From Eublepharis macularius (Eukaryota > Chordata > Lepidosauria > Squamata > Eublepharidae): a DNA stretch of 64,000 nt. Of this stretch, positions 1 through 64,000 are shown piece by piece. Position 1 is the stretch's first letter; each line of letters opens with the position of its first letter. The DNA lies in the NCBI RefSeq assembly GCF_028583425.1, contig NC_072793.1:62005028-62069027 (forward strand), read 5' to 3'. Under the pieces are notes generated by a model, which saw only the letters and a list, made by a program, of their open reading frames with translations, was not told where the DNA came from and searched no databases. The position numbers and the translations under genes are program-made.

Positions 1-200
1 GAGAGAGTCCGTTGCGCAGGACCCCCCCCCTCGCCCGAGATCAACGCGCCCTGAGGTGCTTGAGCGTTCTATGCCTATTCTCCGCCTGAGAATAGGTGGC
101 CGTGGGCTTTTTGGCCCCCGCCGGCCGCTGAAACGGCAGCCCGGTCAGCTCTGCTCTTAGAGCTGCTTTAGACCTCCATGGATCCCAAGCCGGAAGTCCC
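1..200 (-). mobile_element. L1 LINE 5' leader, cut by window edge
   Basis: This GC-rich stretch closely matches 3762..3970, the 5' end of the L1 insertion described below, in the same orientation. Shared landmarks are the 'cccctcgcccgagatc' block and 'ccggaagtcc' at the outer end. It is therefore probably the 5' leader of a second L1 on the - strand whose body continues to the left of the window. The 5' end lies near 199. No target duplication can be checked because the other end is missing. Confidence 0.6.
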
Positions 201-882
201 AACACTGCAAGTAATTTTCATTACACACCAAACATTATAATTGTTTATGTCCACAATTTTTAGTCTTGGCCTTGGGCATGTTCCTTTCTATGTTGTGTTA
301 TAAAACATAATGGCGCCACGCGGAGTGTTTTTATTAGTGACCTTTCTAAATGCTAGTCATGGACTATAAATCCATCACATTGAGGAAATCATGTCGCTTT
401 GATTATCTGAAGAACTGTTTGTTTATAGAACTATAGAAGATCCTCTGTACTGTAAACAATTTTGTCTTGTATTGCTGGAAAGGAATATATGCGGATGCTG
501 ACAACTTATTGCTATGCACCCTACTATAGTAGTGTGTGCATTAGGATTATGTGAGAACTTCTCAGAATAACCCTTTTCTACTTCTAAGATCACCAACTCT
601 GAAGCCTTGATTTATTATTCAGACAAGGAGAGAAGGGGAACCTCAAAATTGGCAAGAGGCCATAAAATTTCCCCCTACAATTTCCAGGATATAAGCTTTC
701 GAGAGTATGTCAAAGGGAGCCTGACTGTCGGAAGGTTATACACTGGAGATCTAGTGCTACTGGACTTGAATCTCCAGGTTGAACTGTGTTATTCAGTGGT
801 TTTACTGCCTTTCCCAAACAACTGTAAATGAGGGGAAACATATGAAATGGCTACAGAATTTTACTTCATTAAAAGAGTACTT
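201..882. other. Non-coding stretch, no feature recognised
   Basis: AT-rich DNA between two L1 insertions. The short open frames near 607 and 847 have no recognisable domain, and the second simply runs into the oligo-T of the L1 tail. I see no gene or named repeat. Confidence 0.5.
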
Positions 883-894
883 GCTGCAACTCTT
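883..894. repeat. Left target-site duplication of L1
   Basis: The 12 bases gctgcaactctt recur exactly at 3972..3983, on the other side of the L1 body. The left copy abuts the oligo-T that represents the L1 poly(A) tail on the - strand. This is the normal footprint of target-primed reverse transcription. Confidence 0.85.
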
Positions 895-3800
895 TTTTTT
901 TTTATAAAATTTTTTATTGGATTAGACACATATAAAATTTATTATAATCACATTCCCTTAAATTTTCCAATTCTAACCCCCTCCCTTTCCCCCCCTTTTG
1001 TAGACTTCCAACAGTTTTCCAACCCCTTGTCTATTCTCCCTCTACTCATTTCAAACTTATTGTACTTATTATAATATACTTTCAAACTCTTCTAAGCTTT
1101 TCTATAGTAACATAGTGCTATCTCTAATTTCCTTCCCAAATGGGTAAAAGTATAACAATCTTAACTTATCTTTTTCAATAATAGTAATAATAATTATTTT
1201 GGTATTCTGTACTCTATCTTACTCTTTCTAAGTACTTCAAAATGGGACAGACAATTTGTCCCTCTTTATGCATAACTTCACATACTTCTATAAACATTGC
1301 ATACATTTATTATAAATCAATCAACTTGACTTGTACTCTATGTGTTACTCTTTACTTTCTTTTACGTCTTGTCCTTTTTGATTAACTAATTTCTCCATTG
1401 TAAAACTACACAACAAACAATTCATGTACACATTCAACAAAGGTCTATCAATTAGACCTATATTATGTATGCTAATGTATATTGATCCTCCATTGTACAG
1501 TTATCTGCTTACTTAAAAAAAATTAATTAAATTCTATCCTTATAATCCTTATAATAGTAACACTGTTGATACCCAACTATTCATACTAATCAAATAAAAT
1601 AATTGCTTAGAATTTTTTCCACTTTACTCTCTCCCCCCGGTATAGTCACTCCCCTCTCCTTTTGTTATATTTCAGTAATTATCAAACTGCCACAGTCCTC
1701 CCACCTCCCATTTTTTCACCAGATATCGTTTCAGCCTCTCCCAGTCCGTGTTAAACTGTCCCGGGTCAAGGTCTCTCAATTTTCTTGTCATTTTATCCAT
1801 CTCCACCATGTACAGCAATTTGTAAATCCAGTCCTCAATAGTTGGCACTTCTTGTACTTTCCATTTCTGCGCATATAAGAGTCTAGCTGCTGCTGTCATG
1901 TAAAATAGCAATGTCCTGTGTTGTGCTGGAATATCTTCCATTCCCAAGTTCAGTAGCAGGAGTTCTGGGTTCTTATTAACTTGAAATTGTAAAATCTCAC
2001 TCATTACTCTTATTATTGCCCCCCAGTACTGCCTAGCTACCTCACAAGTCCACCACATGTGATACAGAGATCCCTCATGCTTTTTACATTTCCAGCATTT
2101 ATTAGATGTATTCGAGTTCCCTAGCGCAATTTTCTTTGGTGTCAAATACCAACGATAAATCATTTTGTAGAGATTCTCTTTAATACTGGTACAAGTTCTG
2201 GGTTCTTATTAACTTGAAATTGTAAAATCTCACTCATTACTCTTATTATTGCCCCCCAGTACTGCCTAGCTACCTCACAAGTCCACCACATGTGATACAG
2301 AGATCCCTCATGCTTTTTACATTTCCAGCATTTATTAGATGTATTCGAGTTCCCTAGCGCAATTTTCTTTGGTGTCAAATACCAACGATAAATCATTTTG
2401 TAGAGATTCTCTTTAATACTGGTACATGTCGTAATCTTCAATGTATTTTTCCACAAATATTCCCACGCCTCCATTGTTATTTCTTTATTAAAATTTATAG
2501 CCCACTTCACCATTTGCACTTTAACTACTTCATCTTCCGTATACCATTTTAACAGTACTTTATATATCTTAGAGATTTCCTTTTTTTCATCTTGTAGAAT
2601 TGCTTTCTCTAAATCTGAGTTCTCCATTCTTATCCCTCCCTTCGCACAGTCCGAATAGTAAAGATCTCTAACTTGTCTATATTGAAACCAGTCATAATTT
2701 GGAGACAACTCTTGTTGCGTCCTTATTCTTATTTTAGCAAGTTCTATTCGCGTTATCTCCTTGTACGTTAAGCACTGTTGTTCATTATCAACCGTTCTCG
2801 GATCTATTACTTCATATGGAACCACCCAGGAGGGGATTCCTTCTTGCAGGTAGTCTTTGTACTTCTTCCAAGTTAAGAAGAGGCTCCTCCGAATATAATG
2901 GTGCAAAAACATAGAATCTGCTTTTACTTTGTCATACCATAAATATGCATGCCATCCAAATAATTTTTTATATCCCTCTAAGGCCAGCAGTTTGCGATTT
3001 TTCAGCTTCATCCAATCTTTCAACCATACCAAACAAATTGCATCGTAATAAAGTCTCAAATTGGGCAATTGCATTCCACCTCTTTCCTTTGCATCCTGTA
3101 ATACTTTCATTTTCACTCGAGGCTTCCTGCCTGCCCACACAAACTCCGATATTTTCCTCTGCCATTTGTCAAAGTGCTTAGAGTCCCTAATGATTGGTAT
3201 TGTCTGTAACAGAAACAATCCAAGATGTCCTACTTCCTCTCCTGTTGAAGTCAAAGTCCTTCCCTTTTCAAAAATGGCGATTCCCTTCTTCCTGTCTCCA
3301 ATAAGGGTCGTCTCTCTCCAGCAGCTCTATCACTGTGACGCACTTCCTGTTTCCCGTCTCTCCACTGCAGCTCTCGCGATGATAGAAATTTTCTCACAGC
3401 CTGCTATCACTCTCTGACCACAGGTATGAAAAACAATTCTCCAGTTTCTTTAATAGCTTCATTTAACTTAGTCCTTTTTCTAAACTATTTCTTGCCGAGT
3501 CTTCCCCTCATTATATTCCGTCTGTTGCAGTTTAAAGTTTCACTTTAAAAGTTCATTACTTTAAGCAATCGATCTCAATTCGAGAGATAGTAATCTTTAC
3601 CTTTTCAAGCGTCTTTCTGGGTTGTAATCACTGCTTCGATCTCAATTTCTTTTCCACCTACTTTTCCCCTGTTGAAGCTTGGGCATGTAGGTCTTATGCC
3701 AGCCGCACTGGCCCCGGTTCTGCCGCAGAGATTTTAGCCGACCTGTCTTAGGGTGGGACCTCAAGAGACGAGAGAGAATCCTTAGCGCAGAACCCCCCCT

Positions 3801-3971
3801 CGCCCGAGATCGACGAGCCCTGAGGTCTTTGAGCGTTCTTTGCCTGTTCTCCACCTGAGAGCAGGTGGCCGGAGGCTATTTGTGCCCCTCCGGCCGCTGA
3901 AACGGCAGCCCGGTCAGCTCTGCACTTAGAGCTGCGTTAGACCTCCTTGGATCCCAAACCGGAAGTCCACC
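895..3971 (-). mobile_element. L1 LINE insertion, internally shortened
   Basis: An L1 retrotransposon on the - strand. Read 5' to 3' it has a GC-rich leader (3971 to about 3650), further leader-like sequence to about 3260, an open frame with the C-terminal part of ORF2 (about 3254 to 1672), a 3' UTR and a poly(A) tail at 895. The ORF2 part shows 'LFLLQTIPI' and the zinc-knuckle-like C-terminal motif 'CWKCKKHEGSLYHMWWTC', both typical of vertebrate L1. The endonuclease and most of the reverse transcriptase are absent although both element ends and the 12-bp target duplication are present. The loss is therefore internal, not the usual 5' truncation. A 233-bp tandem duplication interrupts ORF2. 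Confidence 0.85.
1961..2426 (-). repeat. 233-bp tandem duplication inside L1 ORF2
   Basis: 1961..2193 and 2194..2426 read as near-identical direct copies. Each includes the 'YHMWWTC' coding motif. Because 233 is not a multiple of three, the second unit shifts the reading frame and ORF2 appears as two overlapping frames. The match looks complete by eye, so the duplication is probably recent relative to the L1. Confidence 0.9.
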
Positions 3972-3983
3972 GCTGCAACTCTT
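3972..3983. repeat. Right target-site duplication of L1
   Basis: Exact copy of 883..894, directly outside the L1 5' end. Confidence 0.85.
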
Positions 3984-4111
3984 GATATTAGGCATGTGTC
4001 TCTAACACATCCCCCTCTTTTTTGTGGCACTGGCATTTCTTTAGTGCCCGTTCCGGCCTGTTCCGTCTCGTTCCGGCTTTTACCCTGTCCCCAGAATAAG
4101 CGGTTTCAGGG

Positions 4112-4200
4112 GGTATGGCATATGCAAATCAGTTATGCTAACGACACACTTCTGGTGATGGCAAGAAGCATGGCATATGCTAATGAGTTATGCTAATGAG
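4112..4200. promoter_or_regulatory. Paired octamer-like motifs upstream of BNIP1
   Basis: Four octamer-type words lie in two pairs: atgcaaat at 4122, atgctaac at 4135, atgctaat at 4177 and atgctaat at 4190. Within each pair the start-to-start spacing is 13 bases, and each pair is preceded by 'ggcat'. The block looks like a diverged duplication with a 55-base period. POU-type factors bind ATGCAAAT and, more weakly, ATGCTAAT. A role in BNIP1 expression is inference from its position about 0.35 kb upstream of the start codon. Confidence 0.4.
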
Positions 4201-4503
4201 TTCCTCCAGCTCTTTTTCTACGAAATGACCCCTGGATTATACTGTTTTGCCTTGAGAGATGCACCAAATAAAGTATCATAAATTATACCTACAAAATCCA
4301 TTCCTCCCCTCTCCCCCTCCCCAGGCCTCGCGAGACTAGACAAATGGAAGGGAAGGCCACGCCTCTCTTTTTTCCTCCCGCCGGCCTGCCTCTTTGGAAA
4401 CGGGGCTCAAGGCTTCCCGCTGTCCGGGCAAGGAGGGCGGGGCAGAGAAGTGGGCGTGTCGACATTTGTTCCGGCCGCCTTTTTGCCGACTGCCGTCATT
4501 GCT

Positions 4504-4514
4504 AAGATGGCGGC
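4504..4514 (+). promoter_or_regulatory. YY1-type site over the start codon
   Basis: The word aagatggcggc contains the BNIP1 start codon and matches the AAnATGGCGGC form of the YY1 site often found just downstream of the start site in TATA-less promoters. Binding is inferred, not shown. Confidence 0.55.
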
Positions 4515-4590
4515 TGCTGTTGACGTGCCGGTCCGAGTTTGCAACCAGGAGATCGTTAAATTCGACCTTGAGATTAAAGCGGCGGTTCAG
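4507..4590 (+). CDS. BNIP1: BNIP1 coding exon 1
   Basis: 28 codons, from MAAAVDVPVRVCNQ to the phase-0 donor gtatgg at 4591. The start is the first ATG after the CpG-rich leader and matches the known N terminus. Confidence 0.95.
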
Positions 4591-7500
4591 GTATGGCTCC
4601 TTCTTCCCTCCCCGGTCAATAGCTAGCTTGTCTGCTGAGCCTGCCTTAAACGCCTTCCGTGGACGGGGGGTGGGGGGGCTCTGTGGCCACGTCCCTCTTG
4701 CCCTAGTTCGTTCTTTTCGGTCGGCCCCTCTGCTGGACTCTCCTCACTGTCGGGGACGGGTGGTGAGAGGAGCCTCTGTCCCCTCTGGAAGGTCGCAGAA
4801 CAGCGAAGAGGATCCCACCGCTGCTGTTCGCGAATGAGAAAAGCGACGTTGGGGTGCCCTCCTCCATCTTGGGGCGCGGGCGCAGGCAGCTCTGGTGTGG
4901 GCCGGCTCCCCTGGGCTTCCTTCCCGCCTGCGTGTTGTTGGGCGCGAAAACCGGGCCTGGGGCTTGAGGCCCCTGAGGTGTTTGCCCCCCTTTCCTTCCT
5001 CCGCCCTTTCTTTGCCTTCTACTGTTCTTGCCCGTTCCGGTCGTCTGCAAGGACGGAGAAATGCAGCTATCTATTCCTATCCATTTCCTTTTCAGTGCTA
5101 TCCCATTTCTTACTGGGGCGGGGGGGGGGGATTGTATATCATGAAATGAGCATCCTTTGGCATGTCTGTGAGTTGTGGGAATTGAGGACTGAATGTATCC
5201 ATTGCTCATGTAGGAATTGGAGGATTTGAGTCCAGTGGCACCTTAGAAACCAAGAAGGTTTTCAGGGTGTATGCTTCCGAGAATCAGAGCTCCCCTCTTC
5301 AGACACCTACTGCAGACCAACACAGCTACTCACCTAAAACTATCCTCATGCAGAAACTGATGGTTTTGTGTAGGATAGTATGATACATTAGACAATCTCT
5401 CTGCTTTCTTTCCCACTCAGTTCAATTCTTTGTCTGGACTAAAGCCAAGCTTCTGTAAATGCAGAGACTAGTACATACACTGCTAAAGTCATGCAGGGAA
5501 AAGGATTTTCATATAGTAATTACTTAGAGTACAGTTACACCCTTCCCAGTCCATTGACTTCTATGCATGTAAGCTGCTGCATAAGTGCATCTAAGAAGTG
5601 ATTGCCTGTGCAGTAAATGTAAAGACTGTGATTTACATGCCTCTGTGTATGTAATCTTGTCATTTCCTATATGGATGCACACTCTTTATACAAGCTTTTT
5701 ATCATTTGAACAAGCTTTAGCATTAATTTTCACATTGCTTGTAGAAAACATGGGTGTGCTTTAACTTAAATATTTTATTTTCATTACTAGAATAACAGTT
5801 GTTCTTTTAAATGCTGTGTTGGCTTAGTAAGAGCCAATTTGGTGTAGTGGTTAAGAATGGTGGGACTTTAATCTGGAGAACTGGATTTAATTCCCCACTC
5901 CTCCACTTAAAGCCAGCTGGGTGACCTTGCATCAGTCACAGCTCTGTAGAGCTTTCTCAGTCCACCTCACAGAGTGATTGTTGTGGGGCTAATAATAATA
6001 ATATACTTTGTAAACCACTCTGAGTGGGTTCTTCATTTTCCTGAAGGGTGGTCTGTAAATCAAATGTTGTTATTATTTTGTTATAACTGCTATTTCTGAG
6101 AATTGAACTACATTTGGAGAGTAAGACTGGTAAAACATGCTCTAAAAGAACTTAAATGCAAAAGTTCTGTATATTGCTTGTTATTTCTTTTAGGATATCC
6201 GGGACTGCATGGGCCCTGTAAGTACACTTACAGAACTGAATGCCAAGGTAAAGGAAAAATTTCAGCATTTGCGGCTTAGAATACAGGTGAGGAAGGTTGA
6301 TAATACAAGGTAAATTTGAATATCAGTGTGACAGGCCCCTTCTTTCTTTGAAACCAAGGGAACTCACACTGTATCTTAAGAATTTGGGGAACCTGGTTGA
6401 TTCTGAGATACAAACCTTCCGCTCAGTTACAAATGTTCTTAAAGGCTATGGGTTGCTGCAGTGTGGTAGGTATTGCATTGCATATGAATAGTGCAGAGAT
6501 CACTGAAATGAGGTTTAATAAAAACAACAAGATTTATTTAAGCCCAAATTAAAGCATAAAGTTATCCAGTCTGCTTGTCACCAGAGACAGAACTCGTAAC
6601 TCTATCCTCTCCCAGAAGTGGAATGAAACTGCTCTGCTACACTAGCAGGCAGAGCTATGCCCCAAATTGTCTGCCTCCTTTTCTGATGCAGTTCCCAATT
6701 CCTCTGTCTGCTCCCTTCCCAGAGCAGAACAGATCCCCTCTGACAGTAAAGTGAATGCTGGTGCAGCACTGCCTTAGGCAATGTGAAATAGCACAATATC
6801 TGTTTTTCCTCTTAGGGGCAGGACAAAATCTTTTTTCATACAGAGTATTGCAATATTAGCCAGGTTTTACAGCTGTCACTATTTTCTGCAGTCTAAAAAA
6901 TGAAGGTTTTCTGAAAATTCAAAGATCTTGTTTTCAGCTCTGTACTGGATTTCTGCTTGTTTCCAATTTCTGCAAGTTTGCAAATCCTAGCACGTTGTTT
7001 ATTGAATGTCCTAGCTGTTGATTGTATTGACTTGCACTCTAATCTGCCTTGAGTCCCAATGAGAAATGTGGACTATAAATAACATGCATAAATAGGCTAG
7101 AAAGGAAAAATGCCAAAATTCAGCTTGATAAAGATTTTTTTTGAAGCTCAGTGTATTGGAGCCTGACTAAATTTTCCAAAGTCAGAATGGAACTTTCCTA
7201 CCTTCCCTGTCCTACTGTAGCTCACTGACCTGTGTGAAGGGCTGCACCAGTGAGATCGGGGACTCTGTGGAATGTCATATGGGAGGTCTGCAGCAGGAAG
7301 GGGAAATCAGTGGAAACTGCCAGTTTAGTCTGGATCCTGTCCTATATATGTTCCCTATCTCTAAGCATTGGAGCTTTCAAAAAACGCTTAGCTCAACAAA
7401 AACCCTCCAGACATATGATTTGCCAGATATGCTGCTCAGCCCAGCCAAATTGTAGGATGAGGACAGGGAGTTCTGGAATTGAAAAAAACCCTTGTTATTC

Positions 7501-10500
7501 CAGCCCCTTGCTCAGTGGAGGAAATCTAAAGCTAGAGCATCCCCCAACAGATGGCTGTCCATCCTCTTTCTGAAAATCTGTAATGAAGGTGAGCGCCCCC
7601 CCCCCCAATAATTGGTTCATTGGTTGAACCCTTGTTAGGAAGCCTCTCCTCATGAACAACTGAAGTATACCCTCCAGTAATTGAATCCCATATGATCTAG
7701 GGTTTGTGGGTGTTTTTTGCATTATCAGAGAAACAAAGCTGGAGCTGACTGACAGTCCTCTATGACAGCCCTATGCAGACAGCCATCTGTTTAGTTCAGT
7801 TATGACTGCGCCACAACAAGATCGATGAATATGTTTGAATAAACCTCTCAGATAAATTTTTGGAGTAATGAAGTGAAGACTTGGGAGCTGCTGTGATCTC
7901 TGGCATTGTTTTTAACCCCACAGTTCTGTTGATTTCAGTCAAATACTCTTTCATGACCTTGTCAGTCTCCAAATGTATTGAACATGAAGAATGGAGCCCT
8001 AAGGGAGGATGATCTTCAAATTTAATTTCCATTAGGGAGAGCGGTAGTGATTAATGTGAGCCTAAGTGTTTGTGGTTCTCCTTCACAACTTGTGCTTGTG
8101 GAAGGAAGAGGGATACTGCTGTCTCACTTTGGTGTGTGCAGTCGGCACAGTCTTATTCTCCATGTCATTCAACTGCTATGTAAAGCCTTTTAGAGAAACC
8201 ATTTGTAGCTTCGGAACTGGATGTCATCAGTATGTGCATGACCCCTCCCCCCCCCAGCTCTATACCCAAATCCTCTGGTGATGAGTAGAGGTCTTGAGCT
8301 GATGCCTGTCTGATGTGGTTAGATGGCTGAAAGGTAACCTATTGAAACTGGACCCAAACAAGATCGAAGTGGAGTTGATTGGGAAGGCAGAGAAGTTGAA
8401 GGACATTGTGCTTCCCACTTGCAGTGGGGTTCAGCTGACTTTTATTGACTCTGTTAAGAGCCTAAGGATTATACAGGATTCCGTACTGTTGCTTGAGAAC
8501 ACTTTCTTCCAACTCATTGGAAGAAATGGCCCCCTACCTTGACACATCTAATCTGGCTACCTGAATTCACACTATGTTAACATCAAGACTAGACTACTGT
8601 AATGCACTTTACATAGGTCTCCCCTCAGAGTTAACTATGAGACTCCGTTTGGTACAAAATGCCACAGCTTGGTACCGGAACAGAGAGAAAAATGTCTGCT
8701 AACCTAATAGCATGACCCTAACCCTATAAAAAGCACATACATTCTATTTAGTATACCTGGTCGACATAAAATTCCACACCACTTTTGCTGATTACTAATG
8801 TTTTCCATAGAACAAATTGTTACAATTTGTTTCATTGAACCTACAATTTTTATCTAGCTTTATATTAGGATATCCATATTTTAGTTTGCTTCACCATGCA
8901 GTCCTCAGCAGAGGCACACCCTTCTGTACCCATTGATTTCAGTGGACTTAGATTGTGCTGTCAGCCTTGGTTTTCAACATGGTAGCTATTCATGCTGTTG
9001 AGAAGATAAAAGTTTATTTGTTTATTAACACATTTGATTGCCACCTTTCCACTCAAAATGAGATCCCTAAGTTAAACGGTAGTACAGTGTTTAACACTGT
9101 GTTGTTCAAAACCCATAGACCATCTGATCCCAAACCACAGAGTCTAATTAGGCCCTTAAATCCTAAACATGCTTCCCTTTAATTACACTCTGTTGAATAA
9201 GCATTTCTTTCTTTTAACTACAGATATTTAGGACTGGGATATTGATTAGGTTGATTCCTTTGAGAAGAGTTTACAGAATGATTCAAAATATTAATAGTAA
9301 GTGTTGATTCTGGATCTGCTTAGGAGCTTGAACAGATGGCTAAGGAACAAGATAAAGAATCAGAAAAGCAACTTTTGCTCCTAGAAGTAGAGAACCATAA
9401 AAAGCAAATGCTCAGGTAAGTTGAACAGTGAGCATTGTTTGTCATCCATATCTTTAAAGATATATGCTGGGTGATTCGCATCTTAATACAGTTTTATCAA
9501 AACAAAATTATGTCCCCCAGTAATAAAGGTGTTCTTGCAAATTCACAAAATGGAGTGAATTGGACCAGAAATGGACCAAAATTGGACCAGTATACTACCT
9601 TTCCATTTGTAACCATTGCTTTTTTCTGCCAAGGAACACCTGTAGTTGAGTAGTAATTGCTACTATAAAAACAGCTCATAAGTAAAATGCATTTTGGTCT
9701 TTTTTTCCAGTTTGCAGTGACTTTTAAAAATATCAAAGCAACAGAGGCCAAGATGATACTGGCTTTCTGAGTTTAGGTGGCAGGTCAGGAGTCTGAGAGT
9801 ATATAAAGAACTGTGGCCATCATCTATAAAATTTGATGGTTTATAAACTCTTTCCGTTTCAAGTTGACAGCTCCAGTTACATTTTAATTAAAATCTTAAT
9901 GATAATTGTCACTTCCATAAAAATTATGGGCATAGTATGAAATTGTTCTGCCACAGAGCCATGGTCCTTCTTTTCTGTTCAAAGGAAACATTTTTGTGAT
10001 TTCTTCGCTATTCTTAAAGCATGCATTTCCCCAGCACTTTGATACTGTATGTATATGTAACAATTAGAATATTTTTTTAATATTTCCCCACATTGAGTCC
10101 AATGTTATGGATGTCACTCCTTACCTTCCAGAGGATAGTAATGGACTATTGTTCATGTCTTCAAGCATCCAGGTCTTTTCATTGCTAGATGTACCAGTGT
10201 TGAGATGCTGTAGGAAATAATCAAGTGAGGGAACTGCATGATGTAGCAATTAATCCAGTGTTGATAAAGCACATGCATTCATGATCATTGATAATCATGT
10301 GAAATAACAATGGCTTGAGCATATATATATGTATTCAATTATCTCAGTTGCTTCCCGCTTAATACAGTCTTTGAAGATGTTTCTGTCTTGTTCTTCTTGT
10401 TCTAAATTATAGTATGTTAATGGTTTCAGCAATCAGACAGCATGGAGGAAGGCTAATCTGGCTTGCAAAATTGCCATTGACAATGCGGAGAAAGATGAAT

Positions 10501-13500
10501 TATTGCGAGGAGGAGACCCTCTAAGACAAAGGTAATAATAATCACCATCATATTTCACTCAAGGAGCTTGGGGTAGCTTACATAATTCTCCCCTTCTCCA
10601 TTTTTTTTTCATAAACACCTAATGAGGTGAACGTGAGTAGCCCAGTGTTCTTTCATGGCTAAGTAGGAATTTGAAATCTGATCTTTTTGGTTAAAGTTCA
10701 TCATTGTAACGACTATATCATGTTGGCTCTTGTCACAATATTTATTACTTATTAAACCTAAAACTAGATGCTGATTGTGCAAAAGTAGGTTTATAAAAAA
10801 GAGATGAACCTGGCTTCCACAAGGACAACACCAATAGGAAAAAGGCGACATAATTATTCCTTTGTAACTGGACACCTCAGTTACCAAATGTTGCACCTTC
10901 AGAGTTCCCAAAATGCTTGCTGTCAAGCTGCAGAGCTTTATCCTTGGCCACATAGCTCCTTGTTTACTTAGCCACTTGGCTTTTCCTCTTCTTTCTATTA
11001 TCATTTGTAAAATAACTTTGATAAGCTATTAGAGACCAAAGCAGCTGATGTTTTTCCTTACTGTTCCCAGTGCTTCCATTCCTCATGACCTTTTGGTTGG
11101 AGTCATCTTCCATCTGTGCAATCCCAATGGCTTTTGGAGTATTTTAACTAATTCAGAAGATAAGTTCATTTTATACTAGCTCATTTTCTATTATTATTAT
11201 TATTATTTTTAGGAAAACTGCTAAGGAAGGCTTGGCTGAGGGGGCCAGTAACATCACTGAGAGCCTGATGGGTATTAGCAGGATGATGTCTCAGCAGGTT
11301 CAGCAAAGTGAGGAGGCTATGCAGACTCTAGGTTAGTAAATCATTGTCTGTAGTGATTGACTGGATAATTACCATTGTATCAGTAAGGCCAGGGAAATGT
11401 GCTGGTGAATGACATTTAGTGCCTGTGTATGTGTTATGTGCTTCAAGTCGCTTCCAATTTCTGGCAACCCTATGAATGAAAGACCCCCCAAAAATGACCT
11501 TAGAGTGGCCCTAAGATGCAGGGGCTTCAAGCTTAGCAGTCTCTACTTTTGTATCAATGGCAATATCTGTTTTAAAAATTAACAGAGAAGAATGCTTGCT
11601 TCTGATGTAGAGATGCCTCAGATTATTGCTGTGATTGGTAACACACTTTCAGAAATACAGATGCATCTAACACCATGATAGTCAAACTTCCAGGGAACAT
11701 TTTCTACATCACCCCTCTGTGCATCAATCAGACTGCAGAGGATTCTGGAACAGGAAAGCTCTAAGACATAAATGTAGTTCATTTGGCATGCCCTCCAGGC
11801 CAGTGAGTCCTTGCCATCACCCATCTTGAACTGAGAAATATATCAAAATTCTCTGCATCTGCACATGACAAAGGAATATCAGGAGAGGAGGACAGGCATT
11901 GTTTTTCAGGGAAGCTTGATTACCACCTCTGATCTCACTGGGGAACTCCTGCTAAACCCACATGTTCCCTAGAACACTGATTGAAAGCCACTTTTCTAAA
12001 AAAGGAAAACATGTTTGTTAATAATCATTGGATTACATAAGAAATCCACTTTTAAACAATAAATCCAGCTTTATTGTAGGTTAGAGAATGGGTTTAAATT
12101 TATAGTCCACCCTCCTCGCGAGTGGGCTCAGGGCGGATTACAGCATACAAATAAATAAAACAGTAAAATCAAAGAATCACAAGATCCAAGTTCAGCGGCA
12201 TAAAACATAGCTCCACAAAATAAGTTCCCAGTATTCCAGGCTGAGATTCCCTTCACCCTTCCCTGCAAACCCATATAAATTACAACTGTTACGCAGTTGT
12301 AACTTTATAGCTTAAGTTATAGAAAGCAGTGTAAATAGCACTTATGAATGTGTGCGTGTGAGGGGGTCCCTAGGTGGTTAGAATGAGTAAGAGAACCCAA
12401 TTTGTTTGTTCTTTTTACCCATATCTCCATCTTGCTTCATTATGAATAGTAAATCAGATGATTCAAACCCTGTAGCTACTAATACACCATGTTTTTTAAA
12501 AAATACTTTTTCTACCTTGTCTAATCATAAGGGCTTTAGGCAGGTGACAACATATTTAAGGGACATAAAATTACCAGATGACAATTAATGACACTCCTCC
12601 CCCACCAATAATCTTAAAGCTCCATCAGCACAATTCTAGTCCAAATAAAATTTCAGCATTCTTCAAAAATAATAACATTCTATTTCTATACCGCCCTTCA
12701 GGACAACTTAACTCCCACTCAGAGTGGTTTACAAAGTATGTTGTTATTATCCCCACAATAATCACCCTGTGAGGTGGGTGGGGCTGAGAGAACTCTGAGA
12801 GAGCTGTGACTGACCCAAGGTCACCCAGCTGGCTTCAAGTGGAGGAGTGGGGAATCAAACCCATTTCTCCAGATTAGAGTCCTGCACTCTTAACCACTAC
12901 ACCAAAAAAGATTCATGGGGTTTAGAACTGAAAGTTAGAATTTGGCCTGATGGTTTCTCTTAGCCATTAAAACAATTTATCAGATCTGCTGACTAAATTA
13001 ACTATTTGTGTGTCATTCTGCAGTCTAACGTGCACCCTCTGGCTTTGTTTTGTGAGGGGGATGGAAAGAATGCAGTTTTCTCTCTTCCTTCTCCTTCCCA
13101 GGCTGAGGGCTGCCAGCAGCTTCTTTGTGTGTGCTTCTTCTCTTCTTAAGTGACAGTCTTGGCAGCTCCTTGGTTCCCTAACATCTGGTTGAAAGCACTT
13201 CCTCTTTGGCTGAGGCAGAGCTCACAAAGGTCACTTGACTTTAAAAAGGCCACCTGTACTTAATCTGCCATTAAAATATTACTGTTATGCAAAAAGTCAG
13301 AGAAGTCCTTTCTGTGAAATGCAATAAATAATTTTTTCTTGGACTCAGGAAGTCCTCTGTTATCTCTTAATGTGGCAAATAGCATTAGTCTTTCTTATAC
13401 CAGATAGATGAAAAAATAATCTGAATGGAAACTTGAATTGTGCAATAGTGTGATTGGTCATGTTGAATTTCCATTTCAGGCATAATATATTGATTCCACA

Positions 13501-14893
13501 AATCAATGACCTAAAAGATCTTTTGCTGGCCAAATATATAAAAATTGACCAGTTCTTTAGTTGCTGGCTTCAAAACATTTTGTCGAGTTTTTAAAATTTC
13601 CCTCAAACATATGAAAATGTCCAGCAATAATCTGCTCCAGCAACAGGGATGGGAGGGGATGTGTGTGTATTTTGATATTGCCATTGATGGGAAGTTGAGA
13701 TTAACAGGCTTGAAGTGGCAGTTCTGCAGAGGAGTTCCTTTTAGGACCACTTCTCACAAAGCATTTTGTTCTTGGTACTGATACCCAGGTACAAAATACA
13801 TGATCACATACTATGTCGATTACAATGAGTATGTGGATACCTTGTATAATTTTATGTTTCTGAAATCCTGGGCTGCTGATTACCCCTTTTTCTCTTCAGA
13901 GATGTACTGAACATCCAAGTCCCCTCTAGTAGGCCAGAGGAAAACCAATAGTTTTGAGGTGTGGAAATTAGAGCCTTAGGGGAAAAAATGGTAATGCCCA
14001 AACAAGTCCTTATCTACAAACTAAACCTTAAACTTTATTTCCCAAGAGTGTGTGTGTGTGTGCACACCAGAACATAAGAATGCACATTTTAAAATTTAAA
14101 AACATGACTGCCCAGTATAACTTCAGAACTGAACCAGCGCCACCGCCCCCCCCCCCCATCAGACCTCCCCTATTGCTTCCAGTTGTCCGCCAACCTCAGA
14201 AAGCACAGCAAGCTGCAGAGGGCGTGGGGAGGCAGGAACATTTGCTTCTGTGAGCGCAATTCTGGTTGCTCAAGGTATGAACTACCCCTGTGTTATATGC
14301 GGAGACTAGTAAACTATTAACACTAAATATACTTTCACCAATTATTTCTTCTCTACTTTGTCCCTTGGTATTATTCCATCTCATTTATTAGCTTTGCCCA
14401 CTCTATTTTTTTGTCTTGTAAGAATGGGCCAATGAAATGTCATTTGGGGTCTCAAATGAACCTCAAGAAACAGCAAAATGTTGTTTTTATCTAAAGCGTA
14501 CTCAGCATTCCTTAAGTGGAAAAGTTCTTCAGGTTTATTACCATGCCTTTGGGCCAGTTTACCTAGTATAATGTATGTTGCATTGGTTTTTTTCAAGATC
14601 ACACAAGACTCTCACAGTCTTTTTGCTTTTTGCCTGATTTGAAACACTTTGAGCTGAAATTTTACATGTTCTCAGAAATTTTGTGTTCTCTTTCAGTCAC
14701 TTCTTCACGAACCATCCTGGATGCAAATGAGGAATTTAAATCCATGTCTGGAACAATACAGTTGGGACGAAAGCTCATTACAAAATACAATCGCAGGGAA
14801 TTGACTGATAAACTGCTCATCTTCCTCGCCCTTGCTTTGTTTTTGGCCACAGTGCTTTACATCCTGAAGAAGAGACTTTTTCCCTTTTTGTAA
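4507..14893 (+). CDS. BNIP1: BNIP1 (SEC20), six coding exons
   Basis: Encodes a Golgi-to-ER SNARE that acts with syntaxin 18, USE1 and SEC22B on the ER membrane and has a BH3-like segment. Coding exons are 4507..4590, 6194..6286, 9324..9415, 10430..10531, 11213..11331 and 14697..14893. All introns are GT-AG. The total is 687 bases, or 228 residues plus stop, the same length I recall for human BNIP1. The N-terminal half (about 1-110) is helical. A BH3-like segment lies at 114-123 (LLRGGDPLRQ), with Pro at 120 where human has Leu. The SNARE region is roughly 130-198. A single tail anchor at about 203-219 (LLIFLALALFLATVLYI) is followed by the basic end KKRLFPFL. The last exon is almost identical to the human protein. 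The gene converges on NKX2-5, matching human synteny. Confidence 0.97.
5223..5305 (-). repeat. Amniote interspersed repeat with hammerhead-like core
   Basis: On the - strand this reads tctgaag, a short hairpin, then a GAAA-like box (ggaagc) and, further on, 'aaggtgccactggactc'. The same order is seen at 60744..60830. It is a copy of a repeat common in reptile genomes that I tentatively link to Penelope-like elements. It lies in BNIP1 intron 1, just after the CpG-rich zone. Confidence 0.5.
5828..6075 (+). mobile_element. tRNA-derived SINE
   Basis: Begins with 'ggtgtagtggttaag', a decayed A box, followed by 'ggatttaattcccc', a decayed B box. A body with 'ccagctgggtgacctt' follows, then a tail rich in ataata and gttgttatt. 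Related copies occur at 12667..12910 (-), 45327..45560 (-) and 55787..56348 (+). It lies in BNIP1 intron 1. Confidence 0.75.
6194..6286 (+). CDS. BNIP1: BNIP1 coding exon 2
   Basis: 31 codons, DIRDCMGPVSTLTELNAKVK to HLRLRIQ, bounded by ttttag and gtgagg, phase 0 at both ends. The match to human (DIRDCSGPLSALTELNTKVK) is strong. Confidence 0.95.
7020..7100 (+). repeat. LINE 3' tail fragment
   Basis: 'ctgccttgagtcccaatgag' followed by 'ggactataaat' resembles the 3' ends of the CR1/L2-type LINEs at 21850..21910 and 29220..29285. Only the tail is present. It lies in BNIP1 intron 2. Confidence 0.5.
7470..7700 (+). repeat. Old interspersed repeat, family unsure
   Basis: The words 'acagatggctgtccatcctc' and 'attggttcattggttgaac' recall an ancient amniote repeat. 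Copy quality is poor and no ends can be set. It contains a poly-C run near 7597..7609. Confidence 0.3.
8070..8690 (+). mobile_element. CR1/L2-type LINE fragment (RT)
   Basis: Broken reverse-transcriptase sequence in several frames: 'GCHQYVHD' (decayed form of the catalytic HQYADD), 'VRWLKGNLLKLDPNKIEVELIG', and 'LTSRLDYCNALYIGLP' near 8590. The same motifs appear at 20800..21910 and 27640..29285. The copy lacks the N-terminal RT, the endonuclease and the 3' end. It lies in BNIP1 intron 2. Confidence 0.7.
9324..9415 (+). CDS. BNIP1: BNIP1 coding exon 3
   Basis: ELEQMAKEQDKESEKQ to HKKQML plus two bases of a split Ser codon. Bounded by cttag and gtaagt. Nearly identical to human over this helix. 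Confidence 0.96.
10430..10531 (+). CDS. BNIP1: BNIP1 coding exon 4 (BH3-like)
   Basis: Completes Ser90, then NQTAWRKANLACKIAIDN, then LLRGGDPLRQ and two bases of Arg124. Bounded by tttcag and gtaata. It carries the BH3-like segment. The conserved first Leu (114) and Asp119 are kept, but Pro120 replaces the human Leu, which could bend the helix. Confidence 0.95.
11213..11331 (+). CDS. BNIP1: BNIP1 coding exon 5 (SNARE helix)
   Basis: Completes Arg124, then KTAKEGLAEGASNITESLMG, ISRMMSQQVQQSEEAMQTL and the first base of Val164. Bounded by tttttag and gttagt. It encodes the first half of the SNARE heptad region. Confidence 0.95.
11420..11530 (-). repeat. BovB/RTE-type 3' end fragment
   Basis: 'gcttcaagtcgcttccaatt' and 'ctggcaaccctatgaatgaa' are the inverted form of the BovB/RTE tail (consensus near GTCGCxATxAGTCGGxAxCGACTTGA). 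Only the tail is present, which may also be a Sauria-type SINE tail. Confidence 0.5.
12080..12160 (-). repeat. LINE 3' end fragment
   Basis: 'tttatagtccaccctcctcg' followed by 'gggctcagggcggattac' is the inverted form of the CR1/L2-type tail ('..gactataaat'). It lies in BNIP1 intron 5. Confidence 0.45.
12667..12910 (-). mobile_element. tRNA-derived SINE
   Basis: Inverted copy of the family at 5828..6075. Landmarks are 'ccgcccttcaggacaactta', 'ctcagagtggtttacaaag', 'ggtcacccagctggcttcaa' and 'cttaaccactacacca'. The copy appears close to full length. Confidence 0.75.
14697..14893 (+). CDS. BNIP1: BNIP1 last coding exon (SNARE end, tail anchor)
   Basis: Completes Val164, then TSSRTILDANEEFKSMSGTI, QLGRKLITKYNRRELTDK, the membrane anchor and RLFPFL, with stop TAA at 14891..14893. 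The acceptor is ctttcag at 14690..14696. Only Ile for Val near the end of the anchor separates it from the human sequence as I recall it. Confidence 0.97.
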
Positions 14894-15064
14894 AATTCTC
14901 AAGGGAGGGGAGGAAGTATGAATGTGAGGCAAATAGGATGGGAGAATTTATGATAAGGATCTGACTCTGTTCTAACAAAGGAAAGGTTCGAGGAGACAGG
15001 ATTTCGTGCTGTATAAACAAAAGGTAAGCTTACTTTACATGAGCTTAATGAGGTACAGGTTGAG

Positions 15065-15067
<3 letters not shown>

Positions 15068-15106
<39 letters not shown>
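15068..15106. repeat. (GA)n microsatellite
   Basis: About 19 pure GA units, 0.17 kb after the BNIP1 stop and therefore probably in its 3' UTR. Likely polymorphic. Confidence 0.9.
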
Positions 15107-15108
<2 letters not shown>

Positions 15109-16924
15109 GTCCAGCAGGGGACAAGTGCAGGTCAGATGCTCTTAAGAGTGGCAGGCGTCAGTTTTAAACTGGACGGTGGGAGGCATATTCATCCCATCAG
15201 AGTATGGGTCATATGTTTCGCTTCCTTCCTCTGTTTAGAAGATATGGTGATCTAAATTAAGAAAGGCATGAGAGAATTGGGAAGAAACTGCTGCAAATTC
15301 ATTCAGACACATTCCTCCACTAACCTCTGTTTGGATCCAGAAAGAGCTGGGAGTCTTATGCTAAGTAAAAAATAATAATAATAATAAAATGGATTAAAGA
15401 GGGAAGCATCTTACTTTTGCTTCTTTTATACTGCCTTTTGAATTCCACTTCAGTTAATTCCAGATGTGAAAGAGCAGTATGGTTACAAAATCCATATCTA
15501 ATTGTGTGTCCTAGTACTTCCATTTTTATGAAATCTGAGTTTGGGAAGTTTCTTGTGCTTCATTCCAGTTTTTGCTTTGGTGGCCTAATGTTGATCTCTG
15601 GGTAGAAAAGTATATTGCTGAGAATTTCTTTTACTGAAACTTCCGTATTCTTTTTCTGTTGCTCTTCTAATATAAGATACATAAAATGAGGTTTCGGAGC
15701 TGGGGTATGTACCATCCCCTCCCAGGGGTGCAGCTCTTCATCAGTGTATAGCTTAATGCATAGGAGGGGACCCACATTACAGCTCTAGAGCCCCTTTCCC
15801 CCTTTCCCCCTCCCCATTGATCCTTGGCAGGGTATGCATTGTGTCAGGCCTGTGACAACATACATCATGCATGCTGGCTGGATACTTCACTTGAAGCACA
15901 AATGACCTGCTCTGTAGGGACCTGGAAAGAGCAGGGCCACTGGATCCTTCTGTGAGAGGCAAGGAAAGTCTTCTCATTGCAGATAGTGGCTAAGCATATT
16001 GTCACAAACTCAGCATGGTGGGAACCTGCTCGAGGAATGGCAGTGTGAAAGGTCTCTATGGGTATTTCTGCTCTCCATTGGTTCAGAGGTGCACTAGAGG
16101 AAGATGTTGGATAGTGCTTCAGGATTTGGTTTGGTAATGTGAAAGTATCCCTCATGACATATGAGGGAACTTTTCTGTTATCAAACAATGTATAGTTTTT
16201 ATTCCAAAGCATTTGAAACTATTAAAGCACTTCACATCATACTCCTTTCAAATAGCAGAGCAATTCTTTTCCTCTATTAGTGTGTTTCTTTGGGATTTTT
16301 CAAGTGGCGTTGACCAAAACACCAAAGCACAAGTGCAAATCACTATTTTGTATGCTATTCTTTGATGGTGCAATGTATTTATTAAAAACAAACAAAGGCA
16401 ATTTCCCTCGCATTTTCTATTCTTTTCTAATAGTGCTTATCTTGAAATTGCCTTGAAATTGTGTGTATTCAAGTATCTTTGTCTTCTGTATTGTTTGTAT
16501 TTGTAGCTGAAAAACACACTTTTGGTTCCCTTCCCCTCTAAGAATCAAATTGGAAACTGAAATGAAACTAATCTTCAGCGCCACTTTATCTTGTCAGACC
16601 TAAACAATATTGACATTATAATATGGTGTCTTACATAAAGTCAAACAGATCAATTGCTGACTCTGTACCTGTCAGCTAGAATTGTTACATATGATGAACT
16701 ATGTTCTCGCGGTTTTCATGCAAAAATTGCTGAAGGTTACACATGGGTTCTCACTGAACCATCTCTCTTCCTAATCTTACCTATCTCAAATTCAGCTTCG
16801 ATTGCTATGTTGTATGGATGGCCCAAACTAGTCCATGTTGTTTAAAAGCTGGAATACATTAAAAATAATAATTCTAGATATTTAAATGTGTGTTAATGCA
16901 ATCAGTTAAGTAAGAGTTTTTACA

Positions 16925-17150
16925 TATTTAATTTATTTACTTTGTTTATACCCTGCCTTTTCCCCCACTAGGGACCCAAGTGGCTTATATGTTCTTCTCT
17001 ATTTTTTCTTCACAATACCACTGTAACTAGAGTGTGTGTGTCTTGGCCTAAGGTCACCCAGGAAGCTTCCATGGCAGGGTAGGAATTCGGACCTGGATCT
17101 CCCAGATCCTAGCCAACACTAACCCCTATACCACACTGGCTGTCTCTCAT
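16925..17150 (-). mobile_element. tRNA-derived SINE, second type
   Basis: Inverted. It ends with 'accccctataccacactggct' (inverse of the 'ccagtgtggtatagtggtta' A-box start) and contains 'cggacctggatctcccagat' and 'cttccatggcaggg'. This head differs from the 5828 family. Relatives lie at 40600..40860, 44490..44650 and 57310..57530 (-) and 50372..50590 (+). Confidence 0.65.
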
Positions 17151-17999
17151 GAATGGGACCTCATATTTCCATCTTGGATTAGCACTGGGCATAGAGTGGA
17201 GTCTGTTGGCTGGAGACGACCCTAGCTTTAATGAAACAGGTGTGCCAGAATTGTAGCCCAACACTAACCATTATGCTGCAGTGACTCTCACATTGCCTCT
17301 TAAGATCCAGATGCCATATATGTGCTTCCAGCGTTACTATGGCCCTGTTTATTGTATGATACCTTCACCATTTTGAATGATTATATGCCTTTTAAAGCCT
17401 TGGAAATTGATACTTTTGATTATCTGAGTACGGCATTATTTTCTAAAAACAGAATGGATTATACTTAATCCAGTGAATGCTTTCTATACTCAGTCTATAG
17501 CAATCTTTTAAATACAAGCTAAAAGTTTTAGTCTTGTAATAAGAAGGTTGAGGATCAAGCAACAAATGAATATTCTTATCTGTTCAGAAGCTAGTAATGT
17601 ACTTGTGTGAGCGTGAGTGCATGCATATACTGTGAAGGAATACCTAATATACCCTGAATGGCACATGAGGTATATTTTTGGAGTATATTCTGTCCAACAG
17701 TCATTGTTGCCTAATATCTCAACTAGCTGGTCTAGTTGAGGAACAGCAACTTTCTTCCTGCTCCTTTCCGATTCCCTCTTTTTTGCTTATTTGTCTTGCT
17801 TCCTGTATGAACTCAGAGGACTGGACTGTGAATTCACAGAGTTCAGTTGCTCGTAGCCACATGATTTATGTTTAGGAGCTCTTCCGGATAATTTTACCAC
17901 CCAGATAATGTGTTTGCCTTTCTAAGTGTTAAAAGGGTTTTTTGTAACTGCTTATGTTTTATTGTTAAAGATGAAGGAAAATTTCAATAAATGATTGGT

Positions 18000-20700
18000 T
18001 TTTTAAAAAGAGAATTTGATTTATACTATATTCAGTGTAATCTAATACCTACCATTTCAAGTTGTGCGTAGTTAAGATTGCTTAACATGGAATATTTACT
18101 TATTTGCAATTGAAATTAGGAGAGCTATAGAATAAGAAGAATTTTTTTCCAAGATTGGAAATCTGTTTGTATGGCATGAGGCACAGATAGTTCTGTTTTG
18201 AATTAATCTGCAGCCAGAGAGTGTGATTTGATGTTTGTTTCCACAGGATAGCACTTCAGTACTCATTTTATGTAGCTTTTACATCCTAGCTTATAGCAGC
18301 TGAATATGCATAAGAAAAACAATCTTGATGTTTTAAAGCAAAATTCCTGTAGATGGCAACATGCACTGCATCTGCAGTAACACTGTAATATGTTTATCTG
18401 GCCTTGCAGACTCTGCTTTACAATCCTTACCTCATTTGTCATTTAACAATTAACGTATTAAGTAGGCATTGATTATTCCTGTTCTTATTGATTGAGCTGA
18501 GGCTATCAGGGCTGTGTATATTTTACAGTGTTACCTCAGTACAGAATTCAGTTCTGTGAAAATGGCAGCTTTCATTCATTTGTGCATTAAACATATTTCT
18601 GCCAAGATAACTTGGGAAGTTACTGTGGTGCAAGGGGCTGAAGTGTAGGGTGTAGATATGTGAAATTCAAGATCAAACTGTTACTGGGTTATGAAGCTCC
18701 CTAGAGATGATCTCTCACCCTAGCCGTAACTCACAGGGTTGTAGTGGGGCCAGAAATGCTGCAGTAGCATCTTGTAGAAGAATGATGTATAAATGCAGCA
18801 ATCAATCAATCAAAGTATGTGGGTAATGCCAGGTGAGTTTCATAAGATGGGGTGAATTGGGGAGGAGATTGCTGAGTAGGTTTTGCAAGTGGTGAGGTCC
18901 TCAGCCTCTTAGTTCCGCTCTGTTGCTAGCAGCAAAAGAAGAAAGCATGCTAATATGCAAACTTGTTCAAACTGAATGATGTATAAGGGACACTGGATTC
19001 TGCTTTTCTTGACACACAACATACAGTCTTGACATGCCCAGGCATTCATTGCTGAGTTGCAGTTTAAAATCATTTCTCTCCAAGTCCAATGTTCTAATGG
19101 ACAACATGCAGTTCTCTAGGCAGAGCTGTCGCAGAGTTCTGGTAGGCATACTCATTTCATGAAATAAATGTACTGTGCGCTTGCTTTCTGCTATGTGTCA
19201 TATAGTATATATGTTCCAAGCTTGTCCACAGATAACTATGCTGGCAGCGACAGATACCGTCTTGCCCTAAGTGAGATGGTCAAGGATGTTGCTTAGGTTA
19301 TTCATCCCTTACGCCGGCAAAATATATTTGCACCAAAAATATGGTTGGCATAAGGAGAGCAAGCTGTATCCTGCCTCAAGACAATGACTTACGCAGAGAA
19401 AGAATATAAATAACATTAAAATGAGCTGAAGATAGGGAGAATGTGCTTATGAGAGGGAAATGCTTTCCACATTAAGTAGCTATCCCCAAACGGGAGGGTG
19501 ATTTCATCGCTGCTGTGTTTCTAAAAATGTCCTTGTCAAATGTGCACGGTGGCTGTCACCTGCCAAGTGGTCCAGCCATGTGTGCCAGCTGGGAGAAGAC
19601 TGGGCAAGGCTGACTGGAATCCTTGGGAGCTGAGAATAGCCAAGCTGCAGATGCAAACTTGCCTGTGCATTGTGCACATGCCTCTTGAAAACAGAGAGGA
19701 GAAGCCAGGTGGGCCACTCTGTGTCCTCTGCTGTTTATTTTAACTAACAGTCAGCCCCGAGTCTCCTGCATCCAAAGACCAAGTCCATAGAGAAAGGCAC
19801 ATCCCTTGGAGACTTGCCCAAGCCTACTCATGTTTTTGAAGGCGCATACAGTGTTTACTCTTCTTCAGCCTGGCTTCTAGTGTCTGAGACTAAAATAGTG
19901 GTAGGTTTAGGTTATAATTTGTCAGGATTTATCTGCATTCCAGCTTTATTCCATACATGTTGCTTGGAAATAAACCTTGCAGAGCTGGGGAGGGGGGAGG
20001 TTACTTTCAGGTAACAATGCCTAAGAATATAGTCTTTACTCAGAATTAAACCCTGCTGATTGCAATAGAACTTACTCTCAAGTAGCTGTGTTTAGGATTA
20101 TAGCGTTAATCTTTTCCTGGCCTCCAGTTGGATACTCAGTTTCTCCACTTCCGGCATCTTTTTGTTATAAAGTAGGTTAGCAATTTGAATAAATGTAGTC
20201 TAGCAATGCTATAAAAACCAGCCATTCTGATGAGTGGTACTAATTTCAAAACAATAGCTATGATCTTTGTGTAGAAAGACACAACACAAGCAATGTTAAG
20301 CCCCTTTAAATCTCATTCCAGTGTAAGAATTAAGTATGTTACATTCTCCCACCAAAATTTTAGGATATAACAATACTTAACTTTGGTTTGGTCACTCCTA
20401 GAGTTTGGGTTCCCTCCTTCCCAGCTCTAAGTTAAGTGACTAGATGTCTGAAAAAGTTGGTTATCTCTTTTCCATGCATGCAAATGCCAGACTACATTTT
20501 TGATGCTTTGTGAAATACCAAGCATATTGTTTTAGCATGACAGATAACTTGTGCATATAACATGGCCTCAATACGCAGATCATTACTTTGTTATTTAGAG
20601 TTAGTCTCTCTCATTGAGGCTTAAAGCAGATTACACAGTGTAGCTTAATACAAACAGTGCCTTGGACATTCAATTAACAATATAACAGGGTATAGTTAAT
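18000..20700. other. Intergenic DNA, no gene seen
   Basis: AT-rich, with no conserved frame. There are two repeat traces: 18717..18820 looks like a decayed SINE 3' half ending in (caat)n, and 20025..20105 ('tctcaagtagctgtgtttagg') looks like a short squamate repeat seen again near 53270 and 58780. Everything else is unassigned. Confidence 0.45.
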
Positions 20701-20702
20701 AG

Positions 20703-20790
20703 TAGGGATGTGCGCTTTGGGTATCCGATTTGGGGGAAATGCCCGAATCGGACCCGATCCGTAAAGATTCGGGAGTTCCAAATCGGGGCC
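20703..20790. repeat. Fragment of a 'gggatgtgc' repeat
   Basis: Starts 'agggatgtgcgctttggg' and contains partly self-complementary words (gaatcgg, gattcggg, aaatcgggg). It resembles the end of a short non-autonomous DNA element common in squamates, cut off where the LINE fragment begins. Confidence 0.35.
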
Positions 20791-20799
20791 AACATGCAG

Positions 20800-21910
20800 A
20801 TAGATCCAGGAGGAGCAACAAAGAAGCTTGGCCTTTGTCTACATTCAGATCATAGCTGTGATCAAATGGCTGAAAGCAAACAAATTGAAACTGAACCTGG
20901 ATAAGATGGAAATGATAGTTGGGAAGGCAGAGATTTTGAAGGACAAGATCTTGTGCTTCCCATTTTTGATGGGATTCAACTGACCCTCAGTTAAGAGCCT
21001 AGGAGTTATACTGGACCCAGTACTGCCACTAAGGAAACAAGTTAATGGAGCTACAAAAAATGATTTCTACGAACTCAGTCTAGAATGGAAGATGCCCCCT
21101 TACCTTGACACAGCCCGTCTTGCCACCTGGATCCATGCCATGGTAACAGCAAAATTTGACTACTGTAATGCATTGTATTAAACTGGAGAATCCAGTTGGT
21201 TCAGAATACTTGGTTATTATTGAGAGCCGGGAGGAGTATGAATATTACTGCCATTCTGCACTCACTCCATTGGCTACCTATCAGCTACCAGGCTCAATTC
21301 AAGGTATTGGCTATCACATACAAAGCTCTTCATGGCATTTGTCCATTTTATCCACTGGACTGCCTCTTCTTATGTTCCACCATGGCAGCTTTGCTCATCT
21401 GAATAGAGCTTTCTACAAGTGCTTATAGGCAAAAAGCTGCCCGTCCATGTGCATTTTCTGTGGTGGCCCCGACCCTATGGGATGGCCTACCTGAAGAGGT
21501 CAAGAAAACTCCCGCTCTCCCGGCTTTCTGAAAAGAATGCAAAACTCTATGATTCAAGAAAGCTTTTTAATCACACGGGAGGGCTGCATTTTAAGGAAGT
21601 GGTCTCAAAGAGATGCATCAGTAAAGAGAGAGAGACTAGATATTACTATTATGTACTATCTGTTTCTGTATGATCCTGCTGGATAATTTCTCTTGTTTAG
21701 TATGACAGTCTTAGAATTGCTTATGATCTTTTTTACCATTTCTTGAACTCTCTATTGGATTCTCGCTTGGTTTAAATGTTTGCAAATTTTTATTTATATA
21801 CCTTATTACAATGCTTATTGAAATGTTTTCGAAATTAACTGTAATGACTCACAATGTGTAATTCATCTTAAATCTCAGTGAGAAAGGCAGATTATAGAGA
21901 ACATAAATAT
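20800..21910 (+). mobile_element. CR1/L2-type LINE fragment (RT C-terminus and tail)
   Basis: Several frames hold 'ITAILHSLHWLPISYQAQFK' and 'VLAITYKALHGICPFY', typical of the thumb region of CR1/L2-type reverse transcriptases. Upstream is a decayed 'DQMAESKQIETEPG'. The 3' end near 21880 reads 'gagaaaggcagattataga', like the copy ending at 29285. Many stops and shifts make it long dead. Confidence 0.75.
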
Positions 21911-24900
21911 ATGTGTTTTTTTTAAATCTTGAGAACAATCCTTGCTTCGAAGCTTAGGAGATGGATTGCTTTGACTAAATTAAGACAAATGTATGCATAT
22001 GCTGTGCAAGTATTTTGAACAATGGAAACAGCATTACAAAATGATAGCAAAGTAGGTCAGAGAGAGCTAAACATTAATAACAAAACCACCATTACACACT
22101 AAATTAGAATATGTGAACAGTCTAGGGTCGGCTGCCCCTTAAATAAAGAAGATACTGTAGCTGGCTGTACTGGAACTAGAATTAACATAATATTTTAAGC
22201 ATAAGAAGTATATTCTGTTATCATGTGAAAACTCTCCAGCTTTTTCTTGTGATGTTCAGCCTTTTAATAGTTTAATAATTCATCTGACATTTTATTTAGG
22301 GCATCAGCTTTATATTTGGTAATCTGGCTGTAAAGCATTTAGAGTAGTGCAGAATTTTGTGTTCATTGTGCAGTACAGCCAGGTTTTTTTTAAAAGGAAA
22401 AGAAAGGTTCAGTTAATGATAGACGCTTTAAATATATCTTTATAACCCAGGGCTCAGGTTACCTTGAAATATTTCATGTTTCTAAGCCTTCAGATGTGTT
22501 TATTCAAGAAAAGGCCAATGGGAAAAGTTATGGAAAATAACTTGCTTGACTAGCTTTGATCCCTGTTGTCTACCCTTTGTCATTTCTCAAAGAATGGATG
22601 GGATAAAGGTAATGGGAAGATATCCACACATATTTTGTGCAAATGGGAACAACTAATTTAGAGTTGACTCAGATTCTGATTCTTTCATTCAGATTTTCCA
22701 TAAACATTTCAGTGTTTCAACTTTCCTTAATATTTGTGGAAAATGAATGTTATGTTCAAATATTTGTTGAGTTCATGTCAGGTTACCATACAGGCAGAAT
22801 GAATTCAGTTAAAGATCAAATCAGGGAAAGTACTCAGTGCCTTCAACATTTCCAGAAATTAATTTTTTGGTGACTATTGAGAGTAACATATGGAAGAAAA
22901 TCCATGCTAAAGAGGCCAACTGCTTTTCTAAAAATGAACAATGGCTTATCTCTTTGACAATGGAAATTGTCCCGACAACAGTTCCAGCAGTGCACACCAT
23001 TATCTTCTGCACTTCTGTTGTTTTTGGGAACCTAGCCTATATACAGTGGTCCAAATCCAAGAGAGTGATTCTGGATACAGATGTGTCAAAAGGTGCATTT
23101 AGCCAGTTCAGCAAATTTGGCTGCGCATCCTGATCCTAATAGAATGGCCTTCAATATAATAACTAATCCAGATTGGATATATCAGTTCTTTTAACTAGTT
23201 GGGCTAGGTCCAGAGGTCAGGTTTTGCCAACAGAAGGCACTTCCATCAGTGGAACAGACCTTTCCTGCCTGCCCTTCTTGCTGCAGCCCACTGAGCTCCC
23301 TTATACATTGTTCTTGGGGGACTGGAGACCCTCAAGAGCATCATGATAGGCAAATTAGGAGATTGCAATGAAAGTAATAAATCAGCAAAAATAAGCTCTT
23401 TCCCTTCCACTGATGGAAACTGCACTTGGATCCAACCCACTCTAACAACAATAATTTCTGATATTTGTTAACATATCTGACTGTTGTCTGAGTGCCTTGC
23501 TGTCTGTTTTTCATTGTCCAGGCAAGAGGAGCAACATGGGGAGATAAGTATTTGATAGGGATATTTTTCAACCCAAAGTTTTTGCCTGAAGTCCTAACAA
23601 ACAGAATTCTCTGGGTTGGCATTTCAACATACAGTTTTACAGTTTCCATCGATCTTTATACCATTAGTGGTTTGGGGAGGGGTTTCTGCTTCTACGTAAG
23701 CATATGCCCTGTGACACAAGCCGTTTCATTATCTAAGACAGAGCAAACCTTTACTTGTATGTACTGGCAGGCAGGGTTGTGCAGGTTAGGTGGGTGGAGA
23801 CAGAGGCTAGGTTTCCCCTCCCATGGTGAGGGCTTGAAAAGAAACCCAGAGCTCAACCCCCACCCCTTTTGTACAGCAGTTTTTGATATGTTTTTATTTT
23901 AGAAGCAAACTTTCAGCAATGTGTACCGAGAGGAATGTAACAGACAGGCTCTCTGAAAGATGGAGTGACTTGGTAATGCAGGTGAGATGTTCTCCCCCCT
24001 CTTTTTATTTTTAGATGTGGGATATGATACTGATCAAGTATGACTTGTCAGCTTTTCTAATGGCACACCAGAAGCCTATTCTCATCCCAGTTATCTCCAC
24101 CTTTTAAACCCTGCCAGGCCCAGATTGCAGGCCGCGTTGCTGAGAGTGAATCGTTTTTGCTCTGCATTCAGTGTCACTTTCTGCATGAAAGGAAAATGCC
24201 GTTCTGAGCCTTTCAAGGTGATAATGCTGCATGTATCCTTCTGTTCCTGTGATAAGTGCATAGAGGGCAAGCAGAGAGACTGTCTCCACAGGGATCAGAA
24301 CACACCAGGCTCTACAGATAGGCCCATGTGGATATATCTATAGAATAAGATGAAAGCATTTCACTTTCTTCTTTTCAACAGTATCACATACAAGGATGCT
24401 GACCCTTCCAGAGGTCTGGATTTTCTGTGTCCCAAAATCTCTGCTGCTCTGCATTCTAATCCAGACTGAAAGAAAAGAAGGAAAATGAAACTGACACACG
24501 TTACTTAGAACTGGGATAAGTTTGAAGTGTTGATAAAGTAGCTTCAGTAACCATAAAGAAAGAAAAAAGTTTCATGTTCAATGCTTCACTGAGCAAAACA
24601 ACTTCCAGGGCAGCCTTTCCTATGGCCATTTCTCATACAAGAAAGTAATACTTTGCTGTTCATTTAAAAATTTACAGATTGAACGTATAGGAAGCAAGCC
24701 CTCTAGCAACTTCAGTCCAGCATCCTCTGAAAGTTGATTCTGACCACAGAAATATCTTCCCAGCATCTTCTAGCCAGCTCCGAACTCAGACTTTTTCCTC
24801 TCTTGCCCATGTTCCAAGTATATAAACTTTTTCCTTCAGCCCCTGCCCAAACAGATGAGAGTGCAACATAATTCCAGCAGTTTGGAGAAGTTAATATCTA

Positions 24901-25690
24901 CCGGCCATCAAAAGCCATTAATTGGAACCCTATTGTCCACCATCAAGTGCCAAAGAACATGATTATGGTGAGACATCTTTTCCATTGGAAAGGATTCTTT
25001 TCAACAGGGAATGGAAAAACAACAGGAAAGAAAAGAGACAGCTAAATTCAGCCAGTGTGGAGGTGGTTGGGTAAGCTATCTTTTAATGGCTCGATTTGGT
25101 GGGGCTGCCTGGCTCAAACAAGGCCTCTCCAATACAGCAGCAGCTGCTCTAGCAGCATTCTCTGAGGAACACAGCGCTTCTCAGTTTCCCAGAAGAAAAC
25201 AGAAGCAAAAGTGATGCAGTGTTACTGGCCCTTTGGTCTTCAACATTTTTAGTTCGGAACTCTCATATGGGAAGGGGGAGGGGAATTCCAGCTGTAGTCT
25301 CCCACTTCAACCTGCTTCTTTCTCTCACAGCAACACCAGAAGCCAGTCTACCTCAGGAAGGTGCAGTGACCCTCAGGTTCCACATACCTAACCTACTTCA
25401 AAGAGGGGCAGAGTTTCTCCCTCTCCTGCTTCCCTTTCCTGGCTTGCTTGCAAAAAATTTTTAAAACCCCAAAACCTTCCAGTCTTTTTTACTTCCCTAA
25501 AACCTCTGACAGAGGAACAAAGCAGCCCTCAACTCACTTAAACAACTGAAGAAGAGAAAGAGAAGGCCCACTGCAACAGAAGCTTCTTCTGGTGAGGGGG
25601 GAGGATTCATGACCAGAACAGCAAAATTATCAGCCTGCAGCTACACCAGAAAGCCCAGATTCTTGCACTTGTTGGCAACACTAACTTGAG
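21911..25690. other. Intergenic DNA, no gene seen
   Basis: No frame with a recognisable domain. The longest (136 codons at 23492) has no known motif and low-complexity codon use. No named repeat is evident. Confidence 0.45.
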
Positions 25691-25694
25691 GAAC

Positions 25695-25706
25695 AATTTT
25701 GTGTGT
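25695..25706. repeat. Left flanking repeat of foldback element
   Basis: aattttgtgtgt recurs at 26010..26021, right after the foldback. This fits a 12-bp target duplication, although the right copy merges with a (GT)n run and slippage is possible. Confidence 0.5.
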
Positions 25707-25792
25707 TTTGTTGAAGGCTTTCACAGCCGGAGAACGATGGTTGTTGTGGGTTTTCCGGGCTGTATTGCCGTGGTCTTGGCATTGTAGTTCCT

Positions 25793-25827
25793 GACGTTTC
25801 GCCAGCAGCTGTGGCTGGCATCTTCAG
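25793..25827 (-). ncRNA. Hammerhead-like motif, left arm
   Basis: On the - strand: CTGAAGA, a stem (GCCAGC with GCTGGC), then GAAAC and GTC. This follows the hammerhead order CUGANGA, stem II, GAAA, stem III, UH, but there is one extra base at the foot of stem II and almost no stem III. Such minimal forms are described in Penelope-like elements and may act as dimers. Activity is unproven. Confidence 0.35.
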
Positions 25828-25920
25828 AGGTGTAGCACCGAAAGACAGAGATCTCTCAGTGTCAGTGTCACATATTCACACATTGACACTGAGAGATCTC
25901 TGTCTTTTGGTGCTACACCT

Positions 25921-25955
25921 CTGAAGATGCCAGCCACAGCTGCTGGCGAAACGTC
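25921..25955 (+). ncRNA. Hammerhead-like motif, right arm
   Basis: The same motif as 25793..25827, on the + strand in the other arm of the foldback. Both strands of the locus therefore carry one sense copy each. Confidence 0.35.
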
Positions 25956-26010
25956 AGGAACTACAATGCCAAGACCACGGCAATACAGCCCGGAAAACCC
26001 ACAACAACCA

Positions 26011-26015
<5 letters not shown>

Positions 26016-26043
<28 letters not shown>
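26016..26043. repeat. (GT)n microsatellite
   Basis: About 14 GT units immediately after the foldback element. Confidence 0.85.
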
Positions 26044-26045
<2 letters not shown>

Positions 26046-26327
26046 AAAAGTGCGAATTGTCTCATGCTTCAGACTGAGGCTCTAGGTTCTTACGCAGATG
26101 CAAGAATTCTCTCAAATCTACCAATGCAAAGATTGGCTGGCAAGAACACCTCTTGAGATTGGCCAAACCATCCGTTTGGCCCTCCTGCACTTTGTCTGAG
26201 CAAAGCTGCAGCTAACTGGATGATTCTGCAGATCCTGGTGGCAGTTTCTTCTCTCCTGGACATTACTGTTCCTTTCTTTGTCAGTTCAAATTTCCCAGAT
26301 CTCTCAAAATTTCAGACTTCTAACTCT

Positions 26328-26439
26328 GAGCCAAGCTACAAGAGACGAATTACACTTGCCTGGCAAGTGAACAGACTCACGTGTATTCCTCTCTGTTTAC
26401 TTGCCATGCAAGTTTAATTCATCACTTGTAGCTTGGCTC
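26328..26439. mobile_element. Short inverted-repeat element (MITE-like)
   Basis: 'gagccaagctacaag' at the left and 'cttgtagcttggctc' at the right are inverted copies; the pairing continues inward over about 45 bases per arm with several differences. At 112 bp with a short centre it looks like a non-autonomous DNA element. Target duplications are not clear. Confidence 0.6.
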
Positions 26440-27630
26440 TCAGACTCTGCACTAACTGGGCCCATGTAGTAAGGCTATGCAAGCAAACTGGGTATTTGCC
26501 ACATGTGTAATAATTAGATTAAACTCAAAGGTTCCATGAATATGTGTATAGTAAAGGCTGGGAAAGTTGAGCAAGCAGGGCTTTTTTCAGGGAGTACCAG
26601 GACCTCTTGGGCATTCAGGACTTGGGCTCAGAAAATATCATGAGTAACGTCCCCTCTTTTTTTAAAGAAAAAAGCACAAGGATTTTCCACTGTCTTATTC
26701 GTAAATGTACCTTCTAGAGACAAAGAAAAATAAATGTGGGCCTCTCCAAATGTAAACAAGATAAATTAAAGATAGCTGAGGTGGCAGTGCTTTCTCTCAC
26801 CCTAAAGCCAGCCAGTAAAAGGGAGATCAAAGCAGAAAGTCCACAGAGGCCTACCCTGCGCTTTCACTTCCTTCAGGCCAAGAGCTGAATCCTGGGAAAG
26901 CAAAAAAAATAATAATAATAACATTGTTTCATTGGTTCTAAATTCTGTCAATTCATCCAGTTGGCAGAGGCGCCTACATACTTGTTTGAAGGAAGCAGAA
27001 TGGTATAGGAGAGTAGGTATAGGAGTCAGAGGAGCTTCCTTAGCATACACTGTTGGGTATTCCTGTAAGAAAGTTGGCCTCACATTTTTGCAAAATGGTC
27101 ATTATACCATGCTATCAAATCAAGGAGGCAGAAGAGTTATCAAGCCAGATTCCTGGATTATAATCTTCTTGTGCAAAGTGTCGTGTCACATATCTACGTC
27201 CTTGGCCACTGGCACTATTTGTGTGAAGCCAGTGGGATAACTATGAGTGAGTGCAAATTGTTATAATTTTTTTTAGAAAAACTGCTTTTGCAGATCCATA
27301 CAAAGATCATATGCAGCTGTGAAAGATATGCTTTAAATTTAATGCACAGAAGATTGCTCTCACATAGGTGATGATTGCTTTCTACTTCTAATTGTAAGAA
27401 TCTTCAGATATGGAGACAGTCACCAGAATTTTGTATACATGGATTGACTGATAATTAGAAGGCAGTTCTCCAACTCCTGTAGTTCCTGCCTGAAGACAGA
27501 GAATGTGGAGACAACTTGCATGCAATAACTATATGAAAGTTAAAAGCTCAAATATGCATGATGGTCCCTTAGAAAAAAATCCATGCAAGAATGGGTTTGA
27601 TGATCCTATGACTCTCTTCTACCCAAGGAG
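26440..27630. other. Intergenic DNA, no gene seen
   Basis: No coding signal. 26570..26660 ('gcaagcagggctttttt') resembles a common squamate repeat whose family I cannot name. Confidence 0.4.
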
Positions 27631-27639
27631 AAATGATGT

Positions 27640-29285
27640 GGCCAATCATTGCTCTTTCTGGGCAAAGTGATTGAGAGAGCAGCAGCTGGCCAACTGCAGG
27701 TCTTCTTGGATGGCTCTAGAGCTCTGGACCCTATTTAGTCTGGATTCAGACCAGGTCATGAGATAGGAGATGGCTCTAGTAACTTTAGTGGATGATCTCT
27801 GTCTGAATATAGACAAAGACCATGCCTTGTTATTGCTTCTCCTGGATCTATCTGCAGCCTTTGACACAGTTGACCACACCATCCTGTTGAGGTGTTTGGA
27901 GACAGAAGTGAACATCAAAGGACTGGTTTAAATTATTTCTCATATTAGGAAATCAACTATCTCCAGAATGGGAGTTATCTTCGGAGGTCCTACAGGAAGC
28001 AATCTTATCTCTCATGTTATTCAACTTCTATATAAAGCCTTTAGAGGAACTCATTTGTAGTTATGGAGTGGGATGCCATCAATATGCAGATGACACCCAA
28101 CTCTATATCTCACTATCCAAATCACCACAGTATGCAGTAGAAATCTGGGGTCGCTACCTGACAGCTGTGGTCAAGTGGCTGAAAATGAACAAATTGAAAT
28201 TGAACCCAGACAAGCTGGAAGTAGTGCAGGTTGGGAAGAGAAAGATATTGAAGGACATTGCACTCCCCTCTTTCAATGGAGTTTGTATGACCCTTGCAGC
28301 CTCAGGGACAAGCTACTCATGCAGTTTTTTTAAAGAGTTGCGCCTGGGAACTCAAGTTCCCTGCAGCTAGACAGCACCTTTGAAGAATGGCTGTTAAAAA
28401 ATAAGGAGAGCCCAAAAGGTGTCAGAATGCCTCTGTAGGGGGAGCAGGGGCTCTTCCCTCCCCCTCAAGCTGTTTCCCCATGTCAAAATAGCAGAGGAGG
28501 AAGGTTTCCCCCTGTTTTTTTCTGCTGCACAGAATGCTGCAGCTTGGTTATTATCGGGGGCAAGCAGGAGCATGAATGTTACTTCCATTCTGCAGTCACT
28601 CCATTGGCTCCCCATCAGTTACCGAGCTCAATTCATGGTTTTGATTATCGCATACGAAGTCCTTCATGAACTTGGCCCTCACAGCTACAGGAACGCCTCT
28701 CTCCCTATGTTCCGCCACAGCGGATTCACTCATCTAAAGAGAGTCTTCTGTAGGTGCCACCTTGCACACAAGCAAAATCAACAGCTGCTTATATATATGC
28801 ACTCTCTGCAGTTGCCCCCCACCCTATGGAATAGCCTGCCTTAAGAAATCAGGAAAGCCCCCACTCTCTTGGCTTTCTGAAAAAAATGCCAAACTGAATT
28901 ATTCGAGAGGGCTTTTTCATTCAGATAGGAGGGCTGTACTGTAAGGAGGGGATCTCAAAGAGATAGGGGCCATAGACTTCACTACTACGTGCTGCTAGGT
29001 ACTATCGCCTTATGTTCTATCCATTTCTAAGTATTTGCTATTATGTACTATCTATTGCTTTAAGTACGATCCTACCGGGTAGTTCTATGTTGTTTAATGT
29101 CAGAATTGCTTATGCTCTGTTTCAGCATTTCTGAATTGGATTTTTGCTGATGTGTCTTTGCAAATTTGAATTCGTATGCCCTATGACATTGTCCATTGAA
29201 ATGTCTTTGATATTAACTGTACTAATCTCACACTATGTAATCCGGGGAGAAAGGCAGACTATAAATGACACAAATAAATAAAAAG
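27640..29285 (+). mobile_element. CR1/L2-type LINE fragment, RT to 3' tail
   Basis: The best-kept LINE copy here. It holds 'LLLDLSAAFDTVDH' near 27835, an open frame at 28014 with 'GCHQYADDTQLYISL' (the catalytic box of CR1/L2-type reverse transcriptase), 'WLKMNKLKLNPDKLEVVQVG', and later 'SLHWLPISYRAQFMVLIIAY'. The 3' end carries 'actataaatgacac' and a (aaat)n tail. Sequence between 28370 and 28500 does not fit the RT and may be a replacement or a small insertion. Endonuclease is absent and frames are broken. Confidence 0.8.
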
Positions 29286-29514
29286 TTTCCCCAATGAGAA
29301 AAAGCCTTATTCTCTGTCAGAGGAAGATGGACTAGAAAGGAATCGTAGGCTCCAAGCCAATGTTTTTGCAAGAATTAACAAATAAACCACAAAACAGCGT
29401 ACAAGCTTCTGGATTCACCAGGACTCTTTTTCAAACTAGATTTTAAGTGAAGAGGGAGGAAGAGATGTCATTGGGAATGATGGAAATCCTGGTCTCCAAT
29501 TTGTAACACTTTTT

Positions 29515-30240
29515 AATTATGAAATTTATTTTCATACTTAAATTTTCAACAGAAAGAAAATGATATCATATTAAAATACCTTTGACACAGTAAAGCAAAC
29601 AATATACTTTGCCAGAGCAAAGAAAAAGTTGTTTACATATTTGTTCCTACACAATTAATAAATAGCTTCCATAGTGAATCAAGTTGATTTATGCTTTTTT
29701 CTCTTTATAAATAAACTGATTAAATCATAAAATAAGTTTCTTTAATTTTCTCAATCCATTCCTGAATCTTTTCCCCAGTACCTAGCAAGAATATTTCTAG
29801 CTGCTGTAATCAAGTACCGAAAGATATCTCGAAACTTCTTCAGAACTGTCTTAAGGTTATTAAGTAGAAATGTATAGAGAGATACTGGAATGGCTTTGCC
29901 AAGACTAACTTCCAATTCTTCAGATATGTTATGCCAATCTGTATCAGTCTTAAGATGGGACTGTGCAAGGGAGCAAAAAATCTCTGGTTGCAGCAGGGCA
30001 CGGGGAGACAAAGAAGCTGAGAATCCATCACTAGATTTGAATAAATGTTCAAAGGGAGGGTGGTCCATTGCTGAAACCGGAGATCTTTTTGCAGGCACAA
30101 TATAACAGCACTGCAAAACTCCTCCATTCCAAACTAGGGCTTCCATTATACACAACAATATTTTTTCTTTCCTCCTCTTCCCCTTTTTGTCTCTATTTTG
30201 CTTGATATCAAGCCTGAAGAAAAGTCCTGGTGACTTCATA
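29515..30240 (-). mobile_element. L1 LINE 3' fragment
   Basis: The open frame at 30239..29751 ends with 'FRYLITAARNILARYWGK', like the C-terminus of L1 ORF2 ('..ITAARxxxAxxW'). Shifting by one base at the frame's end gives 'IQEWIEKIKETYFMI' and a stop, which completes the usual L1 ending. AT-rich 3' UTR-like DNA follows to about 29515. It is a different and more decayed copy than that at 895..3971. Confidence 0.5.
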
Positions 30241-30244
30241 GGCC

Positions 30245-30930
30245 TGCATGCTGCTTTGTTAATTGGTTTTGTAGTCTGAATAAAGGTAGAGCTCAGCTAT
30301 TGCTGTGTGTAAAACTAGAAATCACTTCTGCAAAAGCAGAATGTGGAACAACAGAGAGAGCAAAAACTCATAGCCAAATATCCATTTTAAAATAAATAAC
30401 ATAGAACTTCTCCGACCACTGAGGCCAGAGAAAGTGGCTAAGCTAGTGTCTCTGTGTGTGTGCATGTGTGCGCACAGCCAAAAGCCAGCAGACATTAACA
30501 ATCTTTTCTCCATCGGCCCACAATCCTCCATCTTGACATATTGGTTATTTTTCAAGTGTCGCTGTAACAATAACCAGACATGTTTATTACTCATTGAAAT
30601 ATCGGAATGCAGCTCCTCCTCAGAGATACCTTGTCTGGGACTCAAACGGGGAAGAAAGTTTCTCTAAATAAACAAAGCTGCTTTCCATTTGGCATGAGCC
30701 CCATGCAGTACAGACGTGCTGCACTATGTCCCATTTGCAGGCTCGCCTGGACTCCAGATGGGGCTGGCAGCAAATGGTAGCATGGTTGTCCATTTAGGAA
30801 GGCAAAGGAAATGTTATGCTTATGTGGCCACTGACTGGTAAACACAAGTGAGGTGGAATCAGGGGGTGGATTGGCAGAGCAGAAATGAGGGAGACCCCAA
30901 GAAGTTCAAGCCTCAAAAGATTTTCTTGGA
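30245..30930. other. Intergenic DNA, no feature recognised
   Basis: Short overlapping frames only, with no motif I recognise. Confidence 0.4.
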
Positions 30931-30939
30931 GGCCAGTCC

Positions 30940-32725
30940 CACTGAGTCCAGTGGGGAATACTTTCCAGTGGTTAATTATTTGGACGTGTCTGTTTATCGA
31001 ATGGCTGAAAATACGCTGGCAGTATGTCCTTATAGAAAGGAGACTGACAAAAATTCCCTTTTACATTATAGATCGTTCCACCTGAGTCACCTGAGAATGA
31101 ATTTGCCATATGGGCACTTCCTTCGGGTTAAAAGGAACTCCACTAATCGGATTGACTTTAACACTGAAAGTATGAGAATGGTGGATGACTTTAAAAGATG
31201 AGGTTACCCAAGTGGGGTTCTGGAAACAGCTAGACAGCGTGCAATTAGTACCAATAGGGATAATTTGCTTGTACCCAGGGAACGTAAAAAAACTGAACGC
31301 ACTGCTGGTGTTTTTTACTACAGTGTAAAGGCTAATTCCATCAGACGGGCAATTTTAAAACATTGGCCAATACTTAGCGATATTCCAGGGTGTCAGGTTC
31401 CCCCTTTGATAGCCTTTAGAAGGACACGAAATATCAAGGATATAATCATTCAGATATACGCTATAGAAGTAATGAACGTGATACTTGTTTCCCTGAGGGT
31501 CTATACAAGTGTGGTAGATGTAAGCAGTGCTCCTTAATCATGAGAAAAGACGAGGTGAAACAGTTAGGTCTCTGGTCTCCACATGAGTTCATGAATTGCA
31601 ATACGGAAGGTGTGGTGTACCTTTTAAAGTGCCCATGTGGTTTATTGTATGTGGGCAGCACCACATGCTCCATCAAAACTTGCTTGTTTGAACATCAATC
31701 TCGGATAAAAAACCGAATACTGGAGGCTCCATTAGTGCAACATTATATAGATAGAACACACACTGAAACTGACATGCGTTTTACAATATTGCACAAGGTC
31801 AAACAAGGACGTCCAGAAACTACTGTGAAAGAACTTCGGAGGAAGGAGACCTACTGGATTTTCAAGTTAGGGAGCCTGGTGCCGCGAGGCTTGAATGTTG
31901 CCAATGACTTCTCATGTTACTTGGGTTGAGTTATGGACGTAAATGTAATATGTAGGGGTGCTTTAAGGACATAGTTAGTAATATGTATGGTTCCTTTTAA
32001 GGAGAGATTTCCCCAGCATGAAGGTGTGGTATGGATAATATATAATGGCTTTACACAAAGCTAGTGATTATAATGATGCTGTATGAAGTGGATATACTAT
32101 TGGGTACTCATGAGAAAAAACTTTAAAGGAATAACGTAAGTGCTATTATGTTTTTATAACACTGTATTGTAAATATGGACTGTAATTTTATAGTAGTACT
32201 GTTAATTGCTGTATTTTTCTCTAGTGTCTGTACTCTTTGAAAAACATGTTTTGAAACGGGCCTTACCAGGATCTAGACAACCCGTTAGAGGATTCATTAA
32301 GGAAGAAATAATATTAAGGAACTACTTTCATAGTGGTTACAGTCATCTGGAGTGGAAAAATCTCTAACAAGGAACTACTTGCAAAGTGGTTACAGTCATC
32401 TGGAGTGGAAAAATCTCTAACAACGTTTCTTCCCTGTGAGTTGGACACACGGTTCTCAGAACCTTTTAAATTGTTGGAAGGACTAGTGTTCGTATGGTGC
32501 TTTATTTGCATTTGCACTTTACATTGTTTGTGCAATATTCATATTGTTAGCACTTAGAGCACTTAAGCACTTTATCAATTGTTGAGGGAGCCTGGTTTGT
32601 TAGCACCGGTGCAAATGGTTTTCTGTGAACGGGGTTGGTGTTAAGTATTTATACGGTCCATTAATCAATTTCTACATTACTGTTACGTGGTTATACATTA
32701 TTGTTAATAAAACTTTGAATACGTT
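30940..32725 (+). mobile_element. Penelope-like retroelement, 3' part
   Basis: The coding part begins within the C-terminal end of a Penelope-type reverse transcriptase ('VNYLDVSVYRM', 'YRKETDKNSLLHYRSFH'). It passes a Cys-rich linker ('KCGRCKQC') and ends in a GIY-YIG endonuclease at 31540..31929 ('VVYLLKCPCGLLYVGST', 'RRKETYWIFKLG', 'PRGLN'). The reverse-transcriptase core is not present, so the copy is incomplete, and the coding part is broken. The 3' region holds a 53-bp tandem repeat and ends near 'aataaaactttgaatacg'. Confidence 0.85.
32316..32421 (+). repeat. 53-bp tandem pair in Penelope 3' region
   Basis: Two direct copies, 32316..32368 and 32369..32421, each with 'aaggaactact' and 'gtcatctggagtggaaaaat'. 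They differ at a few bases near 'tttcatagt/tgcaaagt'. Confidence 0.85.
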
Positions 32726-33731
32726 AGTAAGTTTACGCAGGTAAATTCTTGTTTTGTATAAGGGTGTAATAGATAGCAGCTGCATTGCTGCTGGAAGTTC
32801 AGGTCACATTTTCCTTTATTCTACCTGCATGACAGGAAAAGCTGCTCCTGCTTAATGTCTGTTTCATATGCAATTGTAGTAGGCAGGGAACCTCTACCAG
32901 AAAAAGGTAGCAGGCAACCTTTTTCAGGGCCACAGTCAGACTTCCTCGTTAGGTGAGGTTGCTGCAATCACAGACCAGGGTTTAAAGAAATGAATGAAAA
33001 GTCAGAGAGCTCTTCAGAATTGCTTAACTGAAATGTCAGTCACCAAGCTGACATGGTTAATGAATTATCTTCAGGAATATGTATGTTTTGTACATTCAGA
33101 AACTTTTACCTAGTTATAATTAACATCTTTCCTGAACAAATAGTATGTTCCAAGTTATTCCTTAGGTACCTTACTATGCTAAAAGGCAACTAAAGGCATT
33201 TTTGAGCATCATTTGAACATGACAGAAACAAGAGGTCTCTTGAAACTCTGAGCAAGGGAGAAAACTTGAATGGCCAAACGGGACTGGTGAAGTGAGTGGA
33301 TTTGGAGCACTACCACATTTACGGGCACCAAGAAATTTTTAAAAGTTTTTTTTAAATTGTCTTAATGATGTATTAGGAGGGTTAGTTGGTTTTAAGTATT
33401 TTAAAATGTGATTTAATTATGCACATTTAAATTTGTTAGCTGCCTTGATGACCCTTGTGAGGGCAGAAAGGCAGAGTAGAAAAATTGTGAAATAAAATAA
33501 AAGATTTCCCCCCTAAAAGTAAGATTTCATTCTTCAAATGGAATCTGTCATACCAGAAATTTTAAAAGCTCCTTAAAAAAACTTACGTAGAACAAATTAT
33601 TGCTGAACGTGGAGCAGTATACCCACTGGCCCCACTCTGGTTACGTCTCAGCCTTGCTTGTGTCTTTGGGATATCAGGTTTATCAAATGCTTGGTTGTGC
33701 TTTCCTGTATAAAGTGGATCACTAACACAAG
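32726..33731. other. Intergenic DNA with a LINE tail
   Basis: No gene seen. 33435..33505 ('agctgccttgatgaccc' and (aataaa)-rich end) looks like a CR1/L2-type LINE 3' tail. Confidence 0.45.
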
Positions 33732-33930
33732 TTCATCTTCGTTCTTCTGTGCCTCCACACATGGGGACTGCGCAGGCGCAGGCCAGCCGCCGGAGAATTT
33801 TCTAGAGCTTCTATGGCTCCGAAGGGGCCGTTTGTCGCGCGCCTCAGCGACCGTCTTCCCGCCCAAACGGTCACGTGCTCCTCCAGCGACCAACGGCCCC
33901 TTCCCTCAGTTCTCTTCTTGCCGCCGCTTG
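33732..33930 (+). repeat. DIRS left inverted terminal repeat
   Basis: Starts 'ttcatcttcgttcttctgtg' and is the inverted counterpart of 39594..39820, with few differences. The outermost bases differ between the two ends, as expected for DIRS split ends. Confidence 0.9.
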
Positions 33931-34110
33931 GAGAGAACGTTTGAGCTTCGCGCTCTGTGCTTGTGCTTCGTGCTTTTCTGACTGATTGATCTTGGCTTCT
34001 TGACTTCGGACTTCGGACTCGACTATTCTTCGGATCTCCCTCTGGACTTTGACGTGGACTCGGTAATACGACTCGGACTGTTTTGACCTTTCTCTCGCGT
34101 GCCCCTTAAG

Positions 34111-36264
34111 ATGGCCTCCACGGCTCTCTTTAAGCACTGCCTTCAGTGCCACACCAAAATGGCCAAAACCGATGGCCATGGGCTGTGCCTATTTTGTTTG
34201 GGGGAGACCCACAACGTGTCGGCCTGCAAGATCTGCCAGGGCTTCACCAACAAGGCCCGGCAGGATCGGAGGGCCCAACTGAATTCGTCACTGTGGCAGT
34301 CGGTCATGTCCGAGGGGACCCCGTTACCTAAGGCCGGCCCTAGCCCCTCTGCCGGAAGGCTTTCAAGAGCTGGCTCAGTGGCCTCCGCGAGGTCGGGGTC
34401 GAAACCGCGTCCCCCGAGTGCCTCGGCGTTGAGAGCGGCCTCTCCAGCGCAGGGTCCGGTGCGGCCGCCCCGGAGCGCGTCATCCACCAGGTCGGATCCG
34501 AGACCGACATCGGAACTGAGGATCCTGGTGCCAAGTCCCCGGTCGGAACCGACGACCGGTTCGATCCCTATTACATCGAAGAGGTCGAAGCAGAGGTCCC
34601 CTTCGAAGGCGAGGAGCGCGTCGGTTTCGAGGTCTTCTTCGGAACCGGCAAAAAAGAAGAAGAAGACCAAACATCATCGGTCGCCGCATCCCGCTCCCCA
34701 GGAGGAAGTCATCGTGCTTCCTCACACGCCTTCCCCTCATCTGGGTTCCCCCGAACCAGAGGAACTCTCCGTGCCGGTGCCGGATCCGATGGCCTTCGAA
34801 ACGGTGCCCGCAGAGTTTTCGTCGGGGCCGGAGCCGAGCCCGCGCCGTCGGAGTCAACCATCTCCTGCCCTTCGGTCGCCGAGATTGGAACCGAGCCCGT
34901 CTCCTCATCGGGGCCGTCCATCTCCTGCCCGTCCATCTCCGCCTGCTGTCGGTCGTGAGCGACGCCGGTCCGGGGACAGCATTCGATCTGCCCGATCCAC
35001 TGCGTCCCGGCATCGTCAAGCCTCCTACCTTCCCTCGCCATACCGTTGCCAGTGGGAAGGGGCACCTGCTGGTTTCTCCGAGTCGGAACCGGGGCCATCG
35101 ACGTCGAGGCGAACGTGGTTTCCCCCTCCAGTCCAGGGTGAGGACTCCCAGCACGGTTCCGAGGAAGGAGAGGTGGAGAGCCTGGCAGATTACCAGTCGG
35201 AATCCTGGTCCGAACCATCGCCGGCTGATGATCTGGTGCCATCTACGGGCTCCCCATACGAAGACCTCCGCATCTACGCCGACCAGATGGCGAGGATGGC
35301 CCAGGCCCTCGAGATGGACATCTCCTCGGCAACCCCACAGACCAAAGACAAGCTGCTCAAGCGGATATACGGTGACAACCCGGCGTCCATTGGCTTCCCC
35401 ATGCTCGAGGGTATTGAGGAGATCGTGGAGAAGGTGTGGAAGGTGCCCTGTGACCAGCCTCCAACATCTAAGAGGATCGAGCAGCTTTATAAAATCAAGC
35501 AGGGCACCTGGCCGGCGTTGGTGAAGCACCCTCCACCTTCCTCCTTGGTCACGGAGGAATTCAACCCCCGACGGTCGGGTCACTCCTCGGTGCCTGCAGA
35601 TAAAGAGGGCAGAAAGCTTGATGCCATGGGCAGGCGCCAGTACATTGTCGCTTCGCTGGGTCTGAGGATTGCCAACTACCAGACCATCATGGCAGGGTAC
35701 CAGCTGTACCTCTGGGAGAAGTTGGCGTCCTATACCCGGGACCTCCCACCTGAGCAGAAGGCTGTGGTGTCCCTGCTGCAAACGGAGGCTGTCCGGCTGT
35801 CTAAACAGCAAATGAATGCTGGGAGCCACGCTGCTGACACTGCTGCTAGAGGGATGGCTTCGGCGGTGGTCCTCAGGCGCCATTCCTGGTTGCGGTCGAC
35901 CGCCCTGTCTCAGGAGGTGCGTTCCAGGGTGGAGAGCATGCCCTTTGAGGGGGACTCGCTGTTCTCCAAATCCACCGACGAGACCCTGAAAAAGAAGAAG
36001 GAGGACAGGCAGATGGCTAGGTCCTTGGGGCTGGCTCCTGCGGACAAGCCCTCCTCCAGGCCACGGTACGCTCCCCGGTCCGGCCCTTACCATTTCCAGG
36101 GCAGATACCAGCAACAGCGGCCGGGCTACCACCAGTATCCTGCCTACCAGCAGCGGCCTTACCCTCCCGCACAGCAGCAGAGGAGGCGTAGGCCCTTCAA
36201 GCCTCGTCCGTCACAGCAACCGGCCCAGCAGAGAGATCAGCAGGGCGCCGGGAGGCAGTACTGA
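34111..36264 (+). CDS. DIRS gag-like protein (ORF1)
   Basis: About 717 residues from the ATG at 34111. The N-terminus has paired Cys/His groups (CLQCH, CLFC, CKIC) resembling a small zinc-binding module. A long Ser/Pro/Arg-rich stretch follows to about residue 370, then a helical domain (from about 'YEDLRIYADQMARMAQAL') and a Gln/Tyr/Arg-rich tail. This layout is usual for the gag-like first frame of vertebrate DIRS elements. It probably packages element RNA. Confidence 0.8.
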   Translation: MASTALFKHCLQCHTKMAKTDGHGLCLFCLGETHNVSACKICQGFTNKARQDRRAQLNSSLWQSVMSEGTPLPKAGPSPSAGRLSRAGSVASARSGSKPRPPSASALRAASPAQGPVRPPRSASSTRSDPRPTSELRILVPSPRSEPTTGSIPITSKRSKQRSPSKARSASVSRSSSEPAKKKKKTKHHRSPHPAPQEEVIVLPHTPSPHLGSPEPEELSVPVPDPMAFETVPAEFSSGPEPSPRRRSQPSPALRSPRLEPSPSPHRGRPSPARPSPPAVGRERRRSGDSIRSARSTASRHRQASYLPSPYRCQWEGAPAGFSESEPGPSTSRRTWFPPPVQGEDSQHGSEEGEVESLADYQSESWSEPSPADDLVPSTGSPYEDLRIYADQMARMAQALEMDISSATPQTKDKLLKRIYGDNPASIGFPMLEGIEEIVEKVWKVPCDQPPTSKRIEQLYKIKQGTWPALVKHPPPSSLVTEEFNPRRSGHSSVPADKEGRKLDAMGRRQYIVASLGLRIANYQTIMAGYQLYLWEKLASYTRDLPPEQKAVVSLLQTEAVRLSKQQMNAGSHAADTAARGMASAVVLRRHSWLRSTALSQEVRSRVESMPFEGDSLFSKSTDETLKKKKEDRQMARSLGLAPADKPSSRPRYAPRSGPYHFQGRYQQQRPGYHQYPAYQQRPYPPAQQQRRRRPFKPRPSQQPAQQRDQQGAGRQY

Positions 36265-36438
36265 CGGGTCGCGCCAGCCGTGTCCCCGAACTTTTCGGAC
36301 AGACTGAGTCCACTCCTCTCTGAGTGGGAGTCAATAACATCTGACTCATGGGTCTTAACGATTGTTGAACTGGGATACGGGCTGGAGTTCGTTGAGCTGC
36401 CTAGATGCAGTTCACCCCTGACAGCTGTCAATAACACT

Positions 36439-38157
36439 ATGGCCGAGCTGGATGCGGAGATCGTGTCGCTCTTGGCCAAGGGTGCTGTGGAAGAATTGCC
36501 CTATGAGGACTCTGTAAAGGGTTTCTTCTTTAGGTTCTTCCTGGTCCCTAAGAAGGATGGGGGCTTACGTCCCATTTTAGATCTGAGGGGCCTTAATGCC
36601 TTCCTCAAGGTGACCAAATTCAAGATGGTTACGTTGGCGGCTGTGATCGCCTTGCTCAAACACGGGGATTGGTTTGCGGTCCTTGACTTAAAGGACGCAT
36701 ATTTTCACGTGGGGATACGGGAGGAGCACAGGAAATACCTGAGCTTCGTTTACCGGCGAAGGGTTTTCCGGTATAAGGTGCTCCCCTTTGGCCTGTCCAC
36801 TGCCCCACGAGTGTTCACGAAATGTGTGGCCCCTGTGGTTTCCTTCCTGCGGGAAGAAGGCTGTACCATCTTTCCGTACCTCGATGACTGGCTCATCGTG
36901 GCTGAATCGGAGTCTAGGCTGGTGCAGGACATTGGTTTGGTACTTAGCACTTGCCAACGCCTGGGGCTCCTGGTGAACTTTGAGAAATCCAAACTGGTGC
37001 CCAACTGCAGGGTGTCCTACATTGGTGCACTATTAGACTCTGTAGGGGGTAAGGCTCTGCTCCCTTTGGAGAGGGCTCGGTCCCTAAGGGGTCTAGTGTC
37101 CATGTTTAAAAGGAACCGATTCCAGTCTGTGCGCACTATCCAGTGCTTACTAGGGCATATGGCAGCGGACACCTCTGTGGTGCCCTTTGCTAGGCTGCGT
37201 ATGCGCCCTCTCCAGAACTGGTTTGTGCGGAGGTACGATGCTCTGCTGCACCCTCCGTCCCTCAAATTCTCTATCCCGAGGGTCATCCTCTCCTCCTTGG
37301 ACTGGTGGCTGTCTGATGACAACTTGTTTAAAGGGACCCCCTTTGGGTATCAGCACCATGACGTCACGGTTACCACTGATGCATCTCTGTTGGGGTGGGG
37401 GGCTTACTGTGGTGATGTGTCTGTGCAAGATGTCTGGTCTGAGAGGGAAAAGACCCTCCATATCAATGTGCTTGAACTAAGAGCCATTCGTTTCGCACTT
37501 GTGTCTCTTACAGCACTGCTGAGAAATCGTCAGGTGTTGGTGCAGACGGACAACACGACTGCCATGTACTACGTGAATCAGCAGGGGGGCACAGTGTCCA
37601 TGGCCCTATGCCGGGAAGCCACGCTCACTTGGCAGTGGGCTATCAGGAACGGCGTGTCGCTCCGTGCTATACACGTGGCTGGGTCAGACAATGCCCGGGC
37701 AGATGCCCTCAGCAGGGTCCCTTTGCTGGACCACGAGTGGGAACTGAACGTAGAGTGCATTGGGCCGATCTTTCAGATGTGGGGTCATCCGGTGATGGAC
37801 GTGTTCGCCACTGCGGCAACCACCAAGGCCCACACGTTCTGTTCCAGGGCTGGGAGCGACCCCCTCTCTATTGGGGATGCCTTCCAGTTTACGTGGACGC
37901 AGGGCTTGCACTACATGTTTCCTCCGTTCCCCTTGATTCCCAGGGTCCTGTGCAAGATAGAGGAGGACGGGACGGACTGCATCCTGGTGGCCCCCTTTTG
38001 GCCACGGCAGGTTTGGTTCCCGAACCTCCTGCGGATGTCCCAACGGACATATGTCAGTCTGCCCCCTCGGCAGGACCTTCTCCTGAACGGGAGCCTGGTC
38101 CACCACGATCCCAGGAAGCTGCACCTGACGGCTTGGCGGATCGTTCCTCCCCTGTAG
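36439..38157 (+). CDS. DIRS reverse transcriptase, RNase H and methylase-like region (ORF2)
   Basis: The open frame begins at 36280; the first ATG is at 36439. The RT shows 'FFLVPKKDGGLRPILDLRGL', 'DWFAVLDLKDAYFHV', 'LPFGLSTAPRVFTK' and the catalytic 'YLDDWL' near 36880. RNase H follows ('TTDASLLGWGAY', 'HINVLELRAI', 'TDNTTAMYYVNQQGG', 'GSDNARADALSR'). The C-terminal part ('MDVFAT', 'FPPFPLIPRVL', 'LVAPFWPRQVWFP') matches the region annotated as a DNA-adenine-methylase-like domain in DIRS and Ngaro elements. Confidence 0.92.
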   Translation: MAELDAEIVSLLAKGAVEELPYEDSVKGFFFRFFLVPKKDGGLRPILDLRGLNAFLKVTKFKMVTLAAVIALLKHGDWFAVLDLKDAYFHVGIREEHRKYLSFVYRRRVFRYKVLPFGLSTAPRVFTKCVAPVVSFLREEGCTIFPYLDDWLIVAESESRLVQDIGLVLSTCQRLGLLVNFEKSKLVPNCRVSYIGALLDSVGGKALLPLERARSLRGLVSMFKRNRFQSVRTIQCLLGHMAADTSVVPFARLRMRPLQNWFVRRYDALLHPPSLKFSIPRVILSSLDWWLSDDNLFKGTPFGYQHHDVTVTTDASLLGWGAYCGDVSVQDVWSEREKTLHINVLELRAIRFALVSLTALLRNRQVLVQTDNTTAMYYVNQQGGTVSMALCREATLTWQWAIRNGVSLRAIHVAGSDNARADALSRVPLLDHEWELNVECIGPIFQMWGHPVMDVFATAATTKAHTFCSRAGSDPLSIGDAFQFTWTQGLHYMFPPFPLIPRVLCKIEEDGTDCILVAPFWPRQVWFPNLLRMSQRTYVSLPPRQDLLLNGSLVHHDPRKLHLTAWRIVPPL

Positions 38158-39173
38158 GCTTTACTGACGAGATACAGAGAGTCCTCCTGAATGCTCGTCG
38201 GCCGTCCACTAGGCGCGCTTATGCGGCCAAGTGGCGCAGGTTTGAACTTTGGGCACTTGCTAAAGGAGTGGTGCCTGACAGCAGTCCCTTGGGGGTTGTA
38301 TTCGAGTATTTGTGCCACTTGCGTGGCCTGGGCTTGAAGGTTTCCTCCCTCAAGGTCCACCTGGCAGCGATATCAGCTGCTCACACCCGAGTTGAGGATG
38401 CTACACTGTTTTCTCACCCACGATCCCGCCAGTTCCTTAAGGGCATGTACAATCTTTACCCACCTGTGTCGGCGCCAGTGCCTCAGTGGTCACTGTCCTT
38501 GGTACTCTCACGTCTCATGTTGCCTCCTTTTGAACCTATGGCTACCTGCCCCTTGGATATGTTATCCTACAAGGTGGCATTCTTGGTGGCTGTGACATCG
38601 GCCAGAAGGGTCAGTGAGCTGTCTGCACTGCGGTCTGACCCTCCCTTCCTTGTGTTTCATCCCAACAAGGTGGTCCTGCGTCCCTGCCTCGGGTTTCTGC
38701 CCAAGGTGGTGTCCGCCTTCCACCTCTCGCAGGATATCTCACTGCCTGCATTCTTTCCTCAACCTTCCTCTAAGGGGGAAAAGGCCCTCCATTCCCTAGA
38801 CTTGAAGAGGGCCCTAGCCTATTACCTGGATAGGACGAAGGGATTCCGTTCCAGTCCTCACCTCTTTGTATGTTTTGGGGCCAAGGACAAGGGTAACAGA
38901 GCTTCCTCACAGACCCTGTCTAGGTGGATTGTGGCGGCCATTAGCAGGGCCTATTCCCTGGCAGGGGTAGCTTGCCCGCTTCATGTTAGGGCCCACTCCA
39001 CGCGGTCCCAAGCATCCTCTTCGGCACTCCTCAGGGGGGTGCCCCTGGTTAACATTTGTAAAGCAGCCACATGGTCCTCTGCAGACACCTTTGTCAGGCA
39101 TTACGCCATTGATGTCAATGCGGAGCAGGATGTATCTGTGGCCAGGGCTGTCCTACACTCCCTTTTTTCCTGA
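38130..39173 (+). CDS. DIRS tyrosine recombinase (ORF3)
   Basis: An open frame runs 37608..39173, but its first part only mirrors ORF2 in another frame. The recombinase proper seems to begin near 38130 ('FTDEIQRVLLNARRPSTRRA'), overlapping the end of ORF2, as is common in DIRS. Catalytic signature: Arg in 'VTSARRVSELSAL', His-x-x-Arg in 'RAHSTRSQA', and Tyr in 'FVRHYAIDV'. It replaces the integrase of LTR retrotransposons and joins the circular DNA copy to the host site. Confidence 0.9.
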   Translation, partial: GLADRSSPVGFTDEIQRVLLNARRPSTRRAYAAKWRRFELWALAKGVVPDSSPLGVVFEYLCHLRGLGLKVSSLKVHLAAISAAHTRVEDATLFSHPRSRQFLKGMYNLYPPVSAPVPQWSLSLVLSRLMLPPFEPMATCPLDMLSYKVAFLVAVTSARRVSELSALRSDPPFLVFHPNKVVLRPCLGFLPKVVSAFHLSQDISLPAFFPQPSSKGEKALHSLDLKRALAYYLDRTKGFRSSPHLFVCFGAKDKGNRASSQTLSRWIVAAISRAYSLAGVACPLHVRAHSTRSQASSSALLRGVPLVNICKAATWSSADTFVRHYAIDVNAEQDVSVARAVLHSLFS

Positions 39174-39403
39174 GGGAGTCTTGGGAAGATTTTCTTGGCG
39201 TACCTGCTAGGTACCCTTGAGTGAATGAGTGTATATATATGTATATTTGGGTGTATATATGTGTAAATATTGGGTACTGATGTATCACTGCACAGTTTAC
39301 ATAGATGTATATATGCATATCTATTTGTTGTTGTTCTTGTTTGTTCAATAAAATTGTGTTGGACTTCACCCCACCTTCCTTATTGTGTGAAGCTTGGTAC
39401 ACT

Positions 39404-39494
39404 CCCATGTGTGGAGGCACAGAAGAACGAAGATGAAAACAGGGTTAACATACCTGTAACTTATGTTCATCGAGTTCTTCTGTGCTGACACACA
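39404..39494 (+). repeat. DIRS internal complementary region
   Basis: 39404..39437 is the reverse complement of the left edge (33732..33765) and 39436..39494 of the right edge (39762..39820). The two halves meet with about two bases of overlap, giving a template that reads across the joined ends of a circle. Confidence 0.92.
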
Positions 39495-39593
39495 ACCCTC
39501 CCTCCTACCCCGCTGTGAATTCCAATGCACAAAGATGTGGTGGCTGTAACTGAATCTGATGTGTTTTAAGGTGTTACGGCTAAGTGTGTTGGT

Positions 39594-39820
39594 CAAGCGG
39601 CGGCAAAGGAGAACTGAGGGAAGGGGCCGTTGGTCGCTGGAGGAGCACGTGACCGTTTGGGCGGGAAGACGGTTGCTGAGGCGCGCGACAAACGGCCCCT
39701 TCGGAGCCATAGAAGCTCTAGAAAATTCTCCGGCGGCTGGCCTGCGCCTGCGCAGTCCCCATGTGTGTCAGCACAGAAGAACTCGATGAACATAAGTTAC
39801 AGGTATGTTAACCCTGTTTT
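39594..39820 (-). repeat. DIRS right inverted terminal repeat
   Basis: Inverted copy of 33732..33930, extended at the outer side by sequence that is found again only in the internal complementary region ('gttacaggtatgttaaccct'). Confidence 0.9.
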
Positions 39821-40595
39821 ATCTGCATTGCTTTTCCAAACTCTTCCTTGTTTATGATTCATTTTGAGTCTACCTCTACCTCATGCTAATTTGAATGATG
39901 GCTGTTATTATGAAAAGGAGGCTGAGGAAGGTGTCTCCATCCTAGGGATTCAATTTGTTTTTAAAGAGAAACTAAGACACAAAGCGCTTTTAGTTCTGTA
40001 ACAAAACTAATTCTAATTCCTTCTTGTGGTTGATGAGATCCTATTTCAGTCGTCCAGGGAAGCAAATGCAAGTGCATGAGATGGGTTGCAAGTGTATATG
40101 ACCAGAGAGATAATAATGAGAATAAAATCTCAAATCTTCAGCCTAAATCTTCAGTCTTTTCCAGTGATGCTAATTTGTTATCTTTATTTTTATTTGTTAC
40201 ATTTACATTCCATCCTTCCAGGTTGTCTTCCATCCAGGTCACAAACCCAGCCCAGCTTTCTGTATTGGAAGCCTTCATCTGGCTTGTCAAGACAAGAGGC
40301 CTCGCAAGAGTGCTTTGCAGGCATTCAGTCACTAGGTGGCAGAACAATATAAAGTTCAAACCAAACCTTTCTGTTGGAAGCTTGTCCCGAGCAACAGTTC
40401 CTTTCAGAATGTTCCGAGCTGCAGTTTTCTGCTCAGTCTTGTCCAGCTAAACTCAGGGCAGTGATTACTGAGACAACCTGCTTGGAATCAGACTGCAGCA
40501 ATCTAAGAAAGTCTGGATGAAGGTGAACCTTCTGCAGACTTTAGAACTAGAGGTCCCCATTCCAGCTTGATTCCTGAATCCTTACAGAGTAACAG
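39821..40595. other. Intergenic DNA, no feature recognised
   Basis: Short frames only; nothing assignable. Confidence 0.4.
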
Positions 40596-40599
40596 ATGG

Positions 40600-40860
40600 G
40601 TATTATTATTATTTATTATTTACTTCTTTTATCCCCCATCTTTCTCCCCAATAAGGACCCAAAGTGACTTACATCATTGTCCTCTCCTCCATTTTATCAT
40701 CACAACAATCCTGTGAGGTAGGTTAGGCTGAGAAAATGTAAATGGCCCACATCAAGTTTCCATGGCAGAGTGTGGATTTGAACCTGGTTCTCCCAGATCC
40801 TAGTCTGACACATTAACCACTACACCGCACTGGCACTCTGACACCACACTGGCTGTCTGG
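40600..40860 (-). mobile_element. tRNA-derived SINE, second type
   Basis: Inverted copy: 'cccccatctttctccccaat', 'caatcctgtgaggtaggtta', 'tttgaacctggttctcccag' and 'ttaaccactacaccgcactg'. A short extra 'acaccacactggctg' at the 5' end suggests a duplicated head. Confidence 0.7.
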
Positions 40861-41023
40861 TACACAATCCGTAATTAGAATGCCACCCTATTTTATTGCC
40901 TGTTTGGCAAATACCAATGGCCCCAGCTCAGCAACAGAGAAATATACGTCTTATTTCACACACACAAATGGCAAACAGAACCAATTAGAAAGAGAAAGTC
41001 TCCCTTTCAAATAGTCTGAAACC

Positions 41024-41071
41024 TACCCAGGTTCACTACACATAAGAAAATTATCAAAGTGTGGCCAAGGT
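41024..41071. repeat. Left 48-bp flanking repeat of LTR element
   Basis: This 48-base segment, starting tacccaggttcac and ending tggccaaggt, recurs without visible difference at 43751..43798, beyond the other LTR. Ty3/gypsy integrases normally leave 4-6 bp. The first three bases may belong to the LTR edge, leaving 45. Confidence 0.9.
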
Positions 41072-41467
41072 TGTTAAATAGTGGGTTCAGACACGAGGTG
41101 ATTCAATAGCTCTTTATTTAGCAGGAACACAACACACACTGACAGACTGAACAGAAGTCCTCAATATATATACAGCAGCTCCACCCCCAGAATAACTGAT
41201 AGCCAATGAGAATACATATTTTAGAATACCATCATCTGCATAAACTATATACACTGTTTGAAGTAGACAGGCCACTGATTGGTCTTTATTATAGAGGACC
41301 GATTGGCTGCTGTCATGAGAAAGTAACCAGTGATATTGCAGGGATTATGGACCAATGAGAATGCAGGCTTTGGGAGCCTTGACTGAACCTCAAGCTCAAC
41401 ACAGTATAGTGCATTACAATCAATACAGTAACTACTTTAGAGGCCTTGCTCGGCCCAGTACACAACA
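41072..41467 (-). repeat. 3' LTR of mag-like element
   Basis: About 396 bp, with TGTT...AACA ends on the - strand, preceded by the purine-rich tract. 'gctctttatttagc' holds the inverted AATAAA. It matches 43364..43753 throughout by eye. Confidence 0.9.
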
Positions 41468-43344
41468 CCCCTCCCCCCTTAGTTTGGAATACCCTGTTGT
41501 TCGCAGATAGGCTGGGGAAGATGAGCCAGAATACATTAGAGGCCCTGAGACCAATACATCACACCCCTTCCCCCCTAGTGTGGAACTACTTGATGCCAAC
41601 AGAGTCCTGGAGTGGGAATGGGGAAAGGTGAGCCTGCCAGAGCCTGCACGGTGCAGTCGCTCCAGAGTTCTTTGGGGCCGACAGCCCCGTGTTCCTTGCT
41701 GGCTTTGCTCTGGAGGTGCAGTCTCTTGTGGGAGTTTGCGAGCCACTTGAGGCCGTGGATTGCGGAGAAAAGTCCCGGTTCTGTTTCTGCTCCCATAGCG
41801 GCCAAGGCAGTTTAAGCTGATGTAATTGAGTGCAGAGTGGACCTGATGCTCCTTCCGACGGCTTGTCTTCACTGCTGGCGTGGAGACGGGCGGCCCTTTG
41901 CGGCGCCCTGATGAAACATGCCTGGCAGGGAACTTGCTGTGTGCCGCTTTGCTTATGGATGGGCTGCCTTGTTGGACTCCGGTGACACAGATGCCCAACG
42001 CCTTGAACCAATCAAGTCCCAGCAAACTCGTGCAGTGCCCCTTAACCACAACAAGAGGAAGGAGGCCGTGAAAGTCCTTGTAGCCGACCACAACTCGGCC
42101 AGCTCCAACCACTGGAACCCGACGACCCTGGAGATCCATCAGGCGTAGACTGCTGGGCTTGAGCGGCTGGTTCTTGCCCTTGGAGCACAGGCGGTTGTAG
42201 GTGTCCCTGGAGACAATTGAGAGCGCTGACCCGGAGTCAACCTCCATGACACACAGTGTTCCCTCAATACAAACCGTGGTGTAGATCTTATCTTTGTTGC
42301 CTGCTTGTGTGTGCATGATGACAGTTGTGGTGTGGCATTCATTCCGCTGGCACTCTCTTCCTCCTGGCCTTTGGCAGCGCGGAGTGAGGCGAGGAGACTG
42401 CTGCGGAGAGCCTCCTTTCCTGACAGTTATGCAGGCCCGAGCGATGTGGCCCTTCTTTCCGCATGCCCGGCAGTTGGCATCCCGGAACCGGCATTTCCTT
42501 CTTTCGTGGTCTCCCCCACAACTAGAACAATGGGAACCGTAGTATGGCTGCCTCTCAGAGTGCTGGGCTTGCACTGCATGGAATCTGTGCACACCGTCTT
42601 CTTCCTCAGAGCCACTGTCAAAATCCCCATAGTGGACTGGCTCCTCGTTCAGGGGCAGATCTGGACTCCGCCAACGTCGCACCTCCCGGGTGGACTGGTC
42701 TGCTGCTTCAGCTGCTAGTGCTTCTTTGAATGCTGTTTGGAAGTCGAGGTTCTTCTGCGTGAAAAGCCGGCGCTGTAGCTTCTCATCACGAAGGCCACAC
42801 ACCAGGCGATCACGTAGTGCCATCTCAAGGTCAGGGAAGTTACATTGTCTGGCTGCCTGTCGGAGGGCTGTGACAAATGCCGCTATCGATTCACCTTGCG
42901 CCTGGTCTCGGCTGTAGAACGCATGTCTGCAGGCTATCTCAGATGGCTGTGGTGAGAAGTGCTCCTTGAGTCTGTTTTTTATTGTGTTGAATGCTGTAGT
43001 TTGAAGCTGGGCTGGCGCCACTAGTGCCCGTGCTATATCAAACGTGGAACGCCCACACACGCTGAAGAACGTTGCTCTCGCGAGATCTGTGTCTTCAATC
43101 TTGTTCGCCTCAAGGTAGAAGTCGAAGCGGGTAATGTAGGATTCCCAGTCCTCGGCTGTTGAGTCAAACGGTTCGAAGTGGCCCTTAGCGGCCATGTCTG
43201 CCTTCTGGACGACGCGAGCGTATGTCGGATGGTGGAGGTGACAATTCCTCACGCTTAAGATTTCAGCTTAGGTCTTGGGGCTGCCTACCCAAGCACCTTG
43301 TTAGTGATATCGCTCTGGTATTGGGGCTGCATACCCAATCAGAG

Positions 43345-43362
43345 ATCCCATCCTCGTCGCCA
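43345..43362 (-). other. Primer-binding site, tRNA-Ser(GCU)
   Basis: The 18 bases atcccatcctcgtcgcca on the + strand equal the 3' end of animal tRNA-Ser(GCU) including CCA, one base from the LTR. Serine tRNA priming is known for the mag lineage of Ty3/gypsy. This is a primer site, not a tRNA gene. Confidence 0.8.
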
Positions 43363-43363
43363 G

Positions 43364-43753
43364 TGTTAAATAGTGGGTTCAGACACGAGGTGATTCAATA
43401 GCTCTTTATTTAGCAGGAACACAACACACACTGACAGACTGAACAGAAGTCCTCAATATATATACAGCAGCTCCACCCCCAGAATAACTGATAGCCAATG
43501 AGAATACATATTTTAGAATACCATCATCTGCATAAACTATATACACTGTTTGAAGTAGACAGGCCACTGATTGGTCTTTATTATAGAGGACCGATTGGCT
43601 GCTGTCATGAGAAAGTAACCAGTGATATTGCAGGGATTATGGACCAATGAGAATGCAGGCTTTGGGAGCCTTGACTGAACCTCAAGCTCAACACAGTATA
43701 GTGCATTACAATCAATACAGTAACTACTTTAGAGGCCTTGCTCGGCCCAGTAC
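43364..43753 (-). repeat. 5' LTR of mag-like element
   Basis: Matches the other LTR; its outer edge runs directly into the 48-bp flanking repeat. Confidence 0.9.
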
Positions 43754-43798
43754 CCAGGTTCACTACACATAAGAAAATTATCAAAGTGTGGCCAAGGT
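43751..43798. repeat. Right 48-bp flanking repeat of LTR element
   Basis: Exact counterpart of 41024..41071 as far as I can read. Confidence 0.9.
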
Positions 43799-45326
43799 CT
43801 AGTTAAACCAGTTGCTTATCAGGGATCAGGAGCTTTCAGATGACGCAAGTCCAGAGAAGCATAAGCAGGGAATAAGCTAAAGTTAACCACTTGGAGAATA
43901 TCTATTTTTACTTTGCTTCATTATCCAGGTAAATTGACACACTTGTAACTAATAGTATAACAATGAAGCAAAAGATTAACCAAGAAGGAAATGACCTAAC
44001 AAAAACGTAAAAACTTTGTCTAAACTCTGTCCAGCTAATCACAGGGCACAGTCATTTTAGCAGCAAGTTGCTCCCATGAAGTAAAGGAGATTCACAAGTT
44101 GGGTTAGCCTCCCCTTTTTACTGGCCCTGCTCCAATTTCTTTAAAAGCAATATGATACATGTAAACTGAGCAGTTATGGCTTTTACCATTTGTCTCTGTA
44201 TCTTTAAAAGCTTTAGCTGCTCAATGGACTTGAATCCCAGTTCTACTAAAGCTCTTCTGTTTGTTCTCAGACTGATATCTTTACAATTGAATTCTCCAGT
44301 CTGTCATAGATTATATTTTATTTTGCTCTTAAACGATTCCACTCTAGCATGAACATACTTCCCAAACATAATTAATAAATCAGGTGGCAAATAACAATTT
44401 TTAACATTTGAGCATTCCACTGTAGTATTTTGGAATAACAATAATCCATCTACTAGTAGTTTAAAGCAGTGTGCATTGTTTTCCTGTCCTTTGTGGTATT
44501 CTCACAATAACCCTGCAAAGTAAGTCAGGCTGAGAGAGAACGGCTAGCCAAAGATCACCCAATGAGGTTTATGGTGGGGAAAGGGGTAGGAGCTGAACCT
44601 GAGTCTTCCTACTTGTAGCCCAACATTCCAACCAAAACACTGCAATAGCTCCAGCACTGTATTAGATCAATAATCCCCCGACATGGTGCCGACCAATGGG
44701 TTTCCTGGTACCTATTTGCTTCTTCAACAAAGCATCTCCCCCACAAAATCCTGGCTTTCCCTCACTTTATTGGGCCAGAAGCTGTTTCAGAAGAAGCCAG
44801 GAGGCAACATCTTTGGGATCACCTGTACAGCTATAGCTGCCTCCATTGTAAGAGGATGCAACCTTCCCAACGTCTTGTGGTTGCCCCCATAGCAGCCAGT
44901 TTGTGTTGGTGCCCACTCCCTGTTCTTAAAATTCCCAAAGTGTTCATATGATCAGCAAGACTGGGGACCACTGTGTTAGAGCCTCGGAAATGAAAACCCG
45001 CGTTCAAATCCTTGAAGGAAGGGCAGGATAAAAAAAAGAGAGAGAGATAAAGAGCATTCTGAAATGGTAGGTATATACCTTCTTATACATAAATGATGTC
45101 TGATGGCAACAACATTGATGGCTAAACCTTGTCCAAGGCCTTGTTCTTCCCAAAATATTGTGCAGGTAACCTTGTGCCTTCTTTCCAGTCAACTTCTGTT
45201 GGTTGCCAACATGCAATGTGTGTATTGGCTCCAAGTTCTATGTTTCATGTTATCTAACACACATGAATTTTTTTGTGTTTTCTGTAGGAATGAATGGTAG
45301 ATCCACAATTGTCCCAAACCATTAAT
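43799..45326. other. Intergenic DNA with an old SINE
   Basis: No gene seen. 44490..44650 looks like a decayed inverted SINE of the second type ('acaataaccctgcaaagtaa', 'gaacctgagtcttccta'). Confidence 0.45.
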
Positions 45327-45560
45327 AACAACATTTATTTTATATACCGCCCTTCAGGACAACTTAACGCCCACTCAGAGTGGTTTACAAAGTGTGTTAT
45401 TATCCTTACGACCATCACCCTGTGAGGTGGGTGGGGCTGAGAGAGCATCAAGAAGCTGTGACTAACTCAAGGTCACCCAGCTGGCTTCAAGCGGAGGAGT
45501 GGGGAATCAAACCCAGTTCTCCGGATTAGAGTCCTGCCACTCTTATCGACTACACCAATG
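45327..45560 (-). mobile_element. tRNA-derived SINE
   Basis: Inverted copy of the 5828 family, very like 12667..12910: 'ccgcccttcaggacaactta', 'ctcagagtggtttacaaag', 'ctcaaggtcacccagctgg'. Confidence 0.75.
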
Positions 45561-45683
45561 TGGGTTTAATTTGAAGGGGTCCACTATTAACTCTGCATTC
45601 TGAGCATAATTTCCAAGCATCTCTTTACCTCAGCAGTTTAGAGGACACAATTCTCTTTGTGCTGAAGTGAGCTGCCAAACTGA

Positions 45684-45917
45684 GAGCGGAACTACAAGTG
45701 ACAAAAGGTACAGAATGGACACTTGTCAGCTTCCCTCAAGTTTTGATGGGAAATGTAGGCATCCTAGTCTTGCAGCTTGGCTCTCTGACTGCTGTCCAGT
45801 GGACTTTTCAACTGTCACTTGTCCAACATTCCGCCAAGCTGCCTACATTTTCCATCAAAACTTGAGGGAAGCTGACAAGTGTCCAATCTGTGCCTTTTGT
45901 CACTTGTAGTTCCGCTC
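45684..45917. mobile_element. Inverted-repeat MITE, 234 bp
   Basis: 77-base arms 45684..45760 and 45841..45917 are inverted copies with few differences. They begin 'gagcggaactacaagtgac' and end in its complement. The 80-base centre has a further inverted pair ('gcagcttgg' and 'ccaagctgc'). The edges resemble the element at 26328 ('gctacaag'). The transposase family is not certain; hAT-like is possible. Confidence 0.75.
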
Positions 45918-47745
45918 TGAGATAATTCATTCCCCCCACCCCTCACTTTAACTAGGGTAGCATGATTATATCCAGTATAAGATGTGGTGATTGATGTTTT
46001 CATGGATCGTGTTTAACTTATCCTAAAGGTAAAGAACTTATTTTGATCCTGAGAATTTGGATCACTTCATTTCGTTTTAGGTCTACGTCTTTGATGTGAC
46101 ATACAAACAAAAGCCATCTTCAGCAATTAAAATCCTTATCTGTCTTACAAGGTGGTGTTTGGCTCATTGGCCAAGCATCTATTTGCTGAGAAGGGCAAAA
46201 TATTCATACTTGCAACTTTTATTTTGATTGCTGTGTTAATCCCTTAAAGCTGTGCTCTTGTGCAGAGCTGAAAAGGATGTTACTGCTTTCCTCTGAAGAG
46301 CACTGAGCAGCCTGAACAGAATTCTGTTCCTCCCACCAACAAATCAGAAGACCAAGTCATCACCTGCTTGTCTAAGACATTGTCAGTTTTCACTTCCTGC
46401 TGTTTTATCTGGTTAATTGCATAACATCTGCTATGAAGTCTTAGGATGTTTGCATCTCTTGGGAAGTTGTAGTGACCTTCAAGGAGTCTGAATTGTTAGA
46501 TCAATAAACCATTAACACCTGTAGAACGACATAAACTTGACCTCTACTCCCAGTTGATCCATCACCAGGAGAATTGCTTTGAAAGGCACGGAAGCCTTGG
46601 CAAAGGCAGCTAAATAGCTGTGTCAACATGATAAAACAAAATAACCAGCTGCTCTGACTAATTGGTTTTCAAGTGTAATGATGTATCGTTGATTGGGGTG
46701 GTCAGTAGGTTAGGAGTGACTGCTTTTTAAGTGAACAAAATCCATGTAATGCCTTTTATTAGGAACAACCAAACTGACAGAAAACATTGCGCCAGCTTTT
46801 GAGTTTATCAGAACTCCATCGGGCTGGATATTACTTTTTTTTTTTAAAGATGGGATGGAAAACAGACTTTTTAGCCCTTGACACATCCTCTTTGAGATGC
46901 AAGCTGACAATTAATTAGATTAACTTTATTGCTGATGTGGTGTCACAGTACACATATTCTTGGGACAACTGTATTCATTCCATGCAATCCATTCTTTTTA
47001 TGGGAACATTTCTCTCTCTGGTATTTCAATCTTATTTGATCAGTAATAATATACCTGGTTATACGCCTCGTAGATAATTGCATGAAATCATTTTACATCC
47101 TCAGATTCTGCATCTGGCACAATTAAAGGTGCTGGGCATCGCTATCCCATGTGTTTGTGTGGAATTTCCTGCTGTCTTAAGCATACTTATCAGGAAGTAA
47201 ATCTTACGGATGTTAATAGCATTAACTTCTGAGTAAATGGGTTTGTGATCAGACTTTAAAGCTCTTGGGCTGTGGCTCTTTGCTGTTAGTCTTGCAGCCT
47301 GTAACTCAGTTGTCTGAGGACCCAGTAACATGGAAATAGTGTAAAGAAGTGGTGGGCAAGCAGAGCCACTTCAACTTCTACTTTACTGAGGCCCCCTAGA
47401 GAGAAAACTGGGATCTCTGGGAGGAGGGAGGGTAAGTGTGTACCACTCTGATTGTTTTTTCATCAGGTGAGAGCTAGGTTATGTGTATTCCTATTCAGAT
47501 CCAGGTGAAAGGTGGGTTTGGATGTTTGTATCGTAAGCGTTAGCTGTGGATATGTCTTTACTCTGGTGTTTGTTGGTTCTTTTGCCTGCGGATGGTAGAG
47601 ATGTACTTGCGGGAATGGACTGGGATGAGAGACAGTGCCACACTACTTCATAGTGTGTAGGTTAGGGGAAGATATGGTGGTGGGAAAAAAGCAGACCAGG
47701 TAAGGAGAAGGGACAACAAACATCTGCATGTTGTTGCCCTGTTTG
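45918..47745. other. Intergenic DNA, possible conserved non-coding sequence
   Basis: No coding signal and few repeat traces, unlike the surroundings. 46890..47110 has the even, motif-rich look of conserved non-coding DNA ('acaattaattagattaac'), but that cannot be tested on one sequence. Confidence 0.3.
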
Positions 47746-47749
47746 GCTC

Positions 47750-48325
47750 TTCTTCCAGCCAACGTGATATTGGTAACCATATCAACAACCTGTCAGACTA
47801 CAAAATCCTTTTGCTAAATGCCAGGTCAATCTCAGAAAAAACAGCAGCCATCCTGGATGTGAGAGCTGACCTGGCATGTTTCACTATGGGAGGGGTTAGT
47901 CTGTTCTATTTGTGTCCCCTGGGGGAGGGGAGGACTCAGTGACACATCAGTCTAGGTCTGACAGGCAGGGAGGTGATGTCACTGCAGTCTATAAGGGCTC
48001 TGCCCCCCCTAGCATCCCAGACACTTCTGGTTCTGAGGCTGTGTACCTGATGTTAGAACTGAGCGACAAGACTAGGATTGTGTTGGTGTACCATCTACCA
48101 CATTCTCTAAACATCTCCCTGCTTGAGCTGACAGAGGTGGTCTCGGGGGTGGTGTTGAGAACCCCTAGGATGATTGTCCTGGCAGACTTCAACATTCATG
48201 CTGATGCTGCCTTGTCAAGAGCAGCTCAGGATCTCATGGCCTCCATGACAACTGTGGGCCTGTCTCAAATAATATCTGGTGCTACACATTGTACAGGCCA
48301 CACTCTTGATCTGGTTGACTAAGAT
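47750..48325 (+). mobile_element. CR1/L2-type LINE endonuclease fragment
   Basis: Frames show 'YKILLLNARSISEKTAAILD' at the start and, in 47912..48322, 'QSRSDRQGGDVTAVYKGS', 'RMIVLADFNIHAD' and 'GATHCTGHTLDLVD'. These are the APE-type endonuclease motifs, including the DFN box, of CR1/L2-type LINEs. No RT follows, so this is an isolated 5' piece, possibly of the same family as 27640..29285. Confidence 0.8.
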
Positions 48326-50371
48326 CGAAGTGACCTAGGTTCAAATTCTCACTCTTTATTTAGAAAACGTATGTTCTGTCTCTCCAACTAAGCTAAACCA
48401 TACAACAAAACTGAACAAGCCAAGCATAAAGGCAGAATTTATGTTGCTTTCTTCATAATTGGCTCTTGAAGCCAAAGAGACTGAGCTCATCATTGGTTGA
48501 AGATACTGCCTTTTAAAAAACAGAAACTGGATTGCCTTAGAAGGCAAAGTTCTTGAAATCTCAGCTGTTCCTTGATGTTTCAACAGATGTTATTAGGTAC
48601 TGTATGAAGAGTGTGCAGGGCTCCCAACAGAAACAGAAGTTCTTAAGGGTGGGACTGAATATTCAGTAACCAAAGATGTCTTTATCTGATTGTACAAAGT
48701 TGTCGCGTCTCATATGAACACGTTTCATCCAAAATGTTCCAACAAATTATGGGGAAAGCAAAAGACAAACAGTGCAGCATGTTTTGACTCAGGGCATGTT
48801 GTTAGTTAATGAACAATGAGAGATATGGGTGAGAAAGTTTCATACATTTGTCAGACCTAAGCAAGAGCTTTGCACCAAGTACTGTAACTTGAACATCTAT
48901 TTGGGGATTGAGTTTTGTTTTGTTTGAAGCAGTAGATCTATGCACTGTAACTAACTATGGATGTGACTCATAAACGTCAATCAAAAGTTTAAAAGATCAG
49001 TAACAATAGAAATTATATGACTGAATGTGCCTTCTGAGTGTAACACATGTTCCTCTGTTTGGAATCAGCTGTCAATAACTTCATGCTCTGCCCTTGCACA
49101 CTTTAGGTTCAATATGGTTTATCTGCACATGATATGCCAAACATCCATCATCTACTGTTCTGACCTTGTAACTCTGCCTGTTAGATGCATGACTAGCAAT
49201 TAGAATATAAGCTAACAAAGAGAGTGCGACATGAAAGGGCTTTTCAATATCTGATCAAAAATAGAGACATACACCTTAGGGAAAACAGGCAAAAAAGACA
49301 CCAAAACCTAATCTTGACTTCTCTGATTTTCCATATAGGGGGGTTAGCCAACACCCGTTCCTAAAATGGATGTTAGAAAATTTATATAGGGACTTCTTCA
49401 TCTGTTGCAGAGATTATAAAAAATGAAGCAAAGTTAACAATCCAAGAAGATTTTCATGAATGCTGGAAAATAGGTAATTTGTTCTCCACTTTTCAGATGT
49501 GTGCAAGTAAATACTAAAAGTTGCATTTAGAGGACTGTAAACATAACCTGATATATATCTCTCTATTTTTTTTTAATATTTGGAAGTCACAGTATGGCTA
49601 TAATTTTCAGCATTTATGTGTTACATTGGTAAATGTTTGGGGCCTTTATTGTAGCCTAATAATAGCATGTTGCCAATCTATGCTTAAAATGGGTTTTTAA
49701 ACCCCTAAAAAAATGAGGGTGGCCTGGCTGACTGCAACTACAACCCACACCCCTTTTTAAAGGAATAAACTGGTAGTACTGAGCTCTGTAGGATGTCAGT
49801 GTGACTCTTGTTCTTCTGTCTTCTCTGCCATTTTTCTCTGCCCTGTTACATCTACTTTACATCCTTTCTGCAGTCCTTTTGTCCGTGGGCTTCCTCTTAA
49901 TTTTGTTACCTTCTAGAACCTCTTCCCAGAACACTCCCCAGAACTAAGGTCTTGTGGCCCATATGAGATATCACTTCCAACCAACAGGCAACTTTCCCTT
50001 TTCTCCAGAAACTGGCTGCAAACAAACTGACAACTTTGTTCGCCGGGAGATGCGGGATGCTGAAAAATTGTTCTAGAAGGTGCTGCATAATAATCCTTAT
50101 ATAGCTATCAGTGATCTGGTTCAGGAGATTAAGTTGCAGAGATGGACCTTCACCAAAAGAAATGCTGCATGGAAAATGTCAATGTATTTGCATAAATGAA
50201 ATAAATGACATCGTACCCGTTGTCTTGAAGGCTGAATTCCTATGCCCCCAGTTTATATGGACTGCAGTGGGAATTGCTTAGGATCGAACCACATGTAGAG
50301 AATTAAATATTGAGGCACAGGGTGAACATGCTTAGGATTACATCCCACATCTTCTCCATAGCCTGTCGTAC
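48326..50371. other. Intergenic DNA, no feature recognised
   Basis: Short frames only; nothing assignable. Confidence 0.4.
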
Positions 50372-50590
50372 CAGTGTGGTGTCATGGTTGGAGTACGATT
50401 TAGGAGACCCAGGCTCAGATCTCCACTTGCTTATGAAAACTTGCTGGGTGATTTGGGGCCAGTCACTCTCTCTTATCATGACCTATCTCACAGGGTTGTT
50501 GTGAGGATAAAATGGATAAGGGGAAAATGCTGTGAACCACTTTGGGTCCCCATTGGAGAGAAAAGTGGGGTTAAAATTGAATTAATTAAT
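50372..50590 (+). mobile_element. tRNA-derived SINE, second type
   Basis: 'agtgtggtgtcatggttgga', 'cccaggctcagatctccact', 'cttgctgggtgatttggggc', 'cagggttgttgtgaggataa' and an (aatt)n tail. It ends in a near-complete 3' half. Confidence 0.7.
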
Positions 50591-51980
50591 TAATTCATTA
50601 ATACAGTCAGGCCCAAAACAAGTCACAGGCTGGTTCCAAAAGCCGAGTCTACGAAGGCTGGGGCAGTAGTCATGAGGTGGCAGCTGTTTGGGACAGAGAC
50701 TTCTCTTGGAGTCTGATGGAGGCTCCTGCATGCATTCCACTGCCTTTTGTCTCTGGGCATTTGCAAATGGAGTATCAAATGGTGCCACCCTCTGCAGAAC
50801 CGTGATCCGTTCTGTTGCCAGGCTGGGGCTGTTCTGACCAGCTGCAGCTTGGTCCTCTTCCCAGTTGCTTTCTGAGCAGGCTCCTATGCGCTCATTCCCT
50901 TTTCAAATATTTTTTTCTCTGTTGTGCATTTGTTTATGATAACATTTCCACTGGAGGAGGGAAATACATTGGCTTTGTGTCAGGAGGGGGAGGCAAGCAA
51001 GCAGAAAAAATTATTCCCTGAAGAGTTTCCAGGAATACCTACATGTTTTCTGTTTGACAGTATAGTGAATAATGCTAGGGATTTCTCCCAAAGCCTATGA
51101 TTTACTACAAAATGGTGAGAATCTTCACTTTCTTTTTAGAATAGAAAAATATAAAGGCTGATTCACTAGAGGGGAAAAAGTAGCATGCACATAATGAAGT
51201 CTGCATTCTCAAACTGCTAGGAACTGTAAATGTTATCCCAAGACTACTTAGGGCTCTGCCACTCAGCTAGCACCAATAATGACTGCATTTAAATAGCGTG
51301 TTTAAAGAGTTTGATACTCTTCATAAAGATTATTTTAGTAATCTTCACAACAGCCCTGTAAGGTAGGTCAATATTATTACCCTCACGATGCAAGTAAGGA
51401 TGAGTAGCCTAGGTGATATAGGGTTTCTAAACAGAAAGGCAAGCAATAATAATATGAATAATTATATAAATGAAAAATATTTGTATTCCTAAAAGTTGTG
51501 TAACAGTATAAATAACACATTGGTGGATGAGTGCATAACAAACCCATTCAATATAATTAGAAAATAAATAATTAAATTAGCACCATACAAACAATAAATG
51601 AGGGGGAAAGCATAAACATCAGCATTTATACATAGAAAATAACAGTGGGTAATTAAAAAGGCATGAATTTCAACATTCAGCAGCATGTTGCCAGCACATT
51701 CTTTTTTCTTTTCATATTTTGGAGGCACAATATTGCTTTCTGGTACATACTGAAAAAGATATTGAAGTTGGTATTGAAATGAGCCATGCCCAGGATCTCA
51801 TCTACTATTTTATGGTTATTTTTCATACACAAATGTTACATAATTTTTACAAATAGAAATATTTATTATTTATATTATTTATATAATTATTCCTATTATT
51901 ACTGCTTGCCATTCTATTTAGAGTGCCTTACTTTGTTTCTTTTTTTCTGTTTGGAGGACTTCTTCCCTCTGTTAGATTTG
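50591..51980. other. Intergenic DNA, one old SINE trace
   Basis: No gene seen. 51300..51450 resembles a very old inverted SINE core ('cacaacagccctgtaagg'). Confidence 0.4.
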
Positions 51981-52196
51981 GGGTTGCCAGCTCCAGGTTA
52001 GGAAATTCCTGGAGATTTGGGGGGTGGAGCCTAGAGAAGGCAGGGTTTTGGGGAGGGGAGGGACCTCAGCAGAGTATAATGCCATAGAGTCCACCCTCCA
52101 AAGCAGCCATTTTCTCCAGGGGATCTGATCTCTGTGGCCTGGAGATCAGTTGTAATTCCAGGAGATCTCCAGCCACTACCTGGAGGCTGGCAACCC
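51981..52196. mobile_element. Short DNA element with 'gggttgccag' ends
   Basis: Ends are 'gggttgccagctccaggt' and 'acctggaggctggcaaccc', inverted to each other. The 216-bp body ('gagtccaccctccaaagcag', 'ctgatctctgtggcctggag') is a familiar squamate non-autonomous DNA transposon, probably hAT-type. The flanks 'tagatttg' and 'tagtttga' are a possible imperfect 8-bp duplication. Confidence 0.7.
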
Positions 52197-52917
52197 TAGT
52201 TTGATTGTTCTCCAGGGTTGCCTGGAGAGAAAAATGCCCTCTGCCTTTAACAGAGGCTTAATGGGACGTTATTTACCTCCATGCCATGAAAAGCTTCACC
52301 TGCCATTTCCATATATTAATCCTCTTAATTAAAAGCACAGGGCATTTCTCTCCCAGCCTATTAGCAAACTTACCCAGATGAGATCTGAACGAAAAGACTT
52401 TCTGTCTCCATTGCCACTACTCTAATGTTGCTTATGGGCTGTGGTTGTGTGAGTGCTAAACAGAATATGTATTTATTTGGCTAGAGCTGAGTAAGTTCAA
52501 CTTAGATACAGCTTCTCCCGCAATGGCACTAAATGGTTAGTACTCTACTTCTCACTTTACTATCTGAATTAGAGATCTAATTTCACCACAGTCTATCTCC
52601 TTTCATTTCAAAAATGGCTAGAGAATGTTTCCAATTCTTTTATTAACAATATCCCTCATATAAATGTGTTGTTTTGGTTATGTATGGTTAACTGACTGAA
52701 GGGAAATGCAAGTATAAGAGGCCAAAAGATGTTTTTTATTTCCATCCTTGAAGCTACGCAAGTTGGAACTCTAGAGACAACCAAAGAGCCCCTATTCTGA
52801 TCTGCTTAACAAATGAGCAAAATAAGAATGCCCCCTGGCTATTGGTACCCCTTCCCAGATGCTGTTAAATTAAAAGGCAAAATATGACCGATGCTGTTAA
52901 ATTAAAAGGCAAAATAT

Positions 52918-52965
<48 letters not shown>

Positions 52966-53292
52966 GTGTGATGGAGGAGGGATAAACCTCTCACAGCCTT
53001 TAGGAAGCATCAGCCACAGCTCTTCATTCTTGCTGAGTAAACAATAAACATTTTGACAAAGCGAAATGGGCTGTCCCAACCCTATCAAGAATTCGATCAC
53101 TGAATTCAGTCAGAACATGCAAAAGGGAGTGTTCACAGGACACTCCCACTCTGAACTGCCTCCTCATTTGAACAGCCAGGCCTCCAGAAGAGGCCTACCT
53201 TTTGTGTGAGGTTGTAGTTTATCCTGTTTGACTAGGTGGCCTACCAAAATACCACTTCTACAGCCCAATCATATCTATGCTTATTCAGAAGG
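52197..53292. other. Intergenic DNA with tandem repeats
   Basis: No gene seen. It holds the 32-bp pair and (AT)n run listed next. Confidence 0.45.
52858..52962. repeat. 32-bp tandem pair followed by (AT)n
   Basis: 'gatgctgttaaattaaaagg' occurs at 52858 and 52890 (period 32), and the second copy runs straight into about 20 AT units to 52962. Confidence 0.9.
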
Positions 53293-53305
53293 AGTCTAGC
53301 TCTAT
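53293..53305. repeat. Left target duplication of 5S SINE
   Basis: agtctagctctat, repeated exactly at 53521..53533. Confidence 0.85.
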
Positions 53306-53520
53306 CCTGTTCTGGATGGCTCAGCCTATCCTGATCTCATGCGATCTCAGAAAATAAACAGGGGTGGCCCTAGTTAGTAATTGAATGGGAGATCATCCAA
53401 GGAAGACTAGCGTTGTTATGCAGAGGCAGTCAATGACAACCCTCCTCTGAATCTCTTGCTTTGACAACCCTACAGAGTTGCCATAAGTTGGCAGCAACTT
53501 GATGGCACATTCCACATACA
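53306..53520 (+). mobile_element. 5S rRNA-derived SINE
   Basis: The head follows 5S rRNA: 'cctgatctcatgcgatctca', 'gaaaataaacaggggtggcc', 'tagttagtaattgaatggga' correspond to the 5S GATCTCGTCTGATCTCG, AAGCTAAGCAGGGTCGGGCC and TGGTTAGTACTTGGATGGGA. The tail, 'gttgccataagttggcagc', is of the BovB/RTE kind. 13-bp target duplications flank it. It matches the 5S-type SINEs reported in squamates; the internal promoter is eroded. Confidence 0.88.
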
Positions 53521-53533
53521 AGTCTAGCTCTAT
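53521..53533. repeat. Right target duplication of 5S SINE
   Basis: Exact copy of 53293..53305. Confidence 0.85.
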
Positions 53534-55786
53534 TCAATGGGCCTTCTGTGTAAGGATGAATATAAATATTCATGAATATAAAGTAAGGATGAATATAAAT
53601 TGAAATATAATTGAAATATAATAAGATTACAGCCTTTATCCAGCTATACAGTATCAGTGACCTGTCCAAAGCAAGAAATCAGATTTGTGGCACCCAATTC
53701 TGTTAGCAAAGGGCAACATCAGATGAGAGTTCTCACTCTGCCCAGATCAGGCAGAAATGGGAGGAAAATTTTTGGGATTTTTACAAGTGTCAATCTCTTC
53801 AGTCATGAAGGAGTTAAATTGTTTGTGTTTCATTAGAGACAACTAGTTTGCATGAGACCAGTTAGATGTCCACTTGTTCTTCCCACCACAGTAAAGGGGA
53901 GTTGCATGCTTAATGAACAGAACTAGGATTATTGGCTGACCAGTTTTATTGGGGGGGCAACTGACATTCTTTCCAATTTTCAGAATGCCATTGCTCTCCA
54001 GTTAGTTAAACCGTTGCCTTTAGATCATCAGGATGTAAGGATGTAGGAGCTAAGTTAGGTATTCTTTATTTTATCTCCAATGTACCCTATTTTCCCCTAT
54101 ATGTAGTAAACATGTATTCTAGAAGCTAAAATTCATGTGTGTCTGTGATTCTTCATCTGCTGTGCATATTCCACTCTGCAACAAGACTTATCCAACAAAA
54201 ATTCAAAAGGACCTTTGTCTATCCCAGCCTCTGATGCACTTGCCTGCGTCCGACTCCTGACACACATCTCATCTACTCCAGCGCCTTAGTGCTGTGAATG
54301 CCTAGGAAAAAACAGGAAGATCGAAGTTTCACCCAGAGGGTTTTTTCTTTAAAAAAATACTTCCACTGGAAAAACTTTGGTGAACTTTGCAGGGTTGGGG
54401 GGAAACCTATGAAATAATTTCACTCTTTCATAATAATTTCACTCTTTTGGAATGAGTGAGTTGCTTTTTAAGATGTGGCTTTCTTACCTCAAAATGTGCT
54501 TATTTTTTACGGCTAGAAAATGACAATTCTTCTGTAAGCTGTAGATAGATATAGATGTAGATATAGCTGTATATGTCAGAGGGAGTGCATGGATATGAGC
54601 TCCTCCAGTATTCCTATCTACCAAACTGAAATGGATCGAGTTATATGTTCAAACCACTCTGCCCAAAAAGGTCTAAATGGTCTACGCAGTGCCTTAGAAG
54701 AAAGAAACTGCCATTTCCAGGCTGGTCTGAGCTTTTCCATCTTGGGCTAATCTTCCTCACAGGGTTGTTGTTGTGAGGATGAAATGGAGGAGAGGAGAGG
54801 AGAATGATGTGACAATTAGAGGGGGAAATAAGCATGAAAATATTGAAATCAATATGTAACAGACTGGCACCGTCTGCTGTCTTCTGAGTATTACTCCCTA
54901 GTCCCTACACACCCACCCTGCAGTGCACCTCTTCAACAAACAGCCATTGAACAGGTGGCAATCTGCAGAAAACAGTTCCCTGGAGGGAACCTGTTTTGAC
55001 TAATTATGTATGTCTTGGGGGAGAATTGGACTTTTTAAAATTGTTCAGTATAGCTTAGGGTCTTTTACTTGCTTGCTAGCTTCTTTGTATTAAGATTTTA
55101 TAGCTGTAGATGATCATTTTTACTTCATGGTTTAATTTTTTCAATTTAAGCCCCCCTCTGTGCCAGATATACTTGCATTTGGAAAAAAATAGTGAATGCC
55201 TCTCTTGAGCCCACCAGGTAGAATGGGACATAAATCCAATTTAGCACAGCTGTTAATGACATAACAGCAGCACTGGTAAATCTTTGCATGAATTCATCTG
55301 CAATCTTTGGATGCTGTCCAATGTTTGATTTACACATGTGTGTGTATCTAAGAATGCTGATTCCTGGAGCCGGTACTACTAGGCAGGCCCCACATCATAT
55401 GCAGCTACTGCCAGCCCTGCAGTTCTCTAAGCCAGCATGGAGGACCCGCCAGGCTCAGTGCCTCTTAGCAGTTGGTCTCCTTAAAAGTGGGTAATGGGAT
55501 TCTATAAACATCCTAAGGTTGAAAACAGGTATGGTATCACTTTGCAGCCCTATCACCAAGCAGTGACTTGTGTGAATGGATAATAACCACCAATTAAAAC
55601 CAAATAGAACTTTCCACTGGGATTTACAAAACGAGTAACTGGAAGCCACACACATACTCCTTTGTAAGCAATTAAGTGGTGAGTGATCCAGCCAGAAGCC
55701 ATCATGCAGGCATGTGTGAATCAGCTTTAAGGATGGAGAGCATCCCGCCTTCTGGGGTATGTTTCCCTGATTCTCCACCAACCAGT
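53534..55786. other. Intergenic DNA, no gene seen
   Basis: 54720..54815 looks like a SINE 3' half ('cacagggttgttgttgtgag'). Otherwise nothing assignable. Confidence 0.4.
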
Positions 55787-56348
55787 TTGGTTTAGTGGTT
55801 AAGAGCAGCAGGACTCCAATCTGGAGAACTGGGTTTGATTCCCCACTTCTCTGCTTGAAGCCAGCTGGGTGACCAGATGCACAATATGACTGACTTGCAC
55901 AATCATAAGCGAGGCCAGAGGCTCTACTATGTAGCATGCAATAATTATGTACTATTGTGGTCATACTTTAATTCACACCCTCTTACAAATTATGCTCTTC
56001 CAGATGGGAAGGACTCCTGTGTGTCAGAATATAAAAGCTTCCCTGAAGCTGTTTTATTATTCATATTTTCAAAGCAGGCAGTATTTTGAAGACTTGCTGC
56101 ACACCATTCTCATACCAGTGATTAGAAATTGCTTTGCAAGAAGCTGTAGGTGACAACACTTCAGTTTAAACTTAGGATCAAAAGGGGAAGACAAATAAAT
56201 GTTTGTAGAACTTTCTCAGCCTGTCACACCTCACAGGGTAATTGTAGTGAGGATAATAATAATAACACGCTTTGTACACAGCTCTGAGTGGGTCTTAAGT
56301 TGTCCTGAAGGGAGATATATAAATCTAGTGTTGTTGTTGTTGTTGTTA
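55787..56348 (+). mobile_element. tRNA-derived SINE split by about 330 bp
   Basis: The 5' half (55787..55876) holds 'agtttggtttagtggttaag', 'ggtttgattccccacttctc' and 'agccagctgggtgacc'. The 3' half resumes near 56205 ('agaactttctcagcctg') and ends in (gtt)n. The DNA between is unrelated to the family at 5828 and reads as an insertion, though I cannot name it or find its target duplication. Confidence 0.6.
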
Positions 56349-56379
56349 ACCTCTCCACCTCAAGCCCTAACCGGGCCCC

Positions 56380-57180
56380 TTGGGACAATGGCGGCACAGC
56401 AATGGGGGACAAAGGGGGCTTCTAAGCTGCCCTCTCCAGAGGGTGCAGGCCTACATCCACAGCCGGCTGAGGAGCGAGAGCGGCTGAGGGCGGCCGACGG
56501 CCTGCTCCAGCCCTCCTCCCTTCTTGTCTCCAGGCCTGTTTACTGATGGGCCGGATAGGGGAGCCCCGCAGGGGGCCGGCAGGTTCCCGGCCCTCCTAAT
56601 GCATTCCGGCCGCCAGCACAAAGGCCGCCCCCGCCCCAGGATGTTTTGACTGCAGCGCGGCTCTCCTGTTTGTTGTTGCTCGCCCCGCTCGCTGCTATCC
56701 GAGAAGGGGCCTCGTGGCCGCAGCGCCGCCGCCTCCGGGATCGGGCTGGAATCGCGGCTCCACCGCCGCAGGCAGGCCCGGCCCGGCTCGGCTGGGAAAG
56801 CGGCCACCCTGAAGGGGCGGGTCGGAGTGGGTCTCCGCGCGGCCTTGCCTCTCCGCGGGGGCCGGGAGGCGCCGTCCCTTCTGGTTTCCGCGGCGCTGCG
56901 CGTGAGCGGAGCAACCCTGGCGGAACAACCCCGCGTCCCGCTTTATTGGGGCGCTTCCGCAAGACGCTGTGCGGCAGGAGAGGCATTTGGCATCATGGGG
57001 ACGAGCCTTCGGAGCCGGTACAAAGGCACGTCAGCCCAGTGCGCGGCCTGCACGAAGAGGCAAATCGCGCACAGTACGGGCAGCGGATTCAATCGGCCGC
57101 CAGCGGCGGGCAACTGCGACCCCGGCCCGGGCTCTGGCGCCTCGGCTCCTTCCGCGCAAGCGTGCTCCTTGCACTAGTTT
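56380..57180. promoter_or_regulatory. CpG-rich block without a recognised gene
   Basis: GC- and CpG-dense DNA bounded sharply by AT-rich DNA. Overlapping frames on both strands are open only because of base composition; none shows a domain. It could be an unmethylated island serving a non-coding transcript or an enhancer of NKX2-5, whose stop codon is 2.7 kb away. This is inference. Confidence 0.4.
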
Positions 57181-57309
57181 AATAGACGTTTATACACAAG
57201 ACTACTTTTGCTCAGAACATTTTTGAGCGCTAAAGGAAGCAGAGCAAACAAAAAGGCTGCAGTTTGACGCGCCTGTGTGCTGCACGCGCGTGTTTGCACG
57301 AATACCTTT

Positions 57310-57530
57310 GTTTGTTTGCTTATTTTTGTTTACTTCATTTATACGTCTTTCATCCCAAATGGGGGCGCAAAAAAGTTCACGTAATTCTCCTCTCCTGCAT
57401 TTTATCCTCACAACAGCCGTGTGAGGGGAGGTTAGTGTGTAACTGGCCCAGGATCACCCAGCAAGTTTCCACAGCAGAGCAGGATTCGAACCTCGGCCTC
57501 CCAGATCGTAGCCTGAAACTCTGGCTATAA
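57310..57530 (-). mobile_element. tRNA-derived SINE, second type
   Basis: Inverted: 'tcctcacaacagccgtgtga', 'ggcccaggatcacccagc', 'gattcgaacctcggcctccc'. The B-box part (ttcgaacc, inverted) is well kept. Confidence 0.65.
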
Positions 57531-59867
57531 ATAATATATGGCAATACAGAGTAAATGCCCTGATCTGTAGAAAACTCATTTCCCGAGCCTTGCTTTCCCA
57601 ATTTAATTAGCAGTCCTCTCCGAATTCCGAAATGCCCCGTTTTATTTAGTCTAAGTGGTAAATGAGTTACAGCTAACTAGCTACTTCTAGATTCCCAGAC
57701 CTCTCTGTCTAACTTCATTGCATCACAGGGAAATGAACTCCCGCTGCTCTCTGTATAGTTTGTGTAATTTTGGTTGGGCCTAATACAAGGAATTGGGTGG
57801 CGTTGGGTTTTGCTCTCAGCCAAGGCTGCTGCTAGAAACTATTTGCTCTCTCTTATCTACTCCCCCTCGCCTGCCTGGGTAGTGGCCTCCTCTCCGGGGA
57901 TACGACGGAGATGCCATTTATCTACCCTTTGCCCTGGCTGTGCATCCACAACGAGGCATTTCCTGCTTCGCAGAACAGCAATTGCAATAGGAAACGGGCC
58001 GCCTTGGAGGCCTGGCGCGTTTGCTGCGCGCGCTCAGCTTAGCCCTCAGGAGCTCCCTGCCCTCGCGACTAGGAGGGGACCTCGTTGCCCAGATAAGGAG
58101 GGGCTTGGCAAGGAAACAGAACGAAGCCACAAAGAGGCCGATTAGATCTCCGGCCGTCGGGCCCTTCGGCCTCTTGGCCCTCATCCCTGGGCGCTAGCCC
58201 TAACCCTTAGGAAGGGCGTTCTTCATGTCCCACTGAAAGCACTTCTGAGAGGCGGCAGCCAAATTTCCCACGCTTGGAACTTTTCCCCACTTGCAGCGAG
58301 GGCGCTCGCTTGTTGCCAGTCCGGCTCAGATTACTCTCGAGTTGCTGCAAAGGGCAGCTGTTCTCCAGCCCACTTTACTGGCGAGGGAGTGTGCAACGGT
58401 GCTCTCCCCCCACGTCCATGTGCAGCCTCCCCCCACCGCAACACATTCGCTCTAGAGAAGCCGAACTTTCTCATCCCACTTAAAAGTCCCGTTGGTTTCT
58501 CTGGGACTAATCCCAGACAACTCCCCGTGCAATCCTAGCAGGGCATGACTGTGCTTAGTTTAATGACTGTGTGCAGTTTAATACTCCAACTGGAATCCCA
58601 AGTTTATTTCCTGGGAAGCCCCGCTGAAAGGAAGGAGCCCACAAGCGCTGCTGTCGCTCGGCTGAGGCCAAGAGAAGAACCGAGTTTCAGTCGCTTCCAG
58701 GGTGGCTGGACGGCAGCCAGGATTCCGCGCGATCCTGGGCGCATTTACTCGGAAGGAAGTCCCACGGAATTCCGCGGGGTTTACTCCCAAGTAAATATGG
58801 GCAGGATTGCAGCCTTAAACATGCGCCACGGGCTGCTGGCCTGCCCCTTCAAGGCAGGTTTGACGTTTGGGTTCCGAGGGAGAGGGAGCCAAGGAGGCAG
58901 ACGCAGCGACACAAGCCACGCTCTTTAATGACAAGGCAGCCGGCGCCATCGCTGCGGCGGCGGCAGAGGGGGAAACGCGACAGCAAACCGAGCGGCTGGA
59001 GGAGGCGCAGGCAGCGCATGCCGTGCGCTCAGTCCCTTGTCAGTGCATCGCTCGACGGGAGTCAGGTACCGAGGCGGCCTCGGGCTTCCTTCTGCCGGCG
59101 GGACCTTGGCGGTGGGGCGGCTGGGTCTTTTCCTCACTCGTCCCATTCCCCATCGGGGTGAGGGATAAAGGGAGCCGGGCTGTCCGATGGCGGAAACACA
59201 CACACGCGCGCGCGCGAGCAAACACACAGACACACGAGAAAGCTGAAGGGACCCGCGAGAGGACCTCGTTTCAGAGGCTGAGCTCGCCCCAACTTGACCA
59301 GAGCAGGAGGCAGTCTCGGGGCTCTGCGACAGAAGGAGAAGAGAGCGCTTCTGGGTCTGCCTTCTTTAAAAAAAACACAAGCAGGCTGGCTGGAAGTGAC
59401 ACGTCCCGAAAGGGCTGGGAGAGGCGCCTCTTAATGAACCTCGGAAGGGCTCTCGGAAACGCCGAGCAGGCCTGCGTCGGAAACGCGGCTGGAGGCAACC
59501 GGACTTCGCTTGCAGCTGGCTGGATCTCTGCGGCACGCGGCTCCTTTGGGTTTTGCCTTTCAATCAAATCCTCATCCCTTGGCCTGGGCCAGAAATCCGG
59601 GGCTTTAGTCTGACCTCCAGAAGGTGCAGAAAGGCCTTCAGGGCTTCCCTTCCAGCGACTGGAGTAGCGGATGAGTCCTGCTACCGAATCTACCCAGGGA
59701 GGGCCCAGGGATCCCATCTTCCCAGGGATCCCTGAGTGCTACCTGTGGATAGCTCTCTCCGGAAGGTCCAGCCCACTCTCCAAGGGTTTGGAGGAGTCCA
59801 TCCATGGAGGTTCTCGGCCCGGCCCATCCTTCCTGCTGCGGGGCTCGGGAGGGCGGCTCCGGGATCC
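57531..59867 (-). other. NKX2-5: NKX2-5 3' UTR and downstream GC-rich flank
   Basis: No protein domain seen in the many overlapping frames. GC-rich from about 58200. Possible poly(A) signals on the - strand are the inverse of 'tttaat' near 58925 and of 'tttatt' near 58603, about 0.95 and 1.27 kb past the stop. 58480..58830 also resembles a common squamate repeat ('tttactcccaagtaaatatg'), which weakens the second choice. Confidence 0.4.
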
Positions 59868-60475
59868 CTACCAGGCACGTATGCCATGCAACGTGGACAT
59901 GCCCCCGTTCCCCTGTGGGATGGAGGTGGGCACGGGGTTCAAGTCCCCCACGCCGAAGTTCATGAAGTTGCCGCCGGCGGCCGCGGGCTGAACGCCTTGC
60001 ACGCCAGGGTAGCTGCAGCTGTAGCTGGCGTTGCAGGCGGCGCCGCTGTAGCTGCTGTAGGGCGGGTAGGCGTTGTAGCCGTAGGGGTTGAGGCTGACGT
60101 TGTAGGGGGAGCTGTAGGGCGAGGAATCCCCCAAGCAGGGCTTCCCGTCGCGGACCAGGACCGGCACGGCGATCCTCCGCGGCGGCGGGAGGCCCACCAT
60201 CTCCAGGCTTTGGTCCTGCCTCTGGCGCTTGCATTTGTACCGACGGTTCTGGAACCAGATCTTCACCTGCGTGGAGGTGAGCTTCAGCACGCTGGCCAGG
60301 TGGTCTCTCTCCGGGGCCGAGAGGTATTTCTGCTGCTTGAAGCGGCGCTCCAGTTCGTAGACCTGGGCCTGCGAGAAGAGCACGCGTGGCTTCCGGCGCT
60401 TCCTCTGCCGGGGCCGCTCCGCATCCTCGGCCTCCCTCTTCTCCTCCTCCAGAGATTTCTGGAGGGCGCACAGAT
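59868..60475 (-). CDS. NKX2-5: NKX2-5 last coding exon (homeodomain)
   Basis: Encodes the cardiac NK2 homeodomain transcription factor. The exon starts at 60475 after the acceptor ttcccggcag, completing an Asp codon, then [20 protein letters not shown], and ends [12 protein letters not shown] with stop TAG at 59870..59868; 201 full residues. The human last exon starts at the same place (ELCALQK). The homeodomain is 60398..60219 and has Tyr54 (NRRYKCKRQ), the mark of the NK2 class that favours AAGTG sites. The NK2-specific domain [17 protein letters not shown] is at 60179..60129. The Tyr-rich region ([16 protein letters not shown]) and the terminal GIRAW are conserved. The human Pro run before the NK2 domain is short here (PPP). 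Exon 1 with the TN motif is not in the window. Confidence 0.97.
60219..60398 (-). other. NKX2-5: Homeodomain segment of NKX2-5
   Basis: 60 residues from [20 protein letters not shown] to CKRQR. Helix 3 is [16 protein letters not shown] see only Lys24 (human Arg) and His33 (human Gln) as changes from the human domain. Confidence 0.95.
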
Positions 60476-63400
60476 CTGCCGGGAAGGAAACACAAGACGC
60501 CCGACGGGCAGTCAGTGCTGGAGCTGCTCGGTGAGACGGGTTTGTTAGCAACTCAAGGGGCCTCCTGCCGCTAGCCCCCTGGAGCTCTCTCTCCCCGGTA
60601 GGAACCCAAGCCGCCTTATAAAATGGCTCTCCTGACAACAACCCTGAGGGGCAGGTTCAGCTCAAAGAGCGACTGGCTGAGCTTCCATGGCACAGCGGGG
60701 ATTCGAACCGGGTCTCCCGGATCCTAGGTGGACACTCTCTAACCATCTGAAGAAGAGAACTGTGATTCTCGAAAGCTTATGCTACAGTAAAGTTGGTTAG
60801 TCTTAAAGGTGCTACTGGGCTCTTTTCTATTTTTACTCTCTAACCACAGCACACGAACCCCAACCAAGGCTAACATGCCATCTACAAGGAGCCCCCTCCC
60901 TCTTCGAAACCAGCTTACATTTCAATTGGAAGTCTGTTTTCACATTGGTTACCAGGTCAGGGCATTCACACGCGCTTTAGGAAGGAGGGTGTTGGACTAG
61001 GAGTGCAAGGGTCCGGATCCACTGACCAAGGGCCACTGGGTGCCTTGGACTGTGATTCTCTCTCGCTCCGGCGAAGTTCACCCAGAGCTGTGAAGGAAGC
61101 AGAGGAGAGTCCAATATATGGGACTCTGCGCTCCAGAGAAGATACAAAAGTGGCAGCGCCCTTACAACTTCGCTTGCGCCTTTTCTGGCTTATTGGACAG
61201 GAAGAGACCAACATCGGCTGGCATGTGCTTGGCCTAGCCACGGAACTCGAGGCCACCCATGAGCTCTCAGAGGCCCACAGGTTGAGCTCACTAATTCACC
61301 TGCCGGCAGAAGAAAGACCCGGCCCCGGAATCGACGCTGGAGTAAAGGCCTTTCGGGATCGCAGCTTTGCTGCTCACAACAGCGCCTTCCCAAACGCGCC
61401 GCCCGAGGACATTCCACTGCAAGAACTAAATGCTACACAGAGAGGCGGCTGACCTCCAGCGGGATTCGAGCAGCCAACTACGGGCAAGATTGCAGCCGCT
61501 GACATTTGGATCTTTCCTGTCCCTCTCAGTAATGCTTTCAAGAAGCACTAGGGTTTGCCTGGGTATTCTGTTTTATTTTTCTGCTGAGGCTTAACTTTCG
61601 AGACTAAGTTCATTAAACGATGGTATGATAACCTGCCTCTCCAATTCAGTGCTCTGGGGTCCCGATTCTGCAGAGGGATCTAAACGACCCCATCCCACAC
61701 CGATTTGTATATACACGCATAATGTATAATCTAGGTATAATGTATAATGACATGACTGTCTATAGGACCAGGAGTAGAGCAAATGCAACGTTCTAGATAA
61801 GATCCACCCAAAGTCCAAGAACTGTCAGGCGCCAATGGCTTCACTGGAAAAAGTTAATCCTCTGCTTAACACTGCAACCAAAGGGATTTTAAAGTATTTA
61901 ACTTGGACCGGATTTCAAGCGTGGGGATCCGATCCATTCCATTCACCCTAAACAGATTAACAGGTGTATTCGGAAACAACTACGCCTTAGATAACAATAG
62001 AATTGACATGCGAGGGATTTGCTTCCAAGTAAATATAGTTAGGAGCGTGAGCCCAAGTAACTAGGAGCACGTCGACTACGTTAGGGTGTGGATGAGGTGA
62101 ACTGATTCAGGCCCCCAAAAGGTGCTTCTGGCTTCTTTCGGAGGGAACTGCAAGAGACGACTTGGAAAATGATCCTGGTCTTGGGATTCAGGAAAGAGCC
62201 CGCGCGATCTTTAATTGGAGGCAATAAGGACGTTCTCTGATTTCATTCGGAAAAGAAAAACAAAGGATGAATAAAGGGTGTGATCCATATCTCCCTGCCG
62301 CCAGCGTCTTAAGGTCCAACCGGATTTGGTGACTGCACCCCTTGACCCAGGTTCTGTGACCTGAGGAGAGGGGAGTGCCCATGTTTCCGAGTAGGCTCTG
62401 CTCTCAAGTACCTTCTGATTTGTAATCAAGAAAGCTATTTAGGACTTGGAGGCTTTACTCAGAATTACTTTTTAAAGAAAAAAGATCGGAATCTTTCCAG
62501 TGCAGCTGGCCTTTGCATTCTCAGTAAACCCGCCACCATTTAACACCCTATCGACATGCATGCAATTCGCAGTGCCGATTTCCCAAAACGCTCTTGGTAC
62601 CGGTGATCCCGGAAAGATCTTTTCCAGCGGGGCTGGGCTGGGCTGGGCTGGAGGTGCTTACAATAGCGAAAGGCTGGAGGTTTTCAAGCGATCTGCAGTC
62701 TGGCCGCAAATATTAAAGATTTCTCCCTTACAATCCTATTGAAACTCACCGGACGGGCACCCTGCATTAAGGGTCGCTGAGACGATGCACTTACTTAAAA
62801 TGTGGGACATTACTTCCGAGTACCGGGGGCTTGTATTGAAATAAATGTTGTTATTCTTTAAGGTGGCAGAGAACTTTTGTTTTATTTTCTGCCAAGCACA
62901 TTTATCGATTTATTGGCAGGGATTACTTGACAGGACAGCCCTTAAATTTCAAGTGGAAGAGTTTGAAGAGGGTTTTCTCTCTTTGCGACTTGGAAACACA
63001 AGGGCTTTAACGACGCCTGGCTACCCGCACATTTGGAACTGGGGCAATCAATTGGGCTTCCATCTGTGTACATGTAGAAACCGGTTTCGGATTGCATAAC
63101 TTGGGCTGGATCATGTGTATTGTACCTAAAACTGTAGTCAGTGAGTGTCACATTTTCTTCCAGGGGTCTCATCCACGGCAATATGGAAACACAGACCAAG
63201 ATCCCAGTATCGTGTACAAGCGACCCCGAAGATGTTTGGGATCAGAAAAACAGGTCTGCCTTGAAAACTATTTTCATATGGGAAAGCCGTCTTTAAAAAT
63301 CCATGAATTTTAGGATCCAAGGCTTCTGCCAGTGGAATCCTATGCAGGTCTACTCAGGAACCAGTCCCAGGTAAGTATGCAGCCCAGTATGAGTTGCAGC

Positions 63401-64000
63401 CCAGTCGCTTCTTCCCTCCCCAAATCCAAGCGCTGTTCGCCTGTTCGGAGCAAGCGCTTGGCGCTCCATTGCTTCTTTGAGAAAACTCCAGGCAAATTGG
63501 AAACTTCCTCCGAACACCTCGGGGGCTCCCAAAACTACAGAGCTGTTCCTTCCCCACCACGCAATTTTAGGTTGAAGAACATTTGACAGGAAGGGGCTGC
63601 TTTTAGTACCTGTCATTTTCAACGCTTTGCATTTTCGCGATAGAAACTTTAAATAGGAGTAGGTGACCACGAGTGAGGAAAGGCGAGGTATAAATATTCT
63701 AATAAATGAATAAATAATGGCAACCTTTGGAAACGAAATCAACCGAAGGGTAGCTAGGAAACGAGACCACAGTCCCAAAGGGGAATTCCACGGAACTTCT
63801 CACCAGTTTAGTGTCAAGATCTCAACGAGGTTGTGGGGCCCTTAGACCGATTAAAAGCGCTACGATTGACATGAAACCCTTATTTGAAAAATGAACCCTA
63901 TCGAGATAACTGGGGAATTTCGACGGGGCTTCCTCCCAGGATGGGCTGGGGGGGGGAGGGGCGGGTGAGACTGCCCCAATCAAACTGCTTATTGTGGTAG
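60476..64000 (-). other. NKX2-5: NKX2-5 intron, exon 1 not found
   Basis: I looked on the - strand for the TN motif (FSVKDILNLE) and a MFPSP-type start and found neither up to 64000, so the intron probably exceeds 3.5 kb and exon 1 lies beyond the window. 60612..60745 holds a partial inverted SINE of the second type ('gattcgaaccgggtctcccg'). 63335..63375 recalls the common squamate repeat ('atcctatgcaggtctactca'). Confidence 0.55.
60744..60830 (+). repeat. Amniote interspersed repeat with hammerhead-like core
   Basis: 'catctgaagaagagaactg', 'tgattctcgaaagcttatgc' and 'gttagtcttaaaggtgctac' follow the order seen inverted at 5223..5305. The core at 60747..60776 is CTGAAGA, one base, a GAGAA/TTCTC stem, then GAAAGC. 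It has landed inside a partial SINE in the NKX2-5 intron. Confidence 0.55.

Follow-up and report, generated by a model that had tools for sequence, protein, structure and literature searches.

The 64,000-nucleotide stretch of Eublepharis macularius DNA analyzed here, hereafter called the window, carries a complete DIRS1-like retrotransposon. On the strength of its sequence, this element probably comes from a family that was active recently, producing Gag as well as a Gag-RT fusion that arises through programmed readthrough of the UGA codon closing gag. The features on which this reading is based are the following, in window coordinates:

33732..39820, + strand: complete DIRS1-like element of 6089 bp with inverted terminal repeats (ITRs), internal complementary region (ICR) and ORFs; its ends are common to 19/19 other copies
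33732..33930, + strand: left ITR, pairing with the right ITR
34111..36264, + strand: gag ORF, 717 aa, UGA-terminated, with a LAP2alpha-like part at ~35.4-36.0 kb
36262..36267, + strand: UGA-CGG, the gag stop and proposed readthrough site; the preceding codon is UAC
36265..38157, + strand: RT/RNase H/methyltransferase-region ORF, 630 aa, in the gag frame; first in-frame ATG at 36439
36274..36286, + strand: 5' arm of a predicted 13-bp base stem, its first paired base being nt 10 past the stop codon
36372..36385, + strand: 3' arm of the base stem
37476..39173, + strand: tyrosine recombinase (YR) ORF in the -1 frame relative to RT, overlapping RT to 38157; core from ~38160
37584..37590, + strand: heptamer G_GGG_GGC (RT frame), candidate -1 frameshift site on weak evidence
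39347..39352, + strand: AATAAA, possible polyadenylation signal
39404..39494, + strand: ICR, the halves of which share AA at 39436-39437
39594..39790, + strand: right ITR, pairing with the left ITR
39791..39820, + strand: right extension, matched solely by the ICR

The earlier note on this DNA had described a whole DIRS element with both ends mapped by its ICR, and the coordinates that it gave are correct. The two ITRs match at 96.8% over 190 nt (BLAST) and have outer ends unlike each other, each half of the ICR fitting its own end: in reverse complement, 39404-39437 is identical to the left end at 34/34 positions, and 39436-39494 to the right end at 59/59. Both ends were found in all 19 other full-length copies fetched, with an identical left base and a right end lying inside a run of 2-4 T. 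Inspection by eye of the 20 insertions shows TT on the left, 2-4 T on the right and no common repeat in the 8-nt flanks, the absence of target site duplication and the T-rich ends being what the definition of the DIRS1-like superfamily demands. The DIRS identity is borne out by the ITRs, the ICR with its short overlap, the RT, the tyrosine recombinase, the LAP2alpha-like gag and the lack of target site duplication. According to the available parts of PMC3266345 and PMC9210276, AcDIRS1 and AcDIRS2 of Anolis and DIRS-37_XT of Xenopus are likewise ~6 kb long, with ITRs of divergent outer ends, ICR, right extension, T-rich ends and the series gag / RT-RH-MT / YR. Rfam and tRNA scans of the whole window gave no match.

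The catalytic marks reported earlier are also present, YLDD lying at 36877-36888 in RT, and SARR at 38598, HSTR at 38994-39005 and HY at 39099 in YR. The RT ORF contains RVT_1 above the Pfam cut-off (E 5e-24); the matches to RT_RNaseH (weak, E 0.003), to Phage_integrase in YR (E about 1e-4 to 3e-4) and to LAP2alpha in gag (E 1.3e-4, 22 bits vs a cut-off of 25) lie under the curated thresholds. Gag additionally matches the LAP2alpha structure 2v0x in PDB (E 2.5e-4), and the origin of the LAP2alpha-like ORF1 of vertebrate DIRS is described in the available part of PMC4495291; YR has no PDB match at E 1. The methyltransferase region (37570-38154) has no Pfam match and aligns with another DIRS family, and the RT ORF is 36% identical over 623 residues to the RT ORF of another DIRS family. 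No relative was found for the RT and YR proteins in viral contigs, or for RT in genome contigs and phages; the search of plasmids with RT returned one weak RT match, in Wolbachia. Motif patterns had no match in viral contigs and a single one in genome contigs, which we discarded as chance since it lacked tblastn support.

The window element is a member of a young, abundant family, all three proteins of which are under purifying selection (pN/pS 0.17, 0.10 and 0.15 among 20 copies). In copies chosen by best score, a choice favouring intact ones, 70 RT sequences show 97-100% protein identity and 62 gag sequences 93-100%, with 68/70 and 43/62, respectively, devoid of internal stops. Such counts, together with the 19 two-ended loci out of 19 (also best-score picks), contradict for this genome the previous statement that complete copies are uncommon. 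Recent movement, which had been proposed on the basis of the near-matching ends, is upheld on other grounds: the ICR of the window copy is 100% identical to its ends, pN/pS is low, and 45 differences in 5052 coding sites separate it from the closest of the copies fetched. The ITR match itself is a doubtful insertion clock, since in Dictyostelium most of the right repeat is missing from the DIRS-1 transcript (PMC5633606, in part) and the repeats may thus be re-copied every cycle.

The earlier note overlooked that gag and RT are in the same frame and parted by a single UGA. This codon is present at the border in all 38 distinct places read directly, followed by CGG in 32 (including the window copy) and UGG in six; as read from the match tables, the RT frame has 630 codons in 70/70 matches and the gag frame 721-727 codons in 62/62. 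Because the family copies are closely related, however, their shared UGA is weak evidence of selection on this codon. Type II readthrough, as characterized in the available part of PMC3542737, combines UGA-CGG or UGA-CUA with an extended 3' stem ~8 nt past the stop. The window copy has UGA-CGG, and the predicted 13-bp stem starting at nt 10 fits the second element of this definition. An equally good helix at that spot was obtained in 7/2000 dinucleotide shuffles and occurs at 26/1637 element positions; the base-stem cells are 99.7% paired among 22 distinct copies, with no two-sided compensatory change in 37 pairs. The whole fold is unexceptional, its energy being matched by 15/500 synonymous permutations, 33/500 resamplings and 111/821 windows of the element; global fold energy is weak evidence of a signal here. 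The border shares UGA-CGG plus a 3' stem with the type II sites of alphavirus, tobravirus, furovirus and coltivirus, but those are RNA viruses and the retroviruses in the same table use UAG (PMC3542737, in part), whereas here the site belongs to a YR retrotransposon and its stem begins at nt 10. In the Candida element Tca2, an LTR retrotransposon, a UGA likewise stands between gag and pol and may be followed by a 3' structure; its UGA with predicted pseudoknot gave no readthrough in a yeast reporter (PMC2194720, in part).

The YR frame of the window's family has no conserved start codon ahead of its core, a situation that had also been overlooked. The -1 frame of RT is stop-free over 37476-38157 in 20/20 copies, with 28 stops upstream of 37476 in the window, and zero stops were obtained in 3/5000 synonymous permutations. 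We rejected ATG 37608 as the YR start, since it is GTG in 17/20 copies. Within the overlap, the YR frame has pN/pS of 2.27 vs 2.31 in the unused frame, indicating no amino-acid constraint. Its position in the -1 frame and its lack of a conserved start imply that a second recoding step is probably needed. The best candidate is a -1 shift at G_GGG_GGC, to which we give only tentative credence: the heptamer is intact in 19 copies and broken in one, it encodes a conserved QGG motif, and the fold downstream has z -1.35 (25/300).

Other DIRS families of the same genome present a different border, which in 16 clusters has the form NC(C/A)_UGA_CU with TCC, CCC, GCC or GCA before UGA. UGACU is invariant in 16/16 cluster representatives, the mean column identity being 71%; UGA occurs at the homologous border of 35/40 pieces, 34 of which have C as the next base, and a further set has it in 9/10. 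In these families RT lies in the +1 frame relative to gag, and the gag frame is also open past UGA. In two complete examples the gag frame spans the whole RT gene and stays open as far as the end of the recombinase, a run of 979-980 codons with no stop vs 17-20 expected. Of four longer pieces, two are unclean: L071+L101, where the gag frame is interrupted 3 times along RT vs 15.5 stops expected, and L067+L102, the RT frame of which has just 211 codons. Amino-acid selection on the linker was not seen: over the RT gene, identity is 34% for the gag/YR frame, 32% for the unused one and 61% for that of RT.

These borders resemble the +1 sites of antizyme (UCC_UGA, CCC_UGA and yeast GCG_UGA_C), the product lying in the +1 frame, but unlike antizyme their zero frame is open past UGA as far as YR. 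In mammalian antizyme 1 a structure described as a pseudoknot lies only 3 nt beyond the shift site (PMC5009743, in part), and a strong helix without covariation follows UGA in 14/16 representatives (at most 19/1000 shuffles match), the exceptions being L067 and L071 (335 and 157 of 1000). The helix energies may be inflated, given that the 5' arm contains a G-run encoded by conserved residues, and global fold z ranges from -2.95 to +1.61 among the 16 representatives. Their consensus fold predicts a helix of 10 pairs that starts at nt 14 after the UGA (89.4% paired), but shuffled controls are equally good and two-sided changes are absent from all its pairs.

Could the UGA of the window simply be a disabling mutation in a dead copy, working copies having a single gag-RT ORF? 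CpG decay commonly turns CGA into TGA, and three pieces of diverged families, in which the border can otherwise be read, lack the UGA: L088 has no gag-frame stop, L089 has gag joined to RT and L110 has CGA. For the window's family as sampled, this explanation is refuted, and overall we consider it barely credible; the UGA in 38/38 places, the 630-codon RT frame in 70/70 matches, pN/pS far below 1 and the CpG o/e of 0.68 within the element vs 0.25-0.31 in the flanks, a sign of little CpG decay, argue against it. Reinitiation after termination is known for some viruses. That RT is produced from gag in this way, instead of by readthrough, is nonetheless very improbable: the first ATG of any frame after the gag UGA, at 36348, does not lie in the RT frame, and a start at 36439 would forgo the 58 preceding codons, which lack an in-frame ATG and include eight positions (R13, W21, D27, W29, G37, Y38, E41 and F42) invariant in 15/15 aligned DIRS RT N-termini.

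A broader objection is that RT and YR derive from spliced RNAs or internal starts, the frame layout being incidental. This we regard as unlikely, even if the two complete examples of other families have a Met ~240 codons into the gag/YR frame and RNAi mutants of Dictyostelium express GFP fusions of each of the three ORFs (PMC5633606, in part). A crude scan found no GTRAGT donor in 33732-38200. The 240 codons between UGA and that Met are stop-free too, with zero stops arising in 2/5000 and 0/5000 permutations. Copies of the window's family do not conserve the upstream YR ATG, and the first ATG past gag is in another frame than RT.

Under the readthrough mechanism, most ribosomes reaching the window's UGA would end there and release Gag, and a small share would continue into a Gag-RT-RNase H-MT fusion. 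Following the published DIRS-1 model, RT would copy the element RNA, the ICR providing the terminal sequences and closing the circle, and YR would integrate that circle by recombination at a short, T-rich core; in the window's family, YR would be supplied by the second recoding step, perhaps the -1 shift. From the layout of the other families, it appears reasonably likely that one UGA works as a three-way switch, the long ORF overlap is a translated linker and the window's family is derived. At NC(C/A)_UGA_CU, stopping would yield Gag, a +1 shift Gag-RT-RNase H-MT, and readthrough Gag followed by a linker of ~630 residues, for which the RT gene is read in its alternative frame, and then YR. 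The linker would be kept stop-free with its sequence free to vary, and the window's family would have lost the +1 arrangement, its UGA now serving for readthrough from Gag into RT.

Such a switch would account for the long overlap between ORFs that is known from DIRS elements and is listed for AcDIRS2 but not for AcDIRS1 (PMC3266345 and PMC9210276, in part), a contrast that may correspond to the two layouts of this genome. The available text of these two papers does not mention a gag UGA sharing the frame of RT or YR, readthrough or frameshifting as expression, and that of PMC3266345 has no occurrence of "stop codon" or "readthrough". It has been noted that YR ORFs can overlap and be frameshifted (PMC3783388, in part), and the "read-through" in the accessible part of PMC12440569 concerns transcripts. 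Among the literature matches listed, titles and abstract openings never link DIRS expression to readthrough or frameshifting, and the text available gives no account of how the ORFs of vertebrate DIRS, or three heavily overlapping ORFs of DIRS-type elements, are expressed.

If true, the frame logic proposed here would be a specific answer to how DIRS elements express three heavily overlapping ORFs, and tyrosine-recombinase retrotransposons would join the users of programmed readthrough and of antizyme-like +1 shifting. Pipelines that seek separate ATG-to-stop ORFs could, moreover, label intact DIRS copies as broken. If one UGA does lead to three products, it would constitute an unusually compact decoding switch, present in many young copies of one genome.

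The DIRS element at 33732-39820 (+), proposed in the earlier note together with both of its ends, is real and its ends had been correctly placed, as judged from a repeat search, which finds inverted arms near both of them, and from 19 further copies fetched in full from the same genome (L040-L058). All 19 have the identical start base, end inside the same T run and carry different flanks; the borders are therefore those of a mobile unit. Both halves of the internal complementary region (ICR, 39404-39494) are perfect reverse complements, the left half of the left end (34/34) and the right half of the right end (59/59). At their outer ends the two inverted terminal repeats (33732-33930 and 39594-39790) are unlike each other, and each ICR half pairs with its own side, as predicted for ICR-templated ends. 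The AA at 39436-39437, common to both halves, corresponds to the T-rich circle junction. In L040-L058 the left end always begins TT, and on the right two, three or four T precede the flank; the variable count suggests strand exchange inside the T run of the junction. The ORFs of the element and the other features of the window are as follows.

34111-36264 (+), gag
36265-38157 (+), RT, with RNase H and methyltransferase regions
37476-39173 (+), tyrosine recombinase (YR)
59868-60656 (-), homeodomain ORF (Pfam 1.1e-20), by its sequence presumably NKX2-5
41432-43267 (-), gag-like ORF of 611 codons whose aspartyl protease match is weak and below cut-off, probably another retroelement
27912-28370 (+), RT fragment (RVT_1 2.8e-8), CR1-like by eye
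31420-31929 (+), ORF resembling, by eye, a Penelope-like GIY-YIG part
1672-3326 (-), ORF resembling, by eye, the end of an L1-like ORF2

Pfam matched nothing at 0.01 in the scanned pieces of the last two ORFs. About 20 kb separate the DIRS insertion from the homeodomain ORF.

Within the element, RT has a clear Pfam match (5e-24) and RNase H a weak one; Pfam found nothing in the methyltransferase region, which aligns with another DIRS family, and YR is weak by Pfam, yet its R, HxxR and Y are all present. Gag contains a LAP2alpha-like part (Pfam E 1.3e-4, below cut-off; PDB 2v0x, E 2.5e-4), as described for ORF1 of vertebrate DIRS in PMC4495291, and the overall layout fits the DIRS1-like elements of PMC3266345 and PMC9210276. 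Three CxxC pairs at the gag N-terminus (34138-34236, residues 10-42) are likely a zinc-binding module. The element is an ordinary member of an already known kind, abundant and young.

A count of close copies, which the earlier note had called for with the left repeat and which was run with RT and gag on the 2.24-Gb genome, shows this family to be abundant. The best 70 of 26,044 first-look RT candidates are 97-100% identical, 68 of them without internal stop, and the 62 gag copies scored of 25,618 are 93-100% identical, 43 without internal stops; selection by best score biases these figures towards intact copies. Across 20 full copies (the window's and the 19 fetched), pN/pS is 0.17 for gag, 0.10 for RT and 0.15 for YR, with one gag stop in two copies and one YR stop in one; indels against the window were counted irrespective of frame. 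Of 5052 coding sites, 45 differ between the window's copy and the nearest of those fetched. Given this high identity, the few stops and the low pN/pS, the family is young and was functional until recently.

Gag and RT share one frame, separated solely by UAC-UGA-CGG. RT lacks an in-frame ATG for 58 codons, the first ATG past the stop being out of frame. Judged by alignment, these 58 codons are part of RT: the residues R13, W21, D27, W29, G37, Y38, E41 and F42 that they encode do not vary among 15 DIRS RT N-termini, counting the window's. Ribosomes must consequently pass the UGA or go around it. The UGA was read directly at 38/38 distinct places of the family, followed by CGG (32) or UGG (6), and the uniform reported frames (630 codons in 70/70 RT matches, 721-727 in 62/62 gag matches) are taken to mean the same stop in all.

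The review PMC3542737 defines type II readthrough by a UGA with CGG or CUA next to it, in many cases together with an extended stem starting about 8 nt past the stop; the window's 13-bp stem starts at nt 10 (first pair 36274/36385). An equally strong helix at that position appears in 7/2000 dinucleotide shuffles and at 26/1637 element positions. The base-stem cells are paired at 99.7% in 22 distinct copies, with G-U changes and no two-sided (compensatory) change; one stem position is G (G-U pair) in the window copy and in 4/38 places, and A (A-U pair) in the other 34. Counting against a readthrough signal, the total fold is only moderately unusual (z -2.48), reached by 15/500 and 33/500 codon-based controls and equalled by 111/821 element windows.

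Other DIRS families of this genome have RT in the +1 frame relative to gag. From a LAP2alpha (PF11560) search, with 150 of 3,989 candidates scored, 40 short pieces were cut past the domain; 35 show UGA and then about 105 codons stop-free in both gag and +1 frames, the third frame having 2-7 stops. Among the exceptions, L059 and L092 have no readable border, L083 has one stop in the RT frame, L088 lacks any stop in the gag frame and L089 joins gag and RT in a single frame. The UGA is preceded by CCC (21), TCC (11), GCC (2) or GCA (1) and followed by CTC (27), CTA (5), CTG (2) or ATA (1). The 35 pieces form 16 clusters at 90%, whose representatives share an invariant UGACU against a mean column identity of 71%. 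A more distant group, seen in ten 51-nt pieces (10 of 150 rows from a further search), has GCA-UGA-CUA in nine and GCA-CGA-CUA in one. Most antizymes, according to PMC5009743, shift at UCC_UGA and a few at CCC_UGA, the yeast site being GCG_UGA_C. In 14/16 representatives of the DIRS clusters the UGA is followed by a strong helix whose 5' arm lies 6-26 nt downstream (reached by at most 19/1000 shuffles); the shared 10-pair helix of the 16 shows no covariation, and the G-run inside the helix is partly fixed by protein coding.

In these families YR sits in the gag frame. Two complete examples keep that frame open for 979 and 980 codons past the UGA, through all of the 632-codon RT gene and up to the point where YR ends. 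Over RT it has no stops, against means of 17.3 and 20.1 (minima 7 and 9; 2000 trials each) when synonymous codons are permuted with RT amino acids and codons kept. The first Met comes only after 240 codons, and the stretch from UGA to this Met is stop-free beyond chance (2/5000 and 0/5000 permutations). A third example has 3 stops over RT versus 15.5 expected; in a fourth the RT frame is broken. Between the two complete families identity is 61% in RT and 66% in YR, and in the linker 34%, hardly above the 32% of the unused frame. The linker frame is therefore held open while its sequence is free to drift, as for a translated linker. L088 (G000:C6:44896733-44897253), a DIRS copy without gag-frame stop, reported with a single frame of 1628 codons, is expected if UGA alone separates gag from YR.

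The window's family shares the -1 step from RT to YR and differs in that from gag to RT (0 instead of +1). Before UGA the window has UAC in place of a shift-prone codon, and the +1 frame of gag meets a stop within 14 codons. We infer that this layout is the derived form, because it is that of a single family among many ('family' and 'layout' are terms of this analysis). In the RT -1 frame 28 stops precede 37476, and the overlap 37476-38157 is free of them, as in 3/5000 permutations; over this overlap the YR frame shows no sign of constraint on its amino acids. ATG 37608 is GTG in 17/20 copies, leaving YR without a conserved start before its core. Its YR might be reached by a -1 shift from the RT frame at G_GGG_GGC (37584), 108 nt into the open stretch and intact in 19/20 copies, a guess that we hold as rather doubtful; none of the four other-family pieces read has the heptamer at its QGG motif (0/4), and structure 3' of the heptamer is not significant.

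In the other families, one UGA may thus have three outcomes: termination would yield Gag, a +1 shift would enter the RT frame and readthrough would open the frame running to YR, a reading based on the two complete examples and the approximately 105 codons in the remaining clusters. Such expression by UGA recoding would be new for DIRS elements, judged against the accessible portions of the open-access literature.
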